This document shows, one piece after another, positions 1 to 64,000 of a stretch of DNA of 64,000 nucleotides. Both the position numbers and the translations under genes were made by a program. The stretch comes from Onthophagus taurus (taxonomy: Eukaryota > Arthropoda > Insecta > Coleoptera > Scarabaeidae). The stretch covers positions 3,231,501 through 3,295,500 of the forward strand of contig NC_091971.1 in assembly GCF_036711975.1 (NCBI RefSeq). The letters run 5' to 3'. Below the pieces are notes generated by a model. That model worked only from the letters and a program-made list of their open reading frames with translations, had not been told where the DNA came from and did not search any database. The number at the start of each line of letters is the position of its first letter. Position 1 is the first letter of the stretch.

Positions 1-1471
1 GTGCCGTGTAAAATTCCAAAATTCCCTATCTCCTTTTAGACAATTTTGGACATCTCCTTCTCTTTGTCTGCCTCTTTTGGGCCGATTTCATAGCTTGCAA
101 CCCCGAATAACATCTTGCATCCAAGGTCGCCTATTGAGGGTTGGAAATACTAGCCGTTTAGAAAAAATTCGGTGCCCATTATCTTCCTCGAGGATCTTTA
201 CTTGATTTTACTAAAACTAAATTTAAACTAAAAACAAAAAAAGGGAAAAAAATCGTGGTAAATTATGATTATGAGAAACATTTGTCTTAATAATCTTAAT
301 CTCAATAAGATTATTATAAATAAAAGGCGGCGCCATTCCAAATATCTTTTTAAATGTACGGTTTGAAACCTTAAATCATTTCGAAAGATTATATACGTAT
401 TAACAAGTTATTATAGTCGTTTTTGGAAGTTGGTTTAGCAAAATCGTATCTTGACACGAAACGAAACGATCTAAATCTTTAAAAGTTTTATTAAAATTTC
501 TTCGAGATTATAAGATGAAAGTCGTTGACGGTCAATCAAAGAAGATTAACGCACGTTGAATACGCCGAAGATAAAGTTAGGTGAAATTCTTCTTTTTCAT
601 GTATTGCTATTGTTCCGTTCTACTGCTGACTTGGATTTCAAGGGGACGTTCTCTTTTGTCCGCACCGAAACTCGATACATCCCCATTATTTCCCATCAAT
701 AACGTCAAAGAGGGACATATATTATTTCTTGTTGGTACAAAGGAATGCAGATAAACGCAGTGATAGGCTTCGAAACACACGGGACTTCTCTCAGTTGATG
801 ATGCGTAGAGAAGAAGAAGGGAACTGAATTAAGAGGGAACTTAACGATTTTTTGTTCAAAGGAAAATTAAAATTACGTAAAGAGGAATGAATGAGCTAGT
901 AACAATGTAGTAGTTTAAGTTAAATAAACGTGAGAAGATTTTTTTCTATTTAATACAAATCAAAAAAATTTTTATAATCTAAATCAAATACTTCAAAATA
1001 TGTGTATTATTCTTGAAGATAGGATTTACGATAATTTATCATAATTACGCTTGCATAACTTTTTAAGTTCGTTAAGCTGCAAACATAACAACCTCTTTGG
1101 CATCGTGATTTTTAGGCAGAAATTGCTGGAAAAAAAAATTTTGATTAGATTGTCGTCCTGCTCCTGTTGTTCAGATCTGTTGGAAATGGCGTGAAGTGTC
1201 AATAGTTAATCTTGTTCTAGTGGTCATCAATTTTTTATAATCATTGAAGTTTCTCCTCCAAGACTATAAGATGGCTGGAGTCCGATATGCGTTGATGTTC
1301 GCAATGCAGGTGAGGATTACATCAAGTTGATGCATTTAGACAAATTCCATCAACTCCTCTTTGCGATTCTTTAATCAGTTAGTGTTGCAAAACGCAGATT
1401 CTTCATTCTGAGCTTCAGCGTAACCGAATAGCACCATTACTAAAACTTCCATGACCTTTTTGGCTTATTTA
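1..1471. other. AT-rich non-coding stretch
   Basis: No convincing exon, RNA gene or repeat array was recognised. The DNA is AT-rich and stop-rich in all frames. It ends where the left terminal inverted repeat of a palindromic transposon begins. Confidence 0.5.
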
Positions 1472-3297
1472 TACAGGATGATTCTCAACCTATACGCATA
1501 AACTTGGGGATTTACTCCTCATGACGAATAATGATTAATGGGCGAAAAAATTTGTAGTAAAAGATTTTCTGTTTCTTAGATATCCGTGATATTTACTAGA
1601 TGTCGTACTAGATGTCCTATATTATCTAGATGTCGCCGATTACCGTATTTTCTCGAATGTAATCCGCACCTTTTTTACAAATTTTATGTGCTCTAAAATC
1701 AAATGCGAATTACAATCGGGTGCGGATTAGATTCGCAGTCGTATAGTTGCAATTCGGAAAATAGTAAAATAAAATCACATAACAATAACACTTTATTAGG
1801 GGTTTTAGAACGATATTTACATTTTTATGTATCATTTTCTTCCCATATTACGTCATCTTCGGATCAATACGGATCAATTCGGATTATCAAAACTTCTTAA
1901 ATGATGTTATAATATTGTTTTCAGGGATCGTTTTCCATGTCGCCTACACTCACTGAACAAGTTCAGAAGCTCCTTTAATTGCTCCCGGTTTTGTTAATTC
2001 TCGAGTTTGTTAATATACATATACATACACAGGTTGTAGTATGGATGTTATTCCACCAGGTATTATTATTATGACAAGGAGTCTAAACCAAGGGCAATTA
2101 GTCTATGATTAATTAATATCCTTATTTAATAATCATCCTGGTCTAAGACTGCATAATTGTCTTAATCATTCCATCATCAGCTTTTCCATTATCCATCCTT
2201 TTTGCTGTGCCCTAACTAGGACGTCATTCAGGAAGTCTTTCAGATTTCAGAATGGTTTTTTTCTCAATATTAATAATGTCGACAATTTTTCCCTATCACT
2301 TGTTACTGTTAGCATCAATGTTATGCCCAATTTGTCGGAACCACTCGTTTATAAAGAAATTTCCCACACACCTCTTCTTTCCAGTGTGTAATTAAGTTTG
2401 AGACAAATTGAAATTTTCTTGAAAATCATTAGGAGCTTTTGGGAAATTGTAGTTCTGCGCCTCAACGATAACACCATTCGGCGCATAAATCCCACAGTCC
2501 AACCTTAGCTAGTATTAAAAATTTTTTAGTCCCTCCTTTCGTTTTTCTTGAGAGAACTAGAAAACTGCCTCGTCAATTTCATGAAATCATCTCTTCTTTG
2601 GCCCGGTAAATTTTTTGCACGATGCCTCACAGTCTACAATAGCTACCTTGTCTTTCCGCAACAGCCGCAACGTTACTCTCATTAACAGCAAAAATTGTAC
2701 CAGCTTTTCGATTTCCTTAACGCTAACTTAATAACATCTCTTTAAACTTTGCTGTATAGAAGAACCTTTTAGATTTTTGCTACTTTTTTTTTATAATTAC
2801 GCTATTATATGTATAATTAAGCACACACCACGTTCGAGCTACTACGAGGGCAGTATATGAACGCGGAATTCGTGCTAGGCATTACTATTTATTTTTAAAA
2901 TTATATTTATTTTCCAATTTTTTCTGGCTTGGTAAATTTAAAGTCTAATCTAATAAAAACTCGTCGTAAGCAAGGTTTCTTTAGGTACATCAGCGTCAGT
3001 TAACAGAAAAAATATATATTTATGGTTAACAACAAGCATCGCATCGTTTTGGTGTTGTCGAATTGCTCTAAGAAAGATGCGGATTACATTCGCAAACTAA
3101 ATTTTTTTACCACTATGCATTTTTAAAATCGGGCTGCGGATTAGATTCGAGTGCGGATAAGATTCGAGAAAATACGGTATATCGGATATCTAGGAAACAA
3201 AAAAACTTTTACTACAATTTTTTTCATCTATTAGTCATTATTTGTCATGAGGAATAAATCTTCAAGTTTATGCGTATAAATTGAGAATCACCCTGTA
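1472..3297. mobile_element. Palindromic DNA transposon with TACAGG termini, carrying a nested element
   Basis: The left end (TACAGGATGATTCTCAACC, from 1472) is the inverted repeat of the right end, where TTGAGAATCACCCTGTA closes at 3297. The arms run about 1472-1640 and 3178-3297; both contain the sequence around TATGCGTATA and the GATATCC block. The TA next to CAGG/CCTG at both edges suggests TA target duplication as in Tc1/mariner-like elements. No transposase reading frame was found, so this is a non-autonomous copy. Its centre is occupied by a second element at 1643-3177. Confidence 0.65.
1643..3177. mobile_element. Nested TA-flanked element with CCGTATTTTCTCGAAT termini
   Basis: CCGTATTTTCTCGAAT at 1643 and its inverse ATTCGAGAAAATACGG (ending 3177) form terminal inverted repeats, each bordered by TA (1641-1642 and 3178-3179). 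Subterminal repeats of the type GCGGATTAGATTCG recur at both ends, as expected for transposase-binding sites. The TA duplication and TIR style fit the pogo/Tigger group by inference. About 1.5 kb, with no long transposase frame, so decayed or non-autonomous. Confidence 0.6.
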
Positions 3298-5230
3298 TTA
3301 CTAGAGAAACATTTCCAATATCATTTCTTTGATCCAAGTTGGTTTTTCAAGAAGATGGGTTGTGTCTTTGCCGTATTCATTACTGGGCTTGGGAGTGATC
3401 TGGTATCCGGGTTTTCTGGGTTTGTTGATTACTTGCGACTCAACTTTAAAAACATTTGATCATACAACACGTTAAATACAGATCCAAACATCCCCCAACA
3501 CTGCATGTAGAATCTACACTTTGCTTTGGATTTGGTTATTACACCTGGTGAAGAATACAACTACACCTTATTTCATGTTAAGACTAATTTCGTTCTGCAT
3601 AAACGAAACAATTTCAGTGTCGCTTCTATCTGATAGATTTATTTTTTGCTCTAAATCATTGGAGAATACTGTGATGTCGCTGATTCTTAACTTTACTCAG
3701 AAGCAGTTCCATTGTATAGCTTAATTTTTAATTAAATATTTAATATTAATAAAAACTAATAGAAATAAAATAATAACAACTTTTTTATTAGATACATTTG
3801 TCTCTAAATTATATTGGTTATAAAACAACTTATAAAACTCCCACAAATAAAAACCCCTCAAGGGTGTTTTATTTGATCGACACACATCGGCCACATAAAT
3901 ACACCGGAAATTCAACACGAGTTATCGTCGGCGCGAAGATTTTAATCTACCCATTGAGCTTCATCCAACAGCGCTATCTCTCCTCAATGGTGTTTGAGAT
4001 AGCGTTTTAAACGACGAAAAGACCACGAAAACGACGGGAAATCGGTACCTATTCCTTTTCCTCGATACATAAATTTTCCGCATTATATTTTCCCAATAAC
4101 AATCGTTTCCGCCTTTTTTTCCGTTATTCCTTTCGATCTGTTTTGATCACGTGAACGGTCTTCGGCGCCTTCGTCTCGAAGCATGGTGAACTTAAAGCAG
4201 TCAAATAAATGAAAAAAGCACACACACACACGGTGGCTGACCGGTATTCAAGCGGTAGTTTGCCTTAGGTAGCGTGTTGTGTGTACACATGTAATAAGGA
4301 AAAATAGAAGGAAAAGAGACCGGGCGTTAATTGAGTGGGCAAATTGTCGGGTTTCGAGTTAAGCCGCAAGGATACACGGTGAAATGATACGTGTAAACAC
4401 TTTTTTTTTTAATTCTACACATGTAATTTAGTTAAATAACTTGACATTGTATTTATAAAGAAAATTATCTTTTTGAAATAACAAATTAATTCCTTGATGA
4501 CTTATTTATTATTTTATTCCGTTAAATTGTTTAAAAAAAAAATAAGCACCAATTTCTCACGGCTTTTAACGTAATCGACCATCCATTTTCATTCATCTAA
4601 ATCGGGGCTTTTTTTTATCTTCCTTTTTATTCGACTAAATATTCGGTCAAGATCAACGTTTAGGGGCGAAAACCTCCCAAAAAAAATCGTAAAAATCGCT
4701 GAAAGATAGGCGTCCATTGACTTCTTTTCGGTCTCGCCCTTAAAATATTCTTTTCTGGGTCAAGTCAATTCTTAAAAACCGATATCCCCTTCCTTAATAG
4801 AGGGGTCAGCTCGGAGATTAACAAGTGCTGACTTTTTATGTGGAAATTAACCGTCAAAAGACTAAGTTTTTTTTTAGTACGGGCCAGCACACGACTTTGG
4901 ACTAAATATGCGGGAAAAACGTGTGGCTAGGAACTATTTACCATAATAGCCGTAAAGGGAGCAGTTTAGAACGTGTGATTGTTGTTATTTGGTTAGGGTG
5001 CAGCTGTGTCTAAATGTAAGATGTGTCTAGGGTCCATTTGTAAATATATCAAACGATTCTAACGGAATTTTATTTTAACAAAGTTATTTCACGTAGATGA
5101 GAGATAAAAACTTCCAAAACAAAAAGAAATCTTTATGGTTACAATCGGTAATCTAAAAGTAATTCTCATCATCACTCAAAGTGAATACCTGTCCACCCCC
5201 TCATTCGATCCGTGTGAACCTCATTGAACG
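3298..5230. other. Non-coding stretch
   Basis: No supported gene. Short open frames around 3.5-4.0 kb lack splice or family support. A short CA tract lies near 4220. Nothing else recognised. Confidence 0.45.
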
Positions 5231-5656
5231 TTCACCGTGGATTCCAAACATTCCTTGTTGCATCGGCTGGCAGCACAATCGTATTCGCTTGCCGTTGGGT
5301 TTTTTAATCTAGCGAAGTCTGGGGCGTCGTCTTCTTCGCAGCTGAGAGATCTTCTGTTTCAACTCGACGCCGCAATAGTTGCTGTGATTCATTCGGTCTG
5401 CAGCGTCGCCGGTTTCGGCTCACCTGAGGCGACGACTTCAGACTCTGTGAATGTCCAGAGTGACCTCTGTTCGAAACCAAAAACGAAGAGGAGAAAACGG
5501 AGGAGGCGCCTCCGTCCGCTCGATTTCGGACGCCCGTCGCTGACAATCGGACCGCCCGAGAGAAGAGCATCTCGAAAACAAGTCGCGGAACACACCAGCA
5601 TCACAAAAGCACCCGGAGAAGACCTCGACGTTCTATTTTCGGACGGACATCCGTAG
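5228..5656 (+). pseudogene. GC-rich open frame without ATG, possible 5'-truncated retrosequence
   Basis: An open frame of about 140 codons has no ATG anywhere: it follows an in-frame TGA at 5225-5227 and the first usable start would be GTG at 5237. It is clearly richer in GC than its flanks. It encodes a hydrophobic stretch, then a strongly basic run (about residues 82-91, Lys/Arg only) and a Pro/Arg-rich tail. After its stop come a short inverted repeat (GTCTGG near 5657, CCAGAC near 5699) and an A-rich tail near 5742-5770. Missing start, abrupt GC change and A-rich tail suggest a 5'-truncated retroposed sequence. I do not recognise the protein; a chance open frame in a GC-rich exon is possible. 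Confidence 0.25.
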
Positions 5657-7245
5657 TCTGGTTCGTAACGAACTAGGAGTTATTAGGTTGCCGATGAGCC
5701 AGACCAGACATGGAGGAATTTTTCTTCGTTGTCTAACGATTAACAAAAAATAAACAAATAAAAATAAAATTGAGGTGTTCAAAAAATCGAATTCGAATCC
5801 AAGCAGATTCAGTCTAAAATGATGGTGTAACGCAGAGATCGTGTGAGTAATAGCCTGATTGAAACAAATTTATGGATGGATTCTTTTCCGAAAAGTAGCA
5901 AATTTGCATAAAGTTCGGACCTTGGTTTAATTCGCAACTCTAAATGACTAATGGTCTTGTTGGTTCGGTTATTTTGTGGTTTGCCGAAAATAAAAACACA
6001 TAAATCTGTTGACTATAAAATCGGTTTGTTTCTGTGACGGCAGGAAATTACAACATAACTTTCTCAACTCCCACGGTTAATTAAAATCCATTAGAAGGTG
6101 TAGTGGGGTATAGTTTCTATTTCATTGAAAAATCTTGCAAGTGTGTACAGAATGCAGCATCATTTTTTAAACATTAATATATTATCTCAAAAAGTTAAAG
6201 ATATTTTTGAAAATTGTTTTTTTTTATTAAAAAGCTCACAGTTTTCGAAGAAGTTGTAGATCACATTGATATAGAAGTGGATGACTTTGGTATTACCAAA
6301 AATGAAAACTTTTCCATCAAAGATTAAGCTAAATTGAGGACCTTTTTAGATTTGAATTGTTGATTTTTTTGTTGGTAAATTCTGAAATCCTGTTGCTTCC
6401 TGTTCTTAAATTCTTGGATGTAGTAGAAAACTAAATGGGACACCATCTTATGCTGATAATGAAGCGATGGCAACATCTAAGGAGTTACCTTCTTGATTGG
6501 GATCAATTACTTAATTTGGCACAATTGACAAAAATTGGGAAAAAAGGTAGCAAATGAGTTAGGTTGGGTTAGTTTTCTTCATCGTCGACATCAACAGTTG
6601 CTCAACTCTAATAATGGCTGAGTTGGTTATTGTAGCACATCTTCCTTTACATGCATTGCAGCGTAAGTTGATAAGATGTTTTTGAAAATTGTTTTTTTTT
6701 CATTAAAAAGCTCACAGTTTTCGAAGAAGTTGTAGATCACATTGATATAGAAGTGGAAGACTTTGGTATTACCAAGAATGAAGACTTTTTCATCAAAGAT
6801 TAAGCTAAATTGAGGACGTTTTTAGATTTGTATTGTTGATTTTGATGTTGGTAAATTCTGAAATCCCGTTGCTTCCAGTTCTTAAATCCTTGGATGTAGT
6901 AGAAACTCTAAATGGGACACCATCTTATCCTGATAATCAAGCGATGGCATCATTTAAGGAGTTACCTTTTTGATTGGGATCAATTACTTGATTTGGCATA
7001 ATTGACAAAAATTGGGAAAAAAATTTAGCAAATGAGTTAGGTTGGGTTAGTTTTCTTCATTGCCGACATCAACAGTTGCTCAACACTAATAATGGCTAAG
7101 TTGGTTATTGTAGCACATCTTCCTTTACATGCATTGCAGCGTAAGTTGATAAGATATTTTTGAAAATTGTTTTTTTTCATTAAAAAGCTCACAGTTTTCG
7201 AAGATGTTGTAAATCACATTGATATAAAAGTGCAAAACTTTGGTA

Positions 7246-8538
7246 CAGTAAAGACCGGTTATAACGAGTATGCTTTATAACGAGCACCTGCTCTATAACG
7301 AGCAAGCTTCCAAGTCCCGTGAAAAATCCTATCCTTACAATGTAAAAAATCTCGGTTATAACGCGTGCTCGGTTATAACGAGAGTTCGGTTATAACGAGA
7401 GCTCGGTTGTAGTTTTGCGTGTTTTGTACCGTCTATAACGAGCGAATGACGTAAAAATCTGGTGACGTCGTGACGCGCCATTTAGGCACCATGTACAGGC
7501 AGCATCGGCAGTTCAGTTTATCGCTAGATTTACGTGAACTTGTATCTATACGTCGTTACAAAAATCCTCATATTAACAACTTAGAATGTATTGAACTTGC
7601 GTACTTTCCGCCAAATTCAACTTCCGTCTTACAACCGATGGACCAAGGCATAATTAAATCAATGAAAACGTTTTACCGACAAAAGTTATTGTTCAAGTTA
7701 GTAGAAGCTATGGATCCGAATGAAAAATTAAAAATCGATATTTTAGATGTAATAATAATGCTAAACAGCGCATGGATAAATGTTAAAAAAGAAACAATAA
7801 TGAATTGCTTTCGTCATGCATTCGGCAATCTTGCAGAGAATTTTAGCGAGGAAGATGAAATTCCTTTAGCTCAATTAATTACGTGTATCTCTGTGGAAGA
7901 AAATCTTTCTAGTTGGGCAGAGAAAAACGGTTTGGAAATAGACAGTATCGATTTAAATTTATTTGCCACTATCGATGACGATGTTACTACTGGTTCCATT
8001 CTATCTGACACTGAAATAATGTCTAACGTGTTGAATAAAGATAATGAATCTGACGGTGAATCAGATGAAGAGGTAGAACGAAACATATCAAAAAATGAAT
8101 TTTTAGATAAATAAACAGAAAAACATCCGAGAATATTTCAATAAAAATTAATTTTAGATGTATAATAGTATAGATGTTTAGTTAATTAGTTTTAGTCTAT
8201 TAGGTAGTTGTATCTGTCTTAAAGAATAAAGTTATGAAAAATTACAAAAACATGATAATGTATTTTTTTGTTTTTACCTTTTCAATCGTATACTTTTAAA
8301 GCAAACAAAATTTCTCATAGTGATTAATTTCTGATAGTAAATAAACAAAAATTTCATTGCGAAAGTGCAAAAACAAAAAGACTTTTTTAATTCGTTTTTA
8401 AAATTGCTGGTTACTACTTTTTGCACAAGTATTAAAATTTATGTTACATATTACGACAACCTTGGTTATAACGAGGTACCGTCTATAGCGAGCAATTTTT
8501 TCGGTCCCTTGACTGCTCGTTATAACCGGTCTTCACTG
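7246..8538 (+). mobile_element. pogo/Tigger-type DNA transposon, internally deleted
   Basis: The terminal inverted repeats are CAGTAAAGACCGGTTATAAC (from 7246) and the inverse of CAGTGAAGACCGGTTATAAC (ending 8538). The left flank is TA (7244-7245); the right flank is TT (8539-8540), a TA duplication with one mutated base, because uninterrupted repeat copies read GGTATTACC where this locus reads GGTA...TTTTACC. Many subterminal copies of CGGTTATAACGAG lie at both ends, probably transposase-binding sites. The single frame (7470-8114) covers only the C-terminal part of a pogo/Tigger DDE transposase, so the copy cannot encode a full enzyme. Confidence 0.85.
7470..8114 (+). pseudogene. pogo/Tigger (DDE_1, jerky-like) transposase, C-terminal remnant
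   Basis: About 214 codons remain. The region with NNLECIELAYFPPNSTSVLQ followed by PMDQGIIKSMKTFYR matches the conserved C-terminal end of DDE_1 catalytic domains; the Asp of QPMDQG lies near the expected third acidic residue. The N-terminal CENP-B-like helix-turn-helix and the first two catalytic Asp are absent: the frame starts from a GTG right after the 5' subterminal repeats. The tail is acidic (DGESDEEVE), as is common for this family. The enzyme is therefore inactive; the element would need a transposase supplied elsewhere. Family assignment is firm, exact clade uncertain. Confidence 0.8.
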
Positions 8539-8905
8539 TTTTACCAAGAATGAAGACTTTTTCATCAAAGATTAAGCTAAATTGAGGACTTTTTTAGATT
8601 TGAATTGTTGATTTTGATGTTGGTAAACTCTTCCTGTTCTTAAATCCCTAGATGTAGTAGAAACTTTAAATGGGACACCATCTTATGCTGATAATGAAGC
8701 GATGGCAACATCTAAAGAGTTACCTTCTTGATTAGGATCAATAAGGAAGTACTTGATTTGGCACAATTGACAAAAATTGGGAAAAAAATGTAACAAATGA
8801 GTTAGGTTGGGTTAGTTTTCCTCATCGTCGACACCAACAGTTGCTCATCACTGATAATGGCTGAGTTGATTATTGTAGCACATCTTCCTTTCTGCAATAA
8901 TGCAT

Positions 8906-11900
8906 TCTAAAGATTTAAGAATGTCTTGTAGTAGCTAAAGATCCCATTTTATAATACCTGTAACAGATTTTCGATAATAAAAAAAAAACTAAAATCATTT
9001 CGAAAAGAAGATTTCAAAAGATGATTAAATGTTAATTTTTCTAGTGGGCATATAAAGCGCCGAGATGGAGAGGTAGTTAAATGGGTTAATGGGCGAAAAG
9101 GCGAGCGAAAAGCTCATCGCAGTTCGGCGCGGAACGAGAGCGTCGCGAAACAAAATAAAAAAAAAAGCGAAAAAGAGCTATGAAACGATGAAAATCGAGG
9201 CGGGACCTGGTGGATAAAGAAGAGCGAGAGAGAAAAAGACATGGTCCGGACATTGCGGGCAGGGAAGGTTACGCGGTCAGTGATACACGGGTTCGACGAA
9301 ACGACTCCCCTTCGTCTAATTACAACGTTGCGAGAAGACGTCTCTTTGCAACACGGTGCCGACATCTTACGAAAAGAGATACAATCAATGTATTTTTAAT
9401 TAAGGTTCGAAAAATAATTAGTTTACATCAAAAATGATTTAGACCAAAAACTTTTTGAACAATAAATGAGTAAAAAATGTTTATGTTGAAAGTGAAATTA
9501 AAAAAAAAAAGATGTGTAACTGGGTCGTGAGTTGAAATCGAGAGGGAAAATGTGGGTGAGTTGGAACATCTCGTGAGCTTCCCTGCGGGGCTTCACTTTC
9601 GTCGTCACTTGGTTGACGATCCTGTTGCTGCTGTTGCTGCAGCGGCGGCGTCGTTCCTGCGGATGAGAGGATGGGGCCGCGAGTACTCAACCGACGGTGG
9701 AGCGAGCTCGGTCGCGGTAGTTCGGATATTTTTAAAACACTCTCGCTTTCAACGGCACTAGGTCGTGGTTCCGTTTTTCCTTTCTTTCTCTCACCGACCT
9801 CGCTATCACTTTTACTTTAGTACAGACACCGACCGAGACTAAACGACTGGTTTTTTACTATACGATCGTTTCTTATCTTCTTCATAAAGAAACGTAGAAA
9901 TGAAATTTTTTATATCCCCTTTCGTAGAAAGCATTAAAATGTTTACCTTTTAAGAAAATGTAGCAATACTTTTTTTCGGTAGGGCAGTGGGTTAAGTTGT
10001 CCCAGACGTTTTGTCCTCGTGCACCATTAATATCCATGACTCCTCGGAGGTTCCTTAACGGAATCCACAGCACAAGAGAGATACGAGACAACAGGTTGCT
10101 CCGGATCCTTTCGCATCTCTCGGAATCGAGCCTTGGGTTCTCTGGTCGGGGATCTCTTCCGACGCCATTGATATGTAAAAGTGCCCGAAGAAGGGTCGTT
10201 AGCCTAGGTCGGGGATAAGACACACCGGATCTTCATCCCGTCCTCCGCGCTCCCCAAACCAAGGGGTTACGCCCGGGATCCATCGCCGACACGATTGTAT
10301 AATAAGGACCGGGGTACGATGAACCGCGGAAAATGGTCTGGCATTTCCGGTGCGGTCGGAGAGAAAAACGACCCGAGAATTTCCGGCCGTGGATTGCTCT
10401 TGTCGGCTGTCGTTATCAAGGACGTTCTTCCAATTATCACCCTTTAGAAGATCTGAACAGAAAACCGAATCATAATGTTCTTAGTCATTTTGTTAGTCAT
10501 CTCGATTTACTGATTACGTATTCTACCAACGTTGCTGATTTATGACTGTTTCGCTTGTGGTTTTGAATTAAACTTTCCAAATGTAACTAATAATTTCGGG
10601 TTTTTTAGGTACATTCACCTTAAGAGTCATTTAGATTATTAGAAAATTTAGATTTCTCATTAAATGTAACATACGATTTTTTGATTTCAAGTAGTATGCT
10701 GGACAGAAAACTTGCATCTTGATAACTCCAATTTATGATTGTAAGAATCAGCACAAATTGGCAGTATCTGTTGACCAATTAGATCATGTTATAGCACGTT
10801 TAAGTATCCAAACCAGTGATTGAATGTTAAAACAATTCAAGTTACCAGTTGTTGCACACCATGACCTAAGATTTGGTCGATTCGGTATATCAAATTCTGG
10901 AATTAACAATCACTAAATTAAGTTTATATTAGCAGCTGAGAATTTCTAAAATCAACACTGCAAATTCTTTGAAAAACTGTAAAATTTTATCAATGAATTC
11001 TTATGAATTGAATACAGTAAAAGGAAATGTGGGGTAGTTGGGATCAAGAGACCGTTTATCCGGCTCGTGGCGTATTTATTTATCCCAGATGGTAGAGAGA
11101 GGATCGTCGTTCACGACCTTCCGCAACGACCCGACGACGACCATTCGGTTAGGAGAAGTTCATCTTCGAGACGGACTGTTTGTCACTTTTGTGCCCGTCA
11201 TTGAGTAGGCAGCGAGGATCCGTTTCGTTCTGGAGGCGGGCGGACTACCTAAAAACTTCCGGTGGTGTGTGGTCGCGTGTGTACTGACCCGCACGAGGTG
11301 TGCATTCTTTATTGGCCCCCCATATTAGTAATGGATATGGTTGCAGGTAGATTCTAGTCGCGTGCCCCGCTCATTTCAGTCGTTTTGGATGCGTTAAATG
11401 TGGGTTAAGCCGCGAATGTGTGTGTATAGGTTAAGGGTTTCTTTCTTGGCTCTACACAATTTAGCCGGGAATTAATTCTGATCCCTTTTTTCGTCTCTTA
11501 TTAATGTGATTTTTGGCACAACCTCGTTGAACTCCTGGGACGCTTGCCCTTTTTTTTCTTTGCAGTATCCAGCTCGACCCGACGTCTTGGGGTCGAGCTT
11601 TTTATTTACGGTTTGTTTGGGGTCGTTCCCCGCAGGAATTAACGTTCCCGGTACCTGTTGTATTTTTCGCATTCTAGAAGGATTTATCATTTTATTGAGG
11701 TAATTAAACTGTCGTCATGACTACGGCGACTCCACCAATTTCACCATTCATTTCTCCAGCTTTGTACTTTTGAGTCTTTAATTTCCCACTTTAACATGCT
11801 TAATGTATTTAGTAACATTATTAAAATATATATTTGGTTGATAAATGGAGACGAGAGAAAGTGTTTGAAACTTTTGACGTTATTTCATAATTTAAACCTT

Positions 11901-12070
11901 GTTTTGGGTTACTCTCGGTCAAAATGAGAGTGGCTAATTATGAAAAGGTGTCTCAATGGGGCAGTCGTGGACTAAATACCTTATAACTAGGGAATGGACA
12001 CGATGAAGAATCCCTAGTGCCTCATCATTTCATTCATTATGAAGGTTTTAAATAAAGATTTTTCATAAAC
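8906..12070. other. Non-coding stretch with CpG-richer patches
   Basis: No supported gene. GC/CpG-richer patches lie near 9060-9380, 9540-9790, 9990-10420 and 11040-11300. On the minus strand a stop-free frame without any ATG covers roughly 9481-9830, with a CAG/CAA glutamine run near 9630-9650; without splice support it is not called. The patches could be regulatory or untranslated exons. Confidence 0.4.
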
Positions 12071-12071
12071 A

Positions 12072-12077
12072 TTTATT
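12072..12077 (-). terminator. Polyadenylation signal AATAAA for the 12126-12996 gene
   Basis: The minus strand reads AATAAA about 50 bp after the stop codon of the two-exon gene, the usual position for 3' end formation. Confidence 0.5.
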
Positions 12078-12125
12078 GAAACTAAATTAATAAATATACA
12101 ATAAGATTATGATATAACTAACGAA

Positions 12126-12996
12126 TTAAATCAAGCTCAACTTTTTGCATAACAAATCTACATCATCATCATGTATAGAAAATTGTTTTTTGAGGGTACC
12201 TTTTCTCGCAGCTAATCCACTTTTAATTCTTTTCCCACAACCTTTACTGCAATCTTTGCTTTGTTCTTTACAATTTGAATCCGCATTTTCCTCCTCCCAA
12301 GAATAATTCGATGTAACATCAACTCTAATCACTTGAACCGTTTGAGGACTCGGCGGCTTAGATAATGAAAATCTAATTGTTTTTGTCTTCTTCTCCTTCT
12401 TTTTATGTTTCTTTTTTTGACTTCGACTATGATCTTCATCTTGTTCGGACGAACTTTGAGATATCGAAATTAATCGTAGAATATCAGGGTCGATTTCTTC
12501 CTCTTCAACTTTTAATAGTTCTTGTTGGATTTTATCGTCGTTTTGCTCCGCTTCAACTTCTTGAGAGAATCTCTGTATTAAAGTGGCTACATTAAAAGTT
12601 TCCTCCGATGTTGTATCGTCGTTTGAAGATATTTCTTTGCGGGGATATGCGTTGTTCGAAGATTTTAATCTTGGGCGTTTATTAGACCATTTTTGTAATG
12701 ATGAGCCTGTGTTAAAAGCTGGTACATTTTCTGGGAGGGAAATGTTATTTACTGCTAAAGAGTAATTCGTGTTTGTTGGGGTTCCTATAAATTTTTTTGA
12801 TCGATCCCATCTAAATGTGTAACTAAAATTGGAGAAAAAAATTAAAAAAATTAAATTTAATTTAAAAGACTTACCTGTGGTAATAATTGCTTTTTAAATA
12901 AAGCTTTTCATTTAACAATTTCGATTTATATTTATTTGCGTCAAGTTCTCCGGGTCTTAAAGTTCGATTTGTTAACTTAATTGGTGCGCACAACAT
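12126..12996 (-). CDS. Unrecognised charged, probably nuclear protein (two exons, 272 aa)
   Basis: Exon 1 is 12875-12996 (from ATG, 40 codons plus 2 bases) and exon 2 is 12126-12822. The 52-bp intron has a CAG|GTAAG donor and a TTTTAG acceptor, and joining them keeps the frame open to TAA at 12126. The first ATG after an in-frame TGA was chosen as start. The N-terminus (MLCAPIKLTNRTLRPGELDA) is compact; the middle is Ser/Glu/Asp-rich; residues 177-188 are a Lys-rich basic run resembling a nuclear localisation signal; near the end are three Cys (225, 232, 236) and the basic stretch KRIKSGLAARKG. No membrane segment or signal peptide. I recognise no family. A 5' non-coding exon may lie upstream (donor-like site near 13547). 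Clean splicing and protein-like composition argue for a real gene. Confidence 0.65.
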
Positions 12997-12999
12997 GAT

Positions 13000-15225
13000 G
13001 TTTTTATTTTTAATTAACGCTCTTCGGATTCATCAAGAACAAGTTTCGCAATTAATTAACCAAGCTAATGAACAATAAGAAATCAAGTCTCTACCCCCGT
13101 ACTAAATAATGAAAACTTTATTACCAACCAATGATGATTTACGACTTCGTCCTCGACCTTTGACAGGCTTCTTCTGCGAAGTAATTTGCAGTATTGTAAT
13201 CTTCTTTGTTTGTCGATGATGTCGACGGTGTCGGTTCGATTTTCTGTAAAGGAAAATTTTCTATAATAAAAACATTCGTTAATTTAGTTGGTTTTTTTTG
13301 GGAAAATTTGGTCGCAAAGAATTTCTTTTTGTAACGTCGTCGATTTATCACTATGGTCGAACAATGGAGGCGGTCTAAATAAATCTACGTCTGCGTAGGA
13401 CAAAAAGCTTACATTGCGGTGTTCACAAAGAAAGCTTTGCTAATGTCATGCGTGCAAAAGAAAAATAGGCCAAAATTTACCTTGAGTATAATAACCACAC
13501 AAAGTATATAAAGTTCTTAAAATAAAAAAAAAATGTTTAAAACTTACCGTTGAAGTAAGTAATAAATTTTAATGTTATAATAATTTTTTTGTGTTTTAAT
13601 AAAGTTATTATTCGAAGATATAAAATTTATTCCTGCTGACTATAAACGAAGCAGGATTAAAATGAGCTTGGTACGGTGTTCGTTCGAACTTTGACGAGCC
13701 AAGTTGCGCCTGCCTGGTTTTCTAGCACGCAACCAAGACAACGTGCTCGTTCCTTCGAACGCCTGTCTGCTTTCGGTGTTGAGTATGATAAATTGACTCC
13801 CTATTGGCAATTAGAACCCCCACAGCGTTTGTACGCATTGTGTGTATGTTCTATTGGAATTACGGCAATTATTCTTTATTCAGGTCACTTCACCTATCAT
13901 AAATTTTATATGATATAACCATTACAGGAATTTAACTCTGTTTTAAAATAGTTTAAACCCAACTTTATTAAATTAATCAATTTAAGTTAACAAAAAATCT
14001 TGATTATGTGGATTTTAGATCGCGTGAGTATTCTTTGCAAAAGTGAGCATTAAGTTAATTTTCGTGCATTCAAAACTTTGTACCTTTATTTATGAACCTG
14101 TCTGGAAATGTCGTGGTGGCGTTAACTTTTCTGTCGGATCACGAAAATGCTATTTATTAATTTCACTGTTTAAAAAAAGCCAATTAACTTCGTCTATTTT
14201 GTTACACAAAATGTGTTCGTTGATGAATACTAAACAATTAAATAATCCATTAGGTAATTTTTATGCAGCAAAAAATTTTGTCTACTGACGTAGTTTATTA
14301 ACGCAGTAATAAATTCGAAAAATAATATAAAATCAATAAGAAATGAAACGATGAAGAATTAAGCATGGAAAAGTGCTCACAAAAGTACATTCAAGCAAGG
14401 AGACAATCCCTCAACGTCACGATAGGGGCACGCAAAGGAAGGGAAAGAAGAAAAAAGAATTAATGTTAAGGAAAGATACCCGATATAGAGGAGATTGGTA
14501 TTTACTCAGATAATGAGATGATATGATTATCATTTTTACATTGGCAAAGATGAAGAAACCCCGTGGAAAAGCACTCCAATAAATAACTGCAACAAAAGCA
14601 GGAGAAAATGGAGTTTCTCTAGAAAACTTGAAAAGTAGTATAGAGTTTTAACTCTACCTAGAGAAGACGTAGTCCTGAGGTTGCATTGCCGAATTGCTTC
14701 CGGACGAAGTTAGACTCTGGGCTAATTAACTATCACCTCTGTAAGAGTAACTGTTAAGATGATCGACTTTACGTAGCTGGGAATGGTATCTTCATGGGTA
14801 TCTTCATATGGACACACTTGTAAATATAAGTGTGCGTCTTGGAACACGGACATAGGAGTCTGGGTTGGGTTGGTTTTGTTTCTGGTTGGGTTGGGTTGGA
14901 CGAATTCTAGACCACTTCTCATTTTCCCGGGCTGACACAGTTCTTCTAACATCCGGAGTCATTTCTCTACAAAAAATTATGTTACTGAGCATTAGCCCAA
15001 AATCTGGGGATATCTTTTAGGACATCATGTCATACAAAATAATCTTGGACAAACCTTATTATAACCTCCCAGAGCTATTACACATCCTTAGAAAATTAAA
15101 AATGAATATCTATTTATAAATAACATTTTGAATTACCCAGTTACATTTACAAAGCTATCTAATAACGATATTCATTATCATCATAATCAGCTCCTTAGCG
15201 AATACAGTTGTATTTCAGCTTGTAT
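13000..15225. other. Non-coding stretch with possible minus-strand exon fragments
   Basis: On the minus strand at 13139-13351 an open frame lacks an ATG, and a good acceptor (TTTTCCTTTACAG) lies within it near 13239. A second frame is open after that acceptor too, so I cannot assign coding sense; these may be 5' untranslated exons of the 12126-12996 gene. A degenerate (TTGGG)n tract lies at 14862-14901. Nothing else recognised. Confidence 0.35.
14862..14901. repeat. Short degenerate (TTGGG)n tract
   Basis: About eight pentamers of TTGGG type, interrupted by TTTTG/TTTCT variants. It resembles the tracts at 42.5-45 kb that border non-LTR retrotransposon ends, but no retrotransposon frame was identified beside this one. 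Confidence 0.6.
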
Positions 15226-15229
15226 TTAA

Positions 15230-16892
15230 CCCTTTGTGTCCCAAGAAGTCAAACATTTTGAAACTTTGTGACAGAATTAAAACGCTATTAAAATACACTC
15301 AGTAAAGGCCTTTGGAATAAAATTTTAGCAAAATATGTAATCCCCCTATTTTCGCATAGTCTAAGTGTCAAAAAAGATGATAATTCAAAAATTCTTGGAA
15401 AGCGTGTTTATTGAAATTAAAAAATAAAACTTATTTTAAATTGAAGCTTAAAGCTTTCTGTTTAAAGCGATGTATAACAATCGATGGGTTGGATTAGAAA
15501 AATATTGAGAAAAAGAGTATTGAGTTAAAAGTAACATTTTCGTATAACCTAAAAGTGTCAAAAAAGATGCTAATTTAAAAATTCCTGGAAGCCGTATTTA
15601 TTGAAATTAAAGAATGAGACTTATTCTAAATTAAAGCTCAAAGCTTTCTTTTTAAAATGATGTATAATAATTGTTGGGTTGGATTGGAAAAATATTGACA
15701 AAAAACATGTTGATACAAAACTTACATTTTCGTATAACCTAAGAGTGCCAAAAAAGATGCTAATTTAAAAATTCCTGGAAGTCGTATTTATTGAAATTAA
15801 GGAATGAAACTTATTCTATATTAAAGCTCAAAGCTTTCTCTTTAAAATGATGTATAATAATTGTTGGGTTGGATTGGAAAAATATAGAGAAAAAAAATGT
15901 TGAAATAAAACTTACATTTTCGTATAACCTAAAAGTGTCAAAAAAGATGCTAATTTAAAAATTCCTGAAAGCTGTATTTATTGAAATTAAGGAATGAAAC
16001 TTATTTTAAATTAAAGCTCAAAGCTTTCTCTTTAAAATGATGTATAATAATTGTTGGGTTGGATTGGAAAAATATGGAGAAAAAAATTTTTGAAACAAAA
16101 CTTACATTTTCGTATAACCTAAAAGTGTCAAAAAAGATGCTAATTTAAAAATTCCTGGAAGTCGTATTTATTGAAATTAAGGAATGAAACTTATTTTAAA
16201 TTAAAGCTCAAAGCTTTCTCTTTAAAATGATGAATAATAATTGTTGGGTTGGATTGGAAAAATATGGAGAAAAAAAATTTTGAAACAAAACTTACATTTT
16301 CGTATAACCTAAAAGTGTCAAAAAAGATGCTAATTTAAAAATTCCTGGAAGCCGTATTTATTGAAATTAAGGAATGAAACTTATTTTAAATTAAAGCTCA
16401 AAGCTTTCTCTTTAAAATGATGTATAATAATTGTTGGGTTGGATTGGAAAAATATTAAGAAAAAAAATGTTGAAACAACACTTACATTTAATAGAGTCAA
16501 AAAAGATGCTAATTTAAAAATTCTTAGAAACCATGTTTATTGAAATTAAGGAATGAGACTTATTTTAAATTTAAGCTCAATGTTTTCTTTTTAAAATGAT
16601 CTGTAATAATCACACCTAATAACCATTTATTAAAGAAATACCTTCTTGCACAACAAAATTCAACAGCACCACTTTTCACAAAACTTCTAACCTCACATCT
16701 GGATGAATAAGTTTAAAGTGTACCTAAAAATCCTACAGTGCGGATTGCGACGTTTTTTATACAGATTATTTCTCGTATACACTTGTATAATAGAAAGTAC
16801 AGACAGCGCTAAATGCGCCGAATAGCTAACTACAGTTTAAAATGAGTGTTTAAAATTACCGATACTTTAAAGTACCGTCGGGACACAAAGGG
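15230..16892. mobile_element. piggyBac-type MITE with TTAA duplication and internal minisatellite
   Basis: A perfect 13-bp terminal inverted repeat, CCCTTTGTGTCCC at 15230-15242 and GGGACACAAAGGG at 16880-16892, is flanked on both sides by TTAA (15226-15229 and 16893-16896). TTAA duplication with short C-rich TIRs is the signature of the piggyBac superfamily. There is no transposase frame. Most of the interior is a ~187-bp minisatellite, with only about 110 bp of other sequence at the left and about 300 bp at the right. Confidence 0.85.
15352..16620. repeat. 187-bp tandem repeat (about seven copies) inside the MITE
   Basis: Each unit runs TCAAAAAAGATGCTAATTTA, then a block ending GTATTTATTGAAATTAAGG, then AAGCTCAAAGCTTTCT, then GTTGGGTTGGATTGG and ACATTTTCGTATAACC. 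Units begin near 15367, 15556, 15745, 15935, 16121, 16316 and 16495. The outer copies are more diverged than the central four, a pattern expected for homogenisation by unequal exchange. Each copy includes two to three TTGGG/TTGGA pentamers. Confidence 0.85.
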
Positions 16893-16896
16893 TTAA

Positions 16897-19800
16897 AATA
16901 GACATCATTACATGACTTATAAAAATAAAAATCAATTTGATCTAAAATCTGATCAAATAATAACGGTTCGACCTTGAATCGTTTTAGGTTTTTAGTGGGT
17001 ATTTATAGAATGGGGGTGGTTGTACGTGAGAATGTTGTTGTTCAAAAACGATAGGGGTTAACACGAACTGGTACCGTCAACAGATAAACTGGTAATTAAC
17101 GGGAAACCTGCCAATTTGAGCATCACGTTGAAATTAGTAGCGGGATTTTCCAAATGGTATGCACGCGAAAAACATTGTAATAAATCAAGATTTTAATAAG
17201 ATAAAAAACAAGATATTTTAAACAAGTAGAAAAAATGTGTTGCAATTTTTCGTACCAAAATACATTATGATAAATTATGGGAACTCCCCATATATATATA
17301 ATTTAAAATATATTAATAAAAATTTTAAATTGTCAGTATTAATAAATTCATTACATTTAATATCCTGGGACAACTTCACCTGTTGTCCGCCAAATCAACC
17401 CCAATTCAGAGAAACACTTTCCCACGTCGTCTATGAAACTTCGCAAACGGGCGAAATGATTTATGGGGTCGAGTGGAAAACCTCCGAAGTTCCACAACTT
17501 AAGGGATATTAGTGAGGGTAGGTCGGGGACCCGCAATGGGAAAACATGGAAACTTTTAGAAATGAGATACGTCTGCCGCCAGTCTCCTTCGCCGTCTCAA
17601 CCCAATAAGGAAGGAAGAATATATTCGGAGTGCGAGGACGTCTCCATCATAATGTTATAGTAAAGGAAAGGTTTTTTTTCTTTCAGAAACATCTCCCCCG
17701 ACAAATGATTCAATCTAAGTGGATACGTTTCTTTTTCTTCTATGTGTCTATCTGGACTACAGATTTTTATTACGAATATAAAGCGATTTAAAATGAAAAA
17801 AAAAACCAGGAAAAATATGTGGGAAAGTTTTCACATGGCAGAAAATCGATACAAATTATATTCTGAAATTTCCCTAAAATATTAATCATGACTATGAAGG
17901 ATGCAAGGCTCAGGTATATTACAAAACAATTTTTTTTTTATACAAAAATTGACAATTCCTAAAAGATTCTAGGAACAAAAGAAGTATGGGGGAGATACTT
18001 TTTTATTTACTACTCTTCTCAAAAACTTTGCAGCGTTTGCTTTTGGTCGTTCCTCGGCCGACCCCTTCAAAACTACGCATCGATTTTCCGACAGTCCAGC
18101 AATAAAAGGCAAATTAATACCTCGAGGAAAACTCGGTAGGGGAAAATCGTCCAGGGAACGAGCTTCGAACAAGCGCAAGTCGAACCAAAAGATCTACCCC
18201 CTTATTTCTGCTCTCCTGCTAACCAAATACTACGCAAAGTCCTACAGGATCAAACAGGACTCGTAGGGCTGAGCTAGTGTGCCAAAGCTGCTCGTAATGG
18301 ACTGGGACTACCACACCGTAACGATGTCCTAAATATTTCATTAATGCCCGTAGAAATAATGTTATGGGGTAAACGCCGTTACGTGGTGGAAAAAAATTGG
18401 TCGACCCGCTCGAATTGAGATATATTAGTGGTGTCAGGGTTCGTGTCATCGCAGGATTAGCTTCAGTAAAAGTTCTGAAAGAACTTTGGGAATCCGAATG
18501 TGGACTCAAATAAAGATTTTTATGCACTTATTTTAGTATTATTTACTTCACCAAAATATTTTAATGGAATTTTCGTAAGGATTTTGCTCAAAACCTTGTG
18601 GAATTTGTCACGCAGCGGGAAGACGATTACAATGAGACGGCTACAAAATATAAAATAACTTTGATAAATTCACCACAAAAGATAATTAATACAAAGCGGT
18701 TCACAAAAATTAACCCTTAATGTTCTGGGGTAAATTAAATATTAAAATGATTTAATATTTTAAAACTAAATTCATTTCAACCGTGAACAAAATGAAAAAA
18801 TCGTTCCACATTAAAATTCAAAAACAGGATAATCATCTTCACATGCACGTATCTGGAGCGTTTCTCGGTCAATCTTCGCAGGATATTTTCGCATAGTAAG
18901 CAGGACGAAACGGGGGGGTTAGAAACGCTAGGGGGATGGTTTCCGAAAATAGGTGGGCGAGGGGTTAGTCTGGGGGAAGGATGTATGGCCTGAACATGGT
19001 CCGGGCAACGCGAATATCTAATCCTGTGATGTAGCGGCAGTGTCAAGTCCAAGTATAAGCTACCACTGGACGGCCTAGTGGAGGTATTGATCTTTGAGAA
19101 GAGAAAGTTTACAGCCCTCCCTCGACACCCTCCTCTCGTTTCTCCCCCCTCTCAAGTTTAGAAGCCCACGGCCGCTGGTCATTCTGGACCAGGGAAGGCT
19201 CGTCGACTTGTTTGCATATCCCTTGGAACCCCTTCGCGTCTGTATATATGTGTATATAAGTTTTTTTTCTTTGGGGGGGTGTCTTTGAAAATAAGGTTTT
19301 CTCGTGAATTTATGTGTTTACATGGTAAAGTGGATGACGAGAATATAAATTAGATAAGTTAAAGATGTACCGCGATTCGTTTAATTTTAGTTTGTAGTTG
19401 TAATAAAATTATAGAAAGAGGAAATCAAGTGTAACCTTAAATCTCGATGCAGATAAAGCTGTTTACGTCAAATACTCGATAAGAAAGTGGGGTTCTAAAA
19501 GAAATGCGAAATAAATCGATATCAAACAATTTTAAGGGAAAAAGAGATAACTTAATAGTAGCAACAAAGTTTTTTGAATCGTTATTTTACAATTTTAATC
19601 TTTTAAACGAAACATTAAAACAGCTTGATTGTTTTTTTAATTCTTTAAACTTTAAAATTATTATTTGTTGGTAAACCTGAAAACATGGTGAGTTTTAAAG
19701 CAGGCCCCGGGATAGAGGTCAAGCGCACGCCACTGGGCTTGCGGAGTCCGGAGAAAGTCCTGCGTCCGGACGGAGAGTGAAAGTCCTGCGGGAAGTGTAA

Positions 19801-22800
19801 AGTGCGCGGGGGAGGACGTAGGAGGGAGAGGGGAGAGGCTCTATCGATCCTAGCCACCCTCTTACTACACCCCCTCTTAGGCAAACCACCCCAACCCCCG
19901 CGGACGCCTCTGGACGGCTGGACGGCCACTTGCTTAGGTATTCATATGCCTAACGCCGTTGGTTAGACGAAAACCAACTTCGTCTTTCTCAATATCCTCA
20001 TACACGTGCGCGTGTAATATAAAACATAAATTAAGCAAGATAAATAACAGAAGCTTTATTTAGGGGGTTTATTTATACTAAACTTTATTTTTTTTCAGTT
20101 TAGGCAGCTCTTTAAATATTAATTAACAAGTTCAGAAACAAGAATTAATAATTCATATCGATGGACGGTTGACCTTTTTCAAATTGTACCCCCCAGGGAG
20201 ATTTAAATTTTCAGTTAGATAAATCGATGACAATAGCCAAAACCCCACGGGCAATCAACCCCAATTTGCAACGTCTACCCCCCGATTTACCTCCACGACC
20301 ATAGTGGAGGTTCTCGTTGTCCAAATAACAATTTAATGTATGCGAGCGGCTGAATGAAACATATTTAATCACTTAGAGAGAAGTTCGCTCGAACTTGCGA
20401 CCGCAAGTTGTCCCAAGAAATAGGGAGTGTTTGGAAAAGGGGTTAGCAAGACCGCGATGAACGAAATCGACTGCAAAAGGTAATGCGAAAAGAGAAGGAT
20501 GTCACTCTGACAGGGTGAGTGTTAAAACGCATTCCCTCATAATGGTCGGTTAATTTTTAACACCTGAGTGATAGAAAAGTACGCGGGGGTTGCACCCTCC
20601 GAATAAACGGGAACGAATGTCCGTCCCTCATCAGATTTAGCACGGAAAGAGAAAAAAAATGACAGTGTTGGGTAAATTCGAAAAACTCGGTTAATGGGGT
20701 GCAAACGCTTTCCTCAATGATACAGGGGAAATTCTTTATTTACGATTTGAGAAAAAAATTATGAATCGAATTTCAAAAAATAAAATGAGAACCGCTCCAA
20801 GATCAAACCGTTTCCCTCTGATTGAAAAAGACACGGGCCAAAGAGAAAAAGCAGAACAAACAAGTCAAAGTGGGAAAACCCTGACACAAGAAAGACCTTC
20901 TAACACATACACAAGGACATACACGCACACCCAGACAACGACGACACATCCACACGGTCGAACTCGTCCGAAATTTTCCTTCGTAGGTGCGAAACAGGGG
21001 GCGGAGACGTCCCGGGGGTCGGTGATCGAAAGAAGGTGGACATCTCGTAGTCCGGCGGAACTGTCCCCTCCTGGAGAATTCAATTTCAATACGCGCTCTC
21101 AATCATGCATGGGATGAAGGGCGAGGGGAGACGAGAGAGGGCGACGTACATCGCCGGGACGAACATCAAAGTCCCCCCAAGGCTCAAGACATGGCGTCCG
21201 ACGGGGAGTCCCCCTCATGACTCCCCCCCGTCCCTCACTTCTAAGGGCCTCCGGATTGACGTTACGCCTCGCATACACTCAGCTCACGCATAATTTAGAG
21301 ACGCGGTTGCCGGAATGGACATCGCCCGAGCTCAATCAATACAAGACCAAGCTTGGAGTCCTGGACGACGACCGCCAACCGACGTAGACTACATTAGAAA
21401 CTCTACAGGAGAGACGCAGTATTACTTATGTATGGAGCTTGTTACGCATTCGAAGTTATTTCAAATAATAATTTAGTTAAGATTCGTTCTTAAAGTAGTA
21501 CTATTTAAAGTTACATTTATTGACTGGTAATAAAATAGATTCAAAACAGCATCCTTATCTTCCAAGTTATCTAAATCTGGCTCTGTTCTGAAAAGGTAGG
21601 GCGTTGCCTTCAATCAGTACTTCATAACCCTCATCTTTAGACACTCTGTAATCTTTTTGCCATCTTTCACAATTGCTATGTTTTTCTTCTCTAATTCCTT
21701 TCTTTTCACCGGTGTCGCGTATGGCACTTTGAACTTTTCATATCTATCTTTTCATATCTTCTCGTGTTTCTGGTAAGCTTGGATCCCATTCCATGCAAAG
21801 CCACGCTCGGCGTCTCCTCTTTATCCACCTCCTCATTCATTAATGACCTGTAGTTGACCTGTTTCTGAACAGACACCATCTCCATCTTCTCCTGCACCAT
21901 ATCTCTCTTGTCATCTACTCTTGTTGTACCACATCTTTGACATCTTTCCATAAATCCCTCTTCTTCTGGAGAGAATATGCCAACTCTCCAGAAGATGTGA
22001 AAGATTTATCTACTACTCTTTGTTTCTACTCCAAACCACATCCCATTTCAGGGATGTCCTATATCCTCGTCTACAAGGACTCCGAATTAACACTCTTGTT
22101 CCAAAACCACGCTGTGCTATGAACCAAGATTAGGTCGAACTATTTTCTAGAAAGAGCATTTCTTAGCTTAGCTAGGATTTATTGGCCATTATGTAATCGT
22201 AATCACACAAGACTAAATAAGATAATGTCTCTTATTTTGGTACACTTAAGATTATAATCCATGAGAAAGTAGACAATTTCAAAATGTTTGTCTATTTCTA
22301 AGCTTATTAACTAAATATCTAAACTGTAATATTTCCTCGAAATACGTTATCGCTTTAATCATAGAGTGTCCAAAGTAAACTAAACCAATTTAGATATCTC
22401 GTTAATGATCGTGCTGAGATTCCACGTCGATTAATTAACACGTTACGTCGACGGGCATGACCTCCATTATGACTATTTGCATTGGCGAGTCCCAGACTCA
22501 ACGTCGACGACGGTATATTATTACAAGAATTCGCACTTTGAAGTTCCTCGGTCCACTTTACCCTGCCGGAGGTGGAAGTGCTTTTACCTGTGGAAGTCGT
22601 GTCCCGTTCCGAGGCGGTTGCCGCCTCCCACCCCTTTTCTTTCGAGAGGACGTTGACGATATTACGGAGGCACGAAGGAATGCGAATCGTCCGGTTACGC
22701 ACCTCATATTAAAGTTCCAAGCCTAGGGAGAACCCCGTTTCGTGTGCGCCACATTCAAATTAGAACTGGCGTTATTAAAAAAGGACCTGGGAGAGTCGCT

Positions 22801-23490
22801 GACCGTTCAAATTTTCGGTATGCCGACTATTTTAATGAGAGGAAAAGTGTTAATACGTTTTGTAGGTTACGGTTTAAAAAAGTGACATCTACATTTTCGA
22901 TATTATGCAAACTCAAAAATGATAAAGTGTCCTTTTAGGAGGGTAGTGGTGGCACGCACAGGGTCTTACCCCGTTGATTAATATTCGGGTCGAAACTTTC
23001 CACCCCCCTAAACCCGCTATCCATACATAGTTCAAGATTTGCCACCCACACAGTCCCCCTTTTACCCGGCACCATGCAATTACACCCCTTCCGCTTTCGT
23101 GGCCGTAAAATTCGACCACCGCGTCGTAGTGCTCGCTTCGCAGATCCTTCTCCCCTTCGCATTTTCGTAGTAGCCATAGCCACCGAAAACTGCGTATGCG
23201 TGCAAAAAGCTCGTTTTACACGTCGAAATTTGGAATATCTCAGCATGAAGAGAAATGTTTTTAACTTTCTAATCCCCTTTTTGGTCAGTTATATTAGTTT
23301 AATTAATAAAAATGTTATTAAATTTTGATTAAACGCATATGTTTAAACGTGTAAACCAGACTTGAAAAGACGATATTGCAGAAGGCTTTTGGATACAAGG
23401 CCTACTGAGGTGCCGGTCACGTGTTTAAGCCGTTACGGCGAAATACTGCAAAGTGGGCCGCGGTAAGCGACACCAGAGCGCGCACGTATA
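16897..23490. other. Long gene-poor stretch with GC-richer patches
   Basis: No exon could be supported. GC/CpG-richer patches near 18040-18480, 18880-19240, 19690-19930, 20250-21420, 22440-22720 and 23390-23560 produce overlapping open frames on both strands with low-complexity products, typical of GC-rich non-coding DNA. A perfect 11-bp hairpin lies at 21963-21994. The patches could be enhancers, promoters or untranslated exons. Confidence 0.4.
21963..21994. other. Short perfect hairpin
   Basis: CTTCTGGAGAG (21963-21973) and its inverse CTCTCCAGAAG (21984-21994) are separated by a 10-base loop. Too short for a typical microRNA precursor; function unknown. Confidence 0.5.
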
Positions 23491-23497
23491 AAGTACA

Positions 23498-23515
23498 CCG
23501 CCCCCAGGGGGCCCC
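23498..23515. promoter_or_regulatory. CTCF-like GC-rich motif upstream of the adenylate-kinase-like gene
   Basis: CCGCCCCCAGGGGGCCCC resembles the core of CTCF-type insulator sites (CC..CNAGGNGGC). It is about 230 bp upstream of the adenylate-kinase-like ATG, in a GC-rich patch that also has a CACGTG box near 23419. Motif resemblance only; it is also nearly palindromic, so chance is possible. Confidence 0.2.
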
Positions 23516-23747
23516 AGCTATCGGGGGATGGACTGCGATACGCCGTCGAAATAACGGTAATCCGTAGGTAGATGGGGAAATTTATGAGAACTTGAAAGAT
23601 ATTGATTTCAAATTTCTGCTTTCTTTTGTATAGCCACTTAGTTAATAAAATCGATTTTTTATGTTTTCATTTGATTGACATTAAAATCAAAATATTGACA
23701 AAATGCGATGTCTGTTAGCCTAAATTTTTCGTTAAAACTTCCTGCAA

Positions 23748-24518
23748 ATGGACGGAATTATAAAAGTCTGCCGGGCGATGGGGTGGTGTTGGTGTTGGCC
23801 CCAAAAGAGATTAGAAGACGGATACGATCTGGACCATTTTTTGAATCTAAGATTACCTATTTTTTGGGTGATGGGTCCACCTGGATGCGGAAAAACGACC
23901 GTTGCCACCCTCCTTTCGCGATGTAGTGACTTTAAATTAGTAAAAATATCACATATGATTAAAGAAGAGGTCGAATCTGGAGATAAATGGCGCGCAAAAA
24001 CGATTATGAGCTTCACCCAAGGATTTAGAAGATTATGTCCAAACGAAATAGTACTCAATTTACTAAAAGAAGTTTTTTACACAACATGCAACGATTCCGT
24101 CGGATACATCCTCGATGGTTTTCCCATTGATTTGGACCAAGCTAAACAATTTGAATTCGAAATCACTAAAGTATTTATGATCATTTATCCAACTTTATCT
24201 TTAAATTCGTTCGTGATGCGATATCGCCCTCAAATGACCGAAGCGGAACTCGAAGAAGCTAAAGAGAAACATATTGAGCGCAGCAAATTGTGTCAAAACG
24301 TGTATAGGCATTACGAACAAAAAACTTTAAAGTGTAACTCTTTACATCCGATTGATTCTATTTTAAACGAACTCGTTTTAGATTTAGATCGATACTTTGG
24401 ATATAAATTTAGATTTATTTCTGATACGACTAAGACATCAAACACGCGAAATGTTCACTATGAAATGCGATGTTCAGCGTCGTCGTCTCCTCTCGCCCAA
24501 TGTAACATTCGTGAATAA
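23748..24518 (+). CDS. Adenylate-kinase-like protein, probably catalytically impaired
   Basis: A 256-residue single-exon frame. Adenylate kinases transfer phosphate between ATP and AMP in a P-loop fold. The Walker A loop is GPPGCGKTT (residues 43-51), an NMP-binding-like segment is KISHMIKEEVESG (66-78), and the family signature region is GYILDGFPIDLDQAKQFE (119-136). Active adenylate kinases have Arg after DGFP/DGYP; here it is Ile127. The Arg usual in the NMP segment (DLLR) is Lys, and the LID (about 155-185) lacks the usual Arg/Gly pattern. I infer a degenerate or regulatory member rather than an active kinase. The N-terminal 35 residues match no domain I know. The start is the first ATG in frame; an AATAAA follows about 80 bp after the stop. 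The fold assignment is firm, the activity is uncertain. Confidence 0.8.
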   Translation: MDGIIKVCRAMGWCWCWPQKRLEDGYDLDHFLNLRLPIFWVMGPPGCGKTTVATLLSRCSDFKLVKISHMIKEEVESGDKWRAKTIMSFTQGFRRLCPNEIVLNLLKEVFYTTCNDSVGYILDGFPIDLDQAKQFEFEITKVFMIIYPTLSLNSFVMRYRPQMTEAELEEAKEKHIERSKLCQNVYRHYEQKTLKCNSLHPIDSILNELVLDLDRYFGYKFRFISDTTKTSNTRNVHYEMRCSASSSPLAQCNIRE

Positions 24519-24599
24519 GAATATGTATTGAAATTTGTTATTTTATAATTTTAATCTTGTAATAAGTTATTTAAGTATAAAATATATCGAAATTTTAAG

Positions 24600-24605
24600 A
24601 ATAAA
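24600..24605 (+). terminator. Polyadenylation signal AATAAA for the adenylate-kinase-like gene
   Basis: AATAAA lies 82 bp after the stop codon of the adenylate-kinase-like frame. Confidence 0.5.
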
Positions 24606-26226
24606 AATTTCACTCTTTTAATTAGAGTTAGTTCTATAACTGTAATATAGTTTTATTAAGAGTATGGTAAAGTCTCTGGGGAAGAATTCAATATGGTTAA
24701 AAAATAAACAGTTTTTTTTTTGTTGGTTTCAAATTCATAATAAATGTTAGCGGGGTAAATGTCAGTGGGGCGGTTGTTGCCCCTCAGGCGACGATAGCGG
24801 GGAGAAAGTGCAACGCTTTCCCTTGTTCGAGAAATTCAACCCGAGGAAAGTGCACGATACGAGTTTTCGCTAAACATAAAACCGTCGTTGGTTCGTTCGA
24901 CCCTCTTATAGCTCCATCTTTCTCGCGCGCTTCAAGCTCCACCGAATTAAGCTTGACTGAGTGAATCTCTCGATAAACGACCATTAAAATTTCATTTTTC
25001 GTTCTCTCCCTTTTGCCGGGATAGTGTTTCATCAATCTCCTCGTTCTTAAATGGCTTTAACAAAATTGGGAAATTTTTTAACTTTAAATAACGATTTAAT
25101 TTTAATTTTAATCTCCAAATACTCAAAATACTGAGAGCTAATCAAAATAAAATTTTCAATTTGAATGAATTGGTTGTGTGAGGTTTTCAAAAGAGAAAGT
25201 GCTGAGTCCCGAAACTGACGACACCGTCCCAGTTGGTCCTGTTAACCCAATAGCAATCCTGAAACGCGCGTCCTGCTCCGGTACTAAAACACAGTCATAA
25301 AAACACGCAAACCAATTTAGCCGGGTACAGTCTGTTGCCAGCTTTGAGGGGGCGGCCGCCCCTTCACCTGCTGCAACTTGGCCCTTCGCCCCCGTTTCCC
25401 CCGGACAGATTGGCCGATTTAATTTCGGAGAAGCTCCGCTCGTCAATCTTACCGTATACTCTCGCTTTCTGCGGTGGCTCGTATCCGTGTACAGTTGGAC
25501 TACTGTTTGGAAGTTTGGGGAGGCGGCAGTCGAACAGGGCTGGATCTGCTCATTAACGAAATGAAACCTCCCTCGGCAGACCACTTGAGCTGAACGGTCG
25601 AAATACACTGTGCCGAACTGTTTGGGGGAGCGGATGAGAAAGAAGTACTAGAGGATTCTCTCAGCTGGACTGGTCCTAATTGGTAGACAATAATATTAAA
25701 CCGGCAGAGAATGAACGGATTTCTACGAGATCGTATCCTATTTTCTCCTATATGTTTATAACTTTTATTAATTTATTATTAACATACAAACTTTTCTGAT
25801 TAAAATTGCTTTTTATGTGTGGATATAGAGAAAGACTTTTTTTGGCGATCGGCCATAATAATGCTTTTATGTTTCTTTATTAGAACCACTTATAATAGAA
25901 ATATATTTCAAAAAAGCTTTCACATCCTGTTCATCCCTCTATTGAGTAGTAGCCAAAATAACGATTCATTCTCAAAGTTACTGCGTTATAGATTTCAACA
26001 TGAAGCCTTTAAAAGTTATAAATAATGCCATAACGTATAAGATGGCGCTATAAATTTGCAAATTTGATTTCCATATTTCTAAAATGTTTCTAACAAATGG
26101 AACTAGAACTCCTCCTTTCCATCACCCTTCAATAATTGTTCCTGAATCAATATCAACTTCTTCATCGCAACTTTTTTCCTAGTAATTGTTGGAACTTACA
26201 AAGCAAATGAGACGTGAATAATTTTA
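24606..26226. other. Non-coding stretch
   Basis: No supported gene. A GC-richer patch at 25190-25620 yields open frames on both strands without family resemblance. Nothing else recognised. Confidence 0.4.
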
Positions 26227-26311
26227 TTGATTGTATTTACATCACTTAATATGGGTTTTGCAAAAATTCGAAATCTACTCACTTGCTTGGGCTTCGCAAT
26301 ACAATGCACCA

Positions 26312-27080
26312 TTGTGGTCTTGTGTCCTATTTTTGCTGGAATTTGCTTGCTGATGGATATTAACCATTGGATGCAGCTCCACCTACAAATTGAGCTATCT
26401 CATGAAACTGAGGTTCATTGACAATGAAAGTTGCTCTGAAGTATCGAAAAGCTGGAAAGATTTCGATCTTGATGATGTTCGCCACAATAATTATAAGGTT
26501 CAACTTTTCAACTGAAGAAGTCAGTGATGGCAAGGCCTGACCACTTGTTGATATTTGATAAAAAAACATAAAAAATTAACTACCAACCTGAGAGATGCTG
26601 GCAAACGATTTGCGATTCAGACTCTCAAGACGGCTAAACTCGAACAATTCTAGTTCTAGGTCTAGTGTTAGCTCTAGGAACAGTACTGGTATAAAACTAC
26701 TACTAACACTATACTTAGAACTAGAATCATTCGGGTTTAGCCGCACGTCTCTTAAGACGGCTAAACCTGAATGATTCTAGTTCTAGGTGTAGTGCTAGTT
26801 CTAGATATTTTTAGACTACAAAAGAACAAATCAACAAATATTTTTGCCAAAACCTCAACACAACAAAAAAAATCGTTTCAAAAATAAAATACAAACCGAT
26901 TTCTTCTTGTAGACTTACAGTCTTGTAGCACACCTTAGTAAAATATTCTCTTTTAATTCTTGTCCTATTTTTGCTGGGATTTGCTTGATTATTTACATTG
27001 ACCATTGGATGCAGCTCCACCTACAAATTGCGCTATCTCATGAAACTGAGGTTCATTGACAATGAAAGTTGCTCTTAAGT
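26312..27080. repeat. Duplicated ~120-bp block beside the asparagine synthetase 3' end
   Basis: The segments 26325-26440 and 26960-27078 are near-identical over stretches such as GATGCAGCTCCACCTACAAA and CATGAAACTGAGGTTCATTG. On the minus strand both read the same short peptide containing NEPQFHEIAQFVGGAA, which I do not recognise. Between them lie a small hairpin-family fragment (26627-26805) and a block (26812-26950) found again at 37468-37610. Probably parts of one dispersed, decayed element. Confidence 0.6.
26627..26805. repeat. Fragment of the TTTAGCCG hairpin repeat family
   Basis: Contains GGTTTAGCCG and CGGCTAAACC separated by CACGTCTCTTAAGA, flanked by inverted runs of the TCTAGTTCTAGGTCTAGTG type. 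This is the motif that builds the larger foldback arrays at 36.2-37.35 kb and 46.6-47.8 kb. Confidence 0.75.
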
Positions 27081-27201
27081 ATACAAAGGCACAATAATCA
27101 TACAGTTTCAACTTTGCGACTGAAGAAGCATATAGAGATATTTGAAAAAAAAAACATAAAAAATCAACTACCAACATGGGAGATATTTCATATTAATGAA
27201 T

Positions 27202-27207
27202 TTTATT
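27202..27207 (-). terminator. Polyadenylation signal AATAAA of asparagine synthetase
   Basis: The minus strand reads AATAAA about 42 bp after the stop codon of asparagine synthetase. Confidence 0.55.
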
Positions 27208-27248
27208 CATAATACATATACAATAATTACAAAATATATACCATGGAA

Positions 27249-30200
27249 TTATTTTTTAACATTAGTTTGAGTATCAGCATTATAATGTTTAATAAATCGA
27301 GCTGAAGGATCTGAAACTTCAATCCATCTGGGCATCCAAAAGAACGGAATAAATTTCTCCGCTAATTTCGGAAAACTTTTCTCAAAAACTTCTCGATAAT
27401 ATAAAGCCTCTTTAGTTTTTGGTGTACAATGTGAATATTTTTTCGATACTTCTTCCGCATTGAATTCCCCAACCATTCGTTTATCAACAATTTCTTGTAA
27501 GATTTGAAACAAAGTTTTAGTTCTAGATGTAACTCCATCACTGTGCATGAATTAAAATATAAGTTAAATTAAAATTTGGTATTAATAAAGTTAAGATTAA
27601 CATTACCTAAATGCTTCTTTATGTCTCCAAAGAACATGTTTTGGTAATAACTCAGTTGAGTCAAAAGCAGATCTAATTAAAAACTTTTCGACCCCATCTC
27701 TTGGTCTGATCAACTCTTTAGGTAAATTGAGATAATAATGGACAAATTGTTGGTCTAAAAATGGAACTCTCAACTCCAAACTATGTCCCGCCATAGTCCT
27801 ATCAGCTCTTAATCCATCAAAAAGATAAATTTCGTTCAAAAGACGTTTACTATCTTCTAAAGCTGCTTTATCTGATGGGGCGTCTCTAAAATAAATATAT
27901 CCTTGGGCCACTTCATCAGCTCCTTCGCCACTAAATACAACAGTGGTGTCTGTATTTTCTTTGATGTATTTCGCGATCAAATACATCGGTATTGAAGCTC
28001 TGATTGTTGTGATATCTGGTGTTTCTAAAGTATAAATAACTTCGTCTAGAACTTTTGCAACATCTTCTTCTGTAAAAATTATTTCATGATGCTCAGTTCC
28101 TATGTGTTCAGCAACTTGGCGAGCTGCTAAAATATCGGGGCTATCTCCCATCCCTATAGAAAAAGATTGAACTTTGTATGGAATGTTTTCTTCTTTAGCT
28201 AATTTTACTAATAAAGATGCAACTAAAGATGAATCTAATCCGCCCGATAAAAGACAACCAATTCTTCTATCAGACATAAGACGCTTTTTAACTCCCATTG
28301 TAAAAATCTTTCTTATATTCTCCAATACATCACTCGAAGATAATTCGTTATATGGCACAAACGGTTTAAAAGCTGGTTTATTCCCTGCTTTGTGAAAAAC
28401 ACCTTTATTAAGCAACTTCACTTTCCCATCATCAAGAATACTGTATTCTTCGAACGTTCCCGGTTCGAAAGGTTCAACGATTCTTCCTTCTCCATTTAAT
28501 TGATCACTAATCGGAATTAATCCTTTCGCCTCGGAACAAATTCCAAGAATTCCGCTTTCGGTGGTTAATTTAAACAACGGTCTAACTCCATAAGGATCTC
28601 TAGCAAGACATAATTTTCGATTTTCTATATCAACTATACAAAATGCAAATACTCCGTCGAGGTTCTTAACGCAACCTTCAGCTCCGAATTTTTTGTACAT
28701 ATGCAAAATACACTCAACGTCACTGAAAGTTTCGTAATTGAACTGAAATTCTTCTTTCAGCTAGAAATATAATAACGAGTTATATTAACCTTTCAGTACA
28801 CGCGTACGGACTGTCAGTCCGCAAAATTTAAACTTTTAATTTGACAGTTACGCCATCTATTGTTAGGTAGGCAAGTCTCTTTTTAAATTGTTTATATTTC
28901 CCCTGACGAGCTTCTAGCTGCATGCAAATAAAAATATTTGATGCGCAATAGCGTGTGCATTTGATAGTAATAAATAGTAAATAAACGGTTAAATCTGTTA
29001 TTTTACCATAAGTAGTTAGTAATAGTGCTAATTGTGGAGTATTGTCTGCCTAAAACAGGTAAATAAAAGTACGATTTAATTAAATTGTTTCCTCGAATGT
29101 GACGTTTAATTTTCAGAATGTGTTCTGATGAAAATGAACAATTGCAACTAGAAACGTTTTTAGAAAATGTTACATTAGCTGATAAAACAATTGAACCAGA
29201 GTATGAGGACGACAAAGACAATGATGAAGTAGATCATTTGGAAGATCGAACGGACTGTTCAGACAGTGAACAAGACATCTCAGATACTGAGGAGCATGTG
29301 TATAAGTCGCCGACTTCAGACGTTTCCTTTTATTTATGTAAAGACGGATTTACAAAATGGAAAAAAAACTTACCACCGAAACATGAAAGAACAATATCTG
29401 AAAACTTAGTCAAACATTTTCCTAGCCCTACAACCGCCACTAAAAATCTAAAAATTGAAATAGATATTTGGAGATATTTTTTCAATGAAGGTATGATGAA
29501 GATAATTGTTGATTGCACAAATCAATACATAGGTCGTACCAAATCAAATTTTGCGCGTGAAAGGGATGCTGACTATACAAATATTTATGAAATTGAGGCG
29601 TTGTTAGGCTTGATATACATGGCTGGAGTTTTGAAAGGAAGTAGGTTGAATGCTAGAGAATTATTCAGCACTCAGGGATACGGAATGGAAATATTTCGCC
29701 TGACAATGTCGATAAATAGGTTTTTGTTTCTTTTGCGTACTCTCCGCTTCGACAATACTGAAACACGTGAGCAACGAAAAGAAATTGATAGATTAGCACC
29801 AATTCGAGTTATTTTTGACAATTTTATCGTAAACTGTAGAAGTGCTTACAGCCCTTTTCATTATGTAACCATAGATGAAATGTTGGAAGGGTTTCGAGGA
29901 CGCCGTGCGTTCAAATAGTATATACCTAGTAAGCCAAATAAGTATGGCATCAAAATTTACGCATTAGTGGACGCTAAATGCTATTTTACATGCAATTTAG
30001 AAGTGTACGTTGGTAAGCAACCAAATGGACCTTATGCTGTTAACAACTCTGCTAGCGCTGTTGTACAAAGATTGTGCGAACCAATAAAAGAATCTGGTAG
30101 AAATGTTACTACCGATAATTGGTTCACTAGTTTAGAATTATTGGAGGCATTAAATCAAAATAAACTCACGTTGTTGGCAACAATACGTAAAAATAGGAAA

Positions 30201-32392
30201 GGGTTGCCAAAAGAATTTACCCAACCACCGAAATCTAGACCTGTAATGTCCAGACTGTTCGGATTTCGCGAAAATGCTACTTTAGTATCATACAAACCAA
30301 AAAAAAATAAAAATGTTTTACTAATTTCAAGTGGACATCATGACGACAGCATTGCAGAAAAATCTCATAAACCAAATATGATCCTCGATTATAATAACAC
30401 TAAAGGCGGTGTTGATACTGTCCATAAATTGTGCGCATCTTACAATTGTGCAAGAAATACACGAAAATTGCCAATGGTGGTTTTTTATGCAACATTAAAT
30501 ATTGCTGGAATTAATAGTATGGTTATCTATAAATTTAACAATCCAACAGTAACCCAACCGAGAAGAAAATTTCTACAACATTTATCAATGGCGCTAATTG
30601 ATGGTCATCTTCGACAGCGAGCTCAGCTGCATTGTCATCCGAAGCAAATGTCATCCAGAATTAGAGAAATTGTAGGATATGAGGAGCCATTACAAGGAGC
30701 TGCACCACCACCGAACGACGAAGATATTCCAAAGCGAGGTCGTTGTGCATATTGCGACAAAAGAAAAAACCGCCCAACTAGATATCACTGTAAGAATTGC
30801 AAAACATTTATGTGCTTGGCTCATTGCACGGTTGTTTGTACAGAATGTTACAATAAAGATGAAATTATGTAAATATATTTTGATTTGAAAGTAAAAAAAG
30901 AATTTTATTTAAATTTTTAATTAGCGCCATCTTCCAACTGGTGGCCACTACTACTATTTGATTGCGGTCTCATAGTCCGGCGCGTGTAGTCTTGTGTATA
31001 TTAAAAGGCGCGTGTACTGGAAGGTTAAAAGAGGTCTATGAGAAGGTTGGTGAGTGAACTCACTCTTTTACAGTTGTAAAGTTCTCCATTACAACATAGT
31101 AAAGATTGTGGGTATTGATGTAATTTCATCGGTTGCATACCGTATGTACAATCTACGATTGTTAATCTATGGAATCCTATGTAACAATTCTAAAAATTAA
31201 AAAATTAAATTAAAAGTGTGTGTTGTAGGTTGGGTTGCCTAAGTTAGAAATAGATATAAATATGTAGAGTATGTGAATATTGATGCAATTTTATGGGTTG
31301 CATGCCATATATACAACCTACGATTAACGTTAATATCTAGATAATTAATCCATAGATAATCTATGGAATTCTATGTAACAATTAATTCTAAAAATTAAAT
31401 TAAAAGTGTGTGTTGTTGGTTGGGTTGCCTAAGTTAGAAATTGATATAAATATATAGATTATGTGGATATTGATGTAATTTCATGGGTTATATGCCATAT
31501 GTACAATCTACGATTGTTAATTTATGGAATCCTATGTAACAATTCTAAAAATTAAAAAATTAAATTAAAATTGTGTGTTGTAGGTTGGGTTGCCTAAGTT
31601 AGAAATAGATATAAATATGTAGATTATGTGAATATTGATGTAATTTTATGGGTTGCATGCCATATGTACAATCTACATATTAATAATCTAGTCTGATTGA
31701 TAATCTATGGAATTCTATGTAACAATTCTAAAAATTAAAGTAAAAGTGTGTGTTGTAGGTTGGGTTGCCTAAGTTAGAAATAGATATAAATATGTAGATT
31801 ATGTGAATATTGATGTAATTTCATGGTTTGAATGCCATAAGTACAATCTACGATTGTTAATCTATGGAATTCTATGTAACAATTCTAAAAATTAAAAAAT
31901 TAAATTAAAAGTGTGTGTTGGGTTGCCTATGTTAGAAATAGAGTAATATTAATTATTAATAGAATAAGTTAGAATATAAAAATATAGATTAAGACATACT
32001 TGTAGAAATGTGAGTGTGACCAGAGTTTTAAATATAAAAATAGAACAGTAAATAAATATAATACAGTGTGTAAATATGAATTTTAGCAGGAAGTGCATTA
32101 GGTTTATCAAGTTGTTTTAAATAAAAATTATCATGTTTTGTATTTTTTTTGTGATCATGTTTGGATGAAGTACAAAGAGTATTAGATAACATTTTAATAA
32201 TTTTTCCGTTCGTTATTTTATGATTTACAAATTTAATTTAAAGTTATTCATTTAAATGATTCCTACCTTCAAGTTATCATCATATTCAATTCTCCAAGCA
32301 TCTGGACCTCGATGTTTAATTTTTGGAAAAGAAGTTCCACAATGATTTAAAGCTGAATCACAAACTCCAAATAAAGCCCAAATACCACACAT
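27249..32392 (-). CDS. AsnS: Asparagine synthetase (glutamine-hydrolysing), four coding exons
   Basis: Makes asparagine from aspartate, ATP and glutamine in the cytosol. Coding exons in order are 32267-32392, 31064-31189, 27607-28760 and 27249-27540; all junctions are GT-AG and in frame, giving about 566 residues, close to the ~561 of animal enzymes. Exon 1 starts MCGIWALFG, so the catalytic Cys follows the initiator Met. Exon 2 carries GFHRL, YGMQP and NGELYN of the class-II glutaminase domain. Exon 3 carries the end of that domain (NLDGVFAF, ARDPYGVRPLF) and the ATP-pyrophosphatase loop LLSGGLDSS. Exon 4 has SDGVTS and the C-terminal tail. Intron 1 holds four decayed copies of exon 2's 5' part; intron 2 holds a piggyBac element. 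The frame is intact, so the gene is probably functional. Confidence 0.93.
28789..31024 (+). mobile_element. piggyBac-like transposon in asparagine synthetase intron 2
   Basis: The terminal inverted repeats CCTTTCAGTACACGCG (from 28789) and the inverse of CCTTCCAGTACACGCG (ending 31024) differ at one base and are flanked by TTAA on both sides (28785-28788 and 31025-31028). At 2.2 kb it is full length for the family and carries one transposase frame (29118-30872) with a single premature stop. It lies antisense to asparagine synthetase, 24 bp upstream of exon 3 and 35 bp downstream of exon 2. Confidence 0.93.
29118..30872 (+). pseudogene. piggyBac-like transposase with one in-frame TAG
   Basis: A 584-codon frame interrupted only by TAG at 29916-29918 (codon 267); reading continues in the same frame on both sides. 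The acidic N-terminus precedes the DDE_Tnp_1_7 domain. Catalytic Asp candidates are D253 (TIDEMLEGFRGR), D333 (TTDNWFTS) and D433 (NTKGGVD). The Asp common three residues after the last one (GVDTLD in relatives) is His here. The C-terminal Cys-rich domain (CAYCDKRKNRP, then CKNCKTFMC and CTVVCTEC) is intact. The enzyme excises at and integrates into TTAA. One nonsense change plus near-perfect TIRs implies a young copy, disabled unless the stop is read through or is a sequencing error. Confidence 0.9.
31109..31945 (-). repeat. Five-copy tandem array derived from asparagine synthetase exon 2 and its upstream intron
   Basis: Unit starts, taken at the TATTGATG block, are 31113, 31278, 31468, 31633 and 31808, giving 165-190 bp per unit. 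The first unit contains the 5' two thirds of the true coding exon 2 plus its acceptor; the other four are copies of that segment. In the gene's sense strand each copy keeps the acceptor (TTTTTAG followed by AATTGTTACATAG; AG at 31190-31191, 31388-31389, 31545-31546, 31728-31729 and 31885-31886). Copy 3 has a stop where the exon reads GMQ; copies 2 and 4 have insertions with stops; copy 5 is still open through this region. None has the exon's 3' part or donor. Confidence 0.9.
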
Positions 32393-32640
32393 TTTTAATA
32401 GAGCAATTTAATACGTCCTTAATTGATCTAAAATAGAAGCGACGTTATATTATTCAATTAAACTTATTTAAGTGCATTTAAATTTATAAATAGGATTATG
32501 AGAATATGTTGAAATCAAAATGAATGAAATATTTTAAATATTAAATAAACTTACTTTGTTTATTTACTTTTCGTATCAATATGGAGAGGCTTAAAAACGT
32601 TGTAACACTTCAACTGTAGATAAACGTCTGAAGTAAAGCA
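32393..32640 (-). promoter_or_regulatory. Asparagine synthetase 5' untranslated exon and probable promoter side
   Basis: In the minus sense a donor-like site AAA|GTAAGT (exon end 32555) and an acceptor CTATTTTAG (next exon starts 32427) would join a short non-coding leader to the ATG exon. A TTCAGACG initiator-like sequence sits near 32636. No TATA box was seen. Splice signals are good but the transcription start is a guess. Confidence 0.35.
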
Positions 32641-33550
32641 TGCACGTTGGTTTACAAAGTAATTGGATATGATGCAACACTTGGCACGAATTACTTCTAT
32701 GTAGTAAAATGCTTATGTGTATTTCAACCATTAAGATAACATCCAAATTATTAAGATTGTTTTAAAACAATTTTTTTTATTGAATTAATCTTGTTCACTT
32801 TTTCCACGACTATTTAAACCATTTCTGGTAATGTAACGTGCAAGAATGTTTAGTTGATAACAAATACAATAAGGTATTAAAACTTTACTGTTTATGAACT
32901 GATAAAGCACGTCAGAACTGCTTTTCCCAACTTTATTGCAAATTATAGTTTCCAATTCGCATTGAATTTTCAGCACTTAAATGGGTTGCCTATATGAAAG
33001 TTGAAAGAAACGTCACTCTGACGTAAATATTAAAAAATGTATAATTTTGATGATTAAAAAGTCAAAACTTGTTTAATGACAGAGATGGAATCATATTTTT
33101 TGGAGTTATACTAAAAAGGGATGCAGAATTCAATAAATAGTTCCCTCTGTGTGAACAAAAAAACATATATTTGTTTTATTCAAGAATAATATAACACCAA
33201 AACTTTTCTTACAAATAAATTAAGTATCAGGTAATCTATTTGGTAATCAATCTTAGGACGTTTCAATAACAACAATGGGACAATTCCACTCCTGTATGAT
33301 AAATTTTAAACCTTGCAGAGAATATCAAGAAATAAGTTGGAAAACTTATATGTATATAAGTCAGAACATTATATCTTCTAAATTGGGTTACCTTTTAAAA
33401 CCTTCATCTACAATAATTAATAGCTTATTTTTATTTGCAATGGTAACAACAGGTTAAGCGATTTAGTACCTTTCTTTTAATTATTTGATGATGTTCTAAT
33501 TGTTCTAGTTACTTTTTGGGTTGATGAAATTAATTAAATGTTATATTTGA
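32641..33550. other. Non-coding stretch upstream of asparagine synthetase
   Basis: AT-rich, with no supported gene; probably includes the asparagine synthetase upstream region. No recognisable regulatory element could be defended. Confidence 0.4.
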
Positions 33551-34266
33551 TTTACAACAACTCATTTCTGCACCACATCTAACCTAAAATATATTTCCTA
33601 ACCTTATTCATCTATTAACACTGGAAACAAATTAACCAACCTCATAGATTCTTCTTTTCTTTCTTATTTCTTGTTCTTCACCTTTGAATTTATTTCTTTT
33701 TTCTACTTTAACTTCTTTCTTCATTTTAATTTACAATAATCCATCTCTACATCACATCTAACCTAAAATATATTTCCTAACCTTATTCATCTACTAAACT
33801 TAAAACAAATTAGCCAACCTCATAGATATTTCTTTTCTTTCTTATTTCTTGTTCTTCACCTTTGAATTGATTTCTCTTTTTCCTACTTTAACTTCTTTCT
33901 TCATTTTAATTTACAATAATCCATCTCTACATCACATCTAACCTAAAATATATTTCCTAACCTTATTCATCCACTAAATTTAAAACAAATTAGCCAACCT
34001 CATAGATATTTCTTTTCTTTCTTATTTCTTGTTCTTCACCTTTGAATTTATTTCTTTTTTCCTACTTTAACTTCTTTCTTCATTTTAATTTACAATAATC
34101 CATCTCTGCACCACATCTAACCTAAAATATATTTCCTAACCTTATTCATCAACTAAAACTTGAAACAAATTAACCAACCTCATAGATTCTTCTTTTCTTT
34201 CTTATTTCTTGTTCTTCACTTTTGAATTTCTTTCTTTTTTCTTACATTAACTTCTTTCTTCATTTT
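33551..34266. repeat. 180-bp tandem repeat, four copies
   Basis: Units beginning near 33551, 33731, 33911 and 34090 share CACATCTAACCTAAAATATA, CAACCTCATAGAT and the pyrimidine-rich TTTCTTATTTCTTGTTCTTC. Period 179-180 bp; the two central copies are most alike. No reading frame. Confidence 0.85.
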
Positions 34267-36025
34267 CGTTGTATCTTCTTCTTTCCATTTCTTGTCAAAG
34301 CAAATCTTAACAACACAATTTCTTCATTTTATTTTTCTTTTCTGATTATTTCGATTATAATGACACAATTTTTCTTTATATTTCTTCTCTTTTATTAATG
34401 AATTAACCATGGATTCATTATAATCTTTTGTACATAGAGTTACTCTACATTGAGATCAATTTTAGAACCTTTTTGAACAAATTTTGATATGTGGAGTTTA
34501 ATAAAACAAGTAAATACTATTCCATTTTTATGAGTTCTTCTTATTTTTAGTATTCTGTTGATTTTATAGGTCATAGTACACAATAACTCTCAAATCTTGC
34601 TGTTATATTATCTAGATTTTATTCTCTTCAGCACTAAATATAGAATTATTGTATAGATCCAATCAATCATCACCTATTATTACTTTAGGGAGATTTCAAT
34701 TTTCTAGAAAAATGCTATTAAAAATAAATCAAATGTTTGTTTGAAACCAGTTTTCTCCTAAAACCGTCTTCTTTACATTATTAGTTATAAACTGGCATGA
34801 TGTATGATCTTCAACTTCTAATTAAACAAGATATTGTGAATTAAAATCAGTTTATTTACGTATTAACACTTAAAATTAGCATCTTTATATTGCTACATCT
34901 TGGCCTATCTTATATATACTTATCTTTATGCAGCACAACTTACTTCTAACATAGTGAGATTGCAATAATTCATTGAAGAGCTAATTAATAAAGAAAATAA
35001 CCTATCATTTAACAATTCCAATAGCAATATAATGAAGATGTACTTAATGTGGCAAAAAGACGTCTAATAAAATATTTATTATTATTAAATGAATACAGAT
35101 TAATAATACAATTCTGTTCAAAGAAGTGTTGACCTTCTGGAAATTTGAAAACCAATATGTTACATCACCTTTATAAACCTGTTACTGGTTATTTGTGAAT
35201 TTTGGACTAAAAAAAAACCAACCAAAAGTATTTACAACATAAATTTTAAATCTTATTCCTTTACGATGTATTAAATTATAACCCTGAGGTAATAATACAT
35301 TTTTGAAGGTAATAACTTCGAGAATGATTCAGTATTTTCCTGGTGGTCAGTTCACGTCTATTTAATACAAATAAAAACTACGTTTCAATGACACAACTGC
35401 GTCACGGTTGGATTTACTACGTCAACTAATCGTAAAATTAAATTACACGAATTCCGAACAAAGAAGATTCGTAAAAAGCCGTCCCAAAGATGATACGGCT
35501 CCTTGACCTTTTCCTTAGATCCGCTTTTCGGAAGAGGATTTAAAAAGAAAAACAAAACTCGAAAATAGTGCAGATGTTAGATATCGTCTTTCTTTACATT
35601 TTAATCGGATAAGAAAATAAGATTCATCTCTAAATTTGGTTTATGCAATAATGGGATGTTAAATAATCGTTTGATGGAGTTCTGGGTTGTTAAAAATCGG
35701 TTATTTAAAAGATGGGACTGTGTTAATTGTGTGTTAATTAGGTAGAGCTAGATTGTTATCATCTTTTTTTTAGGTAAATAGTAAAAACGAGTTTTATGTA
35801 TAATTGTGATAATTAATAAAACAGTTTTGGCGATTAAGATTTTTAGAAATGTCAAGTACATTTTTAAGTTACGTTTTATCATTTATATGATTTTCAAGGA
35901 ACATTGCACAGTATTAAATGGTTTGAACTTGAAATGAAACGAGAAAAAAAGTATTTTATTGAAAATATTTTATGATATTTATGTTGACAAGAATGGGAAT
36001 TGCAAGAAACTTATGGAAATACAAC
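34267..36025. other. AT-rich non-coding stretch
   Basis: No gene, RNA or repeat array recognised. Stop-rich in all frames. Confidence 0.45.
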
Positions 36026-36027
36026 TA

Positions 36028-37420
36028 CAGTAAAATCTCAAAATAACAGATCTTGTTAGAAACCACTTCGGATATAACGGACCAAATATTTATAAGTCAT
36101 ACTGTTAATATTATCTCCTCAATTTGCTCTATTCCATGTTCATAGATAAACTCGGAGTTTTCCCAGAGTTGTCTATATGATGTATAAATCACGGACGGTA
36201 GTTCTAGTTTTAATTATTATTCAGCGCAAGATTGTAGCATATTTTTGTTGAACTAAAACTAGAACTAACACTAGAACTAGAACTAGAATCATTTAGGTTT
36301 AACCGCACGTCTTTCAAAACGGCTAAACCCGTATGATTCTAGTTCTAGGTATAGTGTTAGGTCTAGTTCAACAAAAATATGCTGCAATCTAGCGCTGAAT
36401 AGTAATTAAAACTAGAACAGAATTCTAAACAGAGTTCTAGTGACAGTGCTAGTGTAAAACTAGAGCTAACACTAGACCTAAAATTAGAATCATTCGGGTT
36501 TAGCCGCACGTCTCTCAAGACGGCTAAACCTGAATGATTCTAGTTCTAGGTCTAGTGTTAGTTCTTGTGACAGTGTTAGTATTAAACTAGAACTAACACT
36601 AGACCTGGAAATAGAATCATTCGGGTTTAGCCGCACGTCTCTCAAGACGGCTAAATCCGAATGATTCTAGTTATAGGTATAGTGTTAGTTATAGTTTTAC
36701 ACTAGCACTGTTCCTAGAGCAAACACTAGACCTAGAACTAGAATCATTCGGGTTTAGCCGCACGTCTCTCAAGACGGCTAAACCTGAATGATTCTAGTTC
36801 TAGGTCTAGTGTTTGCTCTAGGAACAGTGCTAGTGTAAAACTATAACTAACACTATACCTATAACTAGAATCATTCGGATTTAGGTCTAGTGTTAGCTCT
36901 AATTTTACACTAGCACTGTCACTAGAACTCTGTTCAGAATTCTGTTCTAGTTTTAATTACTATTCAGCGCTAGATTGCAGCATATTTTTGTTGAACTAGA
37001 CCTAACACTATACCTAGAACTAGAATCATACGGGTTTAGCCGCACGTCTCTCAAGACGGCTAAACCTGAATGATTCTAGTTCTAGGTCTAGTGTTTGCTC
37101 TAGGAACAGTGCTAGTGTAAAACTATAACTAACACTATACCCATAACTAGAATCATTCGGATTTAGCCGTCTTGAGAGACGTGCGGCTAAACCCGAATGA
37201 TTCTATTTCCAGGTCTAGTGTTAGTTCTAGTTTAATACTAACACTGTCATAAGAACTAACACTAGACCTAGAACTAGAATCATTCTGGTTTAGCCGTCTT
37301 GAAAGACATGTGGCTAAACCCGAATGATTCTAGTTCTAAGTCTAGTGTTAATTCAAGTTTTAATTGTTATTTAGCGCTAAATTGCTGGAAATTGTTACAG
37401 AAGATAAAATTTGAAAGATT
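36028..37420. mobile_element. Foldback element built of TTTAGCCG hairpins, left TIR of pogo/Tigger style
   Basis: CAGTAAAATCTCAAAATAAC after TA at 36026 resembles the TIR of the element at 46576; no matching right end was found, so the right border is approximate. The body (36190-37370) alternates the hairpin GGTTTAGCCG-14 nt-CGGCTAAACC with flanking TCTAGTTCTAGGTCTAGTGT runs in both orientations. A block with TTCAGCGC and CATATTTTTGTTGAAC appears forward near 36220 and 36965 and inverted near 36370. Eight or so hairpins are present. No coding capacity. Confidence 0.7.
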
Positions 37421-38848
37421 ACCGGTTTATTAAAATAATCTTTTGCCATGTTGTTAAAAATAAGAACAGATATTTTTAGACTACAAAAGAATAAATCAAC
37501 AAATATTTTTGCCAAAAGCCCTACACAACAAAAAAACAGTTTCAAAAATAAAATACAAACCGATTTCTTCTTGTAGACTTATAGTCGTGTAGGACATCTT
37601 AGTAAAAAAGACAAGCAAACAACTAAGATTTATCTGATTGGTGACATCATCTTCCAAGAACCAGTTTCCCAAAGACGTAACGTACAAAAATTTCTCACCA
37701 ACCCCAACGTTTGGTCACTTTGCAACGGCTCGCTGAACGCAATTACAAATGTTTAATGGTGCGACAACTAAACTTGAATGGAAAACGCGATTGGGTGTCG
37801 TCCGGAAAGTGATCTTACCTCAGAGTCACCTTCGAAGAAAAAACTTAAATGAGGGAATAAATTAACGAAAAATTCAATTAAATTTAACACAACCGTCATA
37901 ATTAGTAGGGATAACATAGCATTTAAATTGGCGAACTAAAATCATTATCTTTTTTTTAAATGAGTTTGAAAGGATCATTTATCAAGGTCAATAAAATTAC
38001 TAATTGGTAAAAATATAAACCAATATAATTAAATTTCATTTTGCCATGCGACCAATTAAAAATGAAATTTAAATTCTGCAAATGCAATCCTTGATACTTT
38101 TTAATTCTTTTTTTCATAAGTTGTAATGAGTCTTCACTTTTAGGTTTTCCCCCCTGTTGCGTTCTTAAACAGCCACAACTTAGCACATCTAAGGTATCAT
38201 AAAATAATTTTTTTTTGAATCTTATTTCGTTTAACACGTGGCGTTGTTAATTTCAAATTTTTATTTTTTGTTGTTGTATCTCCCGTCGGTTAATGGACCT
38301 TTAGTGTACACAGTTTATTATCGTAATCTTCTTAGCGCAGTGGGTCGCTATATTTTAGGCTTTGTTGGGATTCAGCTTGGCCAAAATCTGCAAAGGCATC
38401 TCAAAATGTTATTTTTTTTAATCAATTTCAATCAAACTTGTGCAAATAAAGTTTAATTTGTGTGTGGTTTAGCAAATTATTTGCTTCTCTCAACAAGAAA
38501 ATGCGATTGCGGTTGCTAGTAATTTGCAAGTTGGTAAGCGTTTGCGCTGATTACAATTTCAAATTTGGCGACGTACGGAGAGAACCCTTAAATAATTGCA
38601 TAAATTAGTCGCAGACCCAGTTTGATGTATGTAAATTAAGATTATCTTGGATGTATTGAATGATATGATTCAATCAATGTAACTAATATATCATTAAATA
38701 GATCGATTTTTATTTTATTAACAAAATTGAGGACTCTAAGTAATAATAATTTCTTGGAAAACTGTTTGATTACCACTGTTTGGAACAGAACAGGTATCAT
38801 CCTCAAGAGTTGTCAAAGCGAGACGATTCAGGTGGGAGATCCTCCTCT
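37421..38848. other. Non-coding stretch upstream of the cuticular gene
   Basis: The segment 37468-37610 repeats that at 26812-26950 (shared AAATACAAACCGATTTCTTC). No gene supported. The last few hundred bases are the probable promoter region of the cuticular-protein gene. Confidence 0.45.
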
Positions 38849-38858
38849 TATATAAATA
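38849..38858 (+). promoter_or_regulatory. TATA box of the cuticular-protein gene
   Basis: TATATAAATA lies 83 bp before the ATG. With a start site about 30 bp downstream, the leader would be about 55-60 nt, typical for insect cuticle genes. Confidence 0.6.
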
Positions 38859-38940
38859 CGAGAGGATTGCATAAGGATGAGATCGAAGGTGAATCTTGAC
38901 GAGTTAACCCGTTAAAAAGTGATAAGAAACGGTGTAAAAA

Positions 38941-40148
38941 ATGAAAGTGAAAATTTTATTGGTGGTAAGTAAAATAAAATAATAAAAATTCGCGCTCTAT
39001 TAATATTGTAATATTTTTGACGCGGTTCGTTGAATCCGATGATTATATCTCATTGTTTATCCTTGTAGTTGTTATTAATGTTAGTTATCAACTTTGATTT
39101 AAATTAATTTTAAATTAAAAAAAAAAAAAAATACTCCCAGTCGGGGAATCGAACCCCGGTCTCCCGCGTGACAGGCGGGGATACTGACCACTATACTAAC
39201 TGGGATTATACTTATATTTCTAAAATTGAAAGCTAAAAATCCATAACAAAATTAACACTCCATTTTGATTTAAAATCACCGGTTTCGATTTTAATTCATC
39301 AACTTCAGAGGCATTTAATAGTAATCCAATTAATACTTAAATAAATTAATTTATACAGTTTACAATCGGTATTGTATCATCACAAGCAGCCGATTTAAAA
39401 CTACTAGATATAGCACCAGAAGAAGCTGACCAATACATAAACCAACAAGATCAATCACTCCGTTACGCCCCACAAATTGAAACGAGAGTACCATCAGTGC
39501 GATACATAGGAAACCAACCACACCAAGTTATTGAAGACATCTACTTAGCAAATCAATATCATGGTCAAAATGGACTTGGTGATTACGTCTACGGTTACGC
39601 CGTTCCAGACATCGCCAAATCAGAACAAAAAAAAGCCAACCAAATAACCGGATCTTATCAGTACATAAACGGAGGTGGACAAGAAATTAAAGTGAAATAT
39701 TGGGATAATGGAAACGGTTTTCACCAAGAAGATAATATCCCTCAAATTTTACCCAGACAAGTTGAAGATTCACCCGAAGTTAAAGCTGCTAAAGAAGAAC
39801 ATTTGAGGAGATGGCAAGAAGAAGCTGAAAGAAATTCAAAACCACCAGCGTAAGTTATTTAAACTTTTTTTTACATCGTTATCTTAAAATTTTTTTAATT
39901 AATTTAGTTACCCATATTCACAACAACCTCAAGATTCTCAATCCAATTACAATAATTACAACAACGTTGATTATAGTGGACAATACTCTGAAAATCAACA
40001 AAATTATGCCCAAACCACTGAAGCTCCAAGCAAATGGGAATACAAACCGAGCGAAGAAGAGAAAGGACCACCAAGAGGATTTTTCTACAAATTTGATTAT
40101 CCCGTTGGAGTTATTGTTAGCCAAGGCGGGTATGAGAAGAAAAATTAA
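38941..40148 (+). CDS. Secreted cuticular protein, Rebers-Riddiford-like (three exons, 251 aa)
   Basis: Exons are 38941-38964, 39359-39849 and 39908-40148, with GTAAGT donors and TACAG/TTTAG acceptors; the joined frame is open to TAA. Residues 1-18 (MKVKILLVFTIGIVSSQA) are a signal peptide split by intron 1, a layout very common in insect cuticle genes. The central region (about 84-130) has YVYGYAVPD, a Lys-rich stretch, GSYQY and VKYWDNGNGF, matching the spacing of the chitin-binding Rebers-Riddiford consensus but with Trp-Asp-Asn where Ala-Asp/Glu is usual. A Gln/Asn/Tyr-rich linker follows, then a C-terminal block GFFYKFDYPVGVIV (from residue 229). It probably binds chitin in extracellular cuticle. 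Cuticular identity is likely; the subgroup is uncertain. Confidence 0.8.
39134..39205 (-). tRNA. tRNA-Asp (anticodon GTC)
   Basis: The minus strand folds as a standard cloverleaf: acceptor stem TCCCAGT/ACTGGGA, D-arm with TAGTATAGTGG, anticodon loop CTGTCAC, and T-arm GGGGTTCGATTCCCC, 72 nt with no intron. It lies antisense within intron 1 of the cuticular gene, followed by a T-run on its own strand that can serve as the polymerase III terminator. Confidence 0.95.
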
Positions 40149-40259
40149 ACATAAAATGAAGAATTTAAAGCTTAATTAATAATACATTTTTAATTTGCTA
40201 ATAATAAGTTTAATTTAAGCTTATTTTAGTCTTTACCGAAAGATAATTGTACGATTAAT

Positions 40260-40265
40260 AATAAA
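40260..40265 (+). terminator. Polyadenylation signal AATAAA of the cuticular gene
   Basis: AATAAA 112 bp after the stop codon of the cuticular-protein gene. Confidence 0.45.
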
Positions 40266-40375
40266 AATGAAGCAATTTGCTTTTGGTAGAAACATTTAAA
40301 ATTAAGAGCTTGTATTTATTGTAGAGTAGATTGTAATAAAAATTTCCACAAAAAATAATTAAAATGTCATTTGGA

Positions 40376-40720
40376 TTGCCTAACCATTAGGTATTAAAAT
40401 TTATTTAACATTTTGAAGGAAAGAAAAGTCAACTTGGGTTTTTACTGTTCATTTTATTTTAAAATAGATGGTGCTTGATGATCAAAAACATTATTCACCA
40501 ATAAAAAATATTTAAAATGTTATTTCGATTATTGGGAGTAATTTGGGTTGCCTAATTATTAGGAGTTAAAATTTATTTAATATTTTGAGGGAAAAAGAAA
40601 TCATCTTGGCTTTTATGCTAGGTTTCATCTATCTTAATATAGATGGTTCTTGGTAATCGAAAATATAATTCATCAATAAATATTTCAAATAGTTTTTCAA
40701 TAGTCAATAATTTTTATTTT
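40376..40720. repeat. 171-bp direct repeat, two copies
   Basis: TTGCCTAACCATTAGG (40378) and TTGCCTAATTATTAGG (40549) start two diverged tandem copies that also share AAAATTTATTTAA and the ATAGATGG block. Confidence 0.6.
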
Positions 40721-42465
40721 GTACCAAAATTTAATTTAACCGTTTTGGTAATATTTTTATTGAGAAGAAAACAAAATCAGATAAAACTTGGATTTGGGTC
40801 GGCAAACATTCCTAAAAAGCTTCCTTTTCGCAGGTATTTAATTTATTAACAGTAAAGAAGTGACACAAGGGTACAATCAGGCCGAAACCACCACCATCGA
40901 TAAATCATTTGTCGGGGAAACGTCAATTAGGTATCCAAGACGAAGAGATTCTTGGCGCCTTGCTGGTGCCAAGAGCAGTCGCCTTTGAACAAAAAATATC
41001 ACAAGTCACCAGCGAATCGTTTCGTGTCTCCAAAACGTTAAAGAGATAAATGATACCTAAACAAAATTCCCTTTTTTAGAACTCGTTTCTTTTCAAAATA
41101 TTTTCTTTTAATTTACACTTTCTTTTAGCTTTCATAAAACCACTACATCCTTATAAAACTGTTAAAAAATAAAAGCTTCTTTGTTACTCGAACCTCTTAA
41201 AACCGTAATATTTGTTTATCTAAATCGGTTTCGAAAGGAATTTATGAACCCAGACTCCACATATTCATAATTCTTTTTAATAATTCATCAATTTATTTTG
41301 AGTGTGGCATTTAAATCAGATAAACCAAACGAAACGTTTATAACTGGTAGCCATAAAACCCTCCGCGGGGTAAAACTTTTATGGATACCAAAGAGAACGT
41401 TACAGTTGGGATATCTTTATTTGCCGAGACTGCACTGATTTAACTCTCTGACCGACTGACTCTACCAGTTATAAAAGTCACTTGAAAGGGCCGATATTTA
41501 CAGCTTGTTTGTTGATCGGCTCGAGCAAATAAATGGGACGTGTGTTGTAACTTTTATTGTTCGCTCAAAACTTACATTTTCACCACAGTCTTTTCAAACA
41601 GGTGTGCACTTTAATTTCATTCTTTTATTTTATAATAATTCGATATTCTTATATAAGTTTGTCCTTGTGTTATTGATAATTCTGTCTGATAGATTATGTT
41701 ACCATAAATAAATAAATATTTGTCTCTTTCATTATCTCGTGTAGAATCAATACTCATTTTCATCTTTAATTTTATCTCGTTCAAATCCAGATACGATAGA
41801 CGTTAATAAAATATCAAGTTGAAAACTTAATGTTTTTATTTTAAATTACAACTCAAAGTAAATACTTTAAAATATTAAGAACTTTTTAAATAAACAAATT
41901 AATTTGGACAACTGATTTTGTCTGCAATCATGAAAATATAAGCAACAACTGTTTATACACAATCTGTCAGTGTGGTCTTCTTCTTGGATTAGTCGGTGGG
42001 GTGCATCTAGATTCGGGTCCATGCTTCCTAATCCAGTATCTTGGGTTGTTTGTTAGTCACCATGTGAGACCTTTTCTTACATCGAGGCCTAAAAGAGGCT
42101 ACACTAACGTAGACTTCCACCATCACTGGCATAACGGTGGCTGAAGTGGAACCCATTTATATGAATTCTAAACTTTTTGGTGTCCCTTCTTGATCTCTAT
42201 TTTGGGGAAAGCGTTCTGTATGGTTCAAAAACTTAATAGTATTTCAAGAAGATGTGGACTAGATGTGTTATGGTTTCTGCCTTTAAGCTGCGTCTTTTTC
42301 ACTCCAATTTTTTGACAATTATCATCCCAGCAGGATGATTAAATTGCTGTTGTCTATTGACTGCTATATTCATTAAGAGATCATGGTTTCGTGGTCTAAA
42401 GCAGAGCATTTTCTTGCAAGAATCTTACTTATGCAATTAAAACCAAAAATTAACACTCAACTTTT
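40721..42465. other. Non-coding stretch
   Basis: No supported gene. The part at 41980-42180 is GC-richer and looks like a transposon fragment, but I could not place it in a family. Confidence 0.4.
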
Positions 42466-42500
42466 GGTTAGGTTGGGTTGAGTTGGGTTGGGTTGGATTG
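42466..42500 (+). repeat. (TTGGG)n tract 1
   Basis: Seven pentamers of TTGGG, TTGAG and TTGGA type. Retrotransposon-like 3'-end sequence starts directly after it. Confidence 0.8.
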
Positions 42501-43260
42501 CCCAGGATCACACCGTGGGTAACAAGAGACTGGGACGAAGTAAATGACCACCTGAGTAAGTTTATAACCGGACAAAACGTATATTAACACCAGAAATATC
42601 ATCGACACAATGTTGGAAAGCAAAGAAAACTGGAGTACGGTAGAAAAGTTTGTTAGAGAGCTGATAGATGTGAAGGAAGAAGAAGAAAAACGATCGTAAA
42701 TAAGCGATGCACGTAACAGAAGGATGAACAAACAAGAAGAACAAGGGAAAGGGAAGAGGAGAGGGAAATAATTTCTGTCTTTTCTTGTGACATTCGTACC
42801 TTGGGTTCGAGGAAAGAGGGCGTAAATGAAGAAGAAGGCAACGACACGGTAGACGAGACAGCAGTGGTAGAAGTAAGAAGAGCAAAAAGGGGGCACTGGG
42901 CACAAGCTTCCCTCCCCGCTCAGGTACGTCATAGGTAAATAGTTAATACAAAATTAATAAATTTATGATTCCATCACATGCAATGGAGAGGAAGCAGACC
43001 AGTGAGGAAACGAAGAGAAATGGAAAGACAATTTGGAGCAGAAGAGGAAGAGCATAGGATGAAAAGGAGAGGAAGAAGAGAAGAACGAAGAGAGGAAGAA
43101 AAGACCGCGAAGAAGAGGTGAAGAAGAAGAGAAGAAGATCGAAGACACTCCGAAGCAACGCCACTGGCGGATTCCGGAGAAGACGAGGAAAGGGGTTTTT
43201 TAGTGGGTCGGGTTACAGACTCCAACCCCACACTATCTAGCCGCCCATCATCACAGGCCA
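42501..43260 (+). mobile_element. Non-LTR retrotransposon 3' ends (types A and B), truncated
   Basis: Type A: 42600-42700 encodes MLESKENWSTVEKFVREL, aligning with the end of the reverse-transcriptase tail at 43325-43618. Type B: from about 42965 a Glu/Arg-rich reading frame runs to TTCCGGAGAAGACGAGG (43167), then a tail ending CTATCTAGCCGCCCATCATC (about 43235-43255). The same type B end recurs at 44780-44875. Both pieces are 5'-truncated, as non-LTR elements usually are. Confidence 0.55.
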
Positions 43261-43303
43261 TATGTCTGCAAGCAGATTTTTACACAACCTCGTAAAAAAG
43301 AGG

Positions 43304-43334
43304 GTTGGGTTGGATTGAGTTGGGTTGGGTTGGG
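43304..43334 (+). repeat. (TTGGG)n tract 2
   Basis: Six TTGGG-type pentamers between a type B retrotransposon end and the next truncated reverse-transcriptase piece. Confidence 0.85.
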
Positions 43335-43618
43335 AATTTCTGACCAGTCTCGGCGTTTTCGGCACATACTTGCTCAGAATAAAGAAGGCAGAGACATACG
43401 CTTGCTGGTACTGTGGGCAAAAGGACGATCCCTACCATACGTTCTTCGGGTGTGAAGAATTCAAAACACAGAGAACAACATGTGAAAAAGAATGTGGGAC
43501 AAAGCTTGACAAGGAGAAAGTGGTACGTGTTATGTTACAAAGTGAAAACAATTGGAACTATAACATTAAGATGGTTGCGAATGTTTTGAAAACAAAAGAG
43601 AAATACGAAAGAGAATGA
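43325..43618 (+). pseudogene. Non-LTR retrotransposon reverse transcriptase, C-terminal tail
   Basis: About 95 codons remain. FLTSLGVFGTYLLRIKKAE followed by CWYCGQKDDPYHTFFGC (a C-x2-C-x7-H-x4-C zinc knuckle), then a Lys/Glu-rich helix and NNWNYNIKMVANVLKTKE, is the typical end of ORF2 in R1/Jockey-group elements. The palm and endonuclease domains are absent: the frame begins inside the preceding TTGGG tract. Clear family, uncertain clade; inactive. Confidence 0.75.
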
Positions 43619-43980
43619 TGCAAGACCATGAGGAGGAATACGAAAAGGGGATAGTAGCCCACATTCAGACGCTCTATGGTCCATCGGGAGCAGAAGGAAG
43701 GAGAGGGATGTAAGAAGAGGAGACGAGGTGGGAATCACCCACCTCGTTCCCGGTATGAGGTAAGGTGATAAATCAGACTAAAAGTAACGGAAAGGTTTGG
43801 TTTTGGTTTCCCATGATGAGCAAGAGTGTCCAAGTCGTCTTACCACCCTTCAAGCATGGGAGAAAGAGAAAAGAGCAAATCCCGTCCCAACCAGAAAGGG
43901 AAGAAGAGGAGATGAGGTGGGATCCACCCATCTCGATCCCGGTACGACGTAAGCAAATAATTTATACAAAAAGTAATAGA
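43619..43980 (+). mobile_element. Two successive type A 3' untranslated ends with a hairpin
   Basis: Two related 3' ends follow each other. The first has hairpin CGAGGTGGG/CCCACCTCG (43724-43746, 5-nt loop); the second has a related hairpin at 43909-43934. Each is followed by CCCGGTA, an AGGTAAG/CGTAAG block and an AT-rich tail. A structured 3' end is what non-LTR reverse transcriptases use to recognise their RNA. Confidence 0.55.
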
Positions 43981-43982
43981 AT

Positions 43983-44819
43983 GTGTGCTGTTTCATGCCG
44001 AAAAAAGGTGCAAAAGGTGTAGGATCATTTATTTCTAATTTGGGTAGCAAAATTTTGGGGTCAGAAAAAACTAAAGGAAGTGAAATCAGCTATAAACATA
44101 CAGAAAAATCAACAACTACAGTTGACGCAAGCCCACCTATTCAAACATCAACAGCGGAAGAAATATTAAAAGATAATATCAAATCAAAAACTTTCGAACT
44201 TTCATCAGCTATGGATGAAAGTATATTATCTGCTGAAGTATTAAAAGATAAAACATCTAGTCAAGTTTCTAAAACTGTTGATACTATTGATAAAGCAACA
44301 GAATCAATATCCAAAGAAACAAAAGAAACAAAGCAAACACTAGAAGGTAAAATATCCTAATTAAGAGGAGGTGCAGAAGAGAAAACTCAAGAGGCAATTG
44401 AAAAACTAGGAGATACGATCGATATAGCCCACGACGAAATGCTAGAGGCTAAAGAAAGTGCTGGCGCATTTGTATCAACTTTTGGTAAAAAAATATTTGG
44501 AAAATCTGATAAAGATGTTACGAAAACAGCAAGTGCATCTTTTATTGAAACCGAACAGATTGCATCAGAAGCTGATGGAAGAAAGTCTTTAGATGAAGTT
44601 TCTAAGCAAATGGAGGAATTAAGAAAATCGATTGGTGATGCAAAATCAAAAGGTGAAAAATCTGGCGGTTTCTTGTCAGTCCTACGATCCATTTCTGAAG
44701 ACAGCACGCAAAGGGAAATAAATTCCAAAATGAAACTGGAGAAAACGGAAGGATGTTGCCAACTCCGAAGAAATGCCTTTCTGGCGGTTCCGGAGAGAAG
44801 ACGAGGAAGGGGTTTTTAG
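43983..44819 (+). pseudogene. Unrecognised Ser/Lys/Glu-rich ORF with one in-frame stop, embedded in the retrotransposon chain
   Basis: One frame of 279 codons interrupted only by TAA at 44358-44360. The likeliest start is ATG at 43995 (MPKKGAKGVGSFISNLGSKI). The protein looks soluble and helix-prone, rich in Ser, Lys, Glu and Thr, with an internal repeat: FISNLGSKILGSEK near the start and FVSTFGKKIFGKSDK about 150 residues later. The last about 25 codons run into the type B retrotransposon 3' end (TTCCGGAGAGAAGACGAGG), so the junction of unrelated sequence and retrotransposon is near 44735. It begins directly after a type A 3' tail. I do not recognise the protein. It may be a transduced host sequence or an element-specific ORF. 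Confidence 0.5.
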
Positions 44820-44880
44820 TGAGTGGGGGTCATTGGCCCCAACCCCACACTATCTAGCCGCCCATCATCTCAGGGCCAAA
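44735..44880 (+). mobile_element. Non-LTR retrotransposon 3' end (type B)
   Basis: Matches 43145-43260 over GAAGACGAGG, CCAACCCCACACTATC and TAGCCGCCCATCATC. It is followed within a few bases by TTGGG tract 3, so the pentamer probably forms its 3' tail. Confidence 0.65.
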
Positions 44881-44883
44881 GGG

Positions 44884-44953
44884 TTGGGTTGGGTTGGGTT
44901 TGGTTGGGTTGGCTTGGGTTGAGCTGGATTGAGTTGAGTTGAGTTGGGATGGG
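44884..44953 (+). repeat. (TTGGG)n tract 3
   Basis: About 14 pentamers, mostly TTGGG with TTGAG, TTGGA, CTGGA and ATGGG variants that accumulate toward the right, directly abutting a type B retrotransposon 3' end. Confidence 0.9.
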
Positions 44954-45769
44954 CTTGTAATGTCTCTTAACTTATAAGTGATGCAAAACCACCAGCAATC
45001 TCCATCTAAGATGCGTCGCCAATGAATACCATCATGAACGACGTAATTGTGTGATATGTCGTATTGAAAGATACATAGCCGCTTGCTTATTGAAAGACAA
45101 CCTAAGTAAGAAAACGATTTTTGATATTTCCATTGACCCAATTTTTCAAGAAGTCATCACGAACTTTGTTGTTTGCTTTTAGGCTACACTAAGTTGGATA
45201 TGAAATGCTTTTGGTACAAAATTCCCAATAAATCTACGCATTTCTCTATAAATCTGTTATTTCTAGTTATTTCCTAACTGGAATTTAAAAAATTTTCATA
45301 AAACAAATAACCTTTAAGAAAGTAAACAGTAAACGATAAGTATTGGTAAATTCTTCAAACTCGCGGTTTTAAAAGAACACACCACGAATTCGATCAGCTG
45401 TAGACCTTCCAAAAAAAAAGGAAGGATTACCTCAGGTATGCACAGGTAGAGATACCTGAGCGAACTAACTCGGCGTGTTTCGTTCTGCGTGCGCACCAAA
45501 AATTCTTTATCTCATTCCAACTTTGTATAAAGAAAAGAGATGGAGATTGAGTGAAACGACGTCGGCAGCCGGCGCCGGCGAGCGTCCGTCAGAAAGGATC
45601 AACGCGGCGCCTCGTCGACTTCGATCCTTCGAAGATCTTTCGCGAACTCGGAGTGACTATCTTCTTCGGCTCCGACGTAGAAATCCGAGTGGTGTATAAG
45701 CAAAAATTGAACTTGTTTGAAAACACTTTATTAATTTTTATTTTCGCGTTAAAAAAAAATTATAAAAAA
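44954..45769. other. Non-coding stretch and 5' region of the secreted-protein exon
   Basis: No gene up to about 45440. A GC/CpG-rich patch (45460-45700) precedes the ATG at 45770 and is the probable promoter and leader. Open frames in the patch are in phase with the gene but have an unlikely composition and no better start. Confidence 0.4.
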
Positions 45770-45947
45770 ATGGCTGTGATCGGAAACTCGAGGTTGTGTG
45801 TGATAACCAACGTCTTTGTTCTCTTGTTGGCCCTTTCAACTTCGGGGGTTCGTTCTTCCAATGTTGTCACGCCAACGAAATGCGAGGAAACCAACTCGGT
45901 TTATAATCCTAAGGGAATCTACACTTTTCCGACTTCACCAGTTACAG
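45770..45947 (+). CDS. First coding exon of a secreted protein (partial)
   Basis: ATG with an A-rich upstream context opens a 59-codon exon ending at a strong CAG|GTAAGT donor (45947). Residues about 8-30 form a signal peptide with hydrophobic core VFVLLLAL, probably cleaved near SGVRSS. The mature start has a Cys (C38) and PKGIYTFPTSPVT. The frame could be extended upstream without a stop for about 70 codons, but that part is basic and unlike a protein start, and the signal peptide marks this ATG as real. I found no downstream exon within the window, so the next exon is either outside or beyond the repeats. Family not recognised. Confidence 0.55.
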
Positions 45948-46575
45948 GTAAGTTAAAAGAATCTATTAAGATTTAAAAAAAAAAACTTTATCGTAATTCG
46001 TTTTGTCTATTTCCTATTTAATTCGAAAAGTTAACATCGAGAACTTCCGAGCACATGCCATATACAAGCTACTAAATTTTTTACGATCATTTTATCTGTT
46101 GCTATAAAAAAAACCCGGGATATACAAGTCAAAAAAAAAACCGTCCTTTTTCTTCACCGGCGGTGGTATAAAAATGTGCCGGATGTAAAACGAGTTGTCT
46201 TTCTTATATACGGAATAAACATTGTGTTCGTAATTGTAATGTTGGCTATTTTCAAATTTATGACTCCCGAGACCGGAATAGAAATGTGTACAGACGCCGG
46301 GTGACATAAAATCTGCTAATCAGTTCCTATGAGGGACATAAAATCAACCGAGATATTTTAATTTTAAACAAGTAGAATGTTAAGTAATAAACAAGCGATG
46401 TATCAACATTTCATGTTTTTATCTGTAACAAGTAATAACAAAAACAAATTAAGTGTAATTTAGAAAAGGTGATGGATAAATAATCGTTTCATCAAATAAT
46501 AAAATCTAATAATTCATTTATTGTTGTTATAAAAATAAATTAGTAATTAGTTTATCGTAAAAATAAATACAAGTA
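45948..46575. other. Probable intron sequence
   Basis: Follows the donor of the secreted-protein exon; AT-rich, nothing recognised before the foldback element. Confidence 0.4.
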
Positions 46576-47806
46576 TAGTAAAACCTCGATATTACAGATT
46601 AATTCATTCTTGTATTAGTTAGTTATAACAATTTAGCACTGAATAATAAATAAAAGTATAGCTAACACTAGTTAGTTCTACTTTTATATTAGCACTGTCA
46701 CTAGAACTAACACTAGATAGAACTAGAAATATTTGGGTTTAGCCGCACGTCTCTCAAAACGGCTAAACTCGAGTGATTCTAGTTTTAAGTCTTGTGTTAG
46801 TTCTAGTGATAGTGCTAGTATTAAGCTAGAACTAACACTAGACCTAGAACTAGAATCATTCGGGTTTAGCCATATGTCTTTCAAGACGGCTAAACCAGAA
46901 TGATTCTAGTTCTAGGTCTAGTGTTAGTTCTTGTGACAGTGTTAGTATTAAACTAGAACTAACACTAGACCTGGAAATAGAATCATTCGGGTTTAGCCGC
47001 ACGTCTCTCAAGACGGCTAAACCCAAATGATTCTACTTCTAGGTCTAGTGTTAGTTCTAATGCTAGTTCTTGTTTTAGCTGTTATTCAGCGTTAGATTGT
47101 TGTACATATATTTTTTATTGAAGTAAAACTAGAACTAACACTAGACCTAGAACTAGAAAGTTTCGGGATTAGCCGCACGTCTCTCAAAACGGCTCAACCC
47201 GAATGATTCTAGTTTTAGGTCTTGTGTTAGTTCTAGTGATAGTGCTAGTATTAAGCTAGAACTAACACTAGACCTAGAACTAGAATCATTTGGGTTTAGC
47301 CGCACGTCTTTCAAGACGGCTAAACCCAAATGATTCTACTTCTAGGTCTAGTGTTAGTTCTAATGCTAGTTCTAGTTTTAGCTGTTATTCAGCGTTAGAT
47401 TGTTGTACATATATTTTTTATTGAAGTAAAACTAGAACTAACACTAGACCTAGAACTAGAATGTTTCTAGTTCTAGGTTTAGTGTTAGTTCTAGTTTTAA
47501 TTATGATTCAGTGATAGGTTGTTGTATATTTTTATTGAACTAACATTAAACCTAGAACTAGAAACAATCGGGTTTAGCCGTCTTAAGAGACGTACGGCTA
47601 ACCCGAATGTTTCTAGTTCTAGGTCCAGTCTTACTTCAAGTGACTGTGTTAGTATAAAACTAGAACTAATACTAGACCTAGAACTAGAAACATTCGGGTT
47701 TTAGTTTTATACTAACACTAAACCCAGAACCAGAAACATTTGGATTTAGCCATACATCTGAAATCATACTTAAAAACATTTAGTCCGTTATAACGAGGTT
47801 TTACTG
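46576..47806. mobile_element. Foldback MITE with pogo/Tigger-style TIRs and TTTAGCCG hairpin array
   Basis: The left end TAGTAAAACCTCGATATTAC (after TA at 46574-46575) and the right end, inverse of CAGTAAAACCTCGTTATAAC (ending 47806, before TA at 47807-47808), form diverged TIRs with TA duplication. The interior is an array of the hairpin GGTTTAGCCG-14 nt-CGGCTAAACC and TCTAGTTCTAGGTCTAGTGT-type runs, with longer internal duplications (46810-47060 resembles 47220-47370). No coding capacity. The TIR is related to that of the pogo/Tigger element at 7246. Confidence 0.8.
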
Positions 47807-47808
47807 TA

Positions 47809-49640
47809 TTAACATAAAAGTCGTCAATCACTCGTAATTTCCCCACTAAACCCTTGTAGTTGTAAATCCATCAATTTTGAAAGTAAATTATAGCGTTAGC
47901 GCACGAAATATTACTCTTTAAGTGTAATGGGGGAAAGAACTCATAATCAGCTATTTTATAGTGTTTCCGATTATTGTTGAGATACATAACATTAAGTCCT
48001 CCCTAACTACTCAACAAATTAAACTAAAAAATAAACTCAAACAATTTTATTTATTATTTACACTTCGTTAGGATTTGATTGTTGACGAAATGAAACATAA
48101 TAACATCATTAGCGGTGGTAATTAAGCTTTCATTCGGTGATGTGTAATGAGTAATGTGGTGTTGTAATTAAAATCGCTGCGATCATTTCAAAAAGTCTCT
48201 TATAAAAAAAATTGATTTTGCTTCCGTGTGTATACTTCAAAAAACCCGCACCCGTTTTGCCGAATTACGCGTTAATTTCAGTTTCATGGATCGGCTGTTG
48301 CCCTCGGATGAGAGATGGAGAGAGGGATCGATTTGCAATTTTAATTTTAACTCTCGGCAAAGGCCAATGAATATTTTTCGGTTCGACGATTCGGAATATG
48401 ATCGATACGACAGGAGAAAGGTTTATTTAAACCTTTGTAAATACTGCGGTTAAAATTTTTATGAGAAGTAAAAACAATTTTTAATAATAAATATTCAAAT
48501 AAATATTATGTGTAGTTTTGAATAGAATTACGCAATGCAATTAACCTCGACTATCCTTATTAATCGTACCTTATGGTAATAATAACTCTTCTTACATCAT
48601 AAATCTTCTATTCGATTTCCTGTTATTATTCTATTTTAACAATTATAATCAAATCAACAATGACACAATTTTTAAATGTAATAAACTATGTTAAAACGTT
48701 TTTTATATTTAAAATTTTTGAGTATTTTTAGCTTTCAAATATCTTAACCTTCTCTCTCATATCTAGTATCGATTTATGAATGAACGTGAGGGTTTCCTCT
48801 CTTGGATAACTGAAGAGGTTTTTAAGTTCACGCCCCAAATCCATTTAACGCTTTGTTACCCATCTAAATGGTACAAAGGGCTTGAGATATAAAAAAATAT
48901 ATCAATGTGATTACCAGTAAAATAAACAAAAATTTTTTTGGGTTTTAAAGAAACATGTTTAAGAAAAATTGCAAGTAACTTCAGGTAGGCAAAAAAAAAG
49001 AAAAAAACCAACCGAGAAGAATGGGATGAAAGGAAGGAGAAAAGAAACGTGTTTTGGAAACGTTTGGATTGGGATTCTCTTGTAACTTACCTGAGAGGGG
49101 CAAACAAATCGCGAGGACAATTAAGTTCGAGTGGATGAGTTTTTGTAATGGGGCTTTAAGTGGAGCTATGAATGTTCAAGAAGGCTCAAGAAGATTTAAG
49201 TAAGATGTTGAAATTTAGTGAAGCGTTAAAGTTGTTTGAAAAGTTTTCAGTCAACTAGACACAAGTATAAAAGCAAATGTGTTTGTAATTGATTTTATTT
49301 GTTGTAAGTTTTAGATTTTTAATGGTAATTTGCTATCAATTTAAAAAAATCTTGACTTTCTTATTGTATAACTCGGCTTAATGATGCTAGCCGAGGTCAC
49401 TTAAGACCGAGGCATTACAGTTGATATTATATTAACACAACATTGGACTATATAGATTATAACACCGAGGTCGCTTGCGGCCGAGGAAGTACAGTTTAAT
49501 AGTAACCGGATTCAGCGTAATTTAGTATCAAGGATGTGCGATTTCGCTGATTGAACCATTGGAGTTGAAGCAGTACAGTTTCACAGAAGTACAGTGTCAT
49601 AGAATAAATTTCCCCAATGTTTAAATGCAAGAATGAAGAA
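47809..49640. other. Non-coding stretch
   Basis: No supported gene. Near 49370-49500 an AACTCGGCT/AGCCGAG hairpin is followed by two copies, about 75 bp apart, of a CCGAGGTC-CTT-GCCGAGG type motif each followed by TACAGTT. Nothing else recognised. Confidence 0.4.
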
Positions 49641-49652
49641 ATCAACATTAAA

Positions 49653-52650
49653 AGATACAGTGTGTTAATTAATTGTACCCGACGTCATCATTGCAAGTAT
49701 ACAACCAACATCGCGATTTGCGCATTACAATACCAATACTGTGATATTGGTTGCATACTTGCAATGATGACGTGGGGTACGATAATTAATTAACACACTG
49801 TATCTGTTCTCCAATAGCGGAGGAGTCGTCTATGAGCCATTTAAAGTATTAGCGAGATATTTTTGAAGATTTTTGCAGCTATCTTTAATAATGATAATGA
49901 TTCCATTAAGATAGACACGATATATAGAATAGATATTGAGTAGCGCAGCTAATCATTGCAATAGAACGCATCATTACATCGCATAAATGAAACTTAACTA
50001 AGATAAATTATTTCAAAAGATGGGAATGAATAAAAAAATGTTGATACAAATGTTTTATAATTGAATTATGCAACCAATATCACAGTATTGGTATTATAAT
50101 GCGCAAATCGCGATATTGGTTGCATACTTGCAATGATGACCTCGGGTACGATAATTAATTAACACACTCTATCTGTTCTCCAATAGCGGAGGAGTCGTCT
50201 ATGAGCCATTTAAAGTATTAGCGAGATATTTTTGAAGATTTTTGCAGCTATTTTTAATAATGATAATGATTCCATTAAGATATACACGATATATAGAACA
50301 TATATTGAGTAGCGCAGCTAATCATTGCAATAGAACGCATCATTACATCGCATAAATGAAACTTAACTAAGATAAATTATTTCAAAAGATGGGAATGAAT
50401 AAAAAAATATTGATACAAATGTTTTATAATTGAATTATGCAACCAATATCACAGTATTGGTATTATAATGCGCAAATCGCGATATTGGTTGCATACTTGC
50501 AATGATGACCTCGGGTACGATAATTAATTAACACACTGTATCTGTTCGCCAATAGCGGAGGAGTCGTCTATGAGCCATTTAAAGTATTAGCGAGATATTT
50601 TTGAAGATTTTTGTAGCTATCTTTATTAATGATAATGATTTCATTAAGATAGACACGATATATAGAATAGATATTGAGTAGCGCAGCTAATCATTACAAT
50701 AGAACGCATCATTACATCGCATAAATGAAACTTTACTAAGATAAATTATTTCAAAAGATGGGAATGAATAAAAAAATATTGATACAAATGTTTTATAATT
50801 GAATTATGCAACCAATATCACAGTATTGGTCTTATAATGCGCAAATCGCGATATTGGTTGCATACTTGCAATGACGACCTCGGGTACGATAATTAATTAA
50901 CACACTGTATCTGTTCTCCAATAGCGGAGGAGTCGTCTATGAGCCATTTAAAGTATTAGCGAGATATTTTTGAAGATTTTTGCAGCTATCTTTAATAATG
51001 ATAATGATTCCATTAAGATATACACGATATATAGAACATATATTGAGTAGCGCAGCTAATCATTGCAATAGAACGTATCATTACATCGCATAAATGAAAC
51101 TTAACTAAGATAAATTATTTCAAAAGATGGGAATGAATAAAAAAATATTGATACAAATGTTTTATAATTGAATTATGCAACCAATATCACAGTATTGGTA
51201 TTATAATGCGCAAATCGCGATATTGGTTGCATACTTGCAATGATGACCTCGGGTACGATAATTAATTAACACACTGTATCTGTTCTCCAATAGCGGAGGA
51301 GTCGTCTATGAGCCATTTAAAGTATTAGCGAGATATTTTTGAAGATTTTTGCAGCTATCCTTAATAATGGTAATGATTCCATTAAGATAGACACGATATA
51401 TAGAATATATATTGAGTAGCGCAGCTAATCATTACAATAGAACGCATCATTACATCGCATAAATGAAACTTAACTAAGATAAATTATTTCAAAAGATGGG
51501 AATGAATAAAAAAATATTGATACAAATGTTTTATAATTGAATTATGCAACCAATATCACAGTATTGGTATTATAATGCGCAAATCGCGATATTGGTTGCA
51601 TACTTGCAATGATGAGCTCGGGTACGATAATTAATTAACACACTGTATCTGTTCTCTAATAGCGGAGGAGTCGTCTATGAGCCATTTAAAGTATTAGCGA
51701 GATATTTTTGAAGATTTTTGCAGCTATTTTTAATAATGATAATGATTCCATTAAGATAGACACGATATATAGAATAGATATTGAGTAGCGCAGCTAATTA
51801 TTGCAATAGAACGCATCATTACATCGCATAAATGAAACTTAACTAAGTTAAATTATTTCAAAAGATGGGAATGAATAAAAAAATATTGATACAAATGTTT
51901 TATAATTGAATTATGCAACCAATATCACAGTATTGGTATTATAATGCGCAAATCGCGATATTGGTTGCATACTTGCAATGATGACCTCGGGTACGATAAT
52001 TAATTAACACACTGTATCTGTTCTCTAATATCAGAGGAGTCGTCTATGAGCCATTTAAAGTATTAGCGAGATATTTTTGAAGATTTTTGCAGCTATCTTT
52101 AATAATGATAATGATTCCATTAAGATAGACACGATATATAGAATAGATATTGAGTAGCGCAGCTAATCATTGCAATAGAACGCATCATTACATCGCATAA
52201 ATGAAACTTAACTAAGATAAATTATTTCAAAAGATGGGAATGAATAAAAAAATATTGATACAAATGTTTTATAATTGAATTATGCAACCAATATCACAGT
52301 ATTGGTATTATAATGCGCAAATCGCGATATTGGTTGCATACTTGCAATGATGACCTCGGGTACGATAATTAATTAACACACTGTATCTGTTCTCCAATAG
52401 CGGAGGAGTCGTTTATGAGCCATTTAAAGTATTAGCGAGATATTTTTGAAGATTTTTGCAGTTATCTTTAATAATGATAATGATTCCATTAAGATAGACA
52501 CGATATATAGAATATATATTGATTAGCGCAGCTAATCATTGCAATAGAACGCATCATTACATCGCATAAATGAAACTTAACTAAGATAAATTATTTCAAA
52601 AGATGGGAATGAATAAAAAAATATTGATACAAATGTTTTATAATTGAATT
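49653..52650. repeat. 369-bp satellite, eight copies, headed by a palindrome
   Basis: The block TATCTGTTC recurs at 49801, 50170, 50539, 50908, 51277, 51646, 52015 and 52384, always 369 bp apart, and copies are nearly identical. Each unit includes GCAACCAATATC and its inverse GATATTGGTTGC about 30 bp apart, plus TAATTAATTAACACACTGTA. The left edge (49653-49805) is a ~60-bp-arm palindrome: the unit's start also appears inverted. No reading frame. Confidence 0.95.
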
Positions 52651-54770
52651 AATTTGTATATTTTTAAATTAAGACAAACGTTTAAATTGTAGTATTAAAT
52701 TTCATTCCTCGTTGTTTAGGATTTCGAATTCGAATTAAATTCTGATTCCAACATAGTTGAATTAACTTTCTAAACAACCCCCAGCAGCCGTCGCCCTGGT
52801 GTTAGGTTTCGCTGTGTTGGGGGGAAACTTTACAGACGAGATCTATTGAGAGAGAGACGAACATTTATAAACGTCACCAACGTGAAACCCTGAACAAAAG
52901 GGATATTGGGGTAACACCCCGGAAACGTTAAACCATGCTTCTTCACACCATGTTTTTTTTTGTTCTCTTCTCCTAAAAGTTAATCGGTTAATATTAAATT
53001 TAATTAAAAATGTAACTTGGTACGTTTTTAATTAAAATTTGTTTTTAAGGAAACGTTGTTTTTGTTTTGAATTGTGAAAAATTAAAAGATTAATACGGAG
53101 TAGTATCGGTTCAATGGCACTAAATGTTGCAGGCAGCATTCCACGTCCCCCTGTGTGTTTCGTTCTTTTCGCTCTTTCGATTTTTACTTTGGGCGATCGC
53201 CGGTCTTCGACTGTTGCTAAGGTACACAGTCGTTAAAAGCGGTCCCTTTTATTTCGTTTTACACCGTGAGAAGTTTCGTGGGATTTACGCGGTATGCCGT
53301 TGCTCACACAGAATGAGAAGAAAATATACGTAAATTTAAAAAAGATTTTTGGCCAAATTTATACATTATGATTATTATTTATATTTAAAAAAAACATTGA
53401 ACTCACGTCAATCATAAATAAAAAATATCATGTTCTTCGTTGTCATCACGTATTTCTATCACATCCTGTATGGAAGTCATGAACGAAGTTGACAGTTTCC
53501 AGTAAATTGACCCAACCATAAGTTGATAAATGGCTCCTTTCAGAAACAGGAAGTTACTAGATATTGTAAAAGCACACTAATGTTTTCAAACTCTACCTAT
53601 TCGTAATAAATTATTTATGAGATTTTTTAAAATAACTTAATTTATAAAAATTATTGATTTTTTTTAATAATTTAAACTTGTTATCAACACTAATTAACGC
53701 AAGAAAGTAAAGTGAACTCCAATTATCTACCATAAAATATTTTAATTCGTTTCAATTAATTAAAACTTGTCATCATTTTCATGTTTCGTTAAGAAGAGGC
53801 AAAAAAATGTAATTTGTTGCATATTAATAATTATAAAACTGGTTCGTAATTATCTCATACCTTCCTATACATATACCATAATTTTAGAATGCTACATCAT
53901 CAGTCTTAAAAAAAAAATCTGAAGACCAGTTTTATTATCAGTGTCGTTTCTCCACCACTAATTTTAATATTCCTACAATAATTATCTTGTGGGCGTCGAT
54001 AATCCCCTTATCAGATAATTGATAGCTTACACCATAAAGAAGTCGATTAACTACGATTTCCTCAATCAAAAAAATATTTGAGCAATAAAATCATTTAGTA
54101 ATTTATTACATAGAAAATACCTTTAAAGTTGTCGAATTGTTAATTTTTCGATTAGACTTTGTAATCGAAACGTCTTGAATTATCGAAGAATGTTGAAGGC
54201 AATGAATTTTAGTTTTCAAGACAAGTTAAAAAGGATACTGAAAGGTTTATAGCTTCGTTAAGGTATACGTGGTGTATACTAATCGAATCTTCTTCAATAT
54301 AACTATTTTTATACAAGAAAATAATATAAAAAAATAAAATATAAACGATTAGTAATCAATTTCGTAATAAATAAATATTTTTTGTGGTCAGATTCTGAAG
54401 AAATTTAGAACCACAAAAGATATTTAGATTGGGATATAATTAAATCGTGACATCAAAAGTGAATTTTTTTCTTGCAAAGTGATTATTTTATTTTTTAAAT
54501 CGTAAATCATATTTAAAACAGCTTGGAGTAATTTCTATGTAGTTAACATACATACTGAACATTCTACTCATTGCATAGTCATGAAGCGATGGAACATTTA
54601 GTGTCCGAATGAAATAAATTTATGGCTCTTAATTGTCTATAAAATAACTAAAAAATCAAGAGACGATTTATGATGAGTGAGAATTTGTAATACAAAGTTA
54701 AGAACATTTTCGCAACGATTTTGCATTGCTACATTCTTGCTATTACTTAATTATATATTTGCTTCAAGTA
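52651..54770. other. AT-rich non-coding stretch
   Basis: No gene, RNA or array supported. A GC-richer patch near 52780-52920 and another near 53120-53290 have only short frames. Confidence 0.45.
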
Positions 54771-56676
54771 TACAGGGTGTCTCAGCGAGACCGGTCATTA
54801 GACGTTTTTGGGGTTCTAGCCAAACAAAAAATTTGAGAATGCAGACTTAAGTATTATCAATTACGTTCTCTTCATCTAAAATATTTTTAGATTTCTAGCA
54901 CTTCCGGTTATACCGGAAGTCGCCACCTACTCTATTTTTTTAAATGGAACATCCTGTATATTTTTACATATTTGGATTTGTCTGTTTTGAAGGTTTATAA
55001 ATAACTTTACTTTTTGCAATTTGAACCAGCAATTCTCGAGTTATTCGAATTTTTCTAGAAAAATTTGCTCCAGCGGACATTTGTTCAAAAAATCATAGAA
55101 CACTCAATTTTTGAGATATCAATTTAGGATTCAGAACATGCTTAAACAACATGATGGAGTATGTTTTGGTGCCGAGAACGGCTGTCTAGATCGTTTGGTC
55201 ACTTTACTATGATACGTTAACTTTTCGAAATTTGGAAGCACCATAACTTCATTTTTTTAAATAGCACCCTACATATTTTATTACTTAGTCGTCTTCGGCG
55301 TCTCATTTTACATCTTTTATATTCCATATGTCCTATGCCTAACATTAATAGTTTGAGAAATAATTAGGGTTTTTTGAAAAATGCTCATATCATATGGATA
55401 TTAACCTAGTGTGCCATGGAAAACAAATGTTTAATGACTTATTGATAAACGTCAAAGTCTAATTTAGGTTGTTTGATGCTTGTGAGTCTAAAACCAGTTA
55501 AAATGGATATTAATAACGTAAATAATGTTTATAGAAATGAAGAAATCCATAACTTATTTTTGTGCATGAAAAGTGCGACAAAGTTCTTAGTAGAACTTGC
55601 AGAATATTTAATGAAAATTATCCACATTTATCTCCGATGACAAAAGGTAAATTTAGAGGAATAGAAGCAAATTTTTTGCATTTTGGACGAATTAATTACG
55701 TGTTAAACTGACCAAAAAATGTAGTAGATAATGCAACGGAAGAGGTGAATACCTTGGCTTATTTCGAGCCCAGTCCCAACACCTCAATTCGAGCTGCCAA
55801 AGAAGATCTGGGAATCATACTACGAACTTTGTCGCTTTTTTCATGCAAAAAAAATAAATTAAGAATTTCTTGATTTGTGTAAATATTACTTTCGTTATTG
55901 TTATCGATTTTAACTCGTTTCAGTACTAATATTAAGGGACATAACAGATAATTATTAGCTCACATGCATCAAGTGACGTAAACAAGTGAGTCTTTGACAA
56001 GAACTCATTGAGAAGGCTTGTTTTTCATGGCACACTAGGCTAAATATCCATATGATATGTGTGAATTTTTCAAAAAACCCTAATTATTTCCCAAACTATT
56101 AATATTAGGTGTGGGTCATATGGGATGTAAAAGATGTAGAATGAGACACCGAAGACGACTAAAAAATAAAATATGGGGGGTGCCATTTAAAAAAATGAAG
56201 TTATGGTACTTCCAAATTTTGAAAAGTTAACGTGCCATAGTAAAGTGATCAAACGTTCTAGACCGCAGTTCTCGGCACCAAAACATACTCCATCATGTTG
56301 CTTAAGCATGTTCTCAATCCTAAATTGATATCCCAAAAATTGAGTGTTTTCTGATTTTTTGAACTAATATCTGCTGGAGCAGATTTTTCTAGAAAAATTC
56401 GAATAACTCGAGAACGACCGAATCAAATTGCAAAAAGTAAAGTTATTTATAAACCTTGAAAACAGACAAATCCAAATATGTAAAAATATACAGGGTGTTC
56501 CATTTAAAAAAATAAAGTTGGTGGCGACTTCCGGTATAACCGTAAGTGCAATAAATCTGAAAATATTTTAGACGAAGAGATCGTAATTGATAATATTTAA
56601 GTCTGAATTCTCAAATTTTTATTTTCGCCAGAACCCCAGAAACGTCTAATGACCGGTCTCGCTGAGACACCCTGTA
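54771..56676. mobile_element. Large palindromic DNA transposon (TACAGGGTGTCTCAG termini)
   Basis: TACAGGGTGTCTCAGCGAGA at 54771 mirrors the right end closing at 56676; TA flanks both. The inverted arms extend about 650 bp each (54771-55430 and 56030-56676), sharing blocks such as CGACTTCCGG, AGACAAATCC and CATCATGTTG. The ~600-bp centre has no intact transposase frame. Non-autonomous foldback element of the same TIR group as 62089-63660 and 1472-3297. Confidence 0.8.
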
Positions 56677-59600
56677 TAATTAAGTTTTAAAGCAATGAAA
56701 CTTAAAATACCATTGTGAGGTGTATTTCTTCAGTATAAAAGTTTAAGATATTAAGAGTTATCTTTATTAGCGTATTAGCCCATTTTAAAGTCCATTTTTA
56801 ATTGTTATGATTTTATATTGCAGAATAGCCTAGATAAGACATAAGGTGTAGTTCGTTCATCATAATCAATAGCACAACAATTCTCTATGGGTTTTGGATT
56901 GTTCCAACATCTTTTTTCATTCCGATCTGTTATCAATAAGACATTCTTCTCCAATTTTCAATAGTTTTGGTGTCATCCTCCACCTGGTTTAGATATCTAA
57001 TTGGTTTATTTGTTTTTTATTTGAACTGTATCATAGATTATTATTTTTTTCATATAACTCTTGCTTCAAAGGCGACGTTCTGTTTCTTGGTGTTAATTTA
57101 ATTGTCTACTATCAAAGAGACAAGTTCTCGGTTACTCGGTAACCGATAGATTGCAATTATAGTTTCTAAACCGAAGCGACGGCAGTTCGTTACATTCTTT
57201 TTGGTTAGTTTCATTTCTATTTCTCACCGTGTCCTTGCCAATTGGTTGTTGTTCTATTTCGATCACTTTTACAATCGCGGTTGTGCCATTGCGGCTTTCA
57301 TCTATTTCTATTAAGATTACATATGTAACGTTTTTCTACCCACTTTATTACTGCAATTACTTTTCCTTTTCTTAATTAGAAATCATAATTACAAACATTT
57401 TTTATCACTTTATCCTTATACTCTTAATAGATTGAGTCAGATCGGTGTTGATGGTCCTTGTCACAAGTGCTCGATTCAAGTGGTTGATGAGAGAACTCTA
57501 CGCTATTTAGGACTTTGCCTTGAAGCTTTATTTCTATTTTCACTGACTAATTAAGTCGTATCGTCGTTGGCCCTTTGTCTTAATTTGTTACGCTAAATTT
57601 ACGTCGCTTTGTTCTCGGTTTCGAAGCTTGACATCGTCGTCAGCATGATCGATGACACAGATTTATATGCATCGCGAGCTACCGGCTAGGACAAAGTTAG
57701 ATATAAAAGGAACCACTGAAACGAACGAACTGCGAGACCTGGGTAGAAAGATGGATGTAGAACGAACGAGCCGCGTAAATTGGACTTTGGGCGTCGTCTC
57801 CACCGAGCTATTTAAGTGGGAAGTGCCACATCGAAAAAGAGAAGAAGGAGAGTGATGTGGAAACTTGATTAAGGACGTAGAGAGCAAGGGATCCTAAATT
57901 GAAAACGACGGTGTCAAGGGGGGAGAATTTAATATTGAGTGACAATTACACAAAGTTAAAATTAAAAAAAAATCTTTTTTTATTTAATTAAATTCTAAAA
58001 ATCTTTATTTTGTATTTATTGAGTTAAAATGTCTTCATTTGCTTTTAAAAGTTGAAGTTCCCAAGCAGGTGTATCTTAAGTGATAACAGCATATAAGATG
58101 AAGCCGTTAAAATCGACGTTCCTCCTTTGCATTGACATCGCCGTCGTAAATTGATCTTGAAAACGAGAAGAAAACGCCGCCCATCGACCCCAAACGACAG
58201 CAGGTGTTTGTTTTCCCCGAGGCGTGCAAAAGTCCCTTCGGCTCGTTTTACTGTTACGAACCGGAGATGTAACCCACACCGCGATTACATTGTGTAAAAC
58301 GTGTAATATCCGGAGGATATCGGGTTGCCCTTAGTGTGTTAAGTCGAGGCTTGGGGTTAAGTGTTAATTAATTTAAAGGAAAAGAAAAAAGGGGGTGAAG
58401 TGTCGTAAGAAGATCGATATTTCGTGTTGAAGGTGTTCGAGCGAATAATTTTTTATTGCTAAATATTTTATTGAAAAATGATGACTTTAAAAGTGTCACG
58501 CGATGGTTTAAGGCCCACCCATAACGGAGGCTTTTTAAGCTTCTGTAGGTATACACAGAACCTCCCTTTCGGCCATTTGGATCAGTAGGTGTCCGACCTA
58601 TATTTAGCTGAAAAACAGGAAGTGCACGTGCATCGTCTGTCGTGCGAGGCATTGAAAACCATTCATTCCGGCCTTCAGCAAAAGAACCAAAAAAAAGTTA
58701 AAACGCGTGGTTGCGCACATTTTCTCTCAATGGCACTCCACTGTTTGACACATGCTCCCGCAGGCACGTACAACAAAAGGTGTTCCCTAGAGTTTCGACC
58801 TAAGTGTTTCTCCCAACCTCTTCATTACGCAGTTCGTTGCTATTTTAGATTAAAAATAAGAATTACGATACAATTAAAATTGTTTCTTTTCGCCCCATTT
58901 TATTTAATGAACATATAATGAAAGATGTAAAATCAGAAGAAGAAGTTACAGCAATTAAGTTAAGTCTTGTTAATTACTCGAAGTGCAATCGAGTGCGTGC
59001 CTTGCATACCGTTTTTACTCCTCAGGTATCGTTAATGAACAAGAAAGGACGGTCTTTATCTAAATGCCCACCTTTTAACGAGCCATAATGACTGAGCAGA
59101 ATTAAAACTTCAACAAGAAATTGATTAGTACCCGGTTTATATCGGGTTAAAATTGCCGCTGGATGCAAAATATTTTTCAAGGGCAATAAATTTAGATTTT
59201 AAATCGTTAATTTTAATTTAAATTTTAAAGTTGAAGGTTATTACAAAGTTTCGTCTAAGATTATGTATCTTATTTGTTTATATGTGGATTTTTGGATAGA
59301 TTTATTAAAATAAATGATGTTATAAAGTTGTCTAGTTTTTGGCAAACAACTTAAATGTGTTTAATAAATTGGTATAGTTTTGACATACACCGAGAAGTTT
59401 TTTCTATTTTTTGACGTCATTAAAGTACTTCAAAAAATCAGTAAAATCACTTTTTAATGTATTAATTTAATTCTTTCTTTCTTATTAAGTATTTTAGAGA
59501 TGTTTTAAGCAGATTAAAACCATTTTGATCCACACCAATCACACTTTTGCTTATATTAATATTTTTTATGCTTTTAGTCATCATCCACATAACTTTTGTA

Positions 59601-59685
59601 GCTCTTTCAATCTTTATTAAGTAATATCATACAACTTGCTATTGTGAAAGTTGCATAACCTTAACTTCGGCACGGAAGGTATAAA
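56677..59685. other. Non-coding stretch
   Basis: No supported gene. A GC-richer patch at about 58070-58300 and open frames near 57652-57855 and 58589-58918 lack family or splice support. A repeat block starting near 59458 is shared with 60.5 and 60.8 kb. Confidence 0.4.
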
Positions 59686-60240
59686 CCTAATAAAATTCTA
59701 TCTGACAAATCGGCAACAATACGTAAATTATAAGAATCTAACATCTGCTAAACTACCAATAAAGTATGGTGTTCCTCAAGGTTCAGTGTTGGATCGACTT
59801 ACCATTTTATGAACCTAATACATAGTAGTAAATATTGATTTGAAGCAAAAAGTCTACTCATAATGTCTTGACATGGTTTTCCCATAATCGTTTAAGTATA
59901 AATGAAACAAAAACTCAAATGGTAAACTTCACCTTAAGAAATTTGTCAGCTGAAACGACTTCTATTAAATATCTTGGCATTATTCTTGATCCGGGCTTGA
60001 TGTGGAAAGACCATATAATTAGTCTTAACAAGACTTTAAATCGCAGTATATTTTTGCTGCGTAATTTAGTTGGAATTGTTTCTCAGCAAGTACTATTAAA
60101 TGCATATTATGGCCACTTCCACTGTCATATGCCATGTTAGGTTGGGGTCATTCCACTTTATTATTTAAAACTCAAAGGAGGTGCCCCAGAGTGATGAGTG
60201 GCATTGGGTACAGACAATGCTGCAAAAATGAGTTTCTGAA
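59686..60240 (+). pseudogene. Non-LTR retrotransposon reverse-transcriptase relic
   Basis: Three collinear pieces remain. YLTNRQQYV plus YGVPQGSVLDRL (59700-59808) is the reverse-transcriptase block ending GVPQGSVLGP. A frame with LSINETKTQMVNF and IKYLGIILDPGLMWKDHI (59868-60140) is the thumb region. After a frameshift, LGWGHSTLLFKTQRRCPRVM (60137-60196) is the next block. The segment that should hold the YADD catalytic motif is deleted. Jockey/CR1-like style, clade uncertain; dead copy. Confidence 0.75.
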
Positions 60241-60335
60241 GCACTAGTTTTGCACTATCACTAGAACTAACACAAGACCTAGAACTAGAATAATTTGGGT
60301 TTGGCCGTCTTGAGAGACATGCGACTAAATCTACT
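60235..60335. repeat. Small fragment of the TTTAGCCG hairpin family
   Basis: CACTAGAACTAACACAAGAC, then GGGTTTGGCCGTCTTGAGAG; matches one arm of the foldback arrays. It sits at the right end of the reverse-transcriptase relic. Confidence 0.6.
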
Positions 60336-60890
60336 GCTGTAGCTTTCACTTCGTAGCACAAGTCAAACTATTTCGACTTTATATTAAAATAATATAGACT
60401 TCTAATATCCTTCGTTTAAAAAATTCATTGAAGGTGAGATATTATCATTTTCTGGGGTATATGTAGACTTATTGTATCACTGTATCTATTTTTGGCATTT
60501 TGAAGTACCTTCAAAAATTAACTGTATCAATTTAATTCTTTCTTTCTCATTAAGTATTTTAGAAATGTTTTAAGCAGATTAAAATCATTTTGATCTACAT
60601 ACATTATTTTCCCATATATTAATATCTTTCAAGATTTTAGTCATCATATAACTTTCTTAGATCTTTCAATCTTTATTAAGTAATAAAAACTATTTTTTAA
60701 ATCGTTTTGAGCCCTTTCGACATTCAAAAATTAATTGTTTCTATTTTTGACATTTTGAAGCATCTTCAAAAATTAACAAAATCACTTTTTAATGTATCAA
60801 TTTAATTCTTTCTTCTGCATTAAGTATTTTGGAGATGTTTTAAGCAGATTAAAACCATTTTGATCAACACCAATCATTTTTTCTATAATA

Positions 60891-62088
60891 TTAATAACCT
60901 TGAAGCTTTTGGATTTCACCTCAATAACTCAAACAGTTTAAATTTAAAAGTTGAAGGTTATTACAAAGTGTTTGTCTAAGATAATGTATCATATTTGTTT
61001 GTATGTACAATATTAATTTTACTTCGTGATAATATATATAATCCGAAAACAGTTTCCGGGTTTTCGTTTATTTGAATTTAAGTGAATTAGAATAGCAAAT
61101 AAAATCGGCGAACAAACAATCGACTCTCTCTATTGCAAGTTTATTATCGCTTTATTTTTACTAGAAATAATAAACCATTCAATTTTCTTGTTTCGGTCGA
61201 TTATAAGCGGATAAATGCAAGTTTACGATCAATAATTTCAGATAATAAGTCAATTATTATTTCATTACGCGGAATGAACTCGGTTACATACATATAAGAA
61301 AAAATCATAAAATAAACTTGGGATTTAAAGACATCGAAACGTTCATAATCGGATCATCACGAATCCTCTTGGAGTCAAACCGTTTTTAAAGCGGTCTTTG
61401 AGAAGTGCAGAAGGCCGTCGTCGCATTAAAGGCGTCAATTTGTAGGGTAGTAATTGAGTGCTTTCCGCCGGAGGTCGACAAATATTTTCAGAAAGCTGTC
61501 CGGTCCCTCTCACGTCTATTACCGATTAAACGCTAAACGGCACGACAGGTGCCGAAGAAGAAGGCCATCTCGGAGGCAACCGAGACCACCGAATGCGTGT
61601 GTAATGTTACTGTATATACCTGATCATTGGCAGTTGCTTGGCAGACCGAGACCACTCGAAAGAATGCGCAGAATGCGGGCCGTCTCGCGTGGTTCCTTTT
61701 TTTTTATTGTGCTGCCGTTGGGACTCGTCTCTCTACTACTGCAGCGCCCCAACAGAAGAACCAACAGCGGCACCTCAAAAATACGAATTCTTAAGAGAAA
61801 AACCTCACTCACTTTGCTATGTGGATTCTATTCAATTTCATTCAATTGATTTGACACGAGCCTGTTATACGTAGTTTCTCTTTCATTCAATTTCAAGCAA
61901 TTCATAGATGGAATTCTTTCAACATCGGAACATTAATTTATGTTATGGGTACATGTGTAACTTAAAACAATTCGCATCCTTTAGATATACAACTCTGTAC
62001 TACATTAATATTAAAAAATGATTTATCAAAAAAAAACACACGCATAATTAAAATTATAACGATTTCTCTTTCACCATTTTTCTTTTTA
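60891..62088. other. Non-coding stretch with a GC-rich patch
   Basis: No supported gene. GC-rich patch 61370-61780 has overlapping open frames on both strands, basic and Arg-rich, without ATG or splice support. Confidence 0.4.
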
Positions 62089-63660
62089 TACAGGGTGTCT
62101 CACGTAACTGGTTCGTTAGAACTTTTTCAAGTTCCACTATTCGTAGAGATTTGAAATTTGGGTAGCATGGGTTGTTCATTCGGAACTTTCGAATCTAAAA
62201 TATTTTCAAGATAGCCGCAACTTTCGGCTACCGGAAGTAGACCATAACTTCGCTATTTTAAATGGATTGTTATAGTTTTTATTACACAATTTAATTGTAC
62301 GTAAAAAAATAGGTTGACTTTGATAAATATTATTGGTATCTAGCGTTTTTCGTTTTCGAGTTATTTTGGTTTTAAACTTTTTTTGGTAAATTTCAACATG
62401 CTCTTTAAAAGTCCATATCTCAGCCAAAGTTCATTCAAAAAAGATCTACTTTGGCACGATTACTCTTCAGATGTTGTCAAATAGATTGTCATTTGTTGTA
62501 TCGGAGTATCTTATACAGGATGGTCAAAAATAGAATTACTGTTTCTCCATATTCAATGGCGAGAAAGTCGAAAATTTTAAATGGAACGCCCCATATTTTT
62601 TTAGCCTATCAGAAAGAGAATTTAATTCTCTACAAATTATCTATAAACATTCCCATACGTATTTATTGTAGTTTGCCTTATATTGCGAAATTTATTAAAA
62701 CATGCACGAAATACAGGTTTTTTTATTAGAAAGCTATGGAATTTTGACAGTTTTTTATCCATGTTTGTATTATTGTTGCCATTAGTTACATTTGACGTTA
62801 TTGAACATCATGGTAAATTATTCCACCGCCGATATTTGAAATTTATTTTGTATTGATGGCGAATCTAATAAACTTTCGCACAAGACGTGTCGATCACTTA
62901 ATGAGAGATGAGTAAAAGCTAGTAAACTAAAAGATTATCAATCGTAGTTAATAGTACAAATAATAATAGAAATAAATTAAACAAAAAACTGTCAAAATGT
63001 CATGGCCTTCTAATAAAAATACAAACGGTTTCCTGCATTTTCTGCATGTTTTGATAAATTTACGAATATGAGAGAAACTACAATAAATAAATATAGAAAT
63101 GTTTATAGATAAATTGTAGAGCATTAAATTCCCTTTCGTGTAGGCTAATAAAATATGGGGCGTTCCATTTAAAATTTTCGACTTTCTCCCCATTGAATAT
63201 GGAGAAACGGTAATTCAATTTTTGACCAACCTGTATAAAATACTCTGATACAATATATGACAATCTATTTGAGAGCATCTGAAGAGTAATCGTGCCAATT
63301 TAGAGCTTTTTTGAATGAACGTTGGCTGGGATATAAGGTTTTAAAGAGCAATGGTGAAATTTGCCAAAAAAGCTTAAAATCAAAATAACTCGAAAACGAA
63401 AAACGCTAGGTACCATTAACTTTTATGAAAGTCAACATATTTTTTTATGTACAATTAAAAGGTGCAATAAAAACTATAGCATTCCATTTAAAATAACGAA
63501 GTTATGGTCTACTTCCGGTAGACCGGAAGTGGCAGCCATCTTGAAAATATTTTGGATCGAAAGTTTCGACTGAACAACCCATACTACCAAAATTTCAAAA
63601 CCGTACGAATACTGGAACCTAAAAAAGTTCTAACGAACCAGTTACGTGAGACACCCTGTA
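62089..63660. mobile_element. Large palindromic DNA transposon (TACAGGGTGTCTCACG termini)
   Basis: TACAGGGTGTCTCACGTAAC at 62089 mirrors the right end closing at 63660, both bordered by TA (62087-62088 and 63661-63662). Arms of about 650 bp (62089-62745 and 62985-63660) surround a ~240-bp centre. Because the arms are inverted copies, the same short peptide (containing KSKILNGTPHI) appears on opposite strands in both arms. No transposase. Confidence 0.85.
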
Positions 63661-63662
63661 TA

Positions 63663-64000
63663 TTAAAGTAGAAAGCTTCCGCTTACTACAACCTACCTGA
63701 ATGCTTTTATTGTGGTTGGAATTTTAGCATTAGAATTACTTCTTCATCCTAGGAAGAAACCCCACGTTGATTATCGATTATACATTTAGAAAAGCAGGGG
63801 CGTGAACATAATTTTTTAGGGGATTAGGACTCTCCAGCGTCTTAAAGGAACCATTTGTCATCTCATTTTGTAAAGGTATTAATTTTTTGACGTGAATTTC
63901 TTCTCACGCATACGTAACGATTTTTTATCCTTAAATGTTTAAAAAAAAAAAAAGAAAAATTCACATAATATGTGTTAGTAAGTTTATGTAATAGCCAAGA
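63663..64000. other. Non-coding end of the window
   Basis: AT-rich; no gene or repeat recognised. Confidence 0.4.

Follow-up and report, generated by a model that had tools for sequence, protein, structure and literature searches.

A mirage-like array of truncated exon 2 copies in intron 1 of the asparagine synthetase gene of Onthophagus taurus

The asparagine synthetase gene and its surroundings

The stretch of DNA analysed here, hereafter the window, comprises 64,000 nucleotides of Onthophagus taurus (NC_091971.1, positions 3,231,501 to 3,295,500; contig C6 of a 291-Mb assembly in 33 contigs), and its minus strand carries the asparagine synthetase (ASNS) gene. All positions given below are those of the window unless another contig is named, and ASNS and the copies derived from it are read on the minus strand. 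The coding part of exon 1 (MCGIWALFG...DDNLK; 32267-32392) aligns to human ASNS (6gq3) and is followed by an intron 1 of 1077 nt (31190-32266), the donor GT of which starts at 32266. Exon 2 (NCYIGFHRLTIVDCTYGMQPMKLHQYPQSLLCCNGELYNCKR) measures 126 nt, occupies 31064-31189 and ends at a GTGAGT donor at 31063. Exon 3 (LKEEFQ...KEAF; 27603-28760) was taken from a listed open reading frame, the end of which sets its lower boundary and takes in a few intron bases, and a last exon lies beyond it. Joined into one conceptual protein, these parts match human ASNS over residues 1-557 (E 1e-190), and because the protein is full length with exon 2 joined in, the copy at 31064-31189 is the real exon. A search of the beetle's own genome with PF00733 gave three matches, two of them in the ASNS gene and the third a weak one, above the family cut-off, on contig C5; a second ASNS gene that could compensate for losses at this locus therefore seems to be absent. 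An insect cuticle protein domain (PF00379) is also encoded in the window.

Intron 2, which measures 2303 nt, owes its length to a mobile element. The element at 28785-31028 is flanked on either side by TTAA and has inverted ends that match, with a transposase domain (PF13843) that is split over two open reading frames antisense to ASNS; from the TTAA and the PF13843 domain we presume it to be a piggyBac-like element. When it is removed in silico and the flanks are joined, an intron of 63 nt remains. Elsewhere in the window, a tandem duplication of 476 bp (6198-7245) is closely followed by a DDE_1 (PF03184) transposase fragment at 7470-8114. This duplication is one of seven long-period arrays that accompany the ASNS array described below, the others being found at 15363-16610, 33546-34266, 36433-37358, 40369-40698, 46700-47467 and 49743-52651. 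The ASNS array and these seven, all arrays with a period of at least 50, cover 13.7% of the window; the corresponding cover is 4.7% in four arbitrary stretches from elsewhere (40 kb) and about 1.7% (674 bp) in four stretches (39.6 kb) around copies of the dispersed repeat introduced below. Short degenerate runs of TTGGG occur internally at 43302-43334 and 44881-44953. Among seven readable contig ends that were sampled, four carry TTGGG/CCCAA arrays and none carries TTAGG or TTAGGG; (TTGGG)n has been reported from beetles, a damselfly, a bee (mixed with TTAGG) and a lacewing (PMC8233369, PMC12564400).

Five copies of one intron-exon boundary

Between exons 1 and 2, intron 1 contains four extra tandem copies of the intron 1/exon 2 boundary. 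Each of these decoys consists of the first 83 of the 126 nt of exon 2 and of 74-82 nt of intronic sequence that includes a TTTTTAG acceptor, and the coordinates give the same 74-82 nt as the spacing from an exon fragment to the next acceptor. Outward from the real unit (E2; 31107-31252), the decoys are c2 (31272-31442), c3 (31462-31607), c4 (31627-31782) and the outermost, c5 (31802-31940); the real exon starts at 31189 and the decoy exon parts at 31387, 31544, 31727 and 31884, respectively. Aligned in pairs, the five units are 85-95% identical over 131-152 bases, which is well above chance. TRF reported a 165-bp array at 31113-31851 (score 875) and again at 31357-31920 (score 814), and a separate repeat finder gave five copies with spacings of 190, 165, 175 and 165. 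When exon 2 was used as a query against the beetle's own genome, in a search that scored the best candidates only, all four of the matches among those listed fell inside the array; three decoys matched at nucleotides 1-83, and c2 had no separate entry.

The decoy exon fragments are in different states of decay. In c5 (31802-31884, with the acceptor AG ending at 31885) all 83 nt are open, and a stop is met in the repeat sequence beyond. The fragment of c4 (31627-31727) contains an insertion and a stop, that of c3 (31462-31544), which is nearest to the real exon in sequence, has a Q codon changed to TAA, and that of c2 (31272-31387) has two insertions, one of 4 nt (AATT, after the acceptor) and one of 29 nt. 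In this respect the original prediction was accurate: it had described tandem copies of the 5' part of exon 2, each with a TTTTTAG acceptor, had placed the acceptors at 31190, 31388, 31545, 31728 and 31885, and had noted the stop in c3, the insertions in c2 and c4 and the open exon part of c5, all of which we find. Its exon 1 donor, given as 32267, is one base off, as this is the last exon base.

In the intronic half of the units, for which the original prediction had spoken of about 80 bp of upstream intron in each copy, most of the sequence is the 51-nt end of a dispersed repeat of about 180 bp. This repeat end directly follows the exon fragment of c5 (31751-31801), c4 (31576-31626), c3 (31411-31461) and c2 (31221-31271), with 94% identity to a copy on contig C3 in the first two cases and 92% in the other two, and it joins the exon fragment at the identical base in all four junctions. 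A unit thus begins with the 51-nt repeat end, continues with at most 31 nt of original intron, including TTTTTAG and the pyrimidine tract, and closes with 83 nt of exon. Upstream of the array, a longer piece of the same repeat is preserved at 31965-32039 on the minus strand (90% over 81 columns to C3:26324448-26324528).

The repeat can be traced through the genome. A unit used as a query had four short hits on contigs other than C6, and a 181-bp query taken from one of these places gave at least 22 matches, namely 16 long copies elsewhere (the place of the query included), a 51-bp piece on contig C10 and five in the ASNS locus. Alignment of the 16 long copies with their flanks delimits a dispersed repeat of about 180 bp that ends in ...CTAACTTAGGCAACCCAACCTACA. 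Eleven of the 16 are clustered at 29.9-30.55 Mb of contig C2, and the others lie on contigs C2, C3, C5 and C11; within the cluster, the copies have two types of flank and occur in both orientations, as if they were inside larger duplicated blocks.

Formation and decay of the array

The junctions suggest how such an array may have been seeded. As the sequence shows, intron 1 contained a copy of the dispersed repeat that ended some 31 nt before the acceptor of exon 2. A break or slippage may then have fused the first 83 nt of exon 2 to the last 51 nt of the repeat, as the common junction implies, and the product would have been a duplication of the repeat end, the pyrimidine tract, the acceptor and 83 nt of exon. 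Given that this duplication was in tandem, the exon would have remained complete, with its donor, in the 3' copy only. Compared by eye, the breakpoints read CACA-ATCT in the exon and TTAATCT in the repeat, and AATCT is common to both and to the product CACATAATCT, with an overlap that is inexact in that two bases remain over. Microhomology-assisted tandem duplication would be the simplest reading of these junctions. The origin that had been predicted, a tandem duplication across the intron 1/exon 2 boundary of which the most 3' copy is the sole working exon, is well supported.

Two other ways of arriving at such an arrangement have to be weighed against a single seeding event. Since every decoy exon fragment runs into the same repeat end, the decoys might have been made by separate insertions of this short repeat, each with a long target-site duplication. 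However, all four spacers share both their first repeat base and their point of junction with the exon, which would be unexpected if the insertions were independent, and to our knowledge target duplications of more than 100 nt are not expected. With all four junctions at the same base, we rejected this reading as highly improbable. The array might also be an artefact of assembly or of haplotype merging; tandem arrays are prone to misassembly, and one haplotype of an amphioxus globin gene with similar repeats was thought by the authors to be aberrantly assembled in the draft genome (PMC3087553). Yet artefactual copies should be near-identical, whereas the units found here differ by 5-15% and have distinct, private indels, as a duplicated read stack would not, and the assembly as a whole resolves 291 Mb into 33 contigs. 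An artefact is barely credible on this evidence, although the exact copy number of the unit in the assembly may be wrong.

From the first tandem duplication, unequal exchange would have added further units. For the reconstruction of this growth and for the counts of changes given below, the misaligned acceptor columns of c2 and the columns gapped in the real exon (insertions) were removed. In the remaining alignment, with 23 variable columns, the tree ((E2,c3),(c2,c4)),c5 requires 24 steps, as compared with 26-28 for the other 14 trees. By this margin of two steps, it is weakly supported that the last event was the duplication of a two-unit block, in which c4-c3 would have been copied from c2-E2. 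The insertions of c2 and c4 lie at the same place, but 12 of their 18 aligned inserted columns differ; because they are only partly alike, they may not go back to one insertion, and the two-step margin is what carries the tree.

After their formation the outer copies appear to have decayed like neutral DNA, with selection holding the real exon. All four of the changes private to E2 are synonymous, whereas the decoys have four synonymous changes among 15 (one-sided exact p 0.018; each distinct state in the decoys was counted once), in a test that is limited by small numbers and by a polarisation drawn from five related copies. For the 83 nt concerned, 44 of 249 random single changes would be synonymous, or 26 of 83 if transitions alone are considered. 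With these proportions, the decoys resemble DNA that is free to vary, and the real exon appears to be held by purifying selection. Sorted by the part of the unit, the decoys have 15 changes in the 83 positions of the exon part, four in the 37 of the repeat part and one in the 26 of the acceptor and pyrimidine tract; the scarcity of changes in the last class could be a hint of constraint, for which these numbers are too few. Among the synonymous changes found in the real exon alone, GGC to GGT at 31140 creates a donor-like ACG/GTATGC inside exon 2.

Splice choice and the likeness to amphioxus mirages

The five units present the splicing machinery with rival acceptors on one transcript. Those of E2, c3 and c5 are identical 23-mers, and those of c2 and c4 differ further upstream, in the pyrimidine tract. 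On the donor side, a crude scan by position weights scored the real donor at 7.0, a site in c2 at 31321 at 3.7 and the remaining decoy GTs below 0. The prediction that the copies lack donors is right as far as strong ones in the decoys are concerned, but has to be qualified for the weak donor-like site in c2. Another donor-like sequence, CAA/GTATGT at 31999 (score 6.4), lies in the piece of dispersed repeat upstream of the array. Such scores are only a rough guide, as the site at 31140 inside exon 2 (7.3) outranks the real donor.

Splicing presumably picks the last acceptor, the sole one that has a strong donor at an ordinary exon distance (126 nt), with long introns on both sides. According to PMC9225289, the rules of which derive from organisms other than the one studied here, preference goes to the splice sites that are nearest across the exon when introns are long, and nearest across the intron when introns are short. 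Exon 2 is flanked by introns of 1077 and 2303 nt, and 382 nt separate even the first decoy acceptor from the donor of exon 1, so that the real acceptor should be favoured. For competing 3' sites between long introns, the available text of the same source describes the upstream preference as significantly reduced, which is less than to state that it is reversed. As cited there, Reed and Maniatis likewise had duplicated copies of a splice site compete on one transcript, and in that case the upstream 3' site was chosen; the ASNS locus differs from theirs in being natural, five-fold and set in a long-intron context.

These considerations bear on whether the decoys do anything. In one alternative, the decoy acceptors would be used to a meaningful degree and would lower or regulate ASNS output by way of transcripts with early stops. 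Indeed, every unit retains its TTTTTAG acceptor, three of them in an identical 23-nt context, and whichever of the four decoys supplies the acceptor, read-through to the real donor meets in-frame stops, so that use of a decoy would be unproductive. An exon enlarged from the c2 acceptor to the real donor would measure 324 nt, a workable size, proximity rules for rival 3' sites can favour the upstream one (PMC9225289), and the authors of PMC3087553 themselves note that repeated signals could act as cryptic sites and could give aberrant transcripts. Against this stand the apparently neutral decay of the decoy exon parts, the persistence of the array for long enough to reach 5-15% divergence with seemingly no second ASNS gene, and the reports of comparable arrays in amphioxus Adh3, globin and TnC genes without disturbance of splicing (PMC3087553, PMC3902484). 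As far as the sequence can tell, regulated dead-end splicing at ASNS is unlikely, and the original prediction's suggestion that the array could lower correct splicing or create such transcripts finds no support in it. It is very unlikely that the decoys form a selected ladder of acceptors, in which the acceptors are constrained while the exon parts decay, and copy number and splicing conditions tune ASNS output; if this were true, the fraction of transcripts that reach the real exon 2 would depend on both. Mutually exclusive or alternative exons were also considered and rejected. Such exons call for an acceptor, an open frame and a donor in each copy, whereas the decoys break off 43 nt before the exon end and have no strong donor, and in three of the four the exon part is interrupted by a stop or frameshift. 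We therefore favour, with a probability of about 0.8, a passive minisatellite of the intron-exon boundary that was seeded beside a dispersed repeat and has no function, the absence of function being what we infer from the sequence of one assembly.

Arrays of this anatomy have been described before, and the ASNS array is best read as one of the kind known from amphioxus as 'mirage' repeats. Its tandem units span an exon-intron boundary, a single intact exon stands at the edge of the array while the other copies are truncated at exon nucleotide 83 of 126, and the splice signal is repeated in the units, with a TTTTTAG acceptor in all five. Among the globin mirages of PMC3087553 (BflGb6 and BflGb9), BflGb6 likewise duplicates the 3' end of an intron and the 5' part of exon 2 in tandem, in units of 150-160 bp, with repeated acceptors and with the authentic exon kept. 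Unit identity is 81-100% in the globin mirages and 85-95% in the ASNS array. The globin arrays differ in belonging to a cephalochordate, in having copy numbers of 6 and 3 between haplotypes and in having been studied by RT-PCR, which suggests that they do not interfere with splicing (PMC3087553). A dispersed-repeat half is present in the ASNS units and is not mentioned for the globin mirages in the available part of that source. The mirages of amphioxus Adh3, troponin C and PGBD5 also have duplicated splice sites, in genes other than ASNS and with units of 10-72 bp in Adh3 and of 60 and 108 bp in PGBD5 (PMC3902484, PMC3087553); according to PMC3902484, the Adh and TnC mirages make no aberrant mRNAs, and the same is suggested for PGBD5.

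Outside lancelets, tandem duplications of part of a gene that are linked to intron gain or affect exon-intron structure, like the one in ASNS, are known from potato RdRp (PMC4974935) and sole dmrt1 (PMC7605655), although, judged by brief descriptions, neither seems to form an array of several units with decoy acceptors. Another parallel is offered by minisatellites that stem from transposable elements (PMC9659126), in that short repeats supply the unit sequence and that microhomology and unequal exchange are discussed as steps of growth. In contrast to those minisatellites, which are described as element sequence throughout, half of each ASNS unit is a fragment of a coding exon. We found no mirage array from an insect in a limited search of the open-licence literature; the original prediction's view of the array as unusual may accordingly hold for insects, but the same anatomy has been published for amphioxus genes.

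The ASNS array is thus likely to be a case of a mirage outside the cephalochordates, in a metabolic gene of an insect. Mirages have been regarded as possibly general in cephalochordates and proposed as a source of new introns (PMC3087553); a clear insect case would show that they extend beyond lancelets. The dispersed-repeat half of each unit suggests how mirage arrays can start. Three of the five rival acceptors share the same 23 nt, and the locus therefore also provides a natural test of the choice among equal 3' splice sites.
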